Part shown: piece by piece, positions 1 to 64,000 of the stretch
Numbering within the stretch: position 1 is the first letter of the stretch
Layout of the letters: every line of letters begins with the position of its first letter
From: Treponema sp.
GTDB taxonomy: Bacteria > Spirochaetota > Spirochaetia > Treponematales > Breznakiellaceae
Direction of reading: 5' to 3'
Length of the DNA stretch: 64,000 nt
Assembly (NCBI GenBank): GCA_009784975.1
Contig: WQXG01000001.1
Location: 62,001 to 126,000, forward strand
Position numbers and translations under genes: made by a program
The notes under the pieces: model-generated
What the model saw: the letters and a program-made list of their open reading frames with translations, nothing else
Database searches by the model: none
Told to the model about the DNA's origin: nothing

Positions 1-1
1 A

Positions 2-85
2 ATGCCGGTAATATTATCAGTAGGAAGCAAAAAACATTTAAATGATTGTTTAAAAATACTAGAGTATAAAAAACAATTAAAATAA
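2..85 (+). CDS. possible C-terminal tail of a gene entering from the left edge (..MPVILSVGSKKHLNDCLKILEYKKQLK*)
   Basis: Frame open from the window edge to TAA at 83-85; no identifiable family. Confidence 0.3.
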   Translation: MPVILSVGSKKHLNDCLKILEYKKQLK

Positions 86-219
86 CAGAGAGAACCTCTT
101 CCCCCGTTCGTGTCCGTTCGTGCGGTTTGTGGTAAAAAATTATTCCAAAAAACAGTAAATTTTTATACCCGGCAGCAATAAAAATGCTTATATTCTAAAT
201 ATAAACATAGGAGGAAACC

Positions 220-705
220 ATGAGATACTCAAATGAATTAATAAGCTGGTCTTCAAAATTTGCATGCGGTATAAATCTGATAGATGAGCAGCACAAAGGA
301 TTAGTGAAACTGGTTAACGAAATGTTTAACCATGTAACCGGAAACAATATACAGGAAAATAATTATTTTAACAGAGTCATTAAAGAAGCGGTAGATTATA
401 TAAAGGTGCATTTTGCAACAGAAGAAAAAATAATGCTTGCAACCAATTTTAATGGGTACGCAGAACATAAAAAGAAACATGATTGTTTTGTACTTGCCGT
501 AGTGGAAAATATACGCGATTACAGATACGGAAAACGGGTATCTTTATATTCTTTTACCAAGTTTCTTAAAGAATGGGTTTTAACGCATATAGCGGTAATG
601 GATAAACAGTATTTTGAATACTTAAGAATAATAGCATCCCGCAAGGCAAACGGGAAATTGAGCATTACTTCTGAAGATATAGCATCTGCGCATAAATACG
701 GTTAA
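220..705 (+). CDS. bacteriohemerythrin-family protein
   Basis: Hemerythrin pattern IDEQHKGL...HFATEEKIM...H..KKHDCF...HIAVMDKQY; SD aggagg upstream. Confidence 0.9.
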   Translation: MRYSNELISWSSKFACGINLIDEQHKGLVKLVNEMFNHVTGNNIQENNYFNRVIKEAVDYIKVHFATEEKIMLATNFNGYAEHKKKHDCFVLAVVENIRDYRYGKRVSLYSFTKFLKEWVLTHIAVMDKQYFEYLRIIASRKANGKLSITSEDIASAHKYG

Positions 706-708
706 AGA

Positions 709-1479
709 TTATATATTGATAAGTTTCAGCCAATCGGCGAATAATCTGAAAGGGAGAGCTTTATCCGCCGCGCAGTCAATATATTGAAACTGCCAGCTTA
801 AAAGAGCGCTGTTAAGCATGGAAAAACGGTTTGTTAAAATAAGTACGCCGATAATGATGAGCACACAGCCGCTGATTTTTTTTATTAAGGGCAGTTTTTC
901 ACGAAACCATTTAGCCGGGACAAGGTAACGGTCAAAAAATAATGCCGCAAGGAGAAAGGGGAGCCCGAGCCCAAGAGAGTAAATTGCAAGATATAAAGCG
1001 GCAATTCCTGTTTTGCCGGTTTGACCTGCGAGAAATAATACACCGGCAAGAATAGGACCAATGCAGGGAGTCCATCCGGCGCCAAAAGCGGCTCCGGCAA
1101 GAAACGCGCCGATTAAACTGCGCGGTCTGGCAGTTTGGAGACGTTTTTCATAGTTAAGAATTGCAAGAAAATCAAAAATATAATTTATACCAAGAACTAT
1201 TATAATTATTCCTGCGATTATTTGAATATATTTTCCAGCTCCTCCCATCAGTAAAACAGTAGCAGAGATAATAATACTAAAGATAATGAAAACTACGGTA
1301 AACCCAAGAATAAAGAAGAGGGTAGTAACAACCAGAACAAAACGTTTTTTATCGGTATGTTCCAGGGATGGTATTCCTCCGCCAAGAATGCTGAGGTATG
1401 ACGGAATCAGCGGCAGTACGCATGGGGAAAAAAATGAGAGTAAACCGGCAGCAAAAACCAACAGTATAGAAGGAGCCAT
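709..1479 (-). CDS. ccdA: cytochrome c biogenesis protein CcdA / DsbD-type transmembrane protein
   Basis: MAPSILLVFAAGLLSFFSPCVLPLIPSYLSILGG and GWTPCIGPILA motifs; start trimmed from ORF-track start to internal ATG. Confidence 0.85.
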   Translation of the reverse strand: MAPSILLVFAAGLLSFFSPCVLPLIPSYLSILGGGIPSLEHTDKKRFVLVVTTLFFILGFTVVFIIFSIIISATVLLMGGAGKYIQIIAGIIIIVLGINYIFDFLAILNYEKRLQTARPRSLIGAFLAGAAFGAGWTPCIGPILAGVLFLAGQTGKTGIAALYLAIYSLGLGLPFLLAALFFDRYLVPAKWFREKLPLIKKISGCVLIIIGVLILTNRFSMLNSALLSWQFQYIDCAADKALPFRLFADWLKLINI

Positions 1480-1480
1480 T

Positions 1481-3997
1481 TTATTCCATTGAAAGTGAAT
1501 CCAGTCTTTCCAATGCCCAGTAGGTATATTTGCGAATACGGCTGTCCGGATCATCTTTTAATTTTTCCAGAATATCGCGGCTTGGAGAGGTACCCTTATC
1601 ATTTTTTAGTTTTTCCAGCGCTTTAACTACGCAAACACGCACTTCCTGATCCGGATCTTTTGCGGCAAGAACAAGTCCGCGGAAAGCAGGCAAAGTATCA
1701 AGAAGCGAAAGCAGCATGGCGGCTTCTCGTCTTATTTCTACATTTCTTTTGGAAAGCCTGCGTTTTGTTTCGTCAATATAACCTGTTTCTTCCAGTATTT
1801 TTACAAGATAGGGTTTAAAAGATGAAACATCGTCTTTTAAAATTTCCAGTATCTGCGGCTCGGCTTTTTTGCCCTGCGCTTTAAAAACCGGGATTAATTT
1901 TTCTCTAAGATGAGGTTCTGCATCTTTGAAGATTTCGATTAACTGGGTTATGTCGCGCCTTGTTGTTCTCATTGCAAGAGCTTTTTCCGCATGGATACGG
2001 AAATCTTCAAATGAATCCAGGACGCTTACCAGAATTGAAATACCTTCTGCGCCGGAAGCCTGACCCAATCCTGCGATAACACTTAGCCTAACAACATCGG
2101 TTTCGTTAGGGTTGGCTGTGATAGTTTTTAATATTTCCATTGCGGAGGCATTGCCGTGCTTTGCGATAACTTCTGCGGCGGCAAGACGCACCCTTTCCAC
2201 AGGATCGTGTAACATCGATGTTTCCTGATTAAGAAGTTTTATTTCTCCAAAACCCAAAAGCGCTTTTATGGCAGCAATTCTAACATCAGGATCTACGTCT
2301 TTTAAGGAAGACCTGATTTCCTTCATAAAGGAATCATTTTTAGTTATGGGAAGAATGGTAAATAAAGACGCGCGTATCCGCGCATCGGGAGTAGCGAGCA
2401 GTATTCTTGTTTTTTCTTCGAACATTTCCTGCGGATAATCTGCAATCAGGCGCGCAAACTCATCGGTTTCTTCTGTTGTTAATGTCGGCAGGCTTTCCAG
2501 TATTCTCATTAGACAGAACGGCAAATGCATCCGTCCGAGTATTTTTAAGGCAGAGATTCTTACGATATGGGGATTATCTGCGCGGCTGCCGTTTAGTATA
2601 TTAAATACTTTTGGTAAAATGACATCGGGACTGAAGGTTCCAAGAAGTTTTACAAGTTCTTCCCGCGCCGGAAACGCGGCGTTTTCCAGGTAGCGGAAAA
2701 GAATAGGAGCAAATATAGTTTCTGTTTTATTTGATATTTGCGGAAGAATAAGATTAAGGTAAACAGGATCTGTTTCCCTGCGGTACAATTCTTCTGTGAG
2801 AATTTCAAAAGCTTTATTGTTACCGTTGGCGATAACAGCTTCAAGAGTCTTTGTATAGATTTCTGCAGTTGATGGGTCTGGTTTTTTGCCGCCAAAAAAA
2901 GCGAAAACTTTTTTTTCCAGATAGCAAATATGCTCATAAGTGGTGCCGGTTGCGGCAAGAAGCCGCGCGGCAGAGAGGAGGGGAGCGCCGTCACCTGTGG
3001 GGTAATCTTTTAAAAAGCCGGAAACATTTACATCCAGCGCTTTTTTCAGGAGAGAGGTAGTGTGTTCCAGAGACGTAATATCATCCAGAGTGATTTTTGC
3101 AATTAGCGAGGCAAGCACGCCGCATTTTTCCAGAAATACCGCTGAAGGATAACAAAAAGCCTTGTCGCCGCTTTCCAGCGAAAGCATAGCAAAAGTTCTG
3201 TCTTCCTGGCAGTCAGGATCAAGCAGTTCCAGTACACGCACAGTTTCCTCTTCGTTTAAAGCCGCGTCTTTTGGACAGTAGCGATCCATATATTCTTTTG
3301 TAATGCGTTTGCGCGCTGTTTCGCGTACTTCATACACCGGGTCATGAATTAATTTATCCCACAGAATTACCCATGTTTTTTCCGAATCAAAAGATATGTT
3401 TTCTGTAAGTATTTTTCTTATAAGCGGATGCGGGTCATTGATGCCGTCTTCCATGCTTCTCTCTGTTAACGTTTCCCTGTCCAAAAGCAGAATTTTGTAT
3501 GCAAAATAACGGGCAAACCATTCGGGCTCTCCCGTTAATTCACGTAGCAGAGTACCGGCATCATCATTATTTTCCAGAAGGCATTTTCCGTAAGCAGAAT
3601 CAAATTCTTCGCCTCTGCATGTTTCTGCCAGCAGACGAATTACTTTTTCTTTGCCTTCGTTTAACATCCAGTTATTAAAAACTTTCTGCAGCTGAGGGTA
3701 GCGTCCTGCCGCAATGAATGCCTTAAAAAGATAAAAGCGCGGGCAGTATAAAAGTATACGCTTTAAATCTGACCTGCTGAGCTTGTTTGCCGGGTAATGT
3801 TTTTCGAATATATTTTTGGCTTCTGCTGTTTCAGCATCGTTTTTTGCGTTAATGATTCTGCGCAGACGAAACATGAAAATTCTGGTATGTATCAGCCAGT
3901 TTAAAAAAAGCGCTATAAGAAGCAGTAATCCGGCAGCCGCGATATAAGCCCAAACCGGAACATCAAATCCCAGCAGCGAATTTATAAAATTAATCAT
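1481..3997 (-). CDS. HEAT-repeat protein with one N-terminal TM helix
   Basis: Multiple HEAT-like units (DPDVRIAAIKALLGFGE, DPVERVRLAAAEVIAKHG, DPDQEVRVCVVKALEKL). Confidence 0.8.
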   Translation of the reverse strand: MINFINSLLGFDVPVWAYIAAAGLLLLIALFLNWLIHTRIFMFRLRRIINAKNDAETAEAKNIFEKHYPANKLSRSDLKRILLYCPRFYLFKAFIAAGRYPQLQKVFNNWMLNEGKEKVIRLLAETCRGEEFDSAYGKCLLENNDDAGTLLRELTGEPEWFARYFAYKILLLDRETLTERSMEDGINDPHPLIRKILTENISFDSEKTWVILWDKLIHDPVYEVRETARKRITKEYMDRYCPKDAALNEEETVRVLELLDPDCQEDRTFAMLSLESGDKAFCYPSAVFLEKCGVLASLIAKITLDDITSLEHTTSLLKKALDVNVSGFLKDYPTGDGAPLLSAARLLAATGTTYEHICYLEKKVFAFFGGKKPDPSTAEIYTKTLEAVIANGNNKAFEILTEELYRRETDPVYLNLILPQISNKTETIFAPILFRYLENAAFPAREELVKLLGTFSPDVILPKVFNILNGSRADNPHIVRISALKILGRMHLPFCLMRILESLPTLTTEETDEFARLIADYPQEMFEEKTRILLATPDARIRASLFTILPITKNDSFMKEIRSSLKDVDPDVRIAAIKALLGFGEIKLLNQETSMLHDPVERVRLAAAEVIAKHGNASAMEILKTITANPNETDVVRLSVIAGLGQASGAEGISILVSVLDSFEDFRIHAEKALAMRTTRRDITQLIEIFKDAEPHLREKLIPVFKAQGKKAEPQILEILKDDVSSFKPYLVKILEETGYIDETKRRLSKRNVEIRREAAMLLSLLDTLPAFRGLVLAAKDPDQEVRVCVVKALEKLKNDKGTSPSRDILEKLKDDPDSRIRKYTYWALERLDSLSME

Positions 3998-4012
3998 TGT
4001 ACACCTCTCTTT

Positions 4013-5641
4013 TTATTTTGTTCCAATTACATTATATATTTTTATGGCTTTTTCCTTGCCTTTCACCTTGACTGCAGGTCTTTCTTCGAAACGGAAAAGA
4101 TCTCCCAGCTGATTCCGCGTTGACTGGGAAATAATAACTTCGTCCGGTCCTGCAACGCCTTCAAGCCGGGCTGCAAGATTGACTGTGTCGCCGATAACCG
4201 AATAATCCATTCGCTGCATGCTGCCAAGATTTCCGGCAACAAGCGGACCTGTATTGATTCCTATTCCTACGCGCAAGCGTGATGCGACATTGCGGAAAAA
4301 CTTTCTTTTTGTAGACCTTACCATTTCCTGAATGGCAAGAGCGCAGTTAACAGCGTTAAAAGCATCGTCTTTTTCCGGCAGCATGGGAACGCCCCATACA
4401 GCCATTATGCAGTCGCCTATAAATTTGTCAATGTAGCCTTTGTATTTCATTACATTTTCTACGGCTTCGCTGAAGTATTCGTTCAGGATTTCTACAATTG
4501 CTTCCGGTTCACGGCTTTCCGAAAAACTTGTATAGCCGCGTATATCGGCAAAAAACACGGTAGCGTCTCTTTTGTCTCCTCCAAGCTTTACTTTATCGGG
4601 AGTCGCAATGAGGTTTTCTATTACATCACTGGACATATAACGGCAGAACATATCCTTGATTATTCGCCTTTCTTCTGTTACCGCCTGCACGGTGTTTTTT
4701 AATTCTTTTTCGCGGGTCTGGTTTGTAAAAAGAAGAGTAAGCCCCTCTTTTTTGCCGCGCGGCGATTTAAGAGGAGAAACATTCAGGGAATAATCCAGTT
4801 CTTTTTCCCCCTTGCGGTAGATGCCTTCCAGCCCAAGTATTTCATTTCCTTCTTCCAGGCTATTGGAAATATTTTTTAAAGTGTTGGAAGAAAGCGCTCC
4901 TTTAAAAATATTTTCCAGGCTGCGTCCAAGATCGTCTTCTTTTAATCCCATGGCGTGCGCTGCAGGTTCGTTAAAATAGTAAATTAATCCTTGAGCGTCT
5001 GTCGTTACTACCATGTTTGTCATGGAGTTAAAGACATTTTCCTGATACCGTTCAAGCGAGTCGATTTTTTTGGAAGATTCCCGCGTTTCATCAAAGAGGC
5101 GGGAAGTTTGCATGGCTCCGGCTGCAAGTTTTGTATAACATTCCATAAAGTGAAAACGGTGGCGGTTAAAAAAACATTGCTTTTTGGATCCGGCAAATAA
5201 AACGCCGATTTCGCGGGGCGGGCTTACGATCGGAAGAGCCATTCCGCTCTTCATTTCCTGATTGATAAGGATTTCCTGTAAAAACCTGGTCATCGCCGCC
5301 TGCGAACGGTCAGGGGAGGTTATTGTCTTATTGTTAAAGATTAAGGCTTCCTGACATTCGCGCATAAAAAGGACAAGCTCGCTTGAGCCGGAGATTATTT
5401 CCGGGACGGGATACCTTCCCCTTTTAAACATCAATTTAAGGTCGCTTTTACGTTCCTGCGGGTTTTGCAGGATATAAAATGCGCAAAGATCCGATCTTGA
5501 AATATCCTGAGCCTGCTCCACAAAAGTATTAACAAGGTCTTTAAAGTTTTTCTCCCGCGCCAATAATGCTCCGGCACGCACCAAATCCTGGTCTGTCGGC
5601 AGGGAGGAATTTTCTGCAGGAGTATTTATAGGAGATTTCAT
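4013..5641 (-). CDS. GAF/PAS-domain class III adenylate/guanylate cyclase
   Basis: ATVFFADIRGYTSFSE, DKFIGDCIMAVWG, GIGINTGPLVAGNLGS, YSVIGDTVNLAARLEG motifs; N-terminal GAF- and PAS-like regions. Confidence 0.9.
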   Translation of the reverse strand: MKSPINTPAENSSLPTDQDLVRAGALLAREKNFKDLVNTFVEQAQDISRSDLCAFYILQNPQERKSDLKLMFKRGRYPVPEIISGSSELVLFMRECQEALIFNNKTITSPDRSQAAMTRFLQEILINQEMKSGMALPIVSPPREIGVLFAGSKKQCFFNRHRFHFMECYTKLAAGAMQTSRLFDETRESSKKIDSLERYQENVFNSMTNMVVTTDAQGLIYYFNEPAAHAMGLKEDDLGRSLENIFKGALSSNTLKNISNSLEEGNEILGLEGIYRKGEKELDYSLNVSPLKSPRGKKEGLTLLFTNQTREKELKNTVQAVTEERRIIKDMFCRYMSSDVIENLIATPDKVKLGGDKRDATVFFADIRGYTSFSESREPEAIVEILNEYFSEAVENVMKYKGYIDKFIGDCIMAVWGVPMLPEKDDAFNAVNCALAIQEMVRSTKRKFFRNVASRLRVGIGINTGPLVAGNLGSMQRMDYSVIGDTVNLAARLEGVAGPDEVIISQSTRNQLGDLFRFEERPAVKVKGKEKAIKIYNVIGTK

Positions 5642-5697
5642 ATTGGATATTATTATAACATTATTTCTTATGATTGACCAGCATTTGTTTTTAAATT

Positions 5698-5738
5698 AAA
5701 ACCGCAGAGGCACGGAGGACCGTATTCTCTGCGGTTTT
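5698..5738. terminator. bidirectional-looking intrinsic terminator
   Basis: 12-bp stem aaaaccgcagag / ctctgcggtttt flanked by A/T runs, 3' of the 5772-6239 gene (minus strand). Confidence 0.7.
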
Positions 5739-5747
5739 TGTCTCGAA

Positions 5748-5781
5748 CGGCATATGCCTAGCGGCAGATGCCTAGCGGCAT
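5748..5781. repeat. 14-bp tandem repeat (cggcatatgcctag / cggcagatgcctag / cggcat..)
   Basis: Direct reading; two full units plus a partial one overlapping the 3' end of the 5772 gene. Confidence 0.7.
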
Positions 5782-6239
5782 TTACACTTGCTCTGCTTGT
5801 TCCTTGGGCTATGATGATTCAAATTACGTCTCTGTCCCTGATTACCCCTTGAACTAAGCTCCTGCCTTTGCCGGCGATCCAGCGTGTTGTTTCCAAAAGC
5901 AGGCGTTCTGCTGCTGTTTGCCGGAAAATCGTATGTCCGCCCTTCAATTGTCACTTTTACCGGCTGGATAAAGTTTCTGAATCGGGTTCCCTCTACAGAA
6001 ACATTTGCTCCTTCGCGCAGTCCGTTAATAAATCCGATAAAGCGATTCAGCATGGGAACATAGTGAACATTATCGCCTTCACCCTGAATGGCGACAATAC
6101 CTCTTTCCAGTTTTAAGGTACCGCTTACTGTTACATTATTGTTTTCCCGCTGACGATTACCCTGATTGCTCCTGTTTTGGGCAAAAACACTGCCTGTGAG
6201 TATTGCTGCAATAAGCAAAAATAACACTAATTTTTTCAC
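5772..6239 (-). CDS. secreted hypothetical protein (signal peptide)
   Basis: MKKLVLFLLIAAILTGSVFAQ signal peptide; OB-fold-like remainder not confidently assigned. Confidence 0.65.
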   Translation of the reverse strand: MKKLVLFLLIAAILTGSVFAQNRSNQGNRQRENNNVTVSGTLKLERGIVAIQGEGDNVHYVPMLNRFIGFINGLREGANVSVEGTRFRNFIQPVKVTIEGRTYDFPANSSRTPAFGNNTLDRRQRQELSSRGNQGQRRNLNHHSPRNKQSKCKCR

Positions 6240-6326
6240 AACCTAACCTCCAAAAATTGTAATGCAATTTAACAATTGCTTATACCAATATAACCAAAGA
6301 CAGATAATTGTGTTACACTTAATCAA

Positions 6327-6833
6327 ATGAAAAAATACCATATTTATAAAGGCAAATTTTGTAACCTTTTCATTGCAGAGGACAACGGTGCTATCTGCGA
6401 CTTAAAGTCGATCGGCGTTTTCTCCATTAAAAGCAAAATGAAAAACAAGCAGGATTTTGAGCTTGCCGAAACTCCTTTAATTAAGAAAGCGGCTGAACAG
6501 CTGGAAGAATATTTTAACGGAAAGCGAAAGGTTTTTGATCTTCCGCTTGTTTTGCAGGGGACGGATTTTCAGGTGAAAATATGGAAAGCGCTTCAAAGGA
6601 TACCTTACGGTGAAACCCGCAGTTACGGAGAAATTGCCGCAATGACAGGTAATCCAAAAGCAAGCCGCGCTGTCGGAATGGCAAATAACCGCAATCCAAT
6701 AGCAATTATCGTTCCGTGTCACAGGGTAATAGGCAGCAATGGTAAATTAATCGGCTATGCCGGAGGGCTGGAATTAAAGCAGCAGCTTCTGGATTTGGAA
6801 AGTTCTAACCGTGCTGGGCAGAAAGCGAAATAA
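6327..6833 (+). CDS. ogt: methylated-DNA--[protein]-cysteine S-methyltransferase
   Basis: IPYGETRSYGEIA, RAVGMANNRNPIAIIVPCHRVIG active-site motif. Confidence 0.95.
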   Translation: MKKYHIYKGKFCNLFIAEDNGAICDLKSIGVFSIKSKMKNKQDFELAETPLIKKAAEQLEEYFNGKRKVFDLPLVLQGTDFQVKIWKALQRIPYGETRSYGEIAAMTGNPKASRAVGMANNRNPIAIIVPCHRVIGSNGKLIGYAGGLELKQQLLDLESSNRAGQKAK

Positions 6834-8592
6834 GCGAGACAAACAGCAGCAAGGCAATAGTAACAATAAATATAATTAGTGCAGGTAAAAAACCAAAACT
6901 TAGAATTAACCATATACCCAAAGTATTAAAAACTGCCCTGTACAGGAAAACAAAGCCATGAAAAATAATTGGCAGGATGGGCAGCAGTAATATAAAAAGA
7001 TAACGTGGCTTTGTTTTTGCCCGGTAACGCCATGCAACAATTATTACAAAAACAGCCATTGGAAGGAAAAACAGCGCGGCTCCCAGACGATTTAAAATTT
7101 CTGCCTGAAAAATCTGAGAAATATATCCTGCAGTTTCCAGTTTTCTGGAAGCGTTTAAAAGTTCATTAACCTGAAGATTGGGTAATCCGCGCCTTACATG
7201 AGAGATAAGCAGAAAATCTTCATAACTAATATCCAGCAGTATTCCGCCTGCATTTTCCCTTCCTGTCAGCCATTCGCCCCTAACTCCTTTTTCCTCGTTA
7301 TTGCGATCCAGCGCATGGGTCAGAATAAGCAGCTGATGTTTTTCGTTTACTGTAAAGGGAATAATTTTTGCGTAATTTGCCCTTATGTTTTCATTCAGCC
7401 TGTTAAGCGCATCGAATCTCATAAACTCGAGACCCATGCCATAGGCAACATCTTCAGATGCTGTAAGTGTGGAAAAACGCATTACTGTTCTTCCGTTTCC
7501 GGCGGGCAGGGAGAACAATGCGCCGTTAATTATTTCTCCGAGTGTTAAATCAATCTCATCAATAAAAAACGCGGTTTTAATGGCGCCCTGTTCGCTTGCT
7601 GCAAGAAATTTTGTTACATCGGGATCATCGGGAGTAAGGGTGATTAATTCCTGAAAAATGTAAAATGCTTCTATCCATTTTTGCGCATTCATTGCCTGAT
7701 ACCCGGCAATTTTCATGTTGTGAAGTTCATGGAGCCGCTCTTCTCTGCGGTTCGGCGCCTGGGATGCAATCATGTTCCAGGATTCGCTTGCCAGTCTTGC
7801 GGCACCGGCTTGCTGCGCGCTGCCTTCCGGAGCAAGTCTTGCTCCAAGGTTTGCCAGCCAGTGAGCTTCATAATAGCGTTTGTCATTAAAAGCAATTCTG
7901 CTCATGGTAATAGCTTCGGTAGCGTCTATTTCCTGATCTTCAGATAACGCAAATCCTGTTTGTATATACTGGGGCTGCGAATGCCGTCCGCTTCTTAGTA
8001 ATGCAGCTCTTGCGCGCGCCCTTTCTTCGGTTTCTTCGAAATACCGTTCTTCAAGATTTATGGCAATTTTATCTTTGGCATCGGCTAAATCCTTGTTGTT
8101 GTGCCAAATGCGATCGCAAATTTTTAAAAATTGGGCGGCATCCTGCCATTCTCCCGCATCTATTTTTTCATAAACATTTTTTCTTGCAAGCTGATACAAT
8201 TCGCCGCTGAACCTGTAATTCTCTTCCTGATTTTTTACCATAGGCATAGCAAAGAAGAAAATTATTCCGTAAACAACCGCGGCGCAAATTGCGGTTATTA
8301 CAGAAACCATCAATCGTTTAAAAAATACTTCCGAAAAACTTTGATAGTTTTCTTCAAACGCAGCAAGTCCAAAAGGGATAACCAGCGCAGAAAAAGCAAG
8401 AGCAGGAAACAGATTAAAAACTTCCAATACACCCTGTATTAAACGCCAGCTGCGGGAATAGATTAATAAAGGCGCTTCGGTTCCCGGAAAAATAAAACGG
8501 AAAATCATTATTAAAAGCGAGGATACAAGCACATAAATAATAAATATAAACTGCGGGGAGCGCAGTTTTTCCAGGTTAATTGTCATCGTCAA
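6805..8592 (-). CDS. conserved multi-pass membrane protein with central helical/TPR-like region, unknown function
   Basis: N- and C-terminal TM segments; long ORF; overlaps 8576-9475 start (translational coupling). Confidence 0.7.
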   Translation of the reverse strand: MTMTINLEKLRSPQFIFIIYVLVSSLLIMIFRFIFPGTEAPLLIYSRSWRLIQGVLEVFNLFPALAFSALVIPFGLAAFEENYQSFSEVFFKRLMVSVITAICAAVVYGIIFFFAMPMVKNQEENYRFSGELYQLARKNVYEKIDAGEWQDAAQFLKICDRIWHNNKDLADAKDKIAINLEERYFEETEERARARAALLRSGRHSQPQYIQTGFALSEDQEIDATEAITMSRIAFNDKRYYEAHWLANLGARLAPEGSAQQAGAARLASESWNMIASQAPNRREERLHELHNMKIAGYQAMNAQKWIEAFYIFQELITLTPDDPDVTKFLAASEQGAIKTAFFIDEIDLTLGEIINGALFSLPAGNGRTVMRFSTLTASEDVAYGMGLEFMRFDALNRLNENIRANYAKIIPFTVNEKHQLLILTHALDRNNEEKGVRGEWLTGRENAGGILLDISYEDFLLISHVRRGLPNLQVNELLNASRKLETAGYISQIFQAEILNRLGAALFFLPMAVFVIIVAWRYRAKTKPRYLFILLLPILPIIFHGFVFLYRAVFNTLGIWLILSFGFLPALIIFIVTIALLLFVSLISLSAQHG

Positions 8593-9475
8593 CCCGCCTT
8601 TTTACTGCATAAACCAAAAATGAATAAAGATGAATCAGCAATCCGACACCTGTGAAGAATATCGGGATGGCAAGATCAATCTGCAGCTTGTTGTCCAGGA
8701 AAGAACCGATTATTTCCTGCATCTCCGGAGTGTTAAAAAATGTTACAAGCGCAAGAATACCGCGGAAAGCAAGAGTTGCAAGAAAAAGATTGGCAAGAGG
8801 CCAGACGCTGAATTTTATTGCAAAGCCCAGGGAGCATAACAGGAAGATTATGGAACCTGAATAAATTAAATACGGAAAAAAACCTTCTGCGAATTTACGC
8901 TGGAACATCTGCGCATTAATTCTGATATCTACTGCAACGCTTTCCAAAAACCATGGGGTATCATCTCCAAAGGGAACCGGCGGAAGCATTGTGCGCCCAC
9001 GGTCAGACGCTGCAGATTCATGAAAAACCAGCGGCTGATTCGGGATTGCCATTACCCTGGGCCCAAGCGGGTCTGCCGTTCCTTCCAGGAGGACAACCGA
9101 AGAAAGGATCAACCCTTTTTCTCCAAGCTGGACTCCGCTAACCTGTGCAGGCGGTACAGATTTCCATTGTTCCAAAGCAAAGGAAATGCCGAAACAAAAT
9201 GCAAACGACAGCCCCATTACAAAAATTATCGATATTAACGGAAAATATCTTTTTCTTACTATATAATTTAATGTTATAAGTATTGATGAAAACAGCGTCA
9301 GCGACATTGCCCAATGGGCGGCGGCTATTATCAATGTAAGAGTAGTTTCCGGTTTTGCAGGCAGAATTTTTGCCCACTCAACCCGTAAAGTCAGAAACTT
9401 TAAACTCGTTACTGCCGCGAAAATGATGATAAAAGTTAGGCTAAAAAAAAGCACTAGCTTGACTAAATTCCTCAC
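8576..9475 (-). CDS. multi-pass membrane protein, unknown function
   Basis: Several TM segments; operon with downstream 6805 gene. Confidence 0.7.
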   Translation of the reverse strand: MRNLVKLVLFFSLTFIIIFAAVTSLKFLTLRVEWAKILPAKPETTLTLIIAAAHWAMSLTLFSSILITLNYIVRKRYFPLISIIFVMGLSFAFCFGISFALEQWKSVPPAQVSGVQLGEKGLILSSVVLLEGTADPLGPRVMAIPNQPLVFHESAASDRGRTMLPPVPFGDDTPWFLESVAVDIRINAQMFQRKFAEGFFPYLIYSGSIIFLLCSLGFAIKFSVWPLANLFLATLAFRGILALVTFFNTPEMQEIIGSFLDNKLQIDLAIPIFFTGVGLLIHLYSFLVYAVKRRVDDDN

Positions 9476-9565
9476 AATTAAAGATTATCATGTCACGAAC
9501 TCCAGTGCAAGTGCCTCCCCACAGGAACATGTTGAGTAAAAAACAAAAAAACGCCATAATTAGGC

Positions 9566-10630
9566 ATGAGTGCTCAAATTGCGGTCCTGGGGGCTGGTGC
9601 ATGGGGAACGGCTATAGGAAAGGTTATTGCCGAAAAAGGAAAGGATGTTCTCATTTGGAGCTTCGAAGAGGATACCAGAGATGACATTAACAATAATAGG
9701 CTGAATTCCAGGTATTTACCCGATGTAGAACTGCCAAAAACATTAAAAGCGACTTCCGATATTATGGAAGCTGCCGAAGGCAAGCAATTTCTTATTTATG
9801 CAGTCCCGTCCCTGTTCCTTCTTGATACGCTCAAAAAGTCGCTTTCCGTAAACTCTATCCGGGATGGAAAAACCATCATCGCAGTTATTACAAAGGGCTT
9901 TCTGCCCTCAGAGCAGGGTCCCCGGATGATTGTGGAAACCATGGAAGATTACCTGCCGGGATTTTTCCGCCAGTCGCTTGTTTATATTTCCGGTCCCAGC
10001 CATGCAGAGGAAGTATCGCGCGGCAGAATAACGGGGCTGATTGCGGCAAGTGAAAACGCAAAAAATTCCATACGTTTCAGGGATTTATTAAAAAACCCAA
10101 GGCTTTTGGTTTATTCATCTCTTGATGTCCGCGGAGTTCAGGTTGCGGCAGCGGCAAAAAACGTTATTGCCATTGCATTTGGAATACTGGACGCGTTTAA
10201 AACTTCCGGAAAAGCCGATATGTTCGGCGACGGCACAGAATCTCTTCTTCTTGCAGCGGGGTTAAACGAAATACAAATACTCGGCAAAGCGTTAGGTGCA
10301 ACTCATCCTGAAACATTCACTTCTATTTCCGGAATAGGCGATTTGGATGTTACCTGCCGTTCTGCGCACGGAAGAAACCGCCGTTTTGGCAGGGAAATAA
10401 TAGAAAAAAATATTATAGAACCCTATAAAAATATTGATGATATTCTGGGGCATATCGGAGAAATTGGATATTTGCCCGAAGGTGTTGCTGCTGCAAAATA
10501 TATAAGAATTCTTGCAGAAAAGCATAAATTAAAAATGCCGATATCCATTGGATTAAGCAAAATGCTGGATCGTGAACTGGAGCCGATGGATTTTTGCAGA
10601 AACCTGCTTGTTGATTGGGATTTAAAATAA
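9566..10630 (+). CDS. gpsA: glycerol-3-phosphate dehydrogenase [NAD(P)+]
   Basis: IAVLGAGAWGTAIG; KNVIAIAFGILDAF; TFTSISGIGDLDVTCRSAHGRNRRFG. Confidence 0.95.
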   Translation: MSAQIAVLGAGAWGTAIGKVIAEKGKDVLIWSFEEDTRDDINNNRLNSRYLPDVELPKTLKATSDIMEAAEGKQFLIYAVPSLFLLDTLKKSLSVNSIRDGKTIIAVITKGFLPSEQGPRMIVETMEDYLPGFFRQSLVYISGPSHAEEVSRGRITGLIAASENAKNSIRFRDLLKNPRLLVYSSLDVRGVQVAAAAKNVIAIAFGILDAFKTSGKADMFGDGTESLLLAAGLNEIQILGKALGATHPETFTSISGIGDLDVTCRSAHGRNRRFGREIIEKNIIEPYKNIDDILGHIGEIGYLPEGVAAAKYIRILAEKHKLKMPISIGLSKMLDRELEPMDFCRNLLVDWDLK

Positions 10631-11989
10631 ATGTTTGAAAAACTAACCGGAAAAATTACCGATGCTTTGCGCTTTGTTACCGGAAAAGCGTCAATTAGCG
10701 AAAAAAATATTGAAGATGCCGTAGAAGCAATAAAAATGGCTTTGCTGGAAGCTGATGTAAACCTGCGCGTTGTGCGCCGTTTTGTAAATTCCACAATCGA
10801 AGAAGCAAAAGGCGAGAAAGTTCTTCGTTCTGTAGATCCCGGCCAGCAATTTATAAAAATTGTCCATGATAAGCTTGTTTCTTTTCTTGGAGACGAAAAC
10901 CCTGCTAGCCGCTCTTTAAAATTAAAAGGTCCCGATGTAATATCTGTCATTTTAATGCTTGGTTTGCAGGGGTCCGGTAAAACTACCAGCGCGGCAAAAC
11001 TTGCATTGCGTCTTAAAAAAGACGGACGCAAACCTTTGCTTGTTGCCTGTGACCTTGTACGTCCTGCCGCAATGGAGCAGCTTGCGGTTCTTGGCGGACA
11101 GATAGGCATTCCCGTCCACCGCGAAGAGGGTGCAAAGGACAGCGTTAAGGTATATCAAAACGCTTTTTTGTGGGCAAAACAAAATCTGATTGATACGATC
11201 ATTATCGACACCACAGGCCGCTTGCAGATTGATGAACCAATGATGCAGGAGCTGTCCCGTCTTAAAAACGCGGCTAACCCTGATGAAATGCTCCTTGTTG
11301 CAGATGCAATGACAGGGCAATCTGCTGCCGACATTGCAAAAACTTTTGATGAAAAAATCGGCTTAACAGGAGTTGTCCTAAGCAAGTTTGATTCTGACAC
11401 ACGCGGAGGAGCCGCGCTCTCATTAAAAACTGTTACAGGAAAGCCGCTTAAGTTTACAGGTACAGGAGAAAAGCCGGAAGATTTTGAGCCGTTTCATCCA
11501 GAAAGAATTGCAGGGCGCATACTTGGTATGGGCGATGTTGTCTCTCTTGTTGAAAAGGCGCAGGAAGTAATAGATCATAAAGAAGCGCTGGAACTCCAGA
11601 AAAAAATGGAGAAGGAAAACTTCACCCTGGATGACTGGTTAAGCCAAATTCGCGCCATGAAGAAGATGGGGTCTCTGCAAAAGATGCTGGAAATGATTCC
11701 CGGAATGCAGGGACAAATTAGCGAGGACGACATTAACAAGGCGGAACTAAAGCAGCAGGAAGCGATTTTAAGCTCAATGACGCTTAAGGAGCGCAGCAAT
11801 CATTTAATAATTGGACCGCCGCGCCGCAGCCGTATTGCCCGCGGTTCAGGAACTTCTGTCGCAGAAGTAGCGCGTCTTTTGAAAAAGTTCGAGAAAATGC
11901 GCGGCATGATGAAAAAGATGGCGAAAGGCGCAAAAGGCGGGAGCATTCCCGGAATGCCAAATATGCCGCCGGGAATGAAATGGAATTAA
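10631..11989 (+). CDS. ffh: signal recognition particle protein Ffh
   Basis: GLQGSGKTTSAAKLALRL, DTTGRLQIDEPMMQEL, Met-rich C-terminal M domain. Confidence 0.97.
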   Translation: MFEKLTGKITDALRFVTGKASISEKNIEDAVEAIKMALLEADVNLRVVRRFVNSTIEEAKGEKVLRSVDPGQQFIKIVHDKLVSFLGDENPASRSLKLKGPDVISVILMLGLQGSGKTTSAAKLALRLKKDGRKPLLVACDLVRPAAMEQLAVLGGQIGIPVHREEGAKDSVKVYQNAFLWAKQNLIDTIIIDTTGRLQIDEPMMQELSRLKNAANPDEMLLVADAMTGQSAADIAKTFDEKIGLTGVVLSKFDSDTRGGAALSLKTVTGKPLKFTGTGEKPEDFEPFHPERIAGRILGMGDVVSLVEKAQEVIDHKEALELQKKMEKENFTLDDWLSQIRAMKKMGSLQKMLEMIPGMQGQISEDDINKAELKQQEAILSSMTLKERSNHLIIGPPRRSRIARGSGTSVAEVARLLKKFEKMRGMMKKMAKGAKGGSIPGMPNMPPGMKWN

Positions 11990-14680
11990 TCAGTTAGGTA
12001 TAATTTCCTGTTTTAGTTTTGTAAATGTCTCCAGCGCAAGTTTAAAATTATAATCTTCTATCTGATTTGCCAGCTCATCTGTTCCTTCTATGGAATTAAT
12101 ATCATCCAGCATTTTTAAACATTCGGTATCTTTGTTTTTCAGCATAGGTTCCAGTTTTTCGAAAATTTCGCGTATTTTATCTGTATCAGTAATTTTGTTT
12201 GTATCTTTTTTCGCAGACAAGGCTGTCAGCAGCGGCGCCAGTTCCTCCAGAACTTTTTTTAATTCGGCTTTAAGGATGTGAATAAGATCCATATCAATCA
12301 GGCTGTTTTCTTTCATGAGCATAGCTTCTACCGCCGCTGCCGCTGCCTGCAGCTGCTTTGCTTCTATTTGCCCGGCATTGCTTTTTAAAGTATGCGCCAG
12401 TCTGTGAGCTACTTTTATATCGCCGAATTTTGCAGCTTTAACTATATCATCATAAGTGGTTTGATTTTCTTTTACAAAATTAATTTTTAGTTTTAGCAGC
12501 ATTTTTTCTTCTTCTGCGTTCTGACGATGCTTGTCTATGGCGGAATAACTTTCTACGGGAAGGAATTTTATAAGGCATCTCCATAATTCCTGTGATGTAA
12601 AAGGTTTACCCAGACAGTCAGACATTCCGCAGTTTCTGTATAGCTCCAGATCATTGGACATTACATTTGCAGTTAAGGCAACAATAGGCGTTTTTAAACC
12701 CATTGCGGAAATTTTGGATGCGGCATCCAAACCGTCCATAACAGGCATATGTATGTCCATAAAAATTAAATCAAAAGGTTTTTCACCGTTTTTTATGCGG
12801 TTTTCTATTATATCGATTCCTATCCTGCCGTTATATGCTGTAAAAGTTTTTAGCCCCAATCTGGAAAGATGATCGTTTATTACCTGTTGATTTAAGCTGT
12901 TGTCTTCGCATACAAGAATCTCGCCTTTAAAATTAGGCTTTTCATAAGTGTCAGTCATAAATTTTTGGATAGGTGTATAGGAGGAGTCATCAATCAGGTC
13001 AAAAGTAAGGCTGAATTTGAATTTGCTGCCGACACCAATCACGCTTTCTACGAGAAGTTTGCCGCCCATTATTTCTATTATATTTTTTGTTATGGACAGT
13101 CCAAGTCCCGTGCCTCCGAATCTTCGCGTTACACTGTCATCTGCCTGCATAAATGGTTCAAATATCCTTGTTATCTGCTCCGGATCCATTCCAATGCCGC
13201 TGTCTTTAATTTCAAAATTAATTGTAATGCTGTTTTCGCTTTTTTCTTTAACAGATGCCAGTAATTTAACAGTTCCAACGTTTGTAAACTTTACTGCGTT
13301 GGAAAGCAGATTTGTAATAATTTGACGCAATCTTACAGGATCACCGAGCATTTTTTTGCCGATAGACGGTTCGGCATAACAGTATATCAGGATGCCTTTT
13401 TCTTTTGCCCTTGGGATAATTTCTGACTGACAGTGCGAAAAAATATCTGTTAAATCGAATGGTATTTTTTCCAATTGTATTTTTCCGGATTCAATTTTTG
13501 ATATATCCAGAATATCATTGATGATTTTTAAAAGCCAAACCGCGCTGTCCTGTATATTGCCAAGGTATTCCCTTGTTTTTCTGGGGATATCATCGTACTG
13601 CGCAGGTTCCGAAAACCCGATTATGCTGTTCATGGGGGTTCTTATTTCATGACTCATGTTCGCTAAAAAGATGCTCTTGGCAGCATTGGCAGTGCGCGCT
13701 TCTGAAACTGCTTCTCCAAGTTTTTCGTTTGCATCTTCGATTTCTTCCATCGTCCGCATGTGCCATTGGTCAAGGTTTCGGGAAAAATATCTTGCCAAAA
13801 AAATACAAATTACAAGCACAGCCAGTGTTATCAGCAATCCGCTTAAGGTAAAAATAAATATTTTGTTTTTATCTTTTGCCGTATAATATCCAACAAGCAG
13901 CATTCCGACAATTTCATCATTTGCGCCGTATAGCGGGACATATCTGGTGAGCAGTTCCCTGCCGAAAAGTTTAATTTCGCCGATATATGATTCTCCTGCC
14001 AGGACCTTTTCGCTTATGTTTTCCGGCGCTTTTGTTCCCATTATATACGTTCCGTCTTCATTCAAAATAGTTGACGAAATACGCTCATCATTCAGGAAAA
14101 CCGTTACTTCGCATCCTGTAAGGTTTTTTAACTGATAGACGAATTCCTGATTGTTTAATCTAAACCCCAAAGATACCGCGCCCACAATGTTCATATTATT
14201 GTCGTATATAGGCGCGCCCGCATAAACGCCAAGACGTATTGTTACGCCCTGTGCGACATAAGATTCAATTCTGCCGTTCAGCGCCTGTTCTACATGAGGC
14301 AGATGCGCAAGGCTGTCATTGAATAAATTTGGCTCGTGAGTTCTTGTAAGAACATTACCATTGCTGTCAAGTATCGTACAATAATCGATTTGAGCCATTA
14401 TTTGCAGAGCATTGGCTATATAAATTATTTTTTCCCGGTCTTTATTAACAAGCGCATCTATCAAATCATGATTTACAGCCATTCCAGTAGCTGCAATACG
14501 CGCGTTTTCTTTCAGGTTTTCGATCTGATGCTCAACTACCATTTGTGCGACATTATTCTTTTCATGCATGGCGGCATACAATTCCCTGTTATAGAGAATT
14601 ACGGAGGTTATAAAAACCGCGATACAGCCTACGATAACCAGCGTGATCATAGGGATAAAAATTCTTTTCCTGAAATCCAT
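11990..14680 (-). CDS. hybrid sensor histidine kinase (Cache-type sensor, HisKA/HATPase, receiver, Hpt)
   Basis: FLANMSHEIRTPMNSIIGFSE, FGGTGLGLSITKNIIEIMGG, DIHMPVMDGLDA, RLAHTLKSNAGQ; ORF-track start is a TTG lying in a TTGACA-like promoter, so ATG at 14680 is preferred. Confidence 0.92.
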   Translation of the reverse strand: MDFRKRIFIPMITLVIVGCIAVFITSVILYNRELYAAMHEKNNVAQMVVEHQIENLKENARIAATGMAVNHDLIDALVNKDREKIIYIANALQIMAQIDYCTILDSNGNVLTRTHEPNLFNDSLAHLPHVEQALNGRIESYVAQGVTIRLGVYAGAPIYDNNMNIVGAVSLGFRLNNQEFVYQLKNLTGCEVTVFLNDERISSTILNEDGTYIMGTKAPENISEKVLAGESYIGEIKLFGRELLTRYVPLYGANDEIVGMLLVGYYTAKDKNKIFIFTLSGLLITLAVLVICIFLARYFSRNLDQWHMRTMEEIEDANEKLGEAVSEARTANAAKSIFLANMSHEIRTPMNSIIGFSEPAQYDDIPRKTREYLGNIQDSAVWLLKIINDILDISKIESGKIQLEKIPFDLTDIFSHCQSEIIPRAKEKGILIYCYAEPSIGKKMLGDPVRLRQIITNLLSNAVKFTNVGTVKLLASVKEKSENSITINFEIKDSGIGMDPEQITRIFEPFMQADDSVTRRFGGTGLGLSITKNIIEIMGGKLLVESVIGVGSKFKFSLTFDLIDDSSYTPIQKFMTDTYEKPNFKGEILVCEDNSLNQQVINDHLSRLGLKTFTAYNGRIGIDIIENRIKNGEKPFDLIFMDIHMPVMDGLDAASKISAMGLKTPIVALTANVMSNDLELYRNCGMSDCLGKPFTSQELWRCLIKFLPVESYSAIDKHRQNAEEEKMLLKLKINFVKENQTTYDDIVKAAKFGDIKVAHRLAHTLKSNAGQIEAKQLQAAAAAVEAMLMKENSLIDMDLIHILKAELKKVLEELAPLLTALSAKKDTNKITDTDKIREIFEKLEPMLKNKDTECLKMLDDINSIEGTDELANQIEDYNFKLALETFTKLKQEIIPN

Positions 14681-14752
14681 ACTTAGGTAATTAGATACCT
14701 TTCTGCCGCATCTTGTCAATACTGCCGATTTATTATAATATTCAGAAATAAA

Positions 14753-15412
14753 ATGTATTTTAAATCTTTTCTTTTGCGCTTTTTAAGCATGATTGCAGGT
14801 CTTTTTTTCTATGCGCTTGGAATAACTGTCACCATAAAGGCGAACATAGGATATACTCCGTGGGATGTCTTTCATGCAGGAATTGCCAATAAAACAGGAC
14901 TTAGCATAGGCGCTGTTATAATTATTGTTGGATTAATATTGGTAATAATTGTTACTCTTTTAAAAGAAAAATTCGGTCTTGGTACAATTTCCAATATAAT
15001 CTTAATTGGACTATTTATCGACATTCTTATTCATCTGAATATAATTCCAACGGCAGAAAATTTTATTATCGGAATCATATTACTCATTCTGGGTCTTTTT
15101 ATTATCGCCATAGGCGCATACTTTTACATAAAATCAGGTTTTGGCGCCGGTCCAAGAGATAATTTGATGGTTGTATTCGCCCGGAAATCAAAATTACCTG
15201 CAGGACTTTGCCGCAGCATAATTGAATTGCTGGTAACAGTTTTCGGCTGGCTTTTGGGCGGCATGGCAGGATTGGGAACCGTTATTTCCGTTATAGCCAT
15301 AGGTTTTTGCATTCAAATTGTATTTAGGATATTCAGGTTTGATGTCACGTCAGTGAAACACGAAACATTGAAGGAGACGTGGTTGAACCTGTTCCCGCCA
15401 AAGGCAGGTTGA
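14753..15412 (+). CDS. YczE/YyaS/YitT-family membrane protein
   Basis: ITVTIKANIGYTPWDVFHAGIANKTGLSIG and SGFGAGPRDNLMV. Confidence 0.75.
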   Translation: MYFKSFLLRFLSMIAGLFFYALGITVTIKANIGYTPWDVFHAGIANKTGLSIGAVIIIVGLILVIIVTLLKEKFGLGTISNIILIGLFIDILIHLNIIPTAENFIIGIILLILGLFIIAIGAYFYIKSGFGAGPRDNLMVVFARKSKLPAGLCRSIIELLVTVFGWLLGGMAGLGTVISVIAIGFCIQIVFRIFRFDVTSVKHETLKETWLNLFPPKAG

Positions 15413-15437
15413 CAATCCGGTATATGTATACTATACG
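15409..15437 (+). promoter_or_regulatory. candidate sigma70 promoter with inverted repeat gtata-tg-tatac in the spacer
   Basis: TTGACA (15409-15414), 17-bp spacer, TATACG (15432-15437). Confidence 0.45.
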
Positions 15438-15526
15438 CACAAGTAGTTGTCAAATGGGGAATTTGGGCAGTAGATTTTTTATAATTTTCTTTGAATTATA
15501 TTGTAAAACAATGTAAAATTAACATT

Positions 15527-16330
15527 GTGAAAATACTTGCTATCGACGACAATGAATCAGCTCTAAAATTACTTACCAGCTCAATTACCGAGGCGCGGTC
15601 ATCGGCGCAAATTTTTGCTTTTTCCAAACCATCGGAATTGCTGACGTTTGCTAAAGATAATCCTTGCGATATCGCGTTTTTAGACATTAAAATGTGGGGT
15701 ATGAACGGCCTTGCTTTGGCAAAGGAATTAAAAGAATTAAATCCTGTAATCAATATAATTTTTGTGACGGCTTACTCAAAATATTCAACCGAAGCGTTTG
15801 GGCTATATCCAAGCGGATACATTTTAAAACCGGTTACAAAAGAAGCCGTAGAACGGGAAATTAATAATTTACGGCATCTGCCAAATCAAAAAAACTCCGC
15901 GCGCTTGTATGCGCAAACCTTCGGGAACTTTGATGTTTTTTCTTACGGCATTGCTTTAAAATTCAGTTACAGTAAAACGAAGGAACTGTTAGCGTATTTA
16001 ATAAACCGGAATGGCGCGGCTGTAAATATGAACGAACTTTGCGCTGTATTGTGGGAGGAAAAGCCGGATACGGAAAACTTAAAAGCGTATTTGCGTAAAC
16101 TAATCAGCGATTTAATTAAAACGCTGAATGCGGCTGGAGCTGACGATATTGTACTGAAACGGCACAATAGCATTGCAATCATACCTGATAAAATAATCTG
16201 CGACAGTTACCGGTTTATGAAAGGTGACCCGGCTTGCGTAAACGCTTATGCAGGTGAATACATGACTCAGTACAGCTGGGCAGAGAAGTCAAAATGGAAT
16301 TTTAGCAATATCCTAAACGGTGAGAAATAA
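15527..16330 (+). CDS. response regulator with C-terminal winged-helix (SARP/OmpR-like) domain
   Basis: KILAIDDNESALKLL, DIAFLDIKMWGMNGLALA, VTAYSKYSTEAF; GTG start chosen. Confidence 0.8.
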   Translation: MKILAIDDNESALKLLTSSITEARSSAQIFAFSKPSELLTFAKDNPCDIAFLDIKMWGMNGLALAKELKELNPVINIIFVTAYSKYSTEAFGLYPSGYILKPVTKEAVEREINNLRHLPNQKNSARLYAQTFGNFDVFSYGIALKFSYSKTKELLAYLINRNGAAVNMNELCAVLWEEKPDTENLKAYLRKLISDLIKTLNAAGADDIVLKRHNSIAIIPDKIICDSYRFMKGDPACVNAYAGEYMTQYSWAEKSKWNFSNILNGEK

Positions 16331-16332
16331 CA

Positions 16333-17628
16333 ATGTATGCAGCAGACTATATTGATATAACAATAAATATTATAAACACTGTTATTTGCCTTTTGATTCT
16401 GTTTTTTGCAGCATCAAGCGAGTACATAAAATTAAAGCGCAGCCGTATTTTTGTCCGTATTATTATTGTAAATATTATAGGCTTGCTTGTAATAATCACA
16501 GAAAATATATTTAACATCAAAGCTATTCTGGAAAATACCATTTTGATGAAGGCGCTGATAATATTAATACCTCTTTTTGGACCCGTTATATTGATTTTTT
16601 ATATTGAATTGATAATAACAATACTTAAAGAGAAAACATCGATTTCAAAAGGCGCCAAAATAGCTGCGTACATTGCGGCGGCTTTATGTATTATCGATAT
16701 CATAATCACTGTCATTTTATTGCCTTTTACCATGTTCAATATGACAGATCTAAGCCACTATATGGTTCTAAGAGAACTCAGCAATTGGTTACTGTTCAGC
16801 CGGTTTCTTTCGTTTGGCTGTATGCTTATCGGTGTAGGTCTGCTTATATCTTACAGCAAATTTTTAAGCACAAGAGAACTCTTAACTCTTTTGTCATACG
16901 CAGTTCTGCCAATAGTGGCTATTTTATTTGAGCTGTTTTTATGGAGATTAACGTTAATCAATTTTTCCATTACGCTTGCTGTTTTAATTTATTACGGAAG
17001 CATTCAAAGCGAGTTGTCACAGCAAATCAAGCAAAAAGAACTGGAACTGACCAAAAGCAAGGTCTCCATTATGCTATCGCAAATTCAGCCGCATTTTCTG
17101 TACAATGCTTTATCCGCAATCGCTCAGCTTTGCGATGAAGATCCGGAAAAAGCAAAAAAGGCGACTGTGGATTTTTCGGCATATCTGCGAAGCAACATGG
17201 AATCGCTGAATGATAAAGGTTTGATTGATGTTGAAAAAGAAATAAACCATGTAAAAGGTTATCTTGATCTGGAAAAGGCAATGTACAGGGACGCGCTGAA
17301 TGTTGTTTTTAATATTCAAGCCGCAGGTTTTATGCTGCCTCCGCTTTCAATACAGCCAATTGCAGAAAATGCGGTAAAACACGGCATTGGCCAAAAAGAG
17401 GGCGGCGGCACGATAACAATTTCCATCAGTGAAGCCGAAAATGAATTTCTTGTGACTGTATCAGATGACGGCGCGGGGTATAATGCGGAAAACTTAAAAG
17501 ATGATTCACAAACACATATAGGCATAGAAAATGTCAGACAAAGATTAAAAGATCAATGCGGCGGAACGCTTGAAATCTCCGGTGAATCCGGGGTTGGAAC
17601 GACCGTTGTAATTAGGGTACCTAAATGA
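16333..17628 (+). CDS. multi-TM sensor histidine kinase, LytS/YehU-like
   Basis: MLSQIQPHFLYNALSAIAQLC (His_kinase), PPLSIQPIAENAVKHGIG, GIGIENVRQRL. Confidence 0.88.
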   Translation: MYAADYIDITINIINTVICLLILFFAASSEYIKLKRSRIFVRIIIVNIIGLLVIITENIFNIKAILENTILMKALIILIPLFGPVILIFYIELIITILKEKTSISKGAKIAAYIAAALCIIDIIITVILLPFTMFNMTDLSHYMVLRELSNWLLFSRFLSFGCMLIGVGLLISYSKFLSTRELLTLLSYAVLPIVAILFELFLWRLTLINFSITLAVLIYYGSIQSELSQQIKQKELELTKSKVSIMLSQIQPHFLYNALSAIAQLCDEDPEKAKKATVDFSAYLRSNMESLNDKGLIDVEKEINHVKGYLDLEKAMYRDALNVVFNIQAAGFMLPPLSIQPIAENAVKHGIGQKEGGGTITISISEAENEFLVTVSDDGAGYNAENLKDDSQTHIGIENVRQRLKDQCGGTLEISGESGVGTTVVIRVPK

Positions 17629-17777
17629 ATGATGGAGTGTGCAAGGAATTTGCGGATGTGTAAAAACATTCGAAAACAGCAAAAATTCGAGAAATTCTAC
17701 CATTCCCCGCCTGCGTGTGAGTAATTTACCAGTCCCATTCATTGACTTTATTCATATTTATACTATAATCTGAAGAT

Positions 17778-20243
17778 ATGAAGAATAAAAGAAGTCTATT
17801 TATTTTTGTTTTAATCATAATATTATGTGCAAATTTATTAACTTGTCAAAACCCAATAATGGAAACATGGTGGGGCGATGGAACAAGCAGCGGAGATTGC
17901 GTAAATGATGAAGTCGAAAAAAGCGGTGAGAATTTTGCAATCGTAGTTTTTAACACAGACGGCGGAATAACGGATGACGGAACAATGCCGCTGCCAATAA
18001 GGGTGCTCTGGGGTAACAATATTCCCAGAATTCGGGCTATTGGAAAAGGTATAGAATTTGGTTTTGCAGGCTGGATGGATGAAAGCGGTACTTTGTGGGA
18101 TTTTGAAACAAGGACAGTAAAACCGGAAGACGATGTGAATGAAGATGGTTTTATTACTCTTACAGCCAAATGGAGCCTTGTTACATTTACTGTTTCTTTT
18201 ACAGAAAATTACGAAGCGTTTTTTGCGGAGCCAAAAAATCAAAATGGTGATATTATAAAAATTAAAGATCAGATTATTGCTATCGGCTGCAAAGTCAGCG
18301 AACCTCCTGTAATTCCGACAGGAACAGGGCATGGGTTAGTCGGTTGGTATACGGAAAACGGTACTCATAATGATCATGATACAGGCGAGACCGGCGGTTG
18401 GGGAAGAAAATGGGATTTTACAAATGATGAAGTTTCTGCAGATATTACTCTTTATGCCAGATGGAGCCTTTATACCCGCACTGTACATTTGCAGGTGAAT
18501 GGCGGAACTCGTCCGGGGCCAAGCATTCCGCCGATGGAAATTACGCGTGTTAATTTTACTATCTTTACCGGTCTGGACGGCAATAGCGGCGGCGTTATTA
18601 TTGACCCCGGTCCGATTGCCAGAGATGGTTATACATTCGGCGGCTGGTATACAAGTTTGGCTTTTACCGATGAATGGTTTTTTACCAGAAAATTGTATGA
18701 AGTAGATGAGACTGATCATGGAATAATGCTTAAAGATCCGTTTACCCTTTATGCAAAATGGGTTCCCAATATTTACACCGTAACGCTTAATGCGAATGAA
18801 GGTTCTCCCACTTTAAGTTCTCAGGCTGTTACGCACGGTGAAAGAGTTATAAAGCCGAATATTTCCGGTTCTCCCGGCAGAGTTATAGAAGGCTGGTATA
18901 CCATTAACGGCCTCAATAACGATGACGATTGGGGTACAAAATGGAACTTTGATACTAATGTTGTTACTAAAACAATGACTCTGTTTGCAAAATGGGAAGA
19001 TGCAACCTATGAAATTAGATTTCATTTGGGATCTCCGCCTACAGATACGTACACTTTGCCTTTTCCCATGCTTGCTGTTCCCGATGTCCAGTATGTAAGA
19101 CCGAGTGATAAAGTTACCGAACCTTTTATGCCGCAAAGGACTCCGCCTCCTCTGCCTGCAGAAGCAACAAGCTGGTCTTTTTACCGTTGGGAATATCATA
19201 CAACTCAGCATAGCGCACCGGTTGATGTAAACGCTTCGGGTTTCAGAAGCGGTCTTGCGCCATGGGATTTTGACTGGATTATATCTGCTCACGAAGATAA
19301 ACTTGATTTTTTCGCAACCGATACTGACGCTTCTGCAGTTTTAAATATCTATGCAAGCTGGGTTCCTCCTGTTCCCGGCATGATATGGGTTCCAAGAGGA
19401 AGTTTTATAATGGGTGAGTCCGGTGTATCTGGCAGCCCTGCGATCCTTCACGCTTATCCGACCCGCGTAGTAACTTTGGATGGTTTTTATATAAGCAGGT
19501 CTCTTGTAACACAAAAAGAATATAAGGATTTAATGGAAACTGACCCGCTTAGTTTACTTGATAAAGATGGTGTTACTATGAGAACAATAATGGTTGATCC
19601 CAGTAATACAAAAGGAAATACCAATCCGGTAGAAAGAGTGTCATGGTATGATGCGATTAGATATTGTAATTTGCTTTCCGATCAAGATGGATTATCTGAA
19701 GTTTATGAAGCAGAATATATAAACGCTGCTTTAATACCGCCTACTGCGCCTGTTACTAACTATAATTCTATATCTTTAGCAGCAATTAATAATGTAACCT
19801 GGACTGCCAGCGGCTACCGCCTGCCCACCGAAGCTGAATGGGAATATGCGGCAAAGGGCGGAAGCGGCATGGGACCATACCTAACCTACTCAGGAAGCAA
19901 TGATGCAAGTCTTGTTGCATGGTTTAATACCAATAGTTCCGGCAGAACTCATCCTGTCAATATGATGACCCCCAATAATCTGGGTATATATGACATGAGC
20001 GGAAATGTCAGCGAATGGTGCTGGGACGCGCTTGAGGCATATAAAAACCTGACAGCTAATACTTTAAATCCCAGAGTTGGTAATATTCCAATAAGTGCCG
20101 GTGTCCAGCGTATCAGGCGCGGCGGGGCATGGAGTAACACAATGGCTAATGTGAGGACAGTTGTGCGTAACAGCGACACTCCCGATACCGCTCACTGGGC
20201 TATCGGTTTCCGTGTTGTACGCGGTCCGGCAGGAGAATGGTAA
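17778..20243 (+). CDS. lipoprotein with InlB-type (Listeria-Bacteroides) repeats and C-terminal formylglycine-generating-enzyme (SUMF1)-like domain
   Basis: Lipobox LLTC; repeated GWYT..G....WDF....V..d.TLYAKW; GMIWVPRGSFIMGE...GYRLPTEAEWEYAAKGG...NVSEWCWD...RRGGAWSN...GFRVVRG. Confidence 0.88.
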   Translation: MKNKRSLFIFVLIIILCANLLTCQNPIMETWWGDGTSSGDCVNDEVEKSGENFAIVVFNTDGGITDDGTMPLPIRVLWGNNIPRIRAIGKGIEFGFAGWMDESGTLWDFETRTVKPEDDVNEDGFITLTAKWSLVTFTVSFTENYEAFFAEPKNQNGDIIKIKDQIIAIGCKVSEPPVIPTGTGHGLVGWYTENGTHNDHDTGETGGWGRKWDFTNDEVSADITLYARWSLYTRTVHLQVNGGTRPGPSIPPMEITRVNFTIFTGLDGNSGGVIIDPGPIARDGYTFGGWYTSLAFTDEWFFTRKLYEVDETDHGIMLKDPFTLYAKWVPNIYTVTLNANEGSPTLSSQAVTHGERVIKPNISGSPGRVIEGWYTINGLNNDDDWGTKWNFDTNVVTKTMTLFAKWEDATYEIRFHLGSPPTDTYTLPFPMLAVPDVQYVRPSDKVTEPFMPQRTPPPLPAEATSWSFYRWEYHTTQHSAPVDVNASGFRSGLAPWDFDWIISAHEDKLDFFATDTDASAVLNIYASWVPPVPGMIWVPRGSFIMGESGVSGSPAILHAYPTRVVTLDGFYISRSLVTQKEYKDLMETDPLSLLDKDGVTMRTIMVDPSNTKGNTNPVERVSWYDAIRYCNLLSDQDGLSEVYEAEYINAALIPPTAPVTNYNSISLAAINNVTWTASGYRLPTEAEWEYAAKGGSGMGPYLTYSGSNDASLVAWFNTNSSGRTHPVNMMTPNNLGIYDMSGNVSEWCWDALEAYKNLTANTLNPRVGNIPISAGVQRIRRGGAWSNTMANVRTVVRNSDTPDTAHWAIGFRVVRGPAGEW

Positions 20244-20261
20244 TTATTTGCTGTTATGTGC

Positions 20262-20290
20262 TTGACAAAACATCGTAATTTTTATATGTT
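20262..20290 (+). promoter_or_regulatory. sigma70-like promoter of the attenuator/MFS unit
   Basis: TTGACA 20262-20267, 17-bp spacer, TATGTT 20285-20290. Confidence 0.6.
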
Positions 20291-20332
20291 TGTAAGACCG
20301 AAGTATTTCGGATACAGTTTTGGAGGTTTACC

Positions 20333-20407
20333 GTGTTGAACAACCGTGTTGCAATTATTATTAACATTCTCGTTATTACACGACCGGTTGTCGGTAGGGT
20401 ACGCTGA
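20333..20407 (+). CDS. putative branched-chain amino-acid leader peptide VLNNRVAIIINILVITRPVVGRVR
   Basis: SD ggagg (20322-20326) then GTG, 24 codons, TGA; 12 of 23 non-initiator residues are I/V/L; followed by antiterminator/terminator structures. Confidence 0.75.
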   Translation: MLNNRVAIIINILVITRPVVGRVR

Positions 20408-20450
20408 GACTGTTAAAAAGCGGCAAAAGCGTGCGCTCGCGGCAATCGGT
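20383..20450 (+). promoter_or_regulatory. putative antiterminator helix (20383-20404 with 20429-20450)
   Basis: Hand pairing gives 19 bp (several G-U) in a 22-nt arm with three mismatches; overlaps the 5' arm of the terminator. Confidence 0.65.
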
Positions 20451-20478
20451 AAAATGGTTGCTGCGGGCGCTTTTTTTT
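20433..20478 (+). terminator. intrinsic terminator/attenuator upstream of MFS gene
   Basis: 13-bp stem gcgctcgcggcaa / ttgctgcgggcgc (two G-U) followed by TTTTTTTT (20471-20478). Confidence 0.85.
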
Positions 20479-20500
20479 GCTTTAATCAAAGGAGTCCATT

Positions 20501-21736
20501 ATGGACACAATGACGAGCCGCGCCAGGTTTTATCCTGTGCTTGCGGCAATTGCTATTCAGCTAACGCTCGGGATAGCTTACATTTGGAGCGTTTTTCAGA
20601 CAGGCGTCGCTAACAGTATTTTCGGCGGCGACAATGCAGCGGCAGGGCTTACGTTTTCTCTTCTGCTTGCCACGCTGACTATCGGAAGCGTGTTTGGCGG
20701 CAAATTGGCTGTCAGGTATTCTACCCGCCTTGTTGTGTTTATCGGCGGTATTATTTTAAGCGCAGGTTTTTTTCTCGCTTCTTTTGTAACGGCTGCCAAT
20801 TCATGGCTGTTATGGATTACCTACGGGGTTATGGGCGGTATTGGCATGGGGTTTACTTATTCCACTACAATTGCCTGCGCCCAAAAATGGTTTCCGCATA
20901 AAAAAGGATTTGTTACAGGGATTATCGTTTCTGCGCTTGGGTTCGGCGGAGTCGTGTTTACGCCGATTGTTGAAAGATCAATCATTCATTTTGGCGGTGC
21001 AGGTTTTGGGGAACCAAAAACTTTTATAGTTCTTAGTGTTGTATTTCTGGTTGTTTGTTCCATAGGCAGTATTTTTCTTAAAAACCCTTCCGGTGAATAC
21101 ATGGCAAAATATGCTGTTTCAAACGCTTCTGCGGTAAAAATCGTAAAAGATTATACGCCGTCAGAAATGCTTAAGAAACCTCAATTTTATTTTATAGTTT
21201 TTTCTTACATGCTTGCATGTATGGGCGGACTTATGATGATTGGTTTCGCAAAACCCATTGCGGTATCAAAGGGGCTTGTTGAAACCGCTACCATCGGTGT
21301 TCTTGCAATTTCCATGTTTAATTCGCTCGGGCGTCTGCTTTGGGGTTTGATTTCAGATAAAATCGGAAGAAAAAATACGATTATTATTCTGCTTACCGGA
21401 AACGCCATACTTTCTCTTTTTGTAACAGCGGCAAACGGTTACCTTATTTATGTATTGATTGCCTTAATCGGGTTTTTCTACGGCGGGCTTATAAGCACAT
21501 TCCCGTCGCTGACAGCCGACACTTTCGGCGCGAAACACATGGCAACGAACTATGGATTTGTGCTGCTGGGTTTTGGCGCCGGCGCTATTATTTCTTCTCA
21601 GATTGCGGGGACATTCAAAAATATTGCAGCAGATGATGTTACTCTTATGTTCCCGGCATTTGTAATCGCTTCCTGCTGCGCTGCTGCCGGAATTATTATG
21701 ATGTTTGTTTTAAAGGTTATGGCAAAACGAGCCTGA
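20501..21736 (+). CDS. MFS transporter, OFA (oxalate/formate antiporter)-like family
   Basis: 12-TM MFS; GIGMGFTYSTTIACAQKWFPHKKGFVTGIIVSALGFGG; SD ggag. Confidence 0.85.
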   Translation: MDTMTSRARFYPVLAAIAIQLTLGIAYIWSVFQTGVANSIFGGDNAAAGLTFSLLLATLTIGSVFGGKLAVRYSTRLVVFIGGIILSAGFFLASFVTAANSWLLWITYGVMGGIGMGFTYSTTIACAQKWFPHKKGFVTGIIVSALGFGGVVFTPIVERSIIHFGGAGFGEPKTFIVLSVVFLVVCSIGSIFLKNPSGEYMAKYAVSNASAVKIVKDYTPSEMLKKPQFYFIVFSYMLACMGGLMMIGFAKPIAVSKGLVETATIGVLAISMFNSLGRLLWGLISDKIGRKNTIIILLTGNAILSLFVTAANGYLIYVLIALIGFFYGGLISTFPSLTADTFGAKHMATNYGFVLLGFGAGAIISSQIAGTFKNIAADDVTLMFPAFVIASCCAAAGIIMMFVLKVMAKRA

Positions 21737-21778
21737 CATTTTCTTTGAATTAATGTATTATAAATGCGGAGAAAATTG

Positions 21779-22636
21779 ATGCACAGATATTTTAACTGCA
21801 TAATGCATAATTCAAGCGAAGGTCAGCTTTTAATCGGAGAAGAAAAAACTGCCATCTTTGACTGCGGAATGGCATTTTGTGCGCAAGAAACAATACAGAG
21901 CGTGCAAAATGCCCTCGCAGGCAGGCCTTTGGATTATATATTTTTAACGCATACCCATTATGACCATATCGGGGCGCTTCCGTTTTTTATAAAAACATGG
22001 CCCAATGCGCGTGTCGTAACATCACAGGCAGGAGCTGCTGTATTGTTAAAGGATACGCCTCGCAGGGTTATCCGTGAATTATCGGTTAATGCCGCAAAGA
22101 GGGAAGGCGCCGCGTTTGATTTTGTTTACAGTGATGATGTGTTTAAAGCTGATATTATCGTAAGCGAAGATAGCAGTATTTCATTGGGCGGGCTGTCGGT
22201 AACGGTATTGGAAACACCGGGGCATACAAGAGATTCGCTTTGCTTTTTTATTCCGGAGCTGGAACTGCTTATCCTTAATGAGACGCCGGGTGTTTTGATG
22301 CCGGACGGATCGATGTATCCCTGCTATCTGACCAGTTACAGCGATACGATCAACTCTATCCAAAAATGCCGCCGGATACCTTATAAGTTTTTGGCGCTGC
22401 CGCACCGCGGAATTGCGGAACAGGAAGATGCAGACGGATATTTTGATAAAGCTTTCAGCGCCAATCGTGATTGCCATGATTTTATCATCAATATGAAAAA
22501 TAAAAATTACAGCGAAGATAAAATGCTCGATCTGTTTTATCAAAAATACGGCAGCGAAATTCTTTTAAAATACCAGCCAAAAGAAGCTTTTATCGCAAAC
22601 GCCCGCGCTACCATAGCGTGCACCAAAATGAATTAA
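21779..22636 (+). CDS. MBL-fold metallo-hydrolase
   Basis: THTHYDHIGALP, ETPGHTRDSLCFF. Confidence 0.9.
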   Translation: MHRYFNCIMHNSSEGQLLIGEEKTAIFDCGMAFCAQETIQSVQNALAGRPLDYIFLTHTHYDHIGALPFFIKTWPNARVVTSQAGAAVLLKDTPRRVIRELSVNAAKREGAAFDFVYSDDVFKADIIVSEDSSISLGGLSVTVLETPGHTRDSLCFFIPELELLILNETPGVLMPDGSMYPCYLTSYSDTINSIQKCRRIPYKFLALPHRGIAEQEDADGYFDKAFSANRDCHDFIINMKNKNYSEDKMLDLFYQKYGSEILLKYQPKEAFIANARATIACTKMN

Positions 22637-22660
22637 TGTCTTCTATGGAATCAACCGATA

Positions 22661-24904
22661 ATGAAGCGGAGGAATGTGAGCTTGTCGTTTTTTGCGGATT
22701 TTAAGCATAGATTTACATCAGATTTACCCTTTAAACACCGGACAATAACCGTAGTTATTGCTGTTATTTTGGGGCTTTGCAGTATTTTTCTGGGATTTTC
22801 ACTGTTTAACGCTCTTTTTGGAATAGGGCTTTTTCCGTCTGCTGCCGGCAGATTTTTCGCGCATTCCTTTGGGATACTTTCCCTTCTGATACCTGCCCAT
22901 TTTGCTTTTGCCGCTTTCATCCTTGCCGACCCAAAGTGGCGTCCTGACAGAATATTTTTTCTAAGCGGTATTATTGTGCCGTTTTTAACTCTTGCTATCG
23001 GGTTTTCCTTTATTCGTGATTTTGAGACCCGGTCGCTGCAATCTGCTTTTTTAAACTTCACAGGAAAAACCGGATTTAGCATGCTTGTTATTTTTCTTAC
23101 TGTTATAGAAGTGGTTCTTCTGAAAATATTAAAAAATATTTTGTTTAACAAAGAAAACAGCAATTTATCCAAACAGGTAAATTTTCTTCCTCCTCCGGCT
23201 GAACAGCAGGCGGAGGAAGAGATAATTGAACAGCAGGAGAAAATAGAAGCCCCTGTTGTTTACATTGTTTCAGAGAGCGATTTAATAGAAGAAACAATAG
23301 AAGATACGGCAATAGAAGAAATAAATGAAGAGCCTGAGGGTGGGACCCCTCTGCAAAAAGAAATTTCTGAAGTAGCCGATAATCCCGATCTGCCCGAAGA
23401 TGCCGTAACCCGCGCCCTGGAAGAAGCTGAAGCTGCTGCTCTTGCGCACGCTGAACAGGTTCGTCTAAGAAAAAACAGCGGTTCGCGTTTTAAAAAATAC
23501 AAAGTTCCTGTTGATATATTGAACGAATATCCTGACGGTGAATACTGGATTATTGATCAGGCTACCAAGGATGCTGCAATTGCGTTAAAGGAAACGCTCG
23601 AAGAATTCAGGATTCAAGCCGAAGTTACCGGTATCAGAAAAGGTCCTGTAATTACAATGTTCGAGATTCTTCCTGCGCCCGGAGTAAAACTTTCCAAAAT
23701 TGTAGGACTGGCTGATAACATCGCTCTGCGTCTTGCGGCATCTTCTGTGCGAATTGTAGCTCCTATTCCGGGAAAACACGCTGTAGGCATCGAAGTTCCC
23801 AATGCAAAGCGCAATATCGTATCTTTTAAGGAAATTATCGAAGATGAACTGCGGTCGGATAAAAAAATGGAGCTCCCTGTTGTTATGGGTAAAGATATTA
23901 CAGGCGAAGCGCAAACAGTCGACCTTGTTCAAATGCCTCATCTTTTAATTGCAGGCGCTACAGGATCAGGTAAATCCGTCTGTGTTAATTCAATTATTCT
24001 TTCGATACTTTACCAGCTTCATCCTGCCGAATGCAGATTGATGCTTATCGATCCCAAAATTGTTGAATTAAAATTGTATAACGATATTCCGCATTTATTA
24101 ACGCCGGTTATAACTGAGCCAAAAAAAGCTTTTCAGGCTCTTCAATACTGCATCTACGAAATGGAAAGGCGTTATGCCTGCCTTGATTCAATGGGAGTGC
24201 GTGACATCCGCAGCTACAATAAGCGCATTAAAGATAAAAATATCGCGCAGGAGCATCTGCCTTACATCGTGGTAGTCATTGATGAATTTGCAGACCTTAT
24301 GACAACCACAGGCAAAGAGCTCGAATCAACTGTGGCAAGATTGGCAGCAATGAGCCGCGCTGTCGGTATTCATCTTGTGCTTGCTACCCAGCGTCCGTCA
24401 ATTGACGTGATAACAGGGCTTATCAAAGCCAACATCCCCAGCCGCATTGCATTCATGGTAGCCAGTAAAACCGACAGCCGCATCATAATCGACATGGTAG
24501 GCGCGGAAAAACTTTTAGGAAAGGGCGATATGCTTTACTCCGGCGTTGTTGATCCGTTCCCCATCCGTATGCAGGGAGCGTTTGTTTCCGAAGAAGAAGT
24601 TGAAGCTGTTGTTGAACATGTTAAAACTTTCGGCAAGCCGGATTATATTGACGATGAAATTTTCTTTGAAGAGGAAGAAGAATCAAGCATGTCGCTGTTT
24701 TCTGACGGCGGAGATCCTTTATATGAAAAAGCGCTGGAGATTGTTATACAGCAGGGTAAGGCAAGCGCAAGTTATATTCAGCGCAGATTGAAAATCGGAT
24801 TTAACCGCGCTGCAAGACTTATTGACGAAATGGAACATAATGGGGTAGTAGGTCCTGCACAGGGAAGCAAGCCAAGAGAGTTATTGCGGGGATACGTAAT
24901 TTAG
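22661..24904 (+). CDS. ftsK: DNA translocase FtsK/SpoIIIE
   Basis: HLLIAGATGSGKSVCVNSIILSILY, VVIDEFADLMTT, LATQRPSIDVITGLIKANIPSRIAF, C-terminal gamma-type winged helix. Confidence 0.96.
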   Translation: MKRRNVSLSFFADFKHRFTSDLPFKHRTITVVIAVILGLCSIFLGFSLFNALFGIGLFPSAAGRFFAHSFGILSLLIPAHFAFAAFILADPKWRPDRIFFLSGIIVPFLTLAIGFSFIRDFETRSLQSAFLNFTGKTGFSMLVIFLTVIEVVLLKILKNILFNKENSNLSKQVNFLPPPAEQQAEEEIIEQQEKIEAPVVYIVSESDLIEETIEDTAIEEINEEPEGGTPLQKEISEVADNPDLPEDAVTRALEEAEAAALAHAEQVRLRKNSGSRFKKYKVPVDILNEYPDGEYWIIDQATKDAAIALKETLEEFRIQAEVTGIRKGPVITMFEILPAPGVKLSKIVGLADNIALRLAASSVRIVAPIPGKHAVGIEVPNAKRNIVSFKEIIEDELRSDKKMELPVVMGKDITGEAQTVDLVQMPHLLIAGATGSGKSVCVNSIILSILYQLHPAECRLMLIDPKIVELKLYNDIPHLLTPVITEPKKAFQALQYCIYEMERRYACLDSMGVRDIRSYNKRIKDKNIAQEHLPYIVVVIDEFADLMTTTGKELESTVARLAAMSRAVGIHLVLATQRPSIDVITGLIKANIPSRIAFMVASKTDSRIIIDMVGAEKLLGKGDMLYSGVVDPFPIRMQGAFVSEEEVEAVVEHVKTFGKPDYIDDEIFFEEEEESSMSLFSDGGDPLYEKALEIVIQQGKASASYIQRRLKIGFNRAARLIDEMEHNGVVGPAQGSKPRELLRGYVI

Positions 24905-24911
24905 TGGTATA

Positions 24912-26108
24912 ATGTATACCATGACTGAAAAACTTTTATTTTTATTTATTCCAATTGTTCTTGTTATTACCCTTATGGCAGCTTCATGCCCGCCGCCGCG
25001 TGAGATGCCGGAATATGATCCGGCTGAACTTCTTGCTCTTCCCGGATTCGGCATCGGTATAAACATCGGCAACACTCTGGACAGCATCGGTACCAACACC
25101 TGGCTTGCAGGGGAGACCGGCTGGGGAAATCCCAGGATAACCAAAGGTTTTATTCAGGCGTTAAAAGGGCATGGTTACAAAACCATCCGTTTGCCGGTTA
25201 CCTGGGCGGAAAACATCGGTCCTGCTCCCGCATATACAATCAATGCGGCATGGATGAATCGCGTAGAAGAAGTTGTTAACTGGATCCTGGAAGAGGATAT
25301 GTACTGCATCTTGAATCTTCATCATGACGGCGGTCATTCCGACAAAAGCTGGATATTAAAAATGTCAACTAACGAGGCGGAAGCGCTTCATCAGTTTGAA
25401 ACCGTATGGAATCAAATTGCGCAGCGTTTCAGAAACGCTTCAGATAAATTAATTCTGGAATCGATGAACGAGGTTGGCTTTGATGATATCTGGAACCGCT
25501 GGGCTCAGGATCAGTCGCAAAAACCGGAAGCATACCGCAAACTAAATGCGCTGAACCAGTCATTTGTTAGCATCGTTCGCGCCTCAGGCAGCATCAACGC
25601 AAGCCGTCCGCTACTTATTGCAGGTTATTGGACAGATATTGATGCCACCTGCGACCCGTTGTTTAAAATGCCGCAGGATACAATCGCAGATAAGCTAATT
25701 GTTTCTGTTCATTATTATACTCCTCCTCAATTTTGCATTGCAGAAGATCCCAACACAAGCTGGGGTTTCAGAAACGATTGGGGAAACAGAACTACCTCCG
25801 CTGCGGATAATGCCGAACTTGCCGCTCAAATGGAAAAACTAAAAGTTAATTTTCTGGACAAGGGCATCTCTGTAATTTTGGGAGAATACGGCGCGACAAA
25901 AAAGAATAAAATCGAAGAAGGCCGTATCCGCTGGATGACAGCCGTAACTCAAATGTGCATAGATTACGGCATTTGTCCTGTGCTTTGGGATACTGGAATC
26001 AATCCTGCGGCAAATAATAATTCCGGCGAAATCCGGCGCAACCCGCCTTATAGCATGAGCAATACTTTAAAGCGGGTAATGGCGCAGTTAGTGACAGCAT
26101 CAGAATGA
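24912..26108 (+). CDS. lipoprotein glycoside hydrolase family 5 (endoglucanase-like)
   Basis: GINIGNTLDS, TIRLPVTW, YCILNLHHDG, LILESMNEVGFDD, VILGEYGATKK. Confidence 0.9.
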   Translation: MYTMTEKLLFLFIPIVLVITLMAASCPPPREMPEYDPAELLALPGFGIGINIGNTLDSIGTNTWLAGETGWGNPRITKGFIQALKGHGYKTIRLPVTWAENIGPAPAYTINAAWMNRVEEVVNWILEEDMYCILNLHHDGGHSDKSWILKMSTNEAEALHQFETVWNQIAQRFRNASDKLILESMNEVGFDDIWNRWAQDQSQKPEAYRKLNALNQSFVSIVRASGSINASRPLLIAGYWTDIDATCDPLFKMPQDTIADKLIVSVHYYTPPQFCIAEDPNTSWGFRNDWGNRTTSAADNAELAAQMEKLKVNFLDKGISVILGEYGATKKNKIEEGRIRWMTAVTQMCIDYGICPVLWDTGINPAANNNSGEIRRNPPYSMSNTLKRVMAQLVTASE

Positions 26109-26626
26109 AGAAAAAAATATCTGTTTTAATTCTGATGTTTGTTATTTCCGGAATTTGTTCAGCTGGTGAAACATCACCGTCGGGTACAGTCAGATTTAAT
26201 CTTGCAGATAATTTTATAAATTTACATAACGCTCTTCCGGGTATTTATATAACATGGACTCCGTATATTCTGCCGAATCTTGGTATACCTGTTCAAGTTG
26301 ATATTAATTTTGGCTGGGGTGTATTGCCGGGTATTCAAATTTCATTATTAAGCGGAGTTGAATATATTCCAATAGGACCAAAAGGTAAAAAATTAAATGG
26401 GCTTTTTATCGATGCAAAAATCGGCTTGTCTCTTTTTTATAATGAAAATGTAAATCTCTATTTTGTTTCCAAAGCAAATGTTGGGTATCAGTTTGTAACA
26501 AAAAGAGGATTTGTTTTTACGCCCGGCGCCGGTATTGTGTATAACATGCGAGGCGGAATGTGGGGGCCAATTGGAATAAACTTAATGCTGGATGCCGGTT
26601 TTTCCTACAACAGGGAGAAAAAATGA
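26105..26626 (+). CDS. small secreted protein, probable outer-membrane beta-barrel
   Basis: Signal peptide MKKKISVLILMFVISGICSAG; alternating hydrophobic/aromatic strands; overlaps flanking genes. Confidence 0.6.
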   Translation: MKKKISVLILMFVISGICSAGETSPSGTVRFNLADNFINLHNALPGIYITWTPYILPNLGIPVQVDINFGWGVLPGIQISLLSGVEYIPIGPKGKKLNGLFIDAKIGLSLFYNENVNLYFVSKANVGYQFVTKRGFVFTPGAGIVYNMRGGMWGPIGINLMLDAGFSYNREKK

Positions 26627-27525
26627 AATCACTAAAAATAATTTTTGCAATATTTTTTATATGTCTTTCTGTCTGCGGATGCACAATTATAGTGCTGGAA
26701 TTATTTTCTGATGTTTTTGACAGGGTAGAAGGCGATGATCTTCTGCGTGCCTGGACGGCAGGGTATCCCCGCGAGGAAGTGCATTTCTATTCCAGCTGGG
26801 GAGGAAGCAGCAGCAAACTGCAGGGTTTTGTTTACGGAAACGATAACGATAAAGGTTTGGTTGTAATTTTACACGGCTTGCAATCTTATGCCGATGAATA
26901 CGAAATAGCAATTTCATTTTTTGTTGATAACGGCTGGCGGGTATTTGCCTACAACAACACAGGTGTAGACGGCAGCGAAGGAAACAGCATGCGCGGTTTG
27001 TCTCAGGGAGTCATAGATCTTAAAGCGGCGCTTGATTATATTAACAGCAAAAGCGCTTTTAATGATTTGCCTGTTATGCTGGCGGGTTACAGTCTTGGTG
27101 GCTTTTCTGCCTGCGCAGTGTTAAATTATGATTATCGGATAAATGCCGTTGCCAGTTTCGCCGCGTTTAACAGTACGCAGGAAGTCTCGGAATATCAGGT
27201 TGTATCAGAGATAGGGGGCATTTATTATTTGCTTACTCCGCAGGTTTGGGCATTGGAAAGGCAGATATTCGGAGACATCGCAAAACTAACCGCAATTGAC
27301 GGAATAAACAAAGCCCAAATCCCGGTATTAATTATACATTGTTCCAGCGACGATGTTATTCCTGCCAATTCAGTTTCGGTATATTCCCACAGGTCAAGAA
27401 TAACAAACCCTTATACAGAGATTATTTTCCTTGACGGCGATGATATCTTTGGGCACTTTTTTAAACGTTATCCCAGGCTTGGTTTATACGAACAGGTCAA
27501 TCTTTTTTTTGAAAACGCAAGGTAA
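26623..27525 (+). CDS. lipoprotein alpha/beta hydrolase
   Basis: Lipobox LSVCGC; LVVILHGLQSYADEYE, LAGYSLGGFSA, VLIIHCSSDDVIP; start trimmed to ATG 26623. Confidence 0.85.
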   Translation: MKSLKIIFAIFFICLSVCGCTIIVLELFSDVFDRVEGDDLLRAWTAGYPREEVHFYSSWGGSSSKLQGFVYGNDNDKGLVVILHGLQSYADEYEIAISFFVDNGWRVFAYNNTGVDGSEGNSMRGLSQGVIDLKAALDYINSKSAFNDLPVMLAGYSLGGFSACAVLNYDYRINAVASFAAFNSTQEVSEYQVVSEIGGIYYLLTPQVWALERQIFGDIAKLTAIDGINKAQIPVLIIHCSSDDVIPANSVSVYSHRSRITNPYTEIIFLDGDDIFGHFFKRYPRLGLYEQVNLFFENAR

Positions 27526-27614
27526 TTCCAGCGTTGACAGTGGGTTTTTCTGCCACTTTATCTGCCACTTTGTAAACTTATAAAAATAAGAACACCTTTT
27601 GTTGGGAAGTTCTC

Positions 27615-27647
27615 CCCGTAAGTCTATATACCATATAGACTTACGGG
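27615..27647. repeat. perfect 15-bp inverted repeat with 3-nt loop
   Basis: cccgtaagtctatat-acc-atatagacttacggg, 2 bp from the 3' end of tRNA-Lys. Confidence 0.9.
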
Positions 27648-27649
27648 TA

Positions 27650-27722
27650 TGAGCCGCGCTGGATTCGAACCACCGACCACCGCCTTAAAAGGGCGATGCT
27701 CTGCCAACTGAGCTAGCGGCCC
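27650..27722 (-). tRNA. tRNA-Lys(UUU)
   Basis: GGGCCGCTAGCTCAGTTGGCAGAGCATCGCCCTTTTAAGGCGGTGGTCGGTGGTTCGAATCCAGCGCGGCTCA; anticodon TTT; CCA not encoded; T-stem has one G-G mismatch. Confidence 0.93.
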
Positions 27723-27773
27723 AATAATAACCTATTCTTTAATTTATAAAAAAAACCATAATGAATCAAGTGG

Positions 27774-28088
27774 TTATTTTCGGTTTTTTAACTCAAATTC
27801 CTTGCGTTCTATTTGCTCTTTTACAAGCGATATTTCTTCCAAAATTGTGCGGATTTCCAGCGTATCGCGCTCAATTGATGTTTGCATCCGCTCGGTAAAT
27901 GCTTTGTAAGCCTCGTTTCCAAGCCGGGATATGAGTTTTGACGCCTGGTTTTCCAGTTGTTTGATGTCCCACATCAGTAAACCGCGTTCCCCCAGATCCT
28001 GCGCTTTTTCGCCCGCTTTGATGGCAAATTCCTTTGATGCCGCCCAGCCTTGTTCCAGCAGCTCTTTCATTCTTTCGCTAAAAGTCAT
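27774..28088 (-). CDS. small coiled-coil protein, unknown function
   Basis: Charged helical sequence; SD upstream; between tRNA and phosphatase gene. Confidence 0.6.
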   Translation of the reverse strand: MTFSERMKELLEQGWAASKEFAIKAGEKAQDLGERGLLMWDIKQLENQASKLISRLGNEAYKAFTERMQTSIERDTLEIRTILEEISLVKEQIERKEFELKNRK

Positions 28089-28102
28089 AATTTTCTCCTT
28101 GT

Positions 28103-31100
28103 TTATTTTCGTTTTATTCCTAAAATGGTCAGATCGTCGTACTGCTCATCTTCCATAACATGAGTATAATACATATACGCAGGATTTTCAGGGTATTCCC
28201 GGGTATGGGAACAATAACGCCTGTACTGGATAAAGTGGTTTTTAAGGAATTCGTCCACTTTTTTGTCTACCAAAACACGGGAACTTTCGCCCGCATTTTT
28301 TGGTTTATAGCAGCGGAACATTTTTTCTACCGATACCATCGCCATAATTACATCTTCCGCCTGACCTTCGCAGGTTGAAAAATCAAACTGCAAATCTTCT
28401 GTGTCTTCCGGGTTGTGATATTTTTTAAGCGTGTAAATTTGCTTTGCCATTACAGCGTTAATTATATCCTTTACGCGATCCGCCGACAGTTCTTCATCGG
28501 CTTGTCCGCTAAGATGATTTTCGTGCGGGGTATCCACGGGACCTTCCGTGCAGATTATTTCCTTAAAGTCTTTATTGCGGAATCTTCTTTTTGCTTCTTC
28601 GATACCGTCGGTGTAGAGCAGAAGTATATCACCTTTGTTGATGGTAACGGTTTGCACCTTGTAACCGCCTGTTGATTCAATCATAAAGTTGGGAAGTACG
28701 CCTGTTGCGGGAGTTGTAGGAAGAGTGATGGTTTTAATTTTACCTTCTGATGCATCGTAAAGGTTGATGATGTTATCACCGGCATTGCAGAAGCGGACAA
28801 TTCCTGTTTCGGAGTCAAACAGACACAGGGTAAATGCGGCAAAGCGGCCTTTAAATCCGAGCGTTTCGATAAAGTCGTTTATCTGATAAACCACGTCTTC
28901 TATGTGCATTCCTTTTTCATTTGGTTTCCATTGTTTAAAATAGTTCAGGAACATCGTTGCAACCTGAATCATAATAAGAGCGGCAGGGATGCCTTTTCCG
29001 GCGACGTCGCATTTGATGATGGCATAGTAGCGGCCGTCCAAATCCCTGTAATCAAAATAGTCTCCCGATACGCCTTTGGCGCCTTCGTAATAACCAAAGA
29101 AAGTAAGGTTTTTTGTTTGGTTGGATCCCGTTGTTAATTTATTACCCTGATTGTCCATCTCCAGCGGAATAAATTTCTTTTGTATTTCTTTACCGATTGA
29201 AAGATCGGAGGCGGCAAGAGCGGCTTTTGCAAGCCCATGTGTCATGTCATTGATGGTGCTGCCCAATACCGCAATTTCATCCTGAGAAGGAATTTTAATT
29301 TCTACTCCGGCAAGTTTTGTTTTGTCTTCGGTATCGCGGATCATTTCGATATGACGGACAAGTGTGCGGATTGGACGGACAATTAAGGCAGAAAGGATAA
29401 CTGCGCCGATAACGCCGATGGCAATCGCTATCAATGCAACAATGCCGATTGTCAATAAGAGCGTCATCTGTCCCAAAAATATTGATCTTATAATCGTATC
29501 CAGATTAACTTCCAGCAATACAAAGCCGCGGAAGAAATTATCGTCTGCTCCCAGCCTGTACATAATCGGCTTGTAGAAAATATAGGTTCTGTTTTTATTA
29601 TTGATGGTTCTGGTGATATCAAATTCCGGGTAAGAACCGATGTTTCCCGTAAGACCGGAAAGTATTTCCGTAAGTTTTACTTCCTGCGAATTTATTGTTG
29701 CCTGAATGTACATGAGCCGTTCCATGTTCGCATCATCGTATGGAATCGTCTGCGCCTGCTGCGTCAGATCCCTGATGCTCTGGGCAACTTCTCTTGCCTG
29801 CACCTGCGCGCGGCTGTTCAGGTCAATGCTGATCTCCTGTAAATAATCGGAAAGGCTGTCATTAAATCTGGAAACGCCGGAGCGCAGTTCGGTTGTGTCA
29901 ATTTTTGAATCAATGTTCGGATCGTTCGATGCCCATACATGATCTGTATGTATAGAGCCTATGCCGTAACCTGTAATTGTTATATAGCTTGCCTCTTCAA
30001 GAGCGGCAGATTGTGACGGAAGATACATCATTTCCAGAACGCCTCTTTCTCCCATCGGCATATATGTTCTTGCGCTGGACGCAAGTCCTTCCAGAAGAAC
30101 TTTTGAGCGTTCCTGAAGGCTTTTAAGCAAAGTTTCCCGCTGTGTGGTGGTCATAAAATAATACATGGGTATAGAGATCATTATAACGATTAATAAAACA
30201 AGGGCGATTGTAAAAGACGCAAGCTTATAACTTAATCCCCTTCCTCTCTTTTCTATTTTTACTATTTTCTGTTTCTTTTCCATTGGCATAAAATCTCCTG
30301 TAATGATTGCAAGCGCTTCCTGCTTGACCGCCATGCTTTCTGTGATAACTTCGCTTATTCCCCTGATTATTGCAATTAATCCAAGTATGCAGAAAATTGC
30401 CAGTATAACGGCAAGCGCCATAATCGGGTTAAGTGTTATTTTTCCGTTGCTTTGTATATTCCAGGAAGGTCTCCATTCCTGTGTATAATCTCCGAATTTT
30501 ACAGTTCCTGTTCTGATTGTTGTTATAAACGGAGCGGCAGTGTACCATCCTCTTGTTGAATGTTCTATCCTTAAACGATGCCGTCCTTCCTCAATATTTT
30601 CGTATCTTATTCCGCCGATTTCCCTGTCCGATAAAATTGTAAAGCTTTCTGCCGCCTGCTGCCTGTCGCCATGTTCCAATACTACAGAAGTTATCCGCCC
30701 GTTAGTTAAAAAGCCTCTCCCCAATATTCGTATTGTAAGTTCTCCCTGCTCATCCTGCTGTGCGTCTACAAAACTGATTGTAGTGTAGGGAATAAATTTG
30801 TTCATTCTAAAGATCAGGCTGGACGGCTGTCCGATATTGCCTGCCTGATCAATTGCAGAAACGGTAAAAGCCCAAAGTCCGTTATCCTGATTTATATAAT
30901 TAACTAAAGTGTTTCCTCCCATGATGGCAGACGGAGGAGAAATGATTCTGAAACTTTCATTTGCTGCCGCAGTGTTCATTCCCAGGTATTGAAGGTTCCA
31001 TGTGTAACCGGCAATGAACGGATCGGTTGACGGTTCCCATAACATATTAAATGTATTGGACAGCATAAAACCATTGCTATCCAGTTCAGGCTGGCGGATT

Positions 31101-32635
31101 GTTACCTGCGGCGGTGGAATTGTTTTTCTGTAATATGAAATTCTTGCCGGCTCTGACCAGTTGCCCGCATAATCCTGCGCGCGGACGCTGAAATACCACA
31201 GTCCGTCCCTGTCGGCAGTATTTTCCATGTTAAGGTTGGAAGTGTTGCCGATATTGTAAATCATTACCTGTTCCGGTGGTACTGTGTTTATATCCTGACT
31301 CCAGCTCCATGAAAATCCGTAAATCCCGGAAGTATCCGCAGGAATGTTCCATGAAACACGCGCTCTTTCCGAACGGTTGGCTCTTGCCGGAGTAAAGTTG
31401 ACTGCGCTAAGGCGCGGGCTGTCCACAGAATGATCCGGAGCAAGTACGAAAATACGTCCCGCATCCCGTACTGTTGTCTGCCAGAAAATATAAGCGCCGT
31501 CATGGCTGATTACAGGTCTTGCGAAAGAAGCGTCCATTGCCGCGCTGGAAAGCAGATGGTTCTGCCATGAAAGATCCCTGCGCTGCGCAAGAACGATTCT
31601 GTTGTTTCTGCTTCTGTTATCAAACCAGACAACAACAGGAGCATTTCCGTGAATAAAAGCAATTGGATTATTGCAGTAAGCATCTGTGTTGTTTAGCCGT
31701 TCAACAGCGCCGACTATATTGCCGTTTGCATTAATCGTTGCAGCGTAAATGCCAGGCGGCAGGTTTGCAAGACGCCGTTCCCAAACTATAAATAAATTTT
31801 CTCCGCTTCTTATTACGTGCGGACGCTGATTGTCAAAGCTATTGGGATCCGCTGTTATCTGAACAGGATCGTTAAAAGTAGTGAAACGCCTTGATTCTGT
31901 CCATGTTCTGCCGCCGTCATTGCTGGTTTTGTAATAAAGCTGAAAAGTTGTTATGGCATCCGCTCCCATTACAAGTGACTGAAAAAACACAAAATCCCTG
32001 CTTCCAAGGCTTGCATGGGTCGGGAGGAAGTTAAGCGCAAGAGTGCTTTCCGGAGTAAAAAATTCAAAAGGCGACCAGTTTATTCCATCGCTGGATCGTG
32101 AATAAAAGATTGACAGAGACTGAGTAGAACCTCTTGTTACAAAGAGAAGATATCCTCCGTCTGCGCGCACAAAAATACGGGGCGCAACTGAATTTTCTCC
32201 GCCTGTATTGATTGTCTGGCGCTGAAAACTTCGTCCTCTGTCCTGCGAGATTAATATCTGTATTTCTGTGCCGCCTGCTGCTGCGGCAATAATTATTCTT
32301 CCGCGATTATCAATTACAAGATTGATGATAGAAGGCTCTGTGCCGGAAAAAGCATAGGGGCCTGCGACTATGCCTCTTTGCTGCCAGTCGTTTCCGCCTT
32401 CCTTAACAGCCATAAAAATATTTATTATACCCGCTGCTGCAATGCCCGGATCCCTGTTGGGAGCGGATTCCTGCCATGCAGCAACAGAAAAATTATCTGA
32501 ATATGCGCTTACAGGGAATTTTCCCTGACGCGGCGTAAATGGTTCTGCCGCTTCCCAGAAAAAGTCGGCTGACTGCGCGAAAACAGAGGATAAAGCCAGA
32601 AGAGAAAAAAGCGTTAACAGAAATAATTTTTTCAT
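28103..32635 (-). CDS. large membrane-anchored SpoIIE/PP2C-type phosphatase with N-terminal BNR/sialidase-like beta-propeller and HAMP
   Basis: Signal peptide; repeated S.D.G..W..... motifs; TM, extracytoplasmic region, HAMP-like segment; GDYFDYRDLDGRYYAIIKCDVAGKGIPAALIM, LLLYTDGIEEAKR. Confidence 0.85.
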   Translation of the reverse strand: MKKLFLLTLFSLLALSSVFAQSADFFWEAAEPFTPRQGKFPVSAYSDNFSVAAWQESAPNRDPGIAAAGIINIFMAVKEGGNDWQQRGIVAGPYAFSGTEPSIINLVIDNRGRIIIAAAAGGTEIQILISQDRGRSFQRQTINTGGENSVAPRIFVRADGGYLLFVTRGSTQSLSIFYSRSSDGINWSPFEFFTPESTLALNFLPTHASLGSRDFVFFQSLVMGADAITTFQLYYKTSNDGGRTWTESRRFTTFNDPVQITADPNSFDNQRPHVIRSGENLFIVWERRLANLPPGIYAATINANGNIVGAVERLNNTDAYCNNPIAFIHGNAPVVVWFDNRSRNNRIVLAQRRDLSWQNHLLSSAAMDASFARPVISHDGAYIFWQTTVRDAGRIFVLAPDHSVDSPRLSAVNFTPARANRSERARVSWNIPADTSGIYGFSWSWSQDINTVPPEQVMIYNIGNTSNLNMENTADRDGLWYFSVRAQDYAGNWSEPARISYYRKTIPPPQVTIRQPELDSNGFMLSNTFNMLWEPSTDPFIAGYTWNLQYLGMNTAAANESFRIISPPSAIMGGNTLVNYINQDNGLWAFTVSAIDQAGNIGQPSSLIFRMNKFIPYTTISFVDAQQDEQGELTIRILGRGFLTNGRITSVVLEHGDRQQAAESFTILSDREIGGIRYENIEEGRHRLRIEHSTRGWYTAAPFITTIRTGTVKFGDYTQEWRPSWNIQSNGKITLNPIMALAVILAIFCILGLIAIIRGISEVITESMAVKQEALAIITGDFMPMEKKQKIVKIEKRGRGLSYKLASFTIALVLLIVIMISIPMYYFMTTTQRETLLKSLQERSKVLLEGLASSARTYMPMGERGVLEMMYLPSQSAALEEASYITITGYGIGSIHTDHVWASNDPNIDSKIDTTELRSGVSRFNDSLSDYLQEISIDLNSRAQVQAREVAQSIRDLTQQAQTIPYDDANMERLMYIQATINSQEVKLTEILSGLTGNIGSYPEFDITRTINNKNRTYIFYKPIMYRLGADDNFFRGFVLLEVNLDTIIRSIFLGQMTLLLTIGIVALIAIAIGVIGAVILSALIVRPIRTLVRHIEMIRDTEDKTKLAGVEIKIPSQDEIAVLGSTINDMTHGLAKAALAASDLSIGKEIQKKFIPLEMDNQGNKLTTGSNQTKNLTFFGYYEGAKGVSGDYFDYRDLDGRYYAIIKCDVAGKGIPAALIMIQVATMFLNYFKQWKPNEKGMHIEDVVYQINDFIETLGFKGRFAAFTLCLFDSETGIVRFCNAGDNIINLYDASEGKIKTITLPTTPATGVLPNFMIESTGGYKVQTVTINKGDILLLYTDGIEEAKRRFRNKDFKEIICTEGPVDTPHENHLSGQADEELSADRVKDIINAVMAKQIYTLKKYHNPEDTEDLQFDFSTCEGQAEDVIMAMVSVEKMFRCYKPKNAGESSRVLVDKKVDEFLKNHFIQYRRYCSHTREYPENPAYMYYTHVMEDEQYDDLTILGIKRK

Positions 32636-35600
32636 AATATCGACTGTATCCTTCGTTGTAAATCAACCAGTTTTGTTATATTGCGGTTTCTGGGATTCTC
32701 CATAAGCCTTTCCACAAGCGCGCGCGCTACAAGGTTGTTTCCTGCCTGCAGCTCCCGTATTGCTCTTTGATAAATTTCCTCATCCTGGCTTGTAAGTACG
32801 ATGGCGGCAGGAACACTCATTCTGCTAAGCAGCCTGTCCTTTACGCGCGTTGCCTCTGCATTTTCAGGATTTAATGTAATTGCCTGTTCTATATTTTCAA
32901 GCGCTGTTTCAAACAAGGCTGTAACATTTCCGTCCAGAATTCTGCTGGCGGAAGCTGTCAGTTCTCTTGAACGCGCTATATCTGCGGGGTTCGGCGGCGG
33001 CGGACGGAAACCCATATCTATTTCTGCCTGTATTAAAATAGCTCTAAGGTTGGGGTAGCGCGGATTTATTTCTGCCAGGTTTTGAAGATCGGCATAAGCT
33101 TCAATGGAGCGCTGTCTTGTGCCTGCAATTGCCGTTCTCATGCGCTGTTCAAACGAAGTGTTAAATGCAGCCGGGTCCAAAAATTGCTCGATTCTTAGAT
33201 CAAGAATACCCGCTTGCTGATTGAGAGGAAACATTAGTCTCACTTCCCTTGTCATCTGCCGCGCTTCGTCAAATTTTGCAAGACCGAGTATACGCTGCCC
33301 TGCGTTTATATGGCGCATTCCCTCTTCAAAACTTCTTTGCGCCTGGCTCAGCAATTGGCTCATTTCCGCAAATAGCGGCGCTGTGGGAGGAATTGACCTG
33401 CCTGAACGCGCCGATAAAGCGGTGCGGATAATGCCCAGCCAATATTCAACTTCATCATTGTCATCTGCATTTGTTACTCTCCAGCGGCTTCTGGCTCTTA
33501 TAAGATTATCCTGCGCCTGCTGGAAATTTCCGCCAAAGTACGAAGTGCGCGCATTGTTTACAAGATTACGCACTTCTGCAATTATCATTTCGTTTTCTGC
33601 GCGAGAAATAGCCTGCCCCAAATCCAGCAATTGGGTATCCCATGTTGTGCGTAAAACGGCAGATGCCTGTATTTCAAGTGAATTGTAAATCCTGTCAGAT
33701 GAGCGCTGTACACGATCGCGCGCAAGATCGAAATCCTGTCTTTGATACGCAGTCTGCGCTTCCCTGTAGAGCCGTTCCGCTTCCTGCCTGTAAGCTTCTG
33801 CCTGTGACGATCTTGTGCGCGCAATTTCCGCAGATGCAACTCCCTGATTACGAAGCGCAAGCAATTCGTTATAAACAGCCTGATAACCGGTATTAAGATT
33901 GGTTATTTCCGCATTTGATGCTATCGGCTGCGGTTCATTTCTGAACTGGGTTAAAATGGTATTTGCATTTTGAAGATCAATTGCCGATGAAGAAATCATC
34001 GATGACAGTGTCACCAATGCTTCTGCCGGGTAGTAGTAAACAATTGCTTCCCCGTCATCGGTTGTGTGTCTTTCTCCCTCAAGATAGGCGCTGCCTCTTT
34101 CCATTTCGCTCTTTCTGACATTTAAACTGTTTTGCAGGCTGTTATATGCAATTGTATAATACCTCTGGGCCGATTGAAGTTCTTCCTGATTAAAAATAGC
34201 CTGCAAACCGCCGATTGCAGCAAGGGTGTTTGATATATGCGCGACATTGTGATACGAATTTATCTGCGTATTTGTCTGATTGGCTGCCGCAGCTATATTT
34301 TCTGTTTCCCGCTGCATCCTGTTAATATTGCTTCTAACCTGCTGTTCGCCTGTTAAACCTTCTGAGGTAGTAATGCTTCCCTGCTGCCAGCGGCTAAGCG
34401 ACGTACGATCGATATTCTGGCGCGCTGCAATATTTGCAGATTGCAGAAGATAATTATTCGCTTCGTTAAGCGCTCTGAGCTCCAGAAATTGGCGCATATC
34501 AAGGCGCATTACAGTGTTTGCGAATAATGTGACTGTCGGCGCGGAAGCGTCAAAGTACTGGCGGTGTTTGGCAAAGAATTGCCCGGAAAGATTGTAAAAA
34601 CTTTCCATTCTGCCAAGCGAAGAAATTACCGGTGTATATTCTCTTGCATTAAAAGATGCAAGGGAGGAAGTGTTTGCCGCTTCGATATACGAATGTAAAG
34701 CATTTAAACCGGAGCCGGCAGAGTTTCTCCATGCCGAATCAAATGCGCCCAGCATTCCTTCCTGAATGGTTTCCTCGGTTCGTCCGCGGATAATGATCGA
34801 AAGAAACGCAAGATGGTTTCTGTCGCCAAGTTCCGGATCATTTGCCTGTAATCCTTCAAGTATCCTTTCAAATGTATTTACGGCTGAATATAGCTGGTGT
34901 TTCAATCCCGCAAGCACATCTATTGCAGGCATCAGCCTGTCTATTGATTGCGTAATCCTGGGAAAATCCCCTGCGCTTATGGCGCGGGTTAATTCTGCGG
35001 AAAGCGCGGCTGCCTGGGCATTTGCCTGCGCAAAAGCCTCAAGTATCGTGTTAACTCTTTCTGTTTCCCTTATTACTGTTGCCTCTGTTTCATTGCCGAA
35101 ATCGCCGGAGAAAAATTCTTCCCGCATGATGCCCATTCCGCCCGCATAGTTTTGGATAGCCGCAACGCTGTCCCCCCTGTCCAGCAATTCACGGCCTCTT
35201 TCCAGAATATTACGCAGCATATTTCTGCTTACGTTAAATTGCGCAATTTCTCTTGTTCTGGATACAAAGTTGGTAAGCAAAGGACTGTCGTCTTTTTCCA
35301 GCGAATAAAGTTTTAGGGATAATGTGAGTATTTTATCATCATTATCCGGGTCATTTAAAAGGGTTCTTATAAGTTCATCTGCGGTGCGGTTAAAATCTTC
35401 CCGTATCTGGTAAATTCTGCGCAGGCGGCTTTGCGCCCTGTCAAATTTATCCGGGTTTTGCCGGGCAAAATCTGACAAAATCAATATCGCCTCATCGTAT
35501 TCTTTGTCATTTATAAGGGCATCTGCTCTGGACAGAGCTGCATCCCGGCTGCCGCTGCCAAAAACCGGAGTTAATGACGAAAACAGCAGAAAAAGCGCGA

Positions 35601-35646
35601 AAAAATAATAAATAGCAGACCTTTGGGCACACTTCGCCATTATCAT
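32632..35646 (-). CDS. large secreted/periplasmic helical TPR-like protein
   Basis: Signal-like N-terminus; extensive alpha-helical TPR-like repeats; overlaps the phosphatase start. Confidence 0.65.
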   Translation of the reverse strand: MIMAKCAQRSAIYYFFALFLLFSSLTPVFGSGSRDAALSRADALINDKEYDEAILILSDFARQNPDKFDRAQSRLRRIYQIREDFNRTADELIRTLLNDPDNDDKILTLSLKLYSLEKDDSPLLTNFVSRTREIAQFNVSRNMLRNILERGRELLDRGDSVAAIQNYAGGMGIMREEFFSGDFGNETEATVIRETERVNTILEAFAQANAQAAALSAELTRAISAGDFPRITQSIDRLMPAIDVLAGLKHQLYSAVNTFERILEGLQANDPELGDRNHLAFLSIIIRGRTEETIQEGMLGAFDSAWRNSAGSGLNALHSYIEAANTSSLASFNAREYTPVISSLGRMESFYNLSGQFFAKHRQYFDASAPTVTLFANTVMRLDMRQFLELRALNEANNYLLQSANIAARQNIDRTSLSRWQQGSITTSEGLTGEQQVRSNINRMQRETENIAAAANQTNTQINSYHNVAHISNTLAAIGGLQAIFNQEELQSAQRYYTIAYNSLQNSLNVRKSEMERGSAYLEGERHTTDDGEAIVYYYPAEALVTLSSMISSSAIDLQNANTILTQFRNEPQPIASNAEITNLNTGYQAVYNELLALRNQGVASAEIARTRSSQAEAYRQEAERLYREAQTAYQRQDFDLARDRVQRSSDRIYNSLEIQASAVLRTTWDTQLLDLGQAISRAENEMIIAEVRNLVNNARTSYFGGNFQQAQDNLIRARSRWRVTNADDNDEVEYWLGIIRTALSARSGRSIPPTAPLFAEMSQLLSQAQRSFEEGMRHINAGQRILGLAKFDEARQMTREVRLMFPLNQQAGILDLRIEQFLDPAAFNTSFEQRMRTAIAGTRQRSIEAYADLQNLAEINPRYPNLRAILIQAEIDMGFRPPPPNPADIARSRELTASASRILDGNVTALFETALENIEQAITLNPENAEATRVKDRLLSRMSVPAAIVLTSQDEEIYQRAIRELQAGNNLVARALVERLMENPRNRNITKLVDLQRRIQSIL

Positions 35647-35744
35647 TACTATACTATATTATCGTAAAAAACCATCTAATCCTTTTGGGTATACTATTTT
35701 TTTTTAAGAATCCGATGTATATATTATAGAGAGAGGCTTTATTT

Positions 35745-37007
35745 GTGCGGTTAGGAATCGCTGTTTTTTTGGTATTTTTTTCCCTTTTTTCGCTCTGGGC
35801 TGACGAAGCGCAGGACCTTTACGGGAATATTGCCGATTATTTGAATAAAATCTACGGAATCGATAATAATGCCGGATTAACCGCTTTTCCGGTTCTGAAT
35901 ATCCCCATTGGGGGGAGGGCAGAGGGTATTATTGCTTTTTCTGCCATTTCCGACGATGTTTCTTTTCTTGAGGCAAACCCTGCCGGCTCTTCGATGCTGG
36001 AAAGGACAGAATTGGCTTTTTTTCACAATAACTGGATAGCAGACACAAAGATAGAAGCGGTTGCCTTTGCTACACGTTTTGGAAATTTAGGCATTGCCGC
36101 CGGCGGTAAATTTTTGTATATGCCTTTTACCCAATACAATATTTACGGAGAACGTGTTTCCAGCGGCTATTATTCCGAAGGGGTGGCAATCCTTAACGCT
36201 TCCTATAATTTATTTTCCGGCTACTATTTTTCTGGATTATCCATTGGGATTAACTTAAAGGGCGCTTTCAGGATTATGCCCGATTATTCCGACTATTACG
36301 GCGATCTTTTAAGCGGTTCGGGAATAAGTCAGTCTGCCATTATGGCAATGGCAGATATTGGTTTTTTAACAAGGTTTAACTTTTTAAAATTTTATAATTC
36401 CAGGGAAAAGAACGCCTCTGCGGCTCTGGTGGTAAAAAACCTTGGTCCTCCGGCGCTGGGCGATCCTTTGCCAACCTCTGTCAGCGCGGCAATTTCTTAC
36501 AAGCCAATCCGCCCCGTTACCATTGGGTTTGATTTTACCTACCCTTTAAATTTGACGGATATCAGTCTATCTGAATTACCTTACGGGGCAATCGGCATTT
36601 CCGTAAACATTACAAACTTTTTATCTATGCGCGGCGGATTTATGTTCAAAGCCGGAAGCAGCCGTATTTCTATCGGCAGTGCCATTACTTTAAATAAAAT
36701 AGCAATAGATGTAAATTACACTCTGGATTTATTAACCCAGCTGCAGCCGCTTAACAGGGTGAGCCTTGCCATACGCCTGGATTTGGGTGACAGGGGACGT
36801 AAATATGTTTCTGATAAAGTTGATGATCTGTATCTCTTGGGGCTTGAAGCTTATTCCATAGGAAACCTTGACGATGCAAGATTATGCTGGGAGGAAGCGC
36901 TTCGCCTTAATCCCAGATACGATCCTGCGCGCGAGAGCCTTGCCATGCTGAATGACCGCGAAGATTTAACTCAAAGGATAGAAGACCTTTACAGGCTGGA
37001 TTTCTAA
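35745..37007 (+). CDS. UPF0164 (FadL/PorV-like) outer-membrane family protein
   Basis: GTG start, signal peptide, FSAISDDVSFLEANPAGSSMLERTELAFFHNNWIADTKIE typical of treponemal UPF0164; C-terminal TPR-like unit. Confidence 0.85.
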   Translation: MRLGIAVFLVFFSLFSLWADEAQDLYGNIADYLNKIYGIDNNAGLTAFPVLNIPIGGRAEGIIAFSAISDDVSFLEANPAGSSMLERTELAFFHNNWIADTKIEAVAFATRFGNLGIAAGGKFLYMPFTQYNIYGERVSSGYYSEGVAILNASYNLFSGYYFSGLSIGINLKGAFRIMPDYSDYYGDLLSGSGISQSAIMAMADIGFLTRFNFLKFYNSREKNASAALVVKNLGPPALGDPLPTSVSAAISYKPIRPVTIGFDFTYPLNLTDISLSELPYGAIGISVNITNFLSMRGGFMFKAGSSRISIGSAITLNKIAIDVNYTLDLLTQLQPLNRVSLAIRLDLGDRGRKYVSDKVDDLYLLGLEAYSIGNLDDARLCWEEALRLNPRYDPARESLAMLNDREDLTQRIEDLYRLDF

Positions 37008-38594
37008 TTATTTTTTTCTGCGGAAAACTCTGTAATTTATATTCGGGAAAATATTGTGTTTTTTCTCCAGTGTTGTAAGCCATTCGGTACTGATGTAATT
37101 ACTGCCCAATGCTTCATAAATTGTAGTAAAGTTGCGCAGAGAGTTTTCTGCCTGATTACGCGCGTATTCTGTGGAGTCCTGCCTGTGAAGAAGAGCAGAC
37201 CAGTCACAGGATTGGGCAAGGAGGATTTCGCGTGCAGCCTGATTTAACGCGCGTTCCTTTAAACCTGTGTCATCCGGGAAACGTTCCGCAAGTTCTGTCA
37301 TACGCTCCATCGCGCGCGACAAGTGGCGGTATATCCAGTCATTTGATACATCCAGCCATGTTTCTGCGTAACCGTTAACCCCGCTTGATGAAAACTCAGG
37401 TTTTACCGCCTGAATGGAAGAAAGATCCTGTTTAAAAATATATTCGCTGGGACATACAAATTTAAAATCTTTTTGCTCTTCTGCCAATCTAAAAAGTTTT
37501 TCTATAAATTGCGGCGCTTCGTACCAGACAGGACAAGTCCAGGAATCTCCGATGTTATATGTATTAACGCTTATAGGCGCTTCATTCATATAATTTGAAA
37601 TTTCCTTAAGCCTGGTAATTGAATTATCCAAAAATTCTTTTGCATTTACCTCCGCTCTTTCAGAGGCAGCCTGCGGATTATAAATATTCTGGGTATTCGC
37701 CCAGTATTTATATCCTGTCCTGTGACGTTCGCCTTCTTTGCTAAGAAACGCTTTTACTGTTTCCGGCGGCAATTCATAACCGGCATCGCGGGCATTATTG
37801 CGGTATAGTTTATCCGCTGCGATTTTTTTTATTTCACGCACGGCATATAAATCTTTTGCAAGGATAAAAGTGCCGTTAGGTGTTTTTGCGGGGAAAAAGC
37901 AGCCTTTTTCCGGTGTTGGATTGCCGAATAAAAGTCCGTGTGTGTCCAAAATCGTATAAATATAATTGTAATCCCTTAGGTACGGTTCAAGCGCGGAATG
38001 CCAGCCAAGCGAAGGAAGCCAAAATCCCTGGGGAGCGCCTCCAAAATGACGGCGGTACATTGAGCCTGGAATTTCCATCTGAGCCTGCAATGATTCATGG
38101 TTGTGGCTGATAAACGGTAAAAATGCATAAGTAGCGCAGCTTGCAAGAATTTCAATTTTGCCTTTGCGTCTGAAAGAATCAAGGGCTTTAAGCAAATTTT
38201 TTTCATAGCGTTCGGTATATGCGGTTTTTCTGTTCGTTATCTGGCTAAGGTAATACTGAACCAGTTTATTTGCGCTTTTATCCTTGTGGGTGCGTTCCAG
38301 TTCCTGTTTGCCGAACTCAATTTGATTATCAATATAATACAGGTATTTTTTCTGAAGATGTTCATCGCTGAGCATATGGCATAAGACGGGAGATATTGCG
38401 AGCGCCATGCGGAACGGCACATGATCGTTTTCCAGGCGGTGTAAAGCATCAAGCAGGGGAAGCAGCGTTTCTGATACAAAATGAAAGAAACGATCTTCTT
38501 CGCCCTTTTGGTATAAATCATCTTCTTTACGGTATTCCCTTACAAACGGCAGGTGAGCTTCAAAAACAAGAGACATCGCATAACGGAATTCCAT
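37008..38594 (-). CDS. glycoside hydrolase family 57 protein (alpha-amylase/branching-enzyme type)
   Basis: MSLVFEAHLPFVR, EILASCATYAFLPF, GFWLPSLGW motifs. Confidence 0.9.
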   Translation of the reverse strand: MEFRYAMSLVFEAHLPFVREYRKEDDLYQKGEEDRFFHFVSETLLPLLDALHRLENDHVPFRMALAISPVLCHMLSDEHLQKKYLYYIDNQIEFGKQELERTHKDKSANKLVQYYLSQITNRKTAYTERYEKNLLKALDSFRRKGKIEILASCATYAFLPFISHNHESLQAQMEIPGSMYRRHFGGAPQGFWLPSLGWHSALEPYLRDYNYIYTILDTHGLLFGNPTPEKGCFFPAKTPNGTFILAKDLYAVREIKKIAADKLYRNNARDAGYELPPETVKAFLSKEGERHRTGYKYWANTQNIYNPQAASERAEVNAKEFLDNSITRLKEISNYMNEAPISVNTYNIGDSWTCPVWYEAPQFIEKLFRLAEEQKDFKFVCPSEYIFKQDLSSIQAVKPEFSSSGVNGYAETWLDVSNDWIYRHLSRAMERMTELAERFPDDTGLKERALNQAAREILLAQSCDWSALLHRQDSTEYARNQAENSLRNFTTIYEALGSNYISTEWLTTLEKKHNIFPNINYRVFRRKK

Positions 38595-38595
38595 A

Positions 38596-39246
38596 TTACC
38601 TCATTTTAACCTTAGTAATGGATAAGTCCTGCGCTCCTGACAGGCGGACTAACGGGTTGCCGCTCATTTCTGCAATACTTTCATTTTCATGCAGTTTCGG
38701 CAAATTAAAAATCTGCGAAGTTGCTATCTGATACTCTGTGTCTCCGTGAATTACATTTAATTTTATTAAATAACGCCCGGAATTTTTTGATGAATGTTCG
38801 GCAAATCCCAGATATCTTGCGCTGATAGGGCTTGAATCGATTAAAACAGTAAAGGAATTTGCTCTTGCCTGCTGTTCTGTTTCTCCTTCATTTAACGGGA
38901 TAACCCGCAGGCAATAACCTTTAAAATCACGAGCGTTCTCGTGCATTTCCCTGTCATGCCCCTTGATTTCCCAAAAAACAAAAGCCCAAAGCGGATCTCT
39001 AATTATCACCTCGATATAGGAGATATTGTATTGTTTTGGCAGCAAAACTGCTTCTGAATATGACGGATTTACTATAATATCTTCTTTTGTTTGTTTTTCT
39101 GCATTAACACATTCCAAAACTTCTTCGATAATAAAAATTCTTTCCAGCCCTGCGGGAATATCTACGCCGTAATTATCTGCTAATTTAATTAATTCTGCAG
39201 TGCTTAGGCTTTCCAGCCAGGCGCGCGAAACAGGGTTTTCTTCCAT
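38596..39246 (-). CDS. DUF4912 domain protein
   Basis: IIRDPLWAFVFWEIKGHDR and SARYLGFAEHSSKNSGRYLIKL. Confidence 0.8.
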   Translation of the reverse strand: MEENPVSRAWLESLSTAELIKLADNYGVDIPAGLERIFIIEEVLECVNAEKQTKEDIIVNPSYSEAVLLPKQYNISYIEVIIRDPLWAFVFWEIKGHDREMHENARDFKGYCLRVIPLNEGETEQQARANSFTVLIDSSPISARYLGFAEHSSKNSGRYLIKLNVIHGDTEYQIATSQIFNLPKLHENESIAEMSGNPLVRLSGAQDLSITKVKMR

Positions 39247-39287
39247 ACTTCACGTATTGTGGGGAAAAACAACAGGAAAGTCAAGGG

Positions 39288-41846
39288 TCAGTTTATCTTT
39301 AAGTATATTCTTAATTTCTCGATAACTTTGTCTATGTCAAGCGGTTTGCCAAGATGATCGTCCATACCCGCTGCAAGACATTCCTCTATATCACTCTTAA
39401 AGACATTTGCGGTTAATGCAATTATGGGGATGCGCCTGTGTCTTCCGGTCTCTTCCTGTTTTGTTTCAAAAGCGCGTATATGCCGCGTTGCTTCATGTCC
39501 GTTCATTAATGGCATTTGCACATCCATAAAAATAATGTCGTATTCAGCGGAGGGGTTTCCCCAGGATGCTTCTACCATTTCCAGCGCTTCCTTGCCGTTT
39601 TCTGCGCAATCAATAACCAGCTCTGTTTCTTTTAAAAGCGCTATAAGAATTTCACGATTAATTTCGATATCTTCGGCAATCAGCAGCCGTTTGCCTTTAA
39701 ATTGACCGATGCTGACAGCATTGTTATCATTAATTTTGTTTTCTGTATCTAAATTTTCATTTGCGCCGCGCTGCGTTTTTACGGTAAAAATAAATTTTGC
39801 GCCCTTGCCAAGTTCCGACTCAACCCAAATTCTTCCGCCCATAAGTTCTATAATACATTTTGATATTGGAAGCCCGAGACCCGTTCCGCCGTATTGCCGG
39901 CTTGTTCCGGTTTCCGCCTGCTCAAAAGCATAAAATAATTTTTCGTGGTTTTCCGGAGATATGCCTATTCCGCTGTCTGTTACCTCGATTCGTAATTCAG
40001 AATTATTGTAATATGCTTCCAGGCGTATTTCGCCTTTTTCCGGCGTGAACTTTACCGCATTGGACAGTAAATTTGTAATTACCTGAATTAAACGCTGTTC
40101 ATCTCCAATTAAAGAGCGCGGTACATTGTTATCTATATTTATTATTAATCGCAGATGTTTTTCGTCTATACGGAAATTTACAATGGTTAACACCTTTTGC
40201 ACCATTTGTTCAAAGCTATATTCGACAGGAGAAAGCTCCAGCTTGTTAGCTTCGATCTTTGCCATGTCCAGTACATCATTGATTACGCCGAGCAAGTGGG
40301 AAGATGCGTCTCCGATTTTGTTTAATGCGTGGTTTTTTTGTTCAATATCGCCGGATTTTTTTCCTATGGTAGTCATGCCGATAATTGCGTTCATTGGAGT
40401 CCGCATCTCGTGGCTCATGTTTGCCAAAAATGTAGATTTTGCGCGGCTTTCGGCTTCAGCTTCCTGCCTTGCCAGAATTTCTACCATCGTTATATCCTGA
40501 ACAACTTCGATGTATCCTGCCGTTTTGCCGTCCATGTCTTTCAGGGTTTCAACATCAACCTGATAAGATGAATCTTTATGATTAAAAAATGTCTGTTTTA
40601 ACCCGCGCTTTGCGCAGGCGATACCGCAATTGGGAGTATTGCATATATCGGAATTCCACATCGAGCAATGTTTGCCGATCATATCCTCGCGTTTCATTCC
40701 CAAAAAGTTTTCTACAGCCTTGTTTACGAATGTCCAGTTCATATCCTTGTCGGTAACTGTGATGGGAAGCGGCGTGGCATCAAGGATTGTACTGTACCAA
40801 TGCGCCTGTTTAAGCACTTCTTTATGGTGTTTTTCTATTTCTACTGCCATTCTTTTTTCTTCGCGCAAATCGCGTCCGTATCCTACGGCTATTTGTTTTC
40901 CTTCGTATTCAATGCGCGTGAGAACGACTTCCATTGGAATAAGAGAGCCGTCCAGCTTTTGATTCATCCATTCAAAAACACATAAACCTTCTGTAAAGGT
41001 TGTGTCAAGCAGGAGACGCGCTCTTTCAGAAGTAAGCTGTCCGTTAGGCTGGTATTCCGGCGCAAGTTCCAGAAACCTGTCCATGTATGTTTGCTTATCC
41101 ATTTCAAAAAGTTTCAGCGCTGCTTCGTTGCAGTCAAAAACTTTGCCTTCTTTGCTCCAAAGGTTGCAAATAAGCGGCATGGTATCCAGTATGATCCTGA
41201 ATCGTTCATTTGCGGATTCTGCCGCTATGCGCTGTCTTTCCGTGTTAAACAAAACATTCTTTGCATCTGTTATATCCATCAGCGCACCGGCAAGGCGGAT
41301 AACATGACCTTCGCTGTCTCGTATGGCTTCGCCGTATGCGCGGGCATACAAACATTCACCGTCTTTTTTTATAAGTCTGTACTCTGAATCATAGGGCTTA
41401 TCGGTTGAGTCGGCAACATGTTTTACGACTTCGTTTACAGCTCTTTCCTGATCGTCCGGGTGCAGCCTGTTTTTCCAGCTGTCAAATACATTGGGAAAAT
41501 CAGCCTCGCTTGAATACCCCAGCATCCTTCTAAAATCATTTGACCATGTAAAAGTATTTTCCGGGTGGAGCATGTTGTTGTCTGTTATTCCAACATCCCA
41601 CAAGCCGATTTTTGTGGCTTTTACCACTGCGTTCAGCAGGGTAAGCTGTCTTTCGTTTTCTTCAAGTACGCTTATAAGTTTTTGTTCCTGCGCCAAACGC
41701 TCAGATTTAAGCATATTCATGACTCTGTCACGGGTTGCCATTACCATTTCCGAGCGGGCTATTATCTTCTCCTGAAGCGACAAAAGACGGCTCATTTTTT
41801 TTATTTGAAGCTGTAAACTTTCTACAGTTTTTAATTCATCGCTCAT
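39288..41846 (-). CDS. multi-PAS hybrid sensor histidine kinase with receiver domain
   Basis: Three PAS-like regions, FLANMSHEMRTPMNAIIGMT, YGGTGLGLPISKCIIELMGG, DIIFMDVQMPLMNGHEA. Confidence 0.93.
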   Translation of the reverse strand: MSDELKTVESLQLQIKKMSRLLSLQEKIIARSEMVMATRDRVMNMLKSERLAQEQKLISVLEENERQLTLLNAVVKATKIGLWDVGITDNNMLHPENTFTWSNDFRRMLGYSSEADFPNVFDSWKNRLHPDDQERAVNEVVKHVADSTDKPYDSEYRLIKKDGECLYARAYGEAIRDSEGHVIRLAGALMDITDAKNVLFNTERQRIAAESANERFRIILDTMPLICNLWSKEGKVFDCNEAALKLFEMDKQTYMDRFLELAPEYQPNGQLTSERARLLLDTTFTEGLCVFEWMNQKLDGSLIPMEVVLTRIEYEGKQIAVGYGRDLREEKRMAVEIEKHHKEVLKQAHWYSTILDATPLPITVTDKDMNWTFVNKAVENFLGMKREDMIGKHCSMWNSDICNTPNCGIACAKRGLKQTFFNHKDSSYQVDVETLKDMDGKTAGYIEVVQDITMVEILARQEAEAESRAKSTFLANMSHEMRTPMNAIIGMTTIGKKSGDIEQKNHALNKIGDASSHLLGVINDVLDMAKIEANKLELSPVEYSFEQMVQKVLTIVNFRIDEKHLRLIINIDNNVPRSLIGDEQRLIQVITNLLSNAVKFTPEKGEIRLEAYYNNSELRIEVTDSGIGISPENHEKLFYAFEQAETGTSRQYGGTGLGLPISKCIIELMGGRIWVESELGKGAKFIFTVKTQRGANENLDTENKINDNNAVSIGQFKGKRLLIAEDIEINREILIALLKETELVIDCAENGKEALEMVEASWGNPSAEYDIIFMDVQMPLMNGHEATRHIRAFETKQEETGRHRRIPIIALTANVFKSDIEECLAAGMDDHLGKPLDIDKVIEKLRIYLKIN

Positions 41847-41850
41847 ATTT

Positions 41851-43026
41851 TTATAACATACAGACTATTAGCGAGAAATTCTGCAGGTGATTTGCAAAAT
41901 TACCTCCGGGAAGCTCCTGGGGAAAGATTTCTCCTCCTGCATAAGCAATGTAAAAATTATTTGTATCGCCCAAAAGATCGCAGATTGTTTTGGATTCCAG
42001 TTCTCTTTGATTCGTTCCCATGAATTCAAGACGCGCCATGCAGGAATAAACGATAATATTTCTGCCGTTTAATTTTTCCAGGGTTTTATTTGCTATTTCG
42101 CTGCCTGTGAAAATAGTGTCCGATAATTCCAGTATGGCAAAACCTATTTTTGCCCCTTGCGGCACATGTCCGCCCATAACAGCTCCGCCCTGTCCGTCGC
42201 CGCCTATGCAAACACGCACAATAGTTGAACCATCTTTGAGTCTGGCTATCATCGGGGTAGAGTAAAGTTTTTCCAGATTGTCCTTTTTATCGATAAGCCC
42301 TATGGATATTACATAATCTTCCACAGACATTCCGTTTATGGAATGCAGAATATTGCCTTCCGATTTTGTAACAGTTGCCAATTCACCCATTATGTTTTTT
42401 TCAGGAACCGACATTGTTAAAAACGACGGGTTTACATTGCCTGTTATCGCGATAAGAGCCGCCGAGTGTTCATAGCTCTGTCCGTTGTAGAGAGTGTAAC
42501 ATCTGCTAAAATCAATTTCTTCTGAAAATGAAAATGCTCCGAAGACGGGAATATTCGGGAAAGAGCCGCTTATGTTATCCACAAAATCATCGGCGTTTAT
42601 TTTTAATACATGAAAAAAAGGAGCGAATGTCATAAGCATCGGAGGTTTTTCTTTAAGATTTTTGGAAACATCGCCGCATAGTTTTGCTGTTGCCTGTTTT
42701 AGATTTCCTCCGCCTATTTCTATTGGGTCAGAAATACCGGTGACAAAATCTACATCGTCGCCTGTAAGTATGTTAAGCATAAGCCCCATAGAACTTGCTT
42801 TTCCGGAAAGACGGATATAGGGAACTGTGATTCCGATAACATCAAAGGGCAGTTTTTCGCACAAAGCTTTAACAACCCCGCTGTCTATAAATTCGTAATA
42901 GCAATGCAAAATGCCTATAGTGTTTTTTAATAATGAATTTTTTAAATCCAGTTGATCTAAAATCCCGGTTATTGCCGTATCAATATCGTCAATTTCTTCA
43001 GTAAAGGCAGAAAACATTTTTATCAT
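41851..43026 (-). CDS. FIST N/FIST C sensory domain protein
   Basis: FIST_N-like N-terminus; C-terminal NIIVYSCMARLEFMGTNQRELES...FYIAYAGGEIFP...NHLQNFSLIVCML. Confidence 0.8.
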   Translation of the reverse strand: MIKMFSAFTEEIDDIDTAITGILDQLDLKNSLLKNTIGILHCYYEFIDSGVVKALCEKLPFDVIGITVPYIRLSGKASSMGLMLNILTGDDVDFVTGISDPIEIGGGNLKQATAKLCGDVSKNLKEKPPMLMTFAPFFHVLKINADDFVDNISGSFPNIPVFGAFSFSEEIDFSRCYTLYNGQSYEHSAALIAITGNVNPSFLTMSVPEKNIMGELATVTKSEGNILHSINGMSVEDYVISIGLIDKKDNLEKLYSTPMIARLKDGSTIVRVCIGGDGQGGAVMGGHVPQGAKIGFAILELSDTIFTGSEIANKTLEKLNGRNIIVYSCMARLEFMGTNQRELESKTICDLLGDTNNFYIAYAGGEIFPQELPGGNFANHLQNFSLIVCML

Positions 43027-43054
43027 AGCCGTTTTTCCTTAAATAATTAAATCA

Positions 43055-43127
43055 AGCCAAGAACGGGAATCGAACCCGTGACCTGCGCGTTACGAGTGCG
43101 CTGCTCTGCCAACTGAGCCATCTTGGC
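43055..43127 (-). tRNA. tRNA-Thr(CGU)
   Basis: GCCAAGATGGCTCAGTTGGCAGAGCAGCGCACTCGTAACGCGCAGGTCACGGGTTCGATTCCCGTTCTTGGCT; anticodon CGT; CCA not encoded; A31-C39 mismatch. Confidence 0.93.
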
Positions 43128-43154
43128 TGGTATTTACAATATATCAGCTTTTGT

Positions 43155-44354
43155 TTATGGTTTCAACCTGAGTTCCATCACGCCTTTTTGCCTGATTTGC
43201 AGCTGTGTCAAAGAGCCCGCTCCAAAGACTTTTTCCATATACTCGCGGTATACGTTTATAACATCCAGCGGGATATAAACCTGAATTGTGCCGGCAAATC
43301 CGCCGCCGTGAACCCGGCATGCGCCTTGTAGTTTTTGCCTGCGAAAAAAATCTTTTGTAAGAGCAAGGGCAGCGCTGATTCCCTGGCTTTTCGGAAAGTC
43401 ATGAGGTGCCCCCTGGGGTGCCCCCTTTGAATATACATTCTGCAGCAGTTTCCAGGAGGAATCGCCTGACTCGTTAACCAAATCAAGGTAAAACCCGAAT
43501 AATTCATGCTTTCCGGTGTTTTCCATTTTAATGAGGGTATTTGTCATGGCATCGACGCGGTCGTTTTCGTCAAAGAAGTGAAGTGAGCGGAGCAAAGCCC
43601 TGTCTCCCAGCGCTTTGCGTATTTCTGAAACAGAGGAAATAACAGTTTCCTTTTCCAGTTCCGCAAGTACGGACTTGCCGAAAAAAGAAGCAACGGCTTT
43701 CATTTCTGCGGGGATTGATGCGTAATCTGCGGTTAAATCCGCGTGGCTGCCGCCTGTGTTCACCACGCATAAAGCGTAACCTGCTGCAGCCGGATCAAAG
43801 CTGATTTGTTTTATAATGGGGAAGTCAGCATTTTTAAAGTCGATGGCAACAACGCCTCCTGCCGCGCATGCTATCTGATCCATCAATCCGCAGGGTTTTC
43901 CAAAATAGGCATTTTCCGCATACCGGCTAATCTGCGCGATTTCCAGCGGTGAAAGTTTTCCTTCTCCGTAAAGAGAATCAAAAATAAAGCAAATCAGCAC
44001 TTCTACAGCAGCCGATGATGAAAGACCGGAACCGGGAAGCACGGTTGAAGCTGCGTTAGCCGAAAATCCGCCTGTATTAAAACCGCGCCGGTTTAATTCA
44101 GCGGCAATTCCTCTTATAAGAGCTTCTGTTTTGCCCGTCTCCTGCGGCTTTGGATCTAAATCGGTTAAATCTACAGTTATATCATTGAATCCCGCAGAGC
44201 GGAAAAATACGATGTTGTCTTCTCGTTTTTGCACAACGGCAATATTATCCAGCTGAACGGATGCAGCCAATACTTTGCCTCTGTTATGATCTGTATGGTT
44301 TCCGGCAAGTTCCGTTCTTCCCGGCGCGCTGAACTTTCTGTCAGGCATTTTCAT
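43155..44354 (-). CDS. galK: galactokinase
   Basis: SAPGRTELAGNHTDHNRGKVLA; LPGSGLSSSAAVEVL; CRVHGGGFAGTIQVY. Confidence 0.95.
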   Translation of the reverse strand: MKMPDRKFSAPGRTELAGNHTDHNRGKVLAASVQLDNIAVVQKREDNIVFFRSAGFNDITVDLTDLDPKPQETGKTEALIRGIAAELNRRGFNTGGFSANAASTVLPGSGLSSSAAVEVLICFIFDSLYGEGKLSPLEIAQISRYAENAYFGKPCGLMDQIACAAGGVVAIDFKNADFPIIKQISFDPAAAGYALCVVNTGGSHADLTADYASIPAEMKAVASFFGKSVLAELEKETVISSVSEIRKALGDRALLRSLHFFDENDRVDAMTNTLIKMENTGKHELFGFYLDLVNESGDSSWKLLQNVYSKGAPQGAPHDFPKSQGISAALALTKDFFRRQKLQGACRVHGGGFAGTIQVYIPLDVINVYREYMEKVFGAGSLTQLQIRQKGVMELRLKP

Positions 44355-44913
44355 TTCCCTTGCTTTTCAGGTAAATAAACAGATACTCAAAGAAAGATAC
44401 AACGGCAAGAACAACAGAGATAATAAAAACAACAAGAGCGCCTGTTTTAAAATACGGTAAAATATTTTCGCAGCATGATAGCCGCTCCATGCTGACTGCG
44501 AGCAGGGCAGCGCCTCCGGCTATGATATATGTTACAGTTTTAATTTTTCCGCTCATACGCGCGCCGAGTGTTATGCCTTTTTTCAGCATCAGGTTGCGCA
44601 GAAAAAGGATTCCAAATTCACGGTAGATAACCAGAACAAGAAGTATTGCCGGAAAAATACCGTCAATTACAAAACACAGAAAATAGGTAATTTGCACAAG
44701 CGTGTCCGCAAAAGGATCGAACAGTTTGCCAAAGTCGCTTGTAAGGTTAAGCTTCCGCGCTGCAAAACCGTCAAAAAAGTCGGTTATTTCTGAAACAACA
44801 AAAATAGCCCACAGTACGGGTATGCTCCAGCCTGCATGAGGCAGAAAATAAATGACAAAAAAAACCGGAGCAAGGATTATACGAAAAAGCGTTAATTGAT
44901 TGGCAAGATTCAT
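44341..44913 (-). CDS. pgsA: CDP-diacylglycerol--glycerol-3-phosphate 3-phosphatidyltransferase
   Basis: EITDFFDGFAARKLNLTSDFGKLFDPFADT CDP-alcohol phosphotransferase motif. Confidence 0.93.
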   Translation of the reverse strand: MNLANQLTLFRIILAPVFFVIYFLPHAGWSIPVLWAIFVVSEITDFFDGFAARKLNLTSDFGKLFDPFADTLVQITYFLCFVIDGIFPAILLVLVIYREFGILFLRNLMLKKGITLGARMSGKIKTVTYIIAGGAALLAVSMERLSCCENILPYFKTGALVVFIISVVLAVVSFFEYLFIYLKSKGNENA

Positions 44914-44955
44914 GGAAGTCCCCCTTTTTAATTTTGTACCGAAGCAGCGGATGTG

Positions 44956-46320
44956 TCAATGCTTTTTTTCTGCAGATGAGCTTTTTATTTCTGTTAATAC
45001 CGGAACAAGTGAAAACCCCAAATCTTTGCGTATTTTATTGCGTAAATATGAAATATACGAATCGTTTACCGCCTGAATACGCGATACAAAAAAAATAAAA
45101 TGGACAGGATTGGCAGTTTTTTGAATAGCATACTTGATTTTAAAGCGAGTGCGCGGACCTGCCGGAGGGGGATATTCCTGCACCCATTTTTCCAGCGCCT
45201 GATTAAGACGGGAGGTGCCTATATGTATATTTAACTGCCTGTACATTGTTATCGCCGTATTAAGCAGTTTATCTACGCCTGTTCCGTCCTTTGCGCTTAC
45301 CGGAATAACCGGCGCATATTCCATTTGTCCGAACATGAAACGTATTCTGTCCTGCGCGGCAGTAAAAGTATTTTTTAACCGGGGCATTGTGTCCCATTTG
45401 TTAAGCGCCATGATAATACCGCGTCCTTTGTCATGCGCAAGAGCCGCGATTTTTTTATCCTGATCAGAGAGCCCTTCTTCGGCATCAATCATCAATACAA
45501 CTATATCCGCGTCATTGATGGTTTTAATTGCGCGGTTAACCGAGTAGTATTCGATATTCTCCGTCACCTTTGTTTTCCTGCGTATACCCGCAGTGTCCAG
45601 AATAATAAATTTGCGGGATTTCCAGAGAAAACTGCCTTCTACCGTGTCCCTTGTCGTTCCCGGAATTTCACTTACGATAGAAGCATTGGCTCCCGTAAGC
45701 CGGTTGGAAAGCGTGGACTTACCTGTGTTTGGTTTTCCAAGCAATGCGATGCGGATGGTTTGCTCTTCGCTTGTAATTTCCTCCACTTTGGAAAAATCCA
45801 GCCGCTTGATTATTTCCTGCTTGAGCTCTCCTATGTTGTCTCCGTGTTCGGCAGAAATCATCAAAACATTATCAAACCCAAAGGACAGGACATTCCATGC
45901 ATCTGCCTGCATTCTGCCGCCTTCTGTTTTGTTTACAGCAACAATAAGCCTGTCGCGGTACGGGCGCAATAATCCGATGAGTTCTTCGTCTTCGCTTGTT
46001 ATATCTCCGGCTTCAAGAAGCAGAACAACAAGGTCTGCTTTTTTTATTGTTTCCAGTGTTTTTTCTACAACCAGTTTGTCAAGTTCATCGCACTCGGTAA
46101 GTTTAAACCCGCCGGTGTCAACAAGACGCAAAGGTTTGGGCAGTCCGCCGTCGTCAATCAGGCAGTCTGCTTCAACAGGGTCACGTGTTACTCCGGGCGT
46201 TGGGTCTGTGATAGCCCTGCGTTTTCGCAGCAGACGGTTAAAAAGCGTTGATTTTCCCACATTGGGCCGTCCCGCAAGAACGACAACCGGAAGCCCGCGG
46301 TATTTATTGTTTGCTGTCAT
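44956..46320 (-). CDS. der: ribosome biogenesis GTPase Der (EngA)
   Basis: Two G domains: VVVLAGRPNVGKSTLFNRL and IALLGKPNTGKSTLSNRL; KH-like C-terminus. Confidence 0.97.
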   Translation of the reverse strand: MTANNKYRGLPVVVLAGRPNVGKSTLFNRLLRKRRAITDPTPGVTRDPVEADCLIDDGGLPKPLRLVDTGGFKLTECDELDKLVVEKTLETIKKADLVVLLLEAGDITSEDEELIGLLRPYRDRLIVAVNKTEGGRMQADAWNVLSFGFDNVLMISAEHGDNIGELKQEIIKRLDFSKVEEITSEEQTIRIALLGKPNTGKSTLSNRLTGANASIVSEIPGTTRDTVEGSFLWKSRKFIILDTAGIRRKTKVTENIEYYSVNRAIKTINDADIVVLMIDAEEGLSDQDKKIAALAHDKGRGIIMALNKWDTMPRLKNTFTAAQDRIRFMFGQMEYAPVIPVSAKDGTGVDKLLNTAITMYRQLNIHIGTSRLNQALEKWVQEYPPPAGPRTRFKIKYAIQKTANPVHFIFFVSRIQAVNDSYISYLRNKIRKDLGFSLVPVLTEIKSSSAEKKH

Positions 46321-47926
46321 CTTTTTCCCCGTTCTTTTTTTTCAGCATTTTTGTTATGGCAAGAAAATTTTTGTCTTTTACGGCAGCAAGCATTGCAATA
46401 CCAAGCAGAATAAAGACAAACGAATTAATTAATAACGGCGCGCCGTAAGATATTCGTCCGTTATCTGCAAATAATTTCATAAGATACGGCGAAAGAAAGT
46501 AAATTGGAATAACAGCAAGGGCAGAAAGAACAATCATTTTTAAAATGTAAAGCAAAGCAGAAACAATTACAGGTTTTAATTCTATATTAGGATTTTTTTT
46601 AAGAAAAACAAGAAGCAGAACAGAGTTAACTACGCTTGCGGCAGACAATGCAAAAGCGATTCCTGCGCCGCGGAAGCGCCCGACCAAAACAGATGCCAGA
46701 ATAATATTGACAGCAAAAGAAATTATTCCCGCAATAGTAGGAGATTTAGTATCGCTTTGCGCGTAAAAAGCGGGAGCAAGAATTCTGTTAAGCGCAATGA
46801 AAAAAAGACCGGGCATATGAAAAGTAAACGCCGCCAGGGTTAAATTGACGGATGTTTCATCGAAACTGTTGCCCTGAAAAAGCAGGCGGATTAAATTCTG
46901 CCCCTCCATTAAAGAAAAAAATGTAACAGGAATGGTAATGAGTGCAATAATATTCATGGAAGAGCCAAGCCGTTTGTTATAGATTTCCCACTGTGAAGTT
47001 TTGGCGTATTCTGTTAGGTTAGGAAGCAATACCGTCCCGATTGAAACAGCAAACACCCCAAGAAATAATTCCTGAAGACGCAGCGAATACTGAAGGCTGG
47101 AGACAATACCTTCGCCCGCTCTTCCTGCCAATGCTGTAGAAACAAGATCGTTTATCTGATACGCCGCCATCCCGATAATTGTGGGCGCGATGAGCCGAAG
47201 AACTTTCCTGACACCCGGATTATTAAAAGCTCTTTTTAATCCTGTAATAAAAAAAGTTTGCCCGTGTTTTAAAACAAAAGGAAGCTGAATAGCTGTTTCC
47301 AAAAAACCGCCGATTAAAATACCTATAGCCATAGCGCGGGCAGGATTTTTTGTAAATGGGCTTAATCCAAAAGCGCAAAGGATGGTAACAATATTTAATA
47401 AAATAGGCGCAAGCCCTGATGGCGTAAAAATATGCAGGCTGTTTAAAACACCCTGAAACAATGCAGCCAGAGAGATAAACCCAAGAAAAGGAAACATGAT
47501 TCTTGTTAATAGAACAGTTTCATCAAATTCTTCTACTCCAAAGATACGTACAAGCAGGGGGGCGGCAAGAATTCCTGCCATGACAGCCAATGTTACAAAA
47601 AAAGAAAGGAAGGTAAACATGCAGGATAGGAATTCCCGCACTTTTTCGCGGTTGTTTTCAAGCAGGTATTCCTTAAAGGTGGGAATAAAGGCGACAGAGA
47701 TGGAACCTTCCGCGAAGAGGCGGCGGAAAAGATTGGGCAGCAAAAAAGCCACAGAAAAAGCATCAGAAAGAGCAGAGGTTCCCAAAAACCTGGCTTTTGT
47801 CATTTCCCTTAAAAGCCCCAGTATCCGGGATACAAAAGTAAGCAGGGAAAGCGCAGATCCATGGCGAACCAAAGAAGCCGCTGTTTGAGGGGTATTTTCC
47901 GGTTTAGGATCATTCTGGTTTTCCAT
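46304..47926 (-). CDS. murJ: lipid II flippase MurJ (MviN)
   Basis: SALSLLTFVSRILGLLREMTKARFLGTSALSDAFSVAFLLPNLFRRLFAEGSISVAFIPTF. Confidence 0.96.
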   Translation of the reverse strand: MENQNDPKPENTPQTAASLVRHGSALSLLTFVSRILGLLREMTKARFLGTSALSDAFSVAFLLPNLFRRLFAEGSISVAFIPTFKEYLLENNREKVREFLSCMFTFLSFFVTLAVMAGILAAPLLVRIFGVEEFDETVLLTRIMFPFLGFISLAALFQGVLNSLHIFTPSGLAPILLNIVTILCAFGLSPFTKNPARAMAIGILIGGFLETAIQLPFVLKHGQTFFITGLKRAFNNPGVRKVLRLIAPTIIGMAAYQINDLVSTALAGRAGEGIVSSLQYSLRLQELFLGVFAVSIGTVLLPNLTEYAKTSQWEIYNKRLGSSMNIIALITIPVTFFSLMEGQNLIRLLFQGNSFDETSVNLTLAAFTFHMPGLFFIALNRILAPAFYAQSDTKSPTIAGIISFAVNIILASVLVGRFRGAGIAFALSAASVVNSVLLLVFLKKNPNIELKPVIVSALLYILKMIVLSALAVIPIYFLSPYLMKLFADNGRISYGAPLLINSFVFILLGIAMLAAVKDKNFLAITKMLKKKNGEKDDSKQ

Positions 47927-47966
47927 GTATTTTTATATTACACGAAAAAAAGGCGCCTGTCACGGT

Positions 47967-48007
47967 ATCTGCAAAAACGGACTCGCACTCCATTTTTGCA
48001 GATTTTT
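47967..48007 (+). terminator. terminator-like hairpin upstream of the AAA ATPase gene
   Basis: 11-bp stem atctgcaaaaa / tttttgcagat followed by TTTT, oriented + with no + strand gene directly upstream. Confidence 0.5.
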
Positions 48008-48043
48008 CTTGTCTTTCTGGGGTTTTTGCGCTACAATGAAAAT

Positions 48044-49261
48044 ATGGTAAAAACGTATAAAATCCGTACATTATCCCCTTATATTTCACGTATATCGGAA
48101 AAGTTTAAGGTCTTGTTAATCAATGGCCCCAGGCAAATCGGCAAAACTACACTGTTAAAGACTTCTTCTGACAGCAAGCGGAAATATGTAAGCCTTGATA
48201 ATCCGCAGGACTTATTAAAGGCAAAAACAGACCCAAAAGGTTTTTTGGATATTTATTCTCCGCCCTGCGTAATTGATGAGATTCAATACGCACCAGAATT
48301 GTTTCCATATATCAAGATGATTGCTGATAATACGGAAAAACGCTCTCTTTATTGGCTTACAGGTTCCCAGCAGTTTAACCTAATGCAAGGCGTTACGGAA
48401 TCACTTGCGGGAAGAGTCGTAATAATCGATATGCTTGGTTTTTCTATTTATGAACGAGAAGGGATAGGCGATAAACAAAAGCCTTTTTTACCTTCCCCAG
48501 AGCCTGCGTGTGCGCTGAAAAGGAGAAATACAGCAGATACCTTTAAAATAATTTGGCAGGGCGCATTTCCGGAAGTAATAAAAGCAGATGAAGAACACCG
48601 CGAAGCTTTTTATGATTCGTATATTCGCACTTATCTTGAGCGCGATGTCCGCCAAATTATCAATATCGGAAATGAAGTAAAATTTTTAACTTTTTTGAAA
48701 GTTGCCGCAGCGCGGACAGGGCAAGAACTGAATCTTGCTAACATTGCCGGAGATGTAGGTATAGACCCAAGAACTGCTGATAAATGGCTGTCCGTGCTTA
48801 AAGCTTCCGGAATTGTTTATCTTTTACAGCCTTATTTTAAAAACATTACTAAACGTTTGGTAAAACATCCTAAACTATATTTTATGGATACAGGGCTTGC
48901 GGCATATCTTGCAGGCTGGACTGCGCCAAAGGCTCTTGAAACCGGAATTTCTTCGGGCGCGTTTTTTGAAACATTTGTTATAACAGAAATTTTAAAATCA
49001 CACTATCATAATGGAAAAAATTCGCATTTTTATTTTTACAGGGATTCCGATAAAAATGAGATAGATCTTCTTATTTTTCAGGATGGAAAATATCATCCAA
49101 TCGAAATTAAAAAACATGGAACGCCTGATTCAAACGATATAAAAGCATTTAATGTTTTTGCAAAGAAGGAATCTGTTGGTTTTGGCTGTGAAATTTGCCT
49201 TGTTCCGGATTTGCAGCCTTTGTCTTCAGATGTTCTGGCTATGTCTGTGTGGGATATATAA
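48044..49261 (+). CDS. AAA-family ATPase with DUF4143 domain
   Basis: LLINGPRQIGKTTLLKT, CVIDEIQYAPELFPYIK, LTGSQQFNLMQGVTESLAGRV, C-terminal nuclease-like FYRDSDKNEIDLLI. Confidence 0.9.
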   Translation: MVKTYKIRTLSPYISRISEKFKVLLINGPRQIGKTTLLKTSSDSKRKYVSLDNPQDLLKAKTDPKGFLDIYSPPCVIDEIQYAPELFPYIKMIADNTEKRSLYWLTGSQQFNLMQGVTESLAGRVVIIDMLGFSIYEREGIGDKQKPFLPSPEPACALKRRNTADTFKIIWQGAFPEVIKADEEHREAFYDSYIRTYLERDVRQIINIGNEVKFLTFLKVAAARTGQELNLANIAGDVGIDPRTADKWLSVLKASGIVYLLQPYFKNITKRLVKHPKLYFMDTGLAAYLAGWTAPKALETGISSGAFFETFVITEILKSHYHNGKNSHFYFYRDSDKNEIDLLIFQDGKYHPIEIKKHGTPDSNDIKAFNVFAKKESVGFGCEICLVPDLQPLSSDVLAMSVWDI

Positions 49262-49338
49262 AAATTAATCGAATTAACCGTTAGCAGTAGCCATTTTGAG
49301 CTCGACAAAAAGGCACATGCTGGCTTAAAGTACCATCA

Positions 49339-49358
49339 ATCTTACCGAACGGTAAGAT
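49339..49358. promoter_or_regulatory. HipB operator candidate O1
   Basis: Palindrome atcttaccgaacggtaagat. Confidence 0.7.
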
Positions 49359-49385
49359 ATGCCTCAATTATGGCTAAATATACAC

Positions 49386-49409
49386 AATTCTTACCGATAG
49401 GTAAGAATT
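49386..49409. promoter_or_regulatory. HipB operator candidate O2
   Basis: Palindrome aattcttacc-gata-ggtaagaatt just upstream of TTGACT (49412-49417). Confidence 0.75.
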
Positions 49410-49411
49410 GC

Positions 49412-49440
49412 TTGACTTTTCTTGAAAAATGCGCTAATCT
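49412..49440 (+). promoter_or_regulatory. hipBA promoter
   Basis: TTGACT 49412-49417, 17-bp spacer, TAATCT 49435-49440. Confidence 0.6.
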
Positions 49441-49458
49441 TACCGATAGGTAAGATTA
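49435..49458. promoter_or_regulatory. HipB operator candidate O3 overlapping the -10 box
   Basis: Palindrome taatcttacc-gata-ggtaagatta. Confidence 0.75.
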
Positions 49459-49466
49459 GGTGAAAA

Positions 49467-49691
49467 ATGATAATTATTGATGGAAAGACTTTCGGCGAAG
49501 CCGTAAGGGCGTTTCGTAAAAAGCAAAAAGCTACTCAAGTTCAGCTTGCAGCTGCGGCAAATACAGGTGTGCGTTTTATAGGAGATCTGGAAAACGGGAA
49601 ACCTACTGTCCAGCTTGAAAAAGCCTTGCGTGTTGCGCATATTCTTGGCATGAAGATACAGGTGCTTGCTCCTGAAGGAGAGAACAGGTGA
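49467..49691 (+). CDS. hipB: HipB-type XRE-family antitoxin/regulator
   Basis: AVRAFRKKQKATQVQLAAAANTGVRFIGDLENGKPTVQLEKALRVAHILGMKIQVL. Confidence 0.92.
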   Translation: MIIIDGKTFGEAVRAFRKKQKATQVQLAAAANTGVRFIGDLENGKPTVQLEKALRVAHILGMKIQVLAPEGENR

Positions 49692-50917
49692 GCCGGGAAT
49701 TAAACGTGTACCTCTGCGGGAACAAGACCGGAGTGTTACGTGAAAATGAATTAATGCAGCTTTCTTTTCAGTATTGCAGCGATAAGGTTCAACCCCTGTC
49801 GGTACGTTTGCCGGCAAGAATGGAGGAATACCCCAATGCTTTGGCGGCTCCGTTTTTTGAAAACCTGACTCCGGAGGGAGAGATTTTTGAAATACTTGCA
49901 AAAGCTCATGTTTCCGGCAATAAAGTGTATTCTATTCTGGACAGGTTTGGCAGCGATTGTGCCGGAGCAGTTGCTTTTTACGAAACGGAACCAAATGCAA
50001 ATGACGATACTCTGCACGAAATACCAACATCTAAAATGGCGCAAATTATAGATAATCTGCCTCAAGACCCGCTGCTTACCAGCCTTAAAAACCCTCCGCG
50101 TCTTTCCCTTGCGGGAGCACAATCAAAATTTGCGGTGTATAAACTTGATAACCGGTATTATCGATCCACTGACAAATATCCAACAACTCATATTATAAAA
50201 ATCACCAATAAAAGATTTCCCAATTTACTGGAAAATGAATTGTTTTGTATGCGGCTGGCGCAGGTTATGCAGCTTGGTGTTCCGGATGTAGAATTAAAAT
50301 CAGCCAAAGATCGGCAGTATATTGAAATTCAAAGATACGACAGGAAGATAAACGGTAACGGCGTTACCTGCGGAATTGTTCATCGTATTCATCAGGAAGA
50401 TTTTTGCCAGGCGCTTGGTATTGTATCAAATAAAAAGTATCAAGCCGGCGGCGGAGCCGGTTTAAAGGATTGCTTTAAGGTTATTGAAGAATTTTCTGAT
50501 AATAAACTGACGGATTTTACCCGGTTTATGGAATGGATAATTTTTAACTATCTTATAGGTAACACCGATTCTCATGCCAAAAATATTTCCTTATTGCATA
50601 CCAATGGCGGTATAAAACTTGCTCCTTTTTACGATTTGCTGTCCACAGAAATTTATCCGGAAAAAATCGTAGATCATGGCATGGCAATGCTTATCAACGG
50701 TAAGGGAAAATATGCTTCCCTTAAATCTGCCGATTTTATGGTTTTATTTGAGCAGCTTGGACTGAATGCGACAAACATGATGAAAACCGTAAAAAGCAGA
50801 TTTTCCGGCATTGTTTCAAAAGCCAAAGATCTCCGCAGAAGTTTGAATTTCGCAGATGGCTCAGTATGTGATGATATAATCGCGATTATTAAAAAAAGAA
50901 CGAATGTATTGTCATAG
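49688..50917 (+). CDS. hipA: HipA-type serine/threonine kinase toxin
   Basis: SLAGAQSKFAVYK, EIQRYDRK, RIHQEDFCQALG, NYLIGNTDSHAKNISLLH, APFYDLLST; GTG start overlapping hipB stop. Confidence 0.95.
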   Translation: MSRELNVYLCGNKTGVLRENELMQLSFQYCSDKVQPLSVRLPARMEEYPNALAAPFFENLTPEGEIFEILAKAHVSGNKVYSILDRFGSDCAGAVAFYETEPNANDDTLHEIPTSKMAQIIDNLPQDPLLTSLKNPPRLSLAGAQSKFAVYKLDNRYYRSTDKYPTTHIIKITNKRFPNLLENELFCMRLAQVMQLGVPDVELKSAKDRQYIEIQRYDRKINGNGVTCGIVHRIHQEDFCQALGIVSNKKYQAGGGAGLKDCFKVIEEFSDNKLTDFTRFMEWIIFNYLIGNTDSHAKNISLLHTNGGIKLAPFYDLLSTEIYPEKIVDHGMAMLINGKGKYASLKSADFMVLFEQLGLNATNMMKTVKSRFSGIVSKAKDLRRSLNFADGSVCDDIIAIIKKRTNVLS

Positions 50918-50932
50918 CCGCTGTTGTAATGC

Positions 50933-50984
50933 ACGCATTTTACGCTCGCGTTTTACGCACGCATTTTACGCACGGGTTTTTTCT
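50933..50984. repeat. 13-bp tandem repeat, three units plus a degenerate fourth
   Basis: acgcattttacgc / tcgcgttttacgc / acgcattttacgc / acgggttttttct. Confidence 0.85.
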
Positions 50985-51060
50985 TATAATTTGCTCTGTT
51001 TTTATTCCCGCTTGTATGATAGAATTCCGCATCTATAAGGGGTTCCCCGGGAGTGTAATT

Positions 51061-54000
51061 ATGAAAAATATATTTAAACTATTTATCGTTACCATTGCTG
51101 TGTTCGGCATATTTGCTGTAACAGCCTGTACAGAGGATGGACAAGCATCCGCCCAGACACCGGTTATCACAATTACCGGACAGCCTGCAAATATAAATGC
51201 AGCAGAAGGAGAAGTAAGCGGCAATTTAAGTGTGACGGCAAGCGTTACTCTGGAAGCGGAACTTAGTTATCAGTGGTATACCAATACAACGAACAGCAAT
51301 ATCGGCGGCACGGAAATAATTAACGCAACGGACGCCAGTTTTACGATACCGGATACACTTACAAAGGGAGTATATTATTACTTTGTAGAAGTTCGGGCAA
51401 CAGACGGCGCTGTATCGGTACGTTCCAGCCCGGCGACGGTGACAATTTCGCCTCCCAATGTCCCGGTTATCTCCATTACCGGACAGCCAGAAAATAAAAA
51501 TGTAACAGAAGGAAAAATAAGCGGAAGTTTATCAGTTACTGCAAGTGTTACAATGGACGCGCAGCTTAGTTACCAGTGGTTCAGTAACATAACGGACAGC
51601 AATGTCGGCGGTACTGCAATAGAAGATGAAGAAGACGAAGATTTTGTCATTCCTGTTTCACTTACAGAAGGAACTTATTACTATTTTGTGGAAGTTACGG
51701 CAACGGACGGAGCCGCGCCTTTGCGTTCCAATGTTGCGATTGTAACTGTGACAGCACCGGTTATTTTCATTGAAGAACACCCCGCAAGTACAAATGTAAA
51801 ATTTGGAAGGATAAGCGGAAGTTTGACAGTGACAGCAAACGTTACGCCGGAAGATGAGCTTAGTTATCAGTGGTACATAAACAATACATACAGCAATGCA
51901 GGCGGCACTGCCGTACCAACCAACGGGACTGACGTTAGCTTTATTATTCCAACAACGCTTGATACTGGAACGTATTATTATTTTGTTGAAGTTACCGCGA
52001 CAGGAGCCGAGCCCGTGCGTTCCAATGTTGCAGTTGTATCTGTAACTATAGTCTATGAAATTGAAAGTGTTGTAATTAACACTCCGTCATCATACGAGCT
52101 AAGAGCCGCTGAAAATTTAAATCTTTCTGCAATTGTTTTGCCTGCCGGCGTTCCTCAAACTGTCGCTTGGACAGTAAGACTTCTCGGCGGAGCAAATGCG
52201 GCGTCTGTAGTATCAATTAACTCGTCAGGTCAATTAACAGCAATTGCAACAGAAACAGATACTGTTGTTGTCGTTACTGCAACTTCCACAATTGATGCCG
52301 AGAAATCCGATTCAGTTAATATTACGATAAAAGGCGGAACAAAACTTGTTTCATTTACATTTGGAGCTAATACAGTTGGTACAGGAAACACGCAATTAGA
52401 TTGGACTGCAGTCAATCAGTTGGGCGCCAGCGGATACACCGTTGACGGTTTAACTATGACTTTCCCGCAAGATGCAGCTTTTAGATGGGATCCAGCTCAA
52501 ACGGCAGATATATATACGGGTCGTATCGCTTGTACCGGTGCTGGCGCCAGAAATCCTTTAGCAACAATTGCTGACGTACAGGGTCCCTTTAAAGTTACTT
52601 TGGTTGCTGCCGGTACTAATACAACTGCTAGAACAGTGCATATAAATATTAATGATGCATCTGTAATAAATACAGGCTCATTCTCTACTAATAATGTTCC
52701 TGTTATATTAAGTTATGATTATTCCGGCACTGATAAAGTAAAACTTTCATTTGGCGCAACAGGTCAAAATTTTGTCATTTATAAGGTTGATATACAATAT
52801 TTGATTCCAACAGGAAATCCAACCCTTGGCGGAAGCGTTCTGATAAACAACCTAAAACCTGTAGTTGGCGAAACGCTTATAGCTGCATATTCGGGTAACG
52901 GGACGGGAACCGCAACATGGGAATGGCTGCGTGGCGGAGCTATTATTTCCGGCGCAAACAGCAATACATACACCGTAGTTGCCGACGATCAGGGTTATCT
53001 ATTACAGGCGAGGGTGAGTTTTTCAGACCTAAGCGGTACTGCTGTCAGCGCGATAATCGATGTGGTTATTCCGGGTTCCCTGGAGCCAATGGATCTGTTT
53101 AACGCGCTCAAAGGAAAGAGAGTATTAACAGGCGGATGGGCGGATTTGTATAACAGCGGACAAGGGCTTTCGTATACCAACCCGGCGGATCCGATTATTA
53201 TCAGCGATGCATTGTTCCCGAATCCAAGCGCAAAGTTGGATGCGTTTATCGCAGCGCTCGCTGTTTCAGGACCGTCGTTTATAATCATAAGCGGCGACAT
53301 TGATATGTCCAGAGGCGCTATTACCGGCACCGTTGAAAGTATTGCTGAAGATATAGTTAAATCTGCAAGTACAGGCACTAGCACAGGATCCAGCAGAAGA
53401 CGCGATGTTCTTTCCAATACCACAATTATTGGAATAAACAATGCAAGGCTTAAGTACGGTGGTTTACGTGTTGACGGATCTGTGAGCAACCGCAGGGAAA
53501 ATGTCATTATAAGGAATATCACTTTTTATGACGCAATAGACGCCTCTCATGTCGCGCATGCGCTGCATTTCTGGTTCGCCGACGCATGGGTTGATCACTG
53601 CAGGTTTACCATCGGGGAACGATGGGGAGGATACAATTCGCCCGCATATACGCAGGATAATTTTCATTATCCGCCCTTTGATACAAACAGGGGCGCCGGT
53701 TTCCATACTACATCGCTAGGGCTAAGGAACGGGCGGATTACCGTTTCGCATAACGAGTTTAATGAGCTTAACAGGACAATGCTGGTTGGCTCCGACGATA
53801 ATGATTTAAACGTTGAAGACCGGCGTATAACTTTGCACCACAACTATTTTAACAGCGTGCGTCAGCGTGTGCCCAGAACGCGCGGAACCCAGATGCATAT
53901 TTATAATAACTTTTTCATCAACATCGGGGACTACGTAATGGGACCCGGGGTGAACGCGCAATTCGTTGTACAAAACAATCTTTTTGGCTCTCCCATTGGC

Positions 54001-54312
54001 GGCAGCAATAACAGGGTAGTAGATTGGCAATGGGCATCCAACGCCTCCAACCCCGCAACCGTATGGTCGGCAGACAATGCCGGAGTTGGAGGATCACTGG
54101 GCACCCTGTTCACCAATTCAGGCGGAAGAGTAGACGGCTGGGGCGCAACAACAGCAATACAAACACGCAACAATACAAAGCCATGGGAACCAACCAATTT
54201 CTACACCTACACACTTGCGTCTAATGCCCTGGTTTTACAGACGCAGCTTCCCGGCAGATCGGGACCTTCGCTGGTTAAACTGGAAGATTTCCTTACGAAC
54301 AACAGGGATTAG
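51061..54312 (+). CDS. lipoprotein pectate lyase (PL1-like) with three N-terminal Ig-like repeats and a BIG2-like domain
   Basis: Lipobox AVTAC; three ~98-aa repeats; C-terminal NTTIIGINNARLKYGGLRV...ENVIIRNITFYD...DAWVDHCRFT...RITLHHNYFNSVRQRVPRTRG...HIYNNFF. Confidence 0.9.
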   Translation: MKNIFKLFIVTIAVFGIFAVTACTEDGQASAQTPVITITGQPANINAAEGEVSGNLSVTASVTLEAELSYQWYTNTTNSNIGGTEIINATDASFTIPDTLTKGVYYYFVEVRATDGAVSVRSSPATVTISPPNVPVISITGQPENKNVTEGKISGSLSVTASVTMDAQLSYQWFSNITDSNVGGTAIEDEEDEDFVIPVSLTEGTYYYFVEVTATDGAAPLRSNVAIVTVTAPVIFIEEHPASTNVKFGRISGSLTVTANVTPEDELSYQWYINNTYSNAGGTAVPTNGTDVSFIIPTTLDTGTYYYFVEVTATGAEPVRSNVAVVSVTIVYEIESVVINTPSSYELRAAENLNLSAIVLPAGVPQTVAWTVRLLGGANAASVVSINSSGQLTAIATETDTVVVVTATSTIDAEKSDSVNITIKGGTKLVSFTFGANTVGTGNTQLDWTAVNQLGASGYTVDGLTMTFPQDAAFRWDPAQTADIYTGRIACTGAGARNPLATIADVQGPFKVTLVAAGTNTTARTVHININDASVINTGSFSTNNVPVILSYDYSGTDKVKLSFGATGQNFVIYKVDIQYLIPTGNPTLGGSVLINNLKPVVGETLIAAYSGNGTGTATWEWLRGGAIISGANSNTYTVVADDQGYLLQARVSFSDLSGTAVSAIIDVVIPGSLEPMDLFNALKGKRVLTGGWADLYNSGQGLSYTNPADPIIISDALFPNPSAKLDAFIAALAVSGPSFIIISGDIDMSRGAITGTVESIAEDIVKSASTGTSTGSSRRRDVLSNTTIIGINNARLKYGGLRVDGSVSNRRENVIIRNITFYDAIDASHVAHALHFWFADAWVDHCRFTIGERWGGYNSPAYTQDNFHYPPFDTNRGAGFHTTSLGLRNGRITVSHNEFNELNRTMLVGSDDNDLNVEDRRITLHHNYFNSVRQRVPRTRGTQMHIYNNFFINIGDYVMGPGVNAQFVVQNNLFGSPIGGSNNRVVDWQWASNASNPATVWSADNAGVGGSLGTLFTNSGGRVDGWGATTAIQTRNNTKPWEPTNFYTYTLASNALVLQTQLPGRSGPSLVKLEDFLTNNRD
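51163..52053 (+). repeat. three in-frame repeats (starts 51163, 51466, 51760) coding Ig-like domains
   Basis: V[I]xITGQPxNxNxxEGxxSGxLxVTAxVTxxxxLSYQW....YYYFVEVxAT...RS. Confidence 0.85.
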
Positions 54313-54315
54313 GCA

Positions 54316-54360
54316 GGTAGCAGCTACCGTTTTGGGAAAGTGGTAGCAGCTACCTTTTTT
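54316..54360 (+). terminator. intrinsic terminator of pectate lyase gene
   Basis: Two copies of ggtagcagctacc form a ~12-bp stem with one A-A mismatch, followed by TTTTTT. Confidence 0.8.
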
Positions 54361-54414
54361 CCTTTTTTTCAGTTTTTTGATGACAGTTGTCATGTTTTTT
54401 GCTATAATCCAGAC

Positions 54415-55083
54415 ATGAAACAAAAAACAAATTTACTTTTTCTTATTCTTCTTGGAATTGCAGGCAGTGTTGCAAATAACGGGATTATGTGGTTATCACA
54501 AGCTTTATCGCTTGGGCTCTACCTTGATATTATTTTTACCATAGCAGTTGTTTTTCTTGCAGGTTTGCTGCCGGGAATTATTTGCGCGGTTCTTACTACA
54601 GGAATTTATTCCGTAATTTATTATCTGGTTTGGGGGTCTGTGTACTATTGGGCATGGTACTTTTTTATACTATGCAGTATTACGGCAGTCTTTCTTGTTT
54701 TATTGTTTTTCCGGTTTTTTAAGGCAGAATGTGAAAGGGTCAGCCTTGTTTCTGATCCATGTTCAGGTTTGAATAAACAGCAGTTTTTTATATCAATCGT
54801 TATGCTGACAATTCTTTCAATTGTTATGTGTATTGTGCTAAGTATTGTAGGCGGAATTATTTCTACCATTATCAGCATTACAGGCAATGTTATCCCGGAA
54901 GATATTCCGCCGGAAACATGGCTGCGAATGGGATTTATCCGCCAGGGTTTTAGTTTGCTGCCGTCGGAAATATTGGGGCGCATACCTGTTAATCTGGTAG
55001 ATAAAACCATCTCTGTATTCGCAGGTTTCGGCGCAGCATATCTGATTAAAAAGCTTTTTGTAAAAAAAACAGAGAATCAATAG
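54415..55083 (+). CDS. multi-pass membrane protein (ECF substrate-component-like topology)
   Basis: Six hydrophobic segments; start trimmed to ATG 54415. Confidence 0.6.
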   Translation: MKQKTNLLFLILLGIAGSVANNGIMWLSQALSLGLYLDIIFTIAVVFLAGLLPGIICAVLTTGIYSVIYYLVWGSVYYWAWYFFILCSITAVFLVLLFFRFFKAECERVSLVSDPCSGLNKQQFFISIVMLTILSIVMCIVLSIVGGIISTIISITGNVIPEDIPPETWLRMGFIRQGFSLLPSEILGRIPVNLVDKTISVFAGFGAAYLIKKLFVKKTENQ

Positions 55084-56228
55084 GAAGACGGCACTTCAAG
55101 TCGAACGGTTAGTCCTTTGCCTGCGCCGGGGATAAATGTTAGAGTTGCGCCGAGTATCGCAGCACGCTGATACATTCCGCGAATTCCAAGAGCGCCTGCC
55201 CAGCCTTCTTGTTTTTCGCCGGGAAGACCATGCGGGCAGCCCAAGCCGTCATCTGAAATGCAGACAAGAAGCGTATTGCTGTCTGTGTTTCGCGCTGTCA
55301 GCGTTACTTCGGTTGCTCTTGCGTGCTTTTCGATATTTGCCAAAGCTTCCTGAACAATGCGGTAAACCTGAAGCTGCATCTGCGGTGTTAGAAAAGCGGC
55401 GGAAAAATTCTCTGCGATTATAACACGGCATTCTGTGCCGGCGCCGGAAACTTTATTGCGGGTTCTTTTATTAAAATCCAGGCAGAGCTGCTGCAGCGCG
55501 TCCGGAAGAGCAAGTCGCGAAAAATCAAAAGGCATCAGTGTTCTGCATATTTCTCTGATACGTGTCATTATTAGCCGGGTTAATTCTGTCTGCTGTTTTT
55601 CGGTTTCGTCATTCATGCGCAAAAGACGGCTCATATCCTGCAGGACAGTGTCATGCAGCTCCGCCGAAAGAAAAGCGCGTTCTTTTTCCTGAGCCAGCAG
55701 GGTTGCCCTGGAAAACTCTGCATTTTCCTGTTCGTGTATTCTGGAGCGGTGCAATGCCCTGTACAAATAAAATATAACCGCGATAAGGATTGCCGCGAAA
55801 CAAATAAAAAATGCAAATATGTAGGCATAACGGGATAAAACTTGCGATTCAACCTTTGAATCTACGCGCATCCAAAAAGCAAGTTCTTTTCTGATTTCAT
55901 TAATTGTTTTGGATACGGATGCTGTATCACCCTCTTTGACATATTCTATTAGCTGCTGGGTTTTCAGGCATATTGCTTTTCCGTTTTCTTCGCGCAAAAG
56001 TCCAATTTTTTCGTATTGCAAAAATAAAAGAGTTTCTGTAAAATTTTTTAGGGAAGCCTGAAAAATTTCCAATGCGTTCAGCATTTCTTGTGCGGAAAAA
56101 GATTTTTCCGATTTATTTACGGCAGTTTCTACCGCAAACCAGTCTTCCATAAGATTTAATAATTCTTCTGTTGCGAACAGCAGCACCGCAGAAAATAAAA
56201 AAAATAATAAGATGATTAATCGCGCCAT
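55077..56228 (-). CDS. sensor histidine kinase, NarX/DegS-type (HisKA_3)
   Basis: FLSAELHDTVLQDMSRLLRM; RIVQEALANIEKHARATEV; ALGIRGMYQRAAILGATL. Confidence 0.9.
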   Translation of the reverse strand: MARLIILLFFLFSAVLLFATEELLNLMEDWFAVETAVNKSEKSFSAQEMLNALEIFQASLKNFTETLLFLQYEKIGLLREENGKAICLKTQQLIEYVKEGDTASVSKTINEIRKELAFWMRVDSKVESQVLSRYAYIFAFFICFAAILIAVIFYLYRALHRSRIHEQENAEFSRATLLAQEKERAFLSAELHDTVLQDMSRLLRMNDETEKQQTELTRLIMTRIREICRTLMPFDFSRLALPDALQQLCLDFNKRTRNKVSGAGTECRVIIAENFSAAFLTPQMQLQVYRIVQEALANIEKHARATEVTLTARNTDSNTLLVCISDDGLGCPHGLPGEKQEGWAGALGIRGMYQRAAILGATLTFIPGAGKGLTVRLEVPSSY

Positions 56229-56237
56229 TTTCTGCTG

Positions 56238-56840
56238 TTACAGCTTCTCAAGCTCCTCGCGGTTTTTTACGCCTGTTTTATCGTAGATGATGCCAAGATT
56301 ATTCTCTATCGTGCGAACCGAAACATTTAAAACATTTGCGATTTTTTGATTATCAAATTCGCGCTGAACCATGTTGAATATTTCACGCTCGCGTTTTGTA
56401 AGCCCAAGCATTAAATCCGAGACAGAAGCAAGGCGGTGAACCAGCTCGGAATTGAAGCTGCCCTTGCCCGTAATGGCGCCGTCCATGGCATACAAAAGTT
56501 CCTGCACACTCTGCGATTTACAGACATAACTTTTTACCCCGGCGCGAAGGGCAGCGTTAATGTGCGCATAATCGTCGTAAACCGAATAAACCAAAACCGG
56601 AGGTATTTTTTGTTTTGCCGTTTTTATTTTTTTAAGTTCGCCTATTAAATCCAAACCCCAGTCATTTCCAAGTTCAATGTCCAATATTATTAAATCCGGC
56701 CATTTGGAAAGGTTTTTAAAAAGGGCTTTTGCCTTGTCCATAGAACCGGCTTCGCCTGTTATTTGATAAAAACCGGTTAGACGAGCGGCAAGCCCCGCCC
56801 GTGTTATTTCGTGGTCGTCAATAATAACAACTGTTTGCAT
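56238..56840 (-). CDS. LuxR/NarL-family response regulator
   Basis: TVVIIDDHEITRAGL, LIILDIELGNDWGLDLI, LTKREREIFNMVQREFDNQKIANVLNVSVRTIENNLGIIYDKTGV; start trimmed. Confidence 0.93.
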   Translation of the reverse strand: MQTVVIIDDHEITRAGLAARLTGFYQITGEAGSMDKAKALFKNLSKWPDLIILDIELGNDWGLDLIGELKKIKTAKQKIPPVLVYSVYDDYAHINAALRAGVKSYVCKSQSVQELLYAMDGAITGKGSFNSELVHRLASVSDLMLGLTKREREIFNMVQREFDNQKIANVLNVSVRTIENNLGIIYDKTGVKNREELEKL

Positions 56841-56956
56841 ATGGAAATTGTAGTCGTATTTGACGTAAAAACCAAGCCCTGTGTTTTTGCTGCCCCCTCT
56901 TGCATACAACTTTAAATTTTCTATATACTAAAAATACCCAAAAACAAGAGGTTTTT

Positions 56957-57181
56957 ATGGCTAAGAAAGGACAAATCACAATTGACCGTGAAATGTGCAA
57001 GGGATGCCTGTTATGCATCCGCGCATGCCCTGTCAAAATTATGGAAGCGGATACCGAGATGAACTCGACCGGTTCGTATCCTGCAAGAGTAACTGCTATG
57101 GAAAAATGTATCGCCTGCGGTAATTGCTACGAAGTTTGCCCCGATGTCTGCATCGAGGTTTATGAGCTGGAGGGAGCATAA
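56957..57181 (+). CDS. 4Fe-4S ferredoxin subunit (delta) of 2-oxoacid:acceptor oxidoreductase
   Basis: CKGCLLCIRACPVKIM and CIACGNCYEVCPDVCIEV. Confidence 0.92.
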   Translation: MAKKGQITIDREMCKGCLLCIRACPVKIMEADTEMNSTGSYPARVTAMEKCIACGNCYEVCPDVCIEVYELEGA

Positions 57182-57182
57182 G

Positions 57183-58262
57183 ATGAGCGAAAAAGTATTG
57201 ATGAAAGGAAACGACGCTATTTCCGAAGCGGCAATCAGAGCGGGTTGTATGGCTTATTTTGGCTATCCAATTACTCCTCAGAATGAAATACCGGCATATA
57301 TGTCAAGGCACATGCTCGAAAAGGGCAGGGTCTTTATTCAGGCAGAGAGCGAAATTGGAGCCATGATCATGGTTTACGGCGCTGCTTGTTCAGGCATAAG
57401 GGCGATGACCAGTTCTTCCAGCCCGGGTATCAGCCTTAAACAGGAAGGTCTGTCTTATGCAGCCGGGGCGGATGTCCCGCTTGTGCTTGTAAACATCAAC
57501 CGCGGCGGTCCGGGGCTTGGCAATATTGCTCCAGCGCAAAGCGATTATATTCAGTCTACACGCGGCGGCGGACACGGCGATTATCGATGCATCGTTCTTG
57601 CCCCCAAAAACGTGCAGGAATGCGCGGACTTTACATATCTCGCCTTTGACCTTGCGGATAAATACCGGATGCCCGTTATCGTTCATGCAGACGGATTGAT
57701 TGGCCAGATGGTAGAAGGGCTGGTTCTTCCGCCGGAAAAAACAGTGCCAAAATACGAATGGTCTGCCGGAGGCATGGCTAAGAAAAAACGTGAAGCAATT
57801 CATATCACATCGATAGAACTTGTGCCTGAAAAACTTGAGGCGCAGACCAAAGCGCGCTTTGAGCGTTATGAAAAAGTAAAAGCAGCAGAGGTTCGATACG
57901 AAGAAAACGATTGCGCAGATGCAGACCTTGTAATGGTTGCATTCGGCACTTGCGCCCGTGTTTGTCTTGGAGCCCAGAAGCTTGCAAAAAAAGAAGGCAT
58001 TAAACTTGGTATTTTCAGGCCCATCTCTCTGTGGCCATTCCCGTTTGAAGCTCTTGGAAAATTTGCATCCAACGGCAAGCCGCTTTTATCGGTGGAAATG
58101 TCAGAGGGTCAATTAGTGGAAGATGTAAAACTTGCCGCGTATTATGCGGGTTCAAAATCAAATATACATCTTTTGGGACGTTCGGGCGGTGTAATCCCAA
58201 CCGAAGAAGAAGTGTTTGATGCCTGTAAAAAGGCTTTGGAAAAGGAAAAAACATCAAAATGA
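57183..58262 (+). CDS. 2-oxoacid:acceptor oxidoreductase subunit alpha (VorB/KorA type)
   Basis: KGNDAISEAAIRAGCMAYFGYPITPQNEIPAYMSRHM; MTSSSSPGISLKQEG. Confidence 0.93.
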   Translation: MSEKVLMKGNDAISEAAIRAGCMAYFGYPITPQNEIPAYMSRHMLEKGRVFIQAESEIGAMIMVYGAACSGIRAMTSSSSPGISLKQEGLSYAAGADVPLVLVNINRGGPGLGNIAPAQSDYIQSTRGGGHGDYRCIVLAPKNVQECADFTYLAFDLADKYRMPVIVHADGLIGQMVEGLVLPPEKTVPKYEWSAGGMAKKKREAIHITSIELVPEKLEAQTKARFERYEKVKAAEVRYEENDCADADLVMVAFGTCARVCLGAQKLAKKEGIKLGIFRPISLWPFPFEALGKFASNGKPLLSVEMSEGQLVEDVKLAAYYAGSKSNIHLLGRSGGVIPTEEEVFDACKKALEKEKTSK

Positions 58263-59041
58263 AAAAAATATTAGGACATCCTGAAAGTCTGCATAAAAAA
58301 CAGACAAAATACTGCGGCGGCTGCGGGCATGGTGTAATTCACAGGCTTATAGCCGGTATAATCGATGAAATGGGGCTTAGAGAACGGGCAATTATGACCC
58401 ATCCTGTAGGCTGTTCAATCTGGGCGGATCTTTATTTTGATTTTGATACGGTTCAGCCGCCTCACGGACGCACTCCTGCGGCAGCAACAGGTGTTAAGAG
58501 GGTTCATCCTGACCACCTGGTTATTTGCTATCAGGGAGACGGCGACATGGCAGCTATCGGCACAGCGGAAATGATTCATGCAGCGAACCGCGGCGAAAAG
58601 TTCACGACGATTTTCGTAAACAATGCAATCTACGGCATGACGGGCGGGCAGATGGCCCCTACGACATTGCTTGGGCAAAAAGCAACAACAGCTCCTCTGG
58701 GACGCGATGCGGACGCTGCCGGAATGGGCTTCCCCATAAGAGTTGCGGAGCTTATTGCTACGCTGGAGGGAACACGTTATATCGCAAGAGGAGCTGTTAA
58801 TAATGCCGCCAATGTCCGCAAGACAAGGCAATACATAAAAAAAGCATTTGAAGCGCAGATGGCAGGAATCGGCAACACAATGGTAGAAATCCTTTCTCCA
58901 TGCCCTACAAACTGGACAATGGACTCGATTCAGGCAATTGAATGGCTGGAACAGAATATGATCCCCTATTACCCGCTGGGCGAAGTGAAAAACACGCTTG
59001 ATTCAAAAGTAGCTTGCTTGCAAGCAGGAGGCTCCAAATGA
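58259..59041 (+). CDS. 2-oxoacid:acceptor oxidoreductase subunit beta (TPP-binding)
   Basis: YCGGCGHGVIHRLI, VICYQGDGDMAAIGTAEMIHAANRGE, IFVNNAIYGMTGGQMAPTTLLGQKATTAP. Confidence 0.95.
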   Translation: MKKILGHPESLHKKQTKYCGGCGHGVIHRLIAGIIDEMGLRERAIMTHPVGCSIWADLYFDFDTVQPPHGRTPAAATGVKRVHPDHLVICYQGDGDMAAIGTAEMIHAANRGEKFTTIFVNNAIYGMTGGQMAPTTLLGQKATTAPLGRDADAAGMGFPIRVAELIATLEGTRYIARGAVNNAANVRKTRQYIKKAFEAQMAGIGNTMVEILSPCPTNWTMDSIQAIEWLEQNMIPYYPLGEVKNTLDSKVACLQAGGSK

Positions 59042-59571
59042 CAGAAAAATCATTTTTTGCAGGATTTGGCGGTCAGGGAATTATGTCCATGGGGCAATTA
59101 TGGGTATATTTTGCCATGCAGGAAGGAAAAGACGTTACTTTTTTCCCGTTTTACGGCGCGGAAAAACGCGGCGGCATTGCCAGGGCAAGCGTCATCATCT
59201 CTGATGAAGAAATCGCAAGCCCCCTCGTGACAACCCCCGACTCGGCTATGGTCATGAACATGGATTCTCTGCCTCTTTGCGAGAAAATTCTCAAAAAAGA
59301 CGGCTTAATCGTGATAAATTCGACCCTGGTAAAGGAAAATCCCAGGCGTGCCGACTTAAAAGTTGTAAAAATAGAGGCATCCGGCATTGCCGAAAAGATA
59401 GGAAATGTCGTTTTTGCCAATATGGTTGCCCTTGGAGCAATGGCAAAACTAACAAATGCAGTAAAATTAACCGATATTGAAGGTGTATTAAAGAAATTCT
59501 TTCCAGTGGATAAACAACAGTTTATCCCCATGAATATCAAAGCCATTCAGGCGGGATATGACGCTGTTTAA
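59038..59571 (+). CDS. 2-oxoacid:acceptor oxidoreductase subunit gamma
   Basis: FAGFGGQGIMSMGQL, FFPFYGAEKRGGIARASVIIS. Confidence 0.93.
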   Translation: MTEKSFFAGFGGQGIMSMGQLWVYFAMQEGKDVTFFPFYGAEKRGGIARASVIISDEEIASPLVTTPDSAMVMNMDSLPLCEKILKKDGLIVINSTLVKENPRRADLKVVKIEASGIAEKIGNVVFANMVALGAMAKLTNAVKLTDIEGVLKKFFPVDKQQFIPMNIKAIQAGYDAV

Positions 59572-59590
59572 TAAAGTTTAAAAAAATTTA

Positions 59591-59619
59591 TTGACAGTTT
59601 TTTGGAATGCTGGTAGAAT
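59591..59619 (+). promoter_or_regulatory. sigma70-like promoter of M23/bactofilin/YaaR/RicT operon
   Basis: TTGACA 59591-59596, 17-bp spacer, TAGAAT 59614-59619. Confidence 0.7.
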
Positions 59620-59645
59620 AGACTGATATTTGTCAGGGAGCTTAG

Positions 59646-60677
59646 ATGGCCTCGGTTCATGAATACAAGCGTTTGGAGAACAAACTTGTCCAAAAAGTAA
59701 AAAATGCGGTAATTATTGCCGCAGGTTTTGTTGCCGGTTTTTTTAAAGCCATTGGACGGTTTCTTACAAGACGATATACACTCGTATTTGTTCCTCATTC
59801 AGAAAAGAAGGTATATAATCTCCATGTAACAGTGCTTTCGATATGCTGTTTCCTGCTGGTAGTTTTTTCTATCCTTGGGGCATTCTTTTGGTACGGCGCT
59901 TCGTACAGTAACACGATGTATACCATGGCTAGCAAGGACGAACGGTTTAGGGGTACTCAGGCTTCACTGGATCAACTGCGCGATGAAGCAACTTTGCTCC
60001 TGCGGGAAGCCCGCAATTTTGAAAACGCGCTTACCAGTGTTCTTTCTGCATTGGGTATCAATAATCGAAACCCCATGTCTCAGAATACATCCGGCGATTT
60101 AAGCACATTTTTGGGAATCAACGAAACATCAGACGGTCTTTTGCCGGAAGTAACAGATATAAGACGGCTTACCGCGTATCTTTCCCAGTCTGTTCCCCCA
60201 ATATTGGAAATAGGCAGTCTTCTGGATTCGCAGAGCGCTCTGTTAACGGAAATTCCAAGTATATGGCCTATCAGAAACGGAGTGGGTTTTATTTCCATGT
60301 TCTTTGGCCAGAATATACATCCTCTTTTGGGTCAGTATTATATTCATAGGGGTATTGATATTGCCACCGGCCGCTACGGCGATCCTGTTGTAGCAACTGC
60401 GGACGGTCAGGTAGTAACTGCCGAATATGATACCGGTTACGGTTTCTTCATCATCATCAGGCATAAACACGGTTATTATACACGTTATGCACATTTGCAG
60501 AATTTCAGAGCTACTGTCGGTCAGCGTGTTCAGCAGGGAGAAGTAATCGGTTATGTCGGAAATACCGGTATTTCCACAGGACCTCATCTGCATTACGAAG
60601 TTCATATCGGTTCCGATGTTGTAGATCCATACAGATACATTACCATCCGTTCCAGTCTTTCCAGACAAGGGCGCTAA
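59646..60677 (+). CDS. M23-family peptidoglycan endopeptidase, membrane-anchored
   Basis: N-terminal TM; HRGIDIATGRYGDPVVATADGQVV, GPHLHYEVHIG. Confidence 0.93.
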   Translation: MASVHEYKRLENKLVQKVKNAVIIAAGFVAGFFKAIGRFLTRRYTLVFVPHSEKKVYNLHVTVLSICCFLLVVFSILGAFFWYGASYSNTMYTMASKDERFRGTQASLDQLRDEATLLLREARNFENALTSVLSALGINNRNPMSQNTSGDLSTFLGINETSDGLLPEVTDIRRLTAYLSQSVPPILEIGSLLDSQSALLTEIPSIWPIRNGVGFISMFFGQNIHPLLGQYYIHRGIDIATGRYGDPVVATADGQVVTAEYDTGYGFFIIIRHKHGYYTRYAHLQNFRATVGQRVQQGEVIGYVGNTGISTGPHLHYEVHIGSDVVDPYRYITIRSSLSRQGR

Positions 60678-60684
60678 AATTCCC

Positions 60685-61110
60685 ATGGATAAAAGCGGCG
60701 ATTTTTCAATTAACACGATTATCGGTCCCAATACCAGTCTTACAGGCGATGTTGAAGTTGGCGGTTTTACCCGCATAGACGGCAGTATACGCGGAGATGT
60801 CAGGGCAAAGGGCAGGGTAGTAATCGGCGAACGTGCCAGAATGAAAGGTAATTTAACGGGGACGAATATTACTGTCGGCGGAGTGGTCTGCGGCAATATT
60901 ATCGCGGACGGTCATTTGGTTATTCTTTCTACGGCGCTTGTAATCGGCGATATCATAACCCGCCGTATCCGTGCAGACGACGGCTGTTTCATTAACGGTA
61001 AGGTTGCAGTATGTCCAAGCGATGAAATCTGGGCAAAAACCATGACCGAACACCGTGATGCGCAGGGAATAAAATCAACCTTGCCTGTTTTTAACAGAAC
61101 CTATGGCTAA
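60685..61110 (+). CDS. bactofilin (polymer-forming cytoskeletal protein)
   Basis: TIIGPNTSLTGDVEVGGFTRIDGSIRGDVRAKGRVVIGERARMKGNL beta-helix repeats. Confidence 0.92.
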   Translation: MDKSGDFSINTIIGPNTSLTGDVEVGGFTRIDGSIRGDVRAKGRVVIGERARMKGNLTGTNITVGGVVCGNIIADGHLVILSTALVIGDIITRRIRADDGCFINGKVAVCPSDEIWAKTMTEHRDAQGIKSTLPVFNRTYG

Positions 61111-61651
61111 AATAGACAGTTCAGATCCCGCAATTTTCATGACCCCTTCCGCCTATTCCGGCGTAAAAGATGATAAAAAAAACAAAGGTGTGCGCAGAGG
61201 CGAAAAGACCGATTTTCCCGGCTTCTTTGACGCTTTACTCGGCAAAACCGCCGATGAACTGGGAGCTGTAAAAAAACTTCCGGTATCAGAAGAATCTGTT
61301 AATCTATTAATGGACGAAGTTCGTGATGCAGGCGATGTTTTAAAAAACCGCCCGCTGCCCGAAGAAATACTCCGCTACAAACAGGCAGTGCGTAATTTTA
61401 TCAGTTATGTGGTGCAAAACACCTACACCCTTGAACACGAAATAAGCAGTTTTAAAAAATTCGGGATGGGCTTTAAGGGACAGCGCCGCACACCCGAAGC
61501 AATGCAGCAACAGAAAAATACGATTATAGTAGTAATAGATAAAAAACTGGAAGACCTCGCCGCCATGCTTCTTACAAGCCAGGGCGCGCAGCTGGAGATA
61601 CTTTCCCGCCTTGAAGAAATAAAAGGACTCCTTGTAGATTTACTGCAATAG
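61103..61651 (+). CDS. YaaR (DUF327)-family protein
   Basis: RYKQAVRNFISYVVQNTYTLE...IVVIDKKLEDLAAMLLTSQGAQLEILSRLEEIKGLLVDLL. Confidence 0.85.
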   Translation: MAKIDSSDPAIFMTPSAYSGVKDDKKNKGVRRGEKTDFPGFFDALLGKTADELGAVKKLPVSEESVNLLMDEVRDAGDVLKNRPLPEEILRYKQAVRNFISYVVQNTYTLEHEISSFKKFGMGFKGQRRTPEAMQQQKNTIIVVIDKKLEDLAAMLLTSQGAQLEILSRLEEIKGLLVDLLQ

Positions 61652-61666
61652 TTGTATAATAAGCCC

Positions 61667-62605
61667 ATGGCTTATGATGATGACGATGACGATGATATTG
61701 ATTCTCTTGAAGACGACCGTAATGAAACCAAGTTTCAGGAACACAATGTTATAACCGGCGCCGCAGCGGGAATAGAGTCCCTTGCCCCGGATGCCCCAAT
61801 TTACAGGCTTCGTCTTTTATATTCACAGGAAACTTTTCTTGCCGTTTACCGCGAAGATAATTTATCTCCCGGCACAATGGTTATTGTTCCTACCCGTTAC
61901 GGCCGCGATTTGGCTCAGGTAATAAGTTCTGTAAGCGGCAAGCTTCCTCCCGTCTCAGAAATTGCCTGGATTGTCCGCACAGCAAGCCCCGAAGACCTGG
62001 AAAAATCCCGCAGCAATGTCAGGCTGGAAGAAGAAGCTTTTAACATCTGCAGAAAAAAAATAGCCAATCATAAACTGGAAATGAAACTTGTTCTTGTTCA
62101 CTATCTTCTGGAAGAACCCAAAATCCTCTTTTTCTTTACTGCCGAAAACCGGGTAGATTTCCGCGAACTTGTAAAAGACCTTGTAAGTGTTTTTAAAATG
62201 CGCATTGAACTGCGTCAAATCGGCGTCCGCGACGAAGCCCGGGTGATAGGCGGCCTTGGCGTTTGCGGAAGAGGTTATTGCTGCCACAGCGTCTCCGACA
62301 AACTAAAACCCGTCTCAATCAAAATGGCTAAAGATCAAAAACTCTCCCTAAACTCCGTAAAAATTTCCGGTCCCTGCGGACGGCTCCTGTGCTGCCTTTT
62401 CTACGAATACGGTTTCTACAGCGAACAGCAGCGCAATCTCCCTCAGGAAGGCACCCGCATCAACTACGCAAACGACACCTGGAAAGTCGCCGAAGTAAAC
62501 CCCGTCGCCGGCCAAATAAAACTCGCCTCAGAAGACGGCCGCCAAATCAGCGTGCCCGCCGCGCAGTTTGAGCGGACGGAAACTCACTGGAAGGTGAAGA
62601 GCTAG
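61667..62605 (+). CDS. ricT: PSP1/RicT (YaaT)-family protein
   Basis: FFFTAENRVDFRELVKDLVSVFKMRIELRQIGVRDEARVIGGLGVCGRGYCC...ISGPCGRLLCCLFYE. Confidence 0.92.
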   Translation: MAYDDDDDDDIDSLEDDRNETKFQEHNVITGAAAGIESLAPDAPIYRLRLLYSQETFLAVYREDNLSPGTMVIVPTRYGRDLAQVISSVSGKLPPVSEIAWIVRTASPEDLEKSRSNVRLEEEAFNICRKKIANHKLEMKLVLVHYLLEEPKILFFFTAENRVDFRELVKDLVSVFKMRIELRQIGVRDEARVIGGLGVCGRGYCCHSVSDKLKPVSIKMAKDQKLSLNSVKISGPCGRLLCCLFYEYGFYSEQQRNLPQEGTRINYANDTWKVAEVNPVAGQIKLASEDGRQISVPAAQFERTETHWKVKS

Positions 62606-62679
62606 GCGCACCTCCCGCAAACATGGCTCTCAGTGAAGGGCTAATTTCTACTGAACACTGACCAGATGAGCTTGTGATA

Positions 62680-62709
62680 TTGACTTAGCAAATATAATGC
62701 ATTATACTT
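62680..62709 (+). promoter_or_regulatory. candidate promoter of the terminal AAA ATPase gene
   Basis: TTGACT 62680-62685, 18-bp spacer, TATACT 62704-62709. Confidence 0.5.
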
Positions 62710-62738
62710 AAACATGATTAACTTAAACGTGTTTAAGT
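62706..62738. promoter_or_regulatory. operator-like cluster: direct ACTTAAAC (62706, 62721) and inverted GTTTAAGT (62731)
   Basis: Palindrome acttaaac-gt-gtttaagt plus an upstream half-site overlapping the -10. Confidence 0.6.
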
Positions 62739-62750
62739 ATAGGAGATATC

Positions 62751-64000
62751 ATGTTTGCAGGACGAAAAAGAGAGCTGGAAGAACTGGAAAAACTCTATAA
62801 AACTAAAACATACCAGATGGTTATTATATATGGCAGGCGAAGGGTGGGGAAAAGCACCCTTATCAACCAATTTACCAGAGAAAAACGTTCAGTTTGTTTT
62901 ACAGCTACAGAGACAGACTCTAAGCGTAATTTGGAATTATTCAGCCGGTTGATAATGAAACAGAGAGGTGTTCAAGGGGAAATTTCATTTTCAGGATGGG
63001 AACATGCGTTTGATGAAATAGCTGCGCTTGCCAAAAAACCTCTTATCCTTGTTATTGATGAATATCCATATCTGGCTCAGGCTGAGCGAAGCATTTCTTC
63101 AATTTTACAGCAATACTGTGATACTGTCTTTAAAAATATTCCAATAATGATTATCCTTTGCGGTTCATCAATGAGCTTCATGGAAAACCAAGTGTTGGGT
63201 TATCAAAGTCCGATTTATGGCAGAAGAACTGCTCAGATGAAAATAGAACCTTTCTGTTATATTGATTCTGCGGCTTTTGTTCCCCGATATAATATTAAAG
63301 ACAAGGCAGTGGTTCATGGTGTTACAGGAGGTATCCCAAAATATCTTGAACTTTTTGATGATTCAAAATCATTAAAACAAAATATTATAGAACTTTATCT
63401 TTCCGCTGCAGGATTTTTGTATGAAGAACCTTCAAATCTGTTAAAACAGGAATTACGGGAACCAATAAAATATAATATAATTATTGAAGCTGTTGCCAAA
63501 GGTGCTTCCCGTTTAAATGAAATTTCTACAAAAACAGGTCTGGATACCAGCGCAGTATCAAATTATATTAACTCTCTTATTTCATTGGGTATTATGCATA
63601 AAGATACGGCAATTACAGAAGAAAAAAACAAAAAGAAAACTATATATGCGCTTTTGGATACGATGTTTATATTTTGGTACCGTTATGTTTTGGGAAACGA
63701 ATATGCGATTCATACTTATGATTCCGAATCTCTCTATGATCATGAAATAGAACCTGACTTAAACCGATTTATGGGCAGGATTTTTGAGACTATGTGCTGT
63801 GAATATTTATCAATTTTAAATATTAATAAGGATACTTCGCTTCCTTTTAAAATTCGTCAAATAGGCCGGTGGTGGGGTACTAATCCTATAACAAAGTCTG
63901 AAGAAGAGATAGACATTGTCGGTATTAATGACAAATTATCATCAGCCATTTTTTGCGAGTGTAAATTCCGTAATGAATTAACAGATACTCAAATCCTTGA
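62751..64000 (+). CDS. AAA ATPase with C-terminal DUF234-like domain (truncated by window end)
   Basis: Manual translation from ATG 62751 (absent from ORF track, no stop in window): MFAGRKRELEELEKLYKTKTYQMVIIYGRRRVGKSTLINQF...ILVIDEYPYLAQAE...FMGRIFETMCCEYL...EEEIDIVGINDKLSSAIFCECKF. Confidence 0.9.
   Translation, partial: MFAGRKRELEELEKLYKTKTYQMVIIYGRRRVGKSTLINQFTREKRSVCFTATETDSKRNLELFSRLIMKQRGVQGEISFSGWEHAFDEIAALAKKPLILVIDEYPYLAQAERSISSILQQYCDTVFKNIPIMIILCGSSMSFMENQVLGYQSPIYGRRTAQMKIEPFCYIDSAAFVPRYNIKDKAVVHGVTGGIPKYLELFDDSKSLKQNIIELYLSAAGFLYEEPSNLLKQELREPIKYNIIIEAVAKGASRLNEISTKTGLDTSAVSNYINSLISLGIMHKDTAITEEKNKKKTIYALLDTMFIFWYRYVLGNEYAIHTYDSESLYDHEIEPDLNRFMGRIFETMCCEYLSILNINKDTSLPFKIRQIGRWWGTNPITKSEEEIDIVGINDKLSSAIFCECKFRNELTDTQIL

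Follow-up and report, generated by a model that had tools for sequence, protein, structure and literature searches.

A 217-nucleotide segment, positions 20262-20478 of the window (the whole 64,000-nucleotide stretch of Treponema DNA that was analysed), is very probably a classical ribosome-mediated transcription attenuator controlling an MFS transporter gene. Computational analysis of four sequences, the window leader and three homologues, supports this reading. Our confidence in attenuation is high; that Ile, Val and Leu are the sensed signal can be put forward with moderate confidence.

In the proposed mechanism, RNA polymerase would transcribe the leader while a ribosome translates a short open reading frame (ORF). 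With ample charged Ile, Val and Leu tRNAs, the ribosome would reach the stop codon and cover segment 2, the terminator (3:4) would form, and transcription would stop before the MFS gene. With these tRNAs scarce, the ribosome would stall in the Ile/Val/Leu block, leaving segment 2 free to pair with segment 3 (2:3), and the MFS gene would be transcribed. If the leader were untranslated, segment 1, comprising the Shine-Dalgarno (SD) region and the first codons, would pair with segment 2 and termination would be the default. The Ile/Val/Leu codons would presumably be relevant to the MFS gene itself. The features are as follows.

20262-20290, + strand: sigma-70-type promoter, TTGACA (20262-20267), spacer N17, TATGTT (20285-20290); 10 of 12 consensus positions; position and sequence alike in the G021 and G007 homologues
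20298-20311, + strand: CCGAAGTATTTCGG, a short hairpin or palindrome where the transcript is expected to begin; same in three of the four leaders (window, L014, L004)
20314-20351, + strand: segment 1, 5' strand of the protector helix (1:2), taking in the SD and codons 1-6
20322-20326, + strand: SD sequence GGAGG of the leader ORF; kept in all four leaders
20333-20407, + strand: leader peptide ORF, V/MLNNRVAIIINILVITRPVVGRVR, from GTG (20333) to TGA (20405-20407); frame and C-terminal region retained in homologues
20354-20377, + strand: control codons Ile Ile Ile Asn Ile Leu Val Ile; their end coincides with the boundary of the antiterminator switch
20380-20413, + strand: segment 2, the last part of the ORF plus the sequence after its stop codon; pairs with segment 1 (1:2) and, via 20383-20405, with segment 3 (2:3)
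20428-20450, + strand: segment 3, 3' strand of the antiterminator, overlapping the 5' arm of the terminator; 2:3 duplex of -34.3 kcal/mol
20433-20478, + strand: intrinsic terminator, stem-loop 20433-20470 and U8 at 20471-20478; segment 4 forms the 3' arm; 5 of 14 pairs show compensatory changes
20501-21736, + strand: controlled gene, an MFS transporter of the SfMCT/OFA-type monocarboxylate family

Leader architecture and ribosome-dependent folding

An earlier sequence-only reading had claimed a promoter, an SD-preceded ORF rich in Ile, Val and Leu, and a terminator competing with an antiterminator, and each of these elements is confirmed where it was placed. The promoter is present as described, but promoter-like matches are equally frequent in shuffled sequence. 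The SD and the ORF are likewise confirmed; the ORF encodes VLNNRVAIIINILVITRPVVGRVR, in which 12 of 23 non-initiator residues are Ile, Val or Leu. Translation may instead begin at TTG 20336, yielding MNNR... with 11 of 22 such residues, since the homologous peptides of G021 and G012 begin with MNN. Among the 44 SD-preceded ORFs of 20-40 codons in the window, the leader ORF has the highest Ile/Val/Leu share, and a share of at least 50% occurs in about 1% of the 1108 short ORFs of the whole window. The terminator, with its U8 tract, lies between the leader ORF and the MFS gene as claimed, but its stem comprises 16 bp rather than 13. The competing pairing was also borne out: 20383-20405 and 20428-20450 form a 20-bp antiterminator that is mutually exclusive with the terminator, and when the 3' ORF segment was shuffled with its dinucleotide content kept, 0 of 1000 versions paired equally well with the terminator arm.

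The fold of the whole leader transcript has a z-score of -4.9 against shuffles. Two findings go beyond the sequence-only reading: a protector helix, 1:2, and a second use of the leader unit, before another gene. In every one of the four copies the protector helix lies between -33 and -35 kcal/mol; in the window (-33 kcal/mol) 3 of 1000 shuffles are as good, and in each of the three homologues none of 1000. The antiterminator exceeds shuffles in three of the four copies (G021, 1 of 1000 as good; G012, 4 of 1000) and stands at chance level in G007 (380 of 1000). Across the four-copy alignment, 2:3 pairing is retained in 84% of cells. The covariation expected in both helices was found in the terminator but not, beyond shuffles of the four copies, in the antiterminator. 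A search with Rfam covariance models, including the T-box riboswitch, gave no match to the leader.

The effect of translation was modelled by setting a ribosome at each codon in turn, with the RNA transcribed to just beyond segment 3 and the SD region occupied. For the window leader, antiterminator probability was about 0.83 with the A site anywhere in codons 0-11, fell to 0.59 at the last Ile codon (13) and 0.2 at Pro16, and was 0 at the stop codon. The predicted logic, in which a stall on the Ile/Val codons turns the gene on and arrival at the stop codon turns it off, is thereby reproduced in silico. In three leaders of 23, 36 and 31 codons, the switch boundary falls at the end of the Ile/Val/Leu block; the probability drops at the last control codons, which are Ile26 in G021 and Ile18-Ile20 in G012. 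In G007, it reaches a maximum of about 0.65 at codons 17-20 and is 0.32 at the Trp codons 15 and 16. None of 150 codon-order shuffles of the window leader gave the switch. At equilibrium, the full-length RNA always favours the terminator over the antiterminator; therefore, the choice must be kinetic and made during transcription, a property that the window leader shares with classical attenuators. When the 5' end was left free, helix 1:2 opened in G007 and G012 only if a second ribosome sat at the start, and we assume that such an initiating ribosome keeps segment 1 open in these two leaders.

Two further observations concern the surroundings of the leader. The CCGAAGTATTTCGG element was not found in the G012 leader when the four were compared, and it could represent a 5' stabilising hairpin or an operator palindrome. 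Directly 5' of the leader, the region 17778-20243 encodes List_Bact repeats, a C-terminal sulfatase-modifying-factor domain and a lipoprotein-like N-terminus.

Homologous leaders and the copy before trpB

The leader is single-copy in the window genome (G000; Treponema, 2.6 Mb). A pattern scan of GTDB genomes returned 38 stretches, only three of which possess the terminator, all in Treponema (the MAGs Emb289P3bin52, Pal332_bin4 and Crp329_bin9). From their isolate names and general knowledge, we take these MAGs to be of termite-gut origin. A covariance model built from the four copies was used to search 40 genomes of the genus, 203 of the family and 396 of the order, and exactly the four known copies scored above the level of ordinary terminators. 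Weaker matches (G203, G244, G126, G201, G273, G157, G059, G219, G115, G207, G235 and G343) were, where read, ordinary terminators or chance, with no such leader. BLAST searches with the G007 and G012 leaders gave fragments that, where inspected, proved to be coding sequence, ribosome-binding sites or ordinary promoters. Viral contigs yielded two pattern matches, which were rejected as they lack the terminator, and a search of plasmids gave no leader match.

In G021 and G012, the leader stands 5' of the orthologous MFS gene, and the genes around the leader-MFS pair differ among these two genomes and the window genome. Their leader peptides (MNNQNRVLNGFIRSEATLAFIIALFLITRTVVHRSV in G021 and MNNRIRRVILILSIIGLIILIYRLSAGKRQN in G012) are both rich in Ile, Val and Leu and differ from the window peptide. 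The expectation that homologous loci conserve an Ile/Val/Leu-rich ORF in frame thus holds for the copies before MFS genes, but most MFS orthologues have no leader: it is absent from 9 of the 12 close ones, one of which is a contig-end fragment.

The G007 leader is 70% identical to the window leader over the whole promoter-to-terminator segment (E 1.6e-19). It precedes a trpB-like gene, trpB_rel (TIGR01415, over cut-off), unrelated to the MFS gene, and its control codons match that gene: the peptide MISRSFVPASVLSFSWWRPITTRMIVGGVG carries a Trp-Trp doublet, which fits the prediction for a codon-reading attenuator. Such a doublet occurs in 0 of the 1108 short ORFs of the window, and about 27 other trpB upstream regions contain no Trp-doublet leader. 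TrpA was not found in the G007 genome; thus, its TrpB-like enzyme plausibly synthesises Trp from indole that the cell takes up, in keeping with control by Trp. TrpA is missing in 15 of 40 genus genomes, and G000, G007 and G012 each have a solitary TrpB-like enzyme and no TrpA. The window genome's own trpB (L070, about 1400-1500) differs from that of G007: a promoter-like sequence of the TTGACA type is present, but no attenuator.

A comparison with G003 bears on how this copy arose. The gene upstream of trpB in G007 has its counterpart in G003 (84% identity across 497 residues), where trpB comes next and the gap of about 32 nt between the two contains no leader; the corresponding gap in G007 spans about 380 nt. 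Because the gene order is the same around so short a gap, the simplest reading suggested by these sequences is that a promoter-leader-terminator unit was inserted in G007, with loss elsewhere as the alternative. It is an even call whether this unit is transplantable, having moved between unrelated genes of termite-gut Treponema and been re-specified from Ile/Val/Leu to Trp. The prospects are similarly balanced for re-specification by replacement of the control codons with the RNA framework kept, for which the evidence is one Trp copy. Between the G007 terminator and trpB (L004 1732-1860) lies an SD with a very short ORF, MNDTS-stop, whose sequence recalls the N-terminus of the window MFS protein (MDTMTS); we offer only as a suggestion that it might be a relic of the source gene start. 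This ORF is followed by an AT-rich hairpin (AATCGAATGTTATTCGATT), a T-rich stretch and the trpB SD, possibly a second, weak terminator.

Alternative readings of the leader

The ORF might instead encode a small single-span membrane protein, its Ile/Val/Leu block being a transmembrane segment and the hairpin an ordinary small-gene terminator with some read-through. The G012, G021 and window peptides do resemble short membrane spans with basic ends. However, the G007 peptide does not resemble a membrane span and, standing before trpB, carries the Trp doublet; within the ORF, conservation falls on the stretches that take part in helices 1:2 and 2:3, whereas the hydrophobic centre differs between copies in both length and sequence; and the mutually exclusive helices exceed shuffles. 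Taken together, these points make a membrane protein improbable. A leader that senses ribosome stalling in general, such as that caused by translation-inhibiting antibiotics, and induces an exporter in place of responding to Ile/Val/Leu supply, is a somewhat less likely explanation still. The bmrCD exporter of Bacillus subtilis is induced via a stalling-sensing attenuator, the gene considered here encodes an MFS transporter, and any stall at codons 0-13 would expose segment 2. Yet the transporter groups with the SfMCT/OFA monocarboxylate proteins and not with a drug-efflux group, and the peptides are rich in Ile, Val and Leu in all three MFS copies, with the Trp doublet in the trpB copy.

Lastly, the terminator and antiterminator could be governed by a ligand or protein, as in a riboswitch or through an RNA-binding protein, with the ORF incidental. 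The strong leader structures do fold without any ribosome, but no Rfam family matched, and ORF, SD and frame are retained in four copies of unequal length while the control codons change with the downstream gene. This we consider the least probable of the alternatives, and ribosome-mediated attenuation remains the preferred reading.

The probable target transporter and relation to known attenuators

Against the L-lactate transporter model NF049980, which has a cut-off of 320 bits, the window MFS protein reaches 315 and its G021 orthologue passes with 327. The nearest solved structures are SfMCT and OxlT, in both of which an arginine aligns with Arg278; we take this residue to be the TM8 Arg that binds carboxylate. 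KARI (IlvC) was not found in any of the four leader genomes and is absent in 36 of 40 genus genomes, absences to be read, like those of TrpA, against MAG completeness (G000, 95%; G021, 99%; G007, 94%; G012, 82%). Each leader genome has one PF01063 aminotransferase, which is IlvE in G000 and G007 (over cut-off). As KARI is missing, IlvE is present and the transporter is of monocarboxylate type with the TM8 Arg, the MFS protein may supply Ile, Val and Leu or branched-chain acid precursors; we infer that the substrates it imports are branched-chain amino acids, the corresponding 2-oxo acids or branched short-chain fatty acids. In rumen fermentation, branched short-chain fatty acids are precursors of Val, Ile and Leu (PMC7356843). 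The literature yielded nothing usable on a need of Treponema for branched short-chain acids.

Ribosome-mediated attenuators of the ilv/leu type are well known from enterobacteria (ilvGMEDA, ilvB and leuABCD). The Treponema leader shares with them a short ORF rich in branched-chain codons, 1:2, 2:3 and 3:4 helices, and termination by default; unlike them, it occurs in another phylum, matches no Rfam leader family and precedes a transporter gene rather than biosynthetic genes. In Listeria monocytogenes, the Rli60 leader of the ilv-leu operon also combines a BCAA-rich leader peptide with a terminator and antiterminator, and start-codon or RBS mutants show super-attenuation; it differs from the Treponema leader in its 13-residue peptide, biosynthetic operon and Firmicute host (PMC5864092). 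T-box elements changed specificity through duplication and divergence and offer a parallel, in that a regulatory unit came to stand before other genes with a codon for a new amino acid, but they bind uncharged tRNA directly, whereas the Treponema sensor would be a translated peptide (PMC2494555). In bacilli, a His leader peptide is common to hisS* and hisZ, another case of one leader-peptide attenuator before two genes; there the amino acid is the same and the genes are paralogues, in contrast to Ile/Val/Leu versus Trp and unrelated genes in Treponema (PMC2965389). According to a 2010 survey, leader-peptide attenuators were known only in Proteobacteria and Actinobacteria, to which the survey added Firmicutes (PMC2965389). 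No description of one in spirochaetes was found in the literature searched, coverage of which is incomplete. The mechanism is classical; within that literature, what is new is the phylum, the kind of target (a monocarboxylate-type transporter) and the apparent second use of one leader framework, its control codons replaced, in front of an unrelated gene.

If the transplant is true, it would be a leader-peptide counterpart of T-box re-specification, and the pair of leaders before the MFS gene and trpB would provide a natural example of an attenuator changing its amino-acid specificity. If the attenuator reading is right, the control codons would hint directly at what the otherwise ambiguous MFS transporter carries, as well as at the in vivo role of the solitary TrpB-like enzyme.
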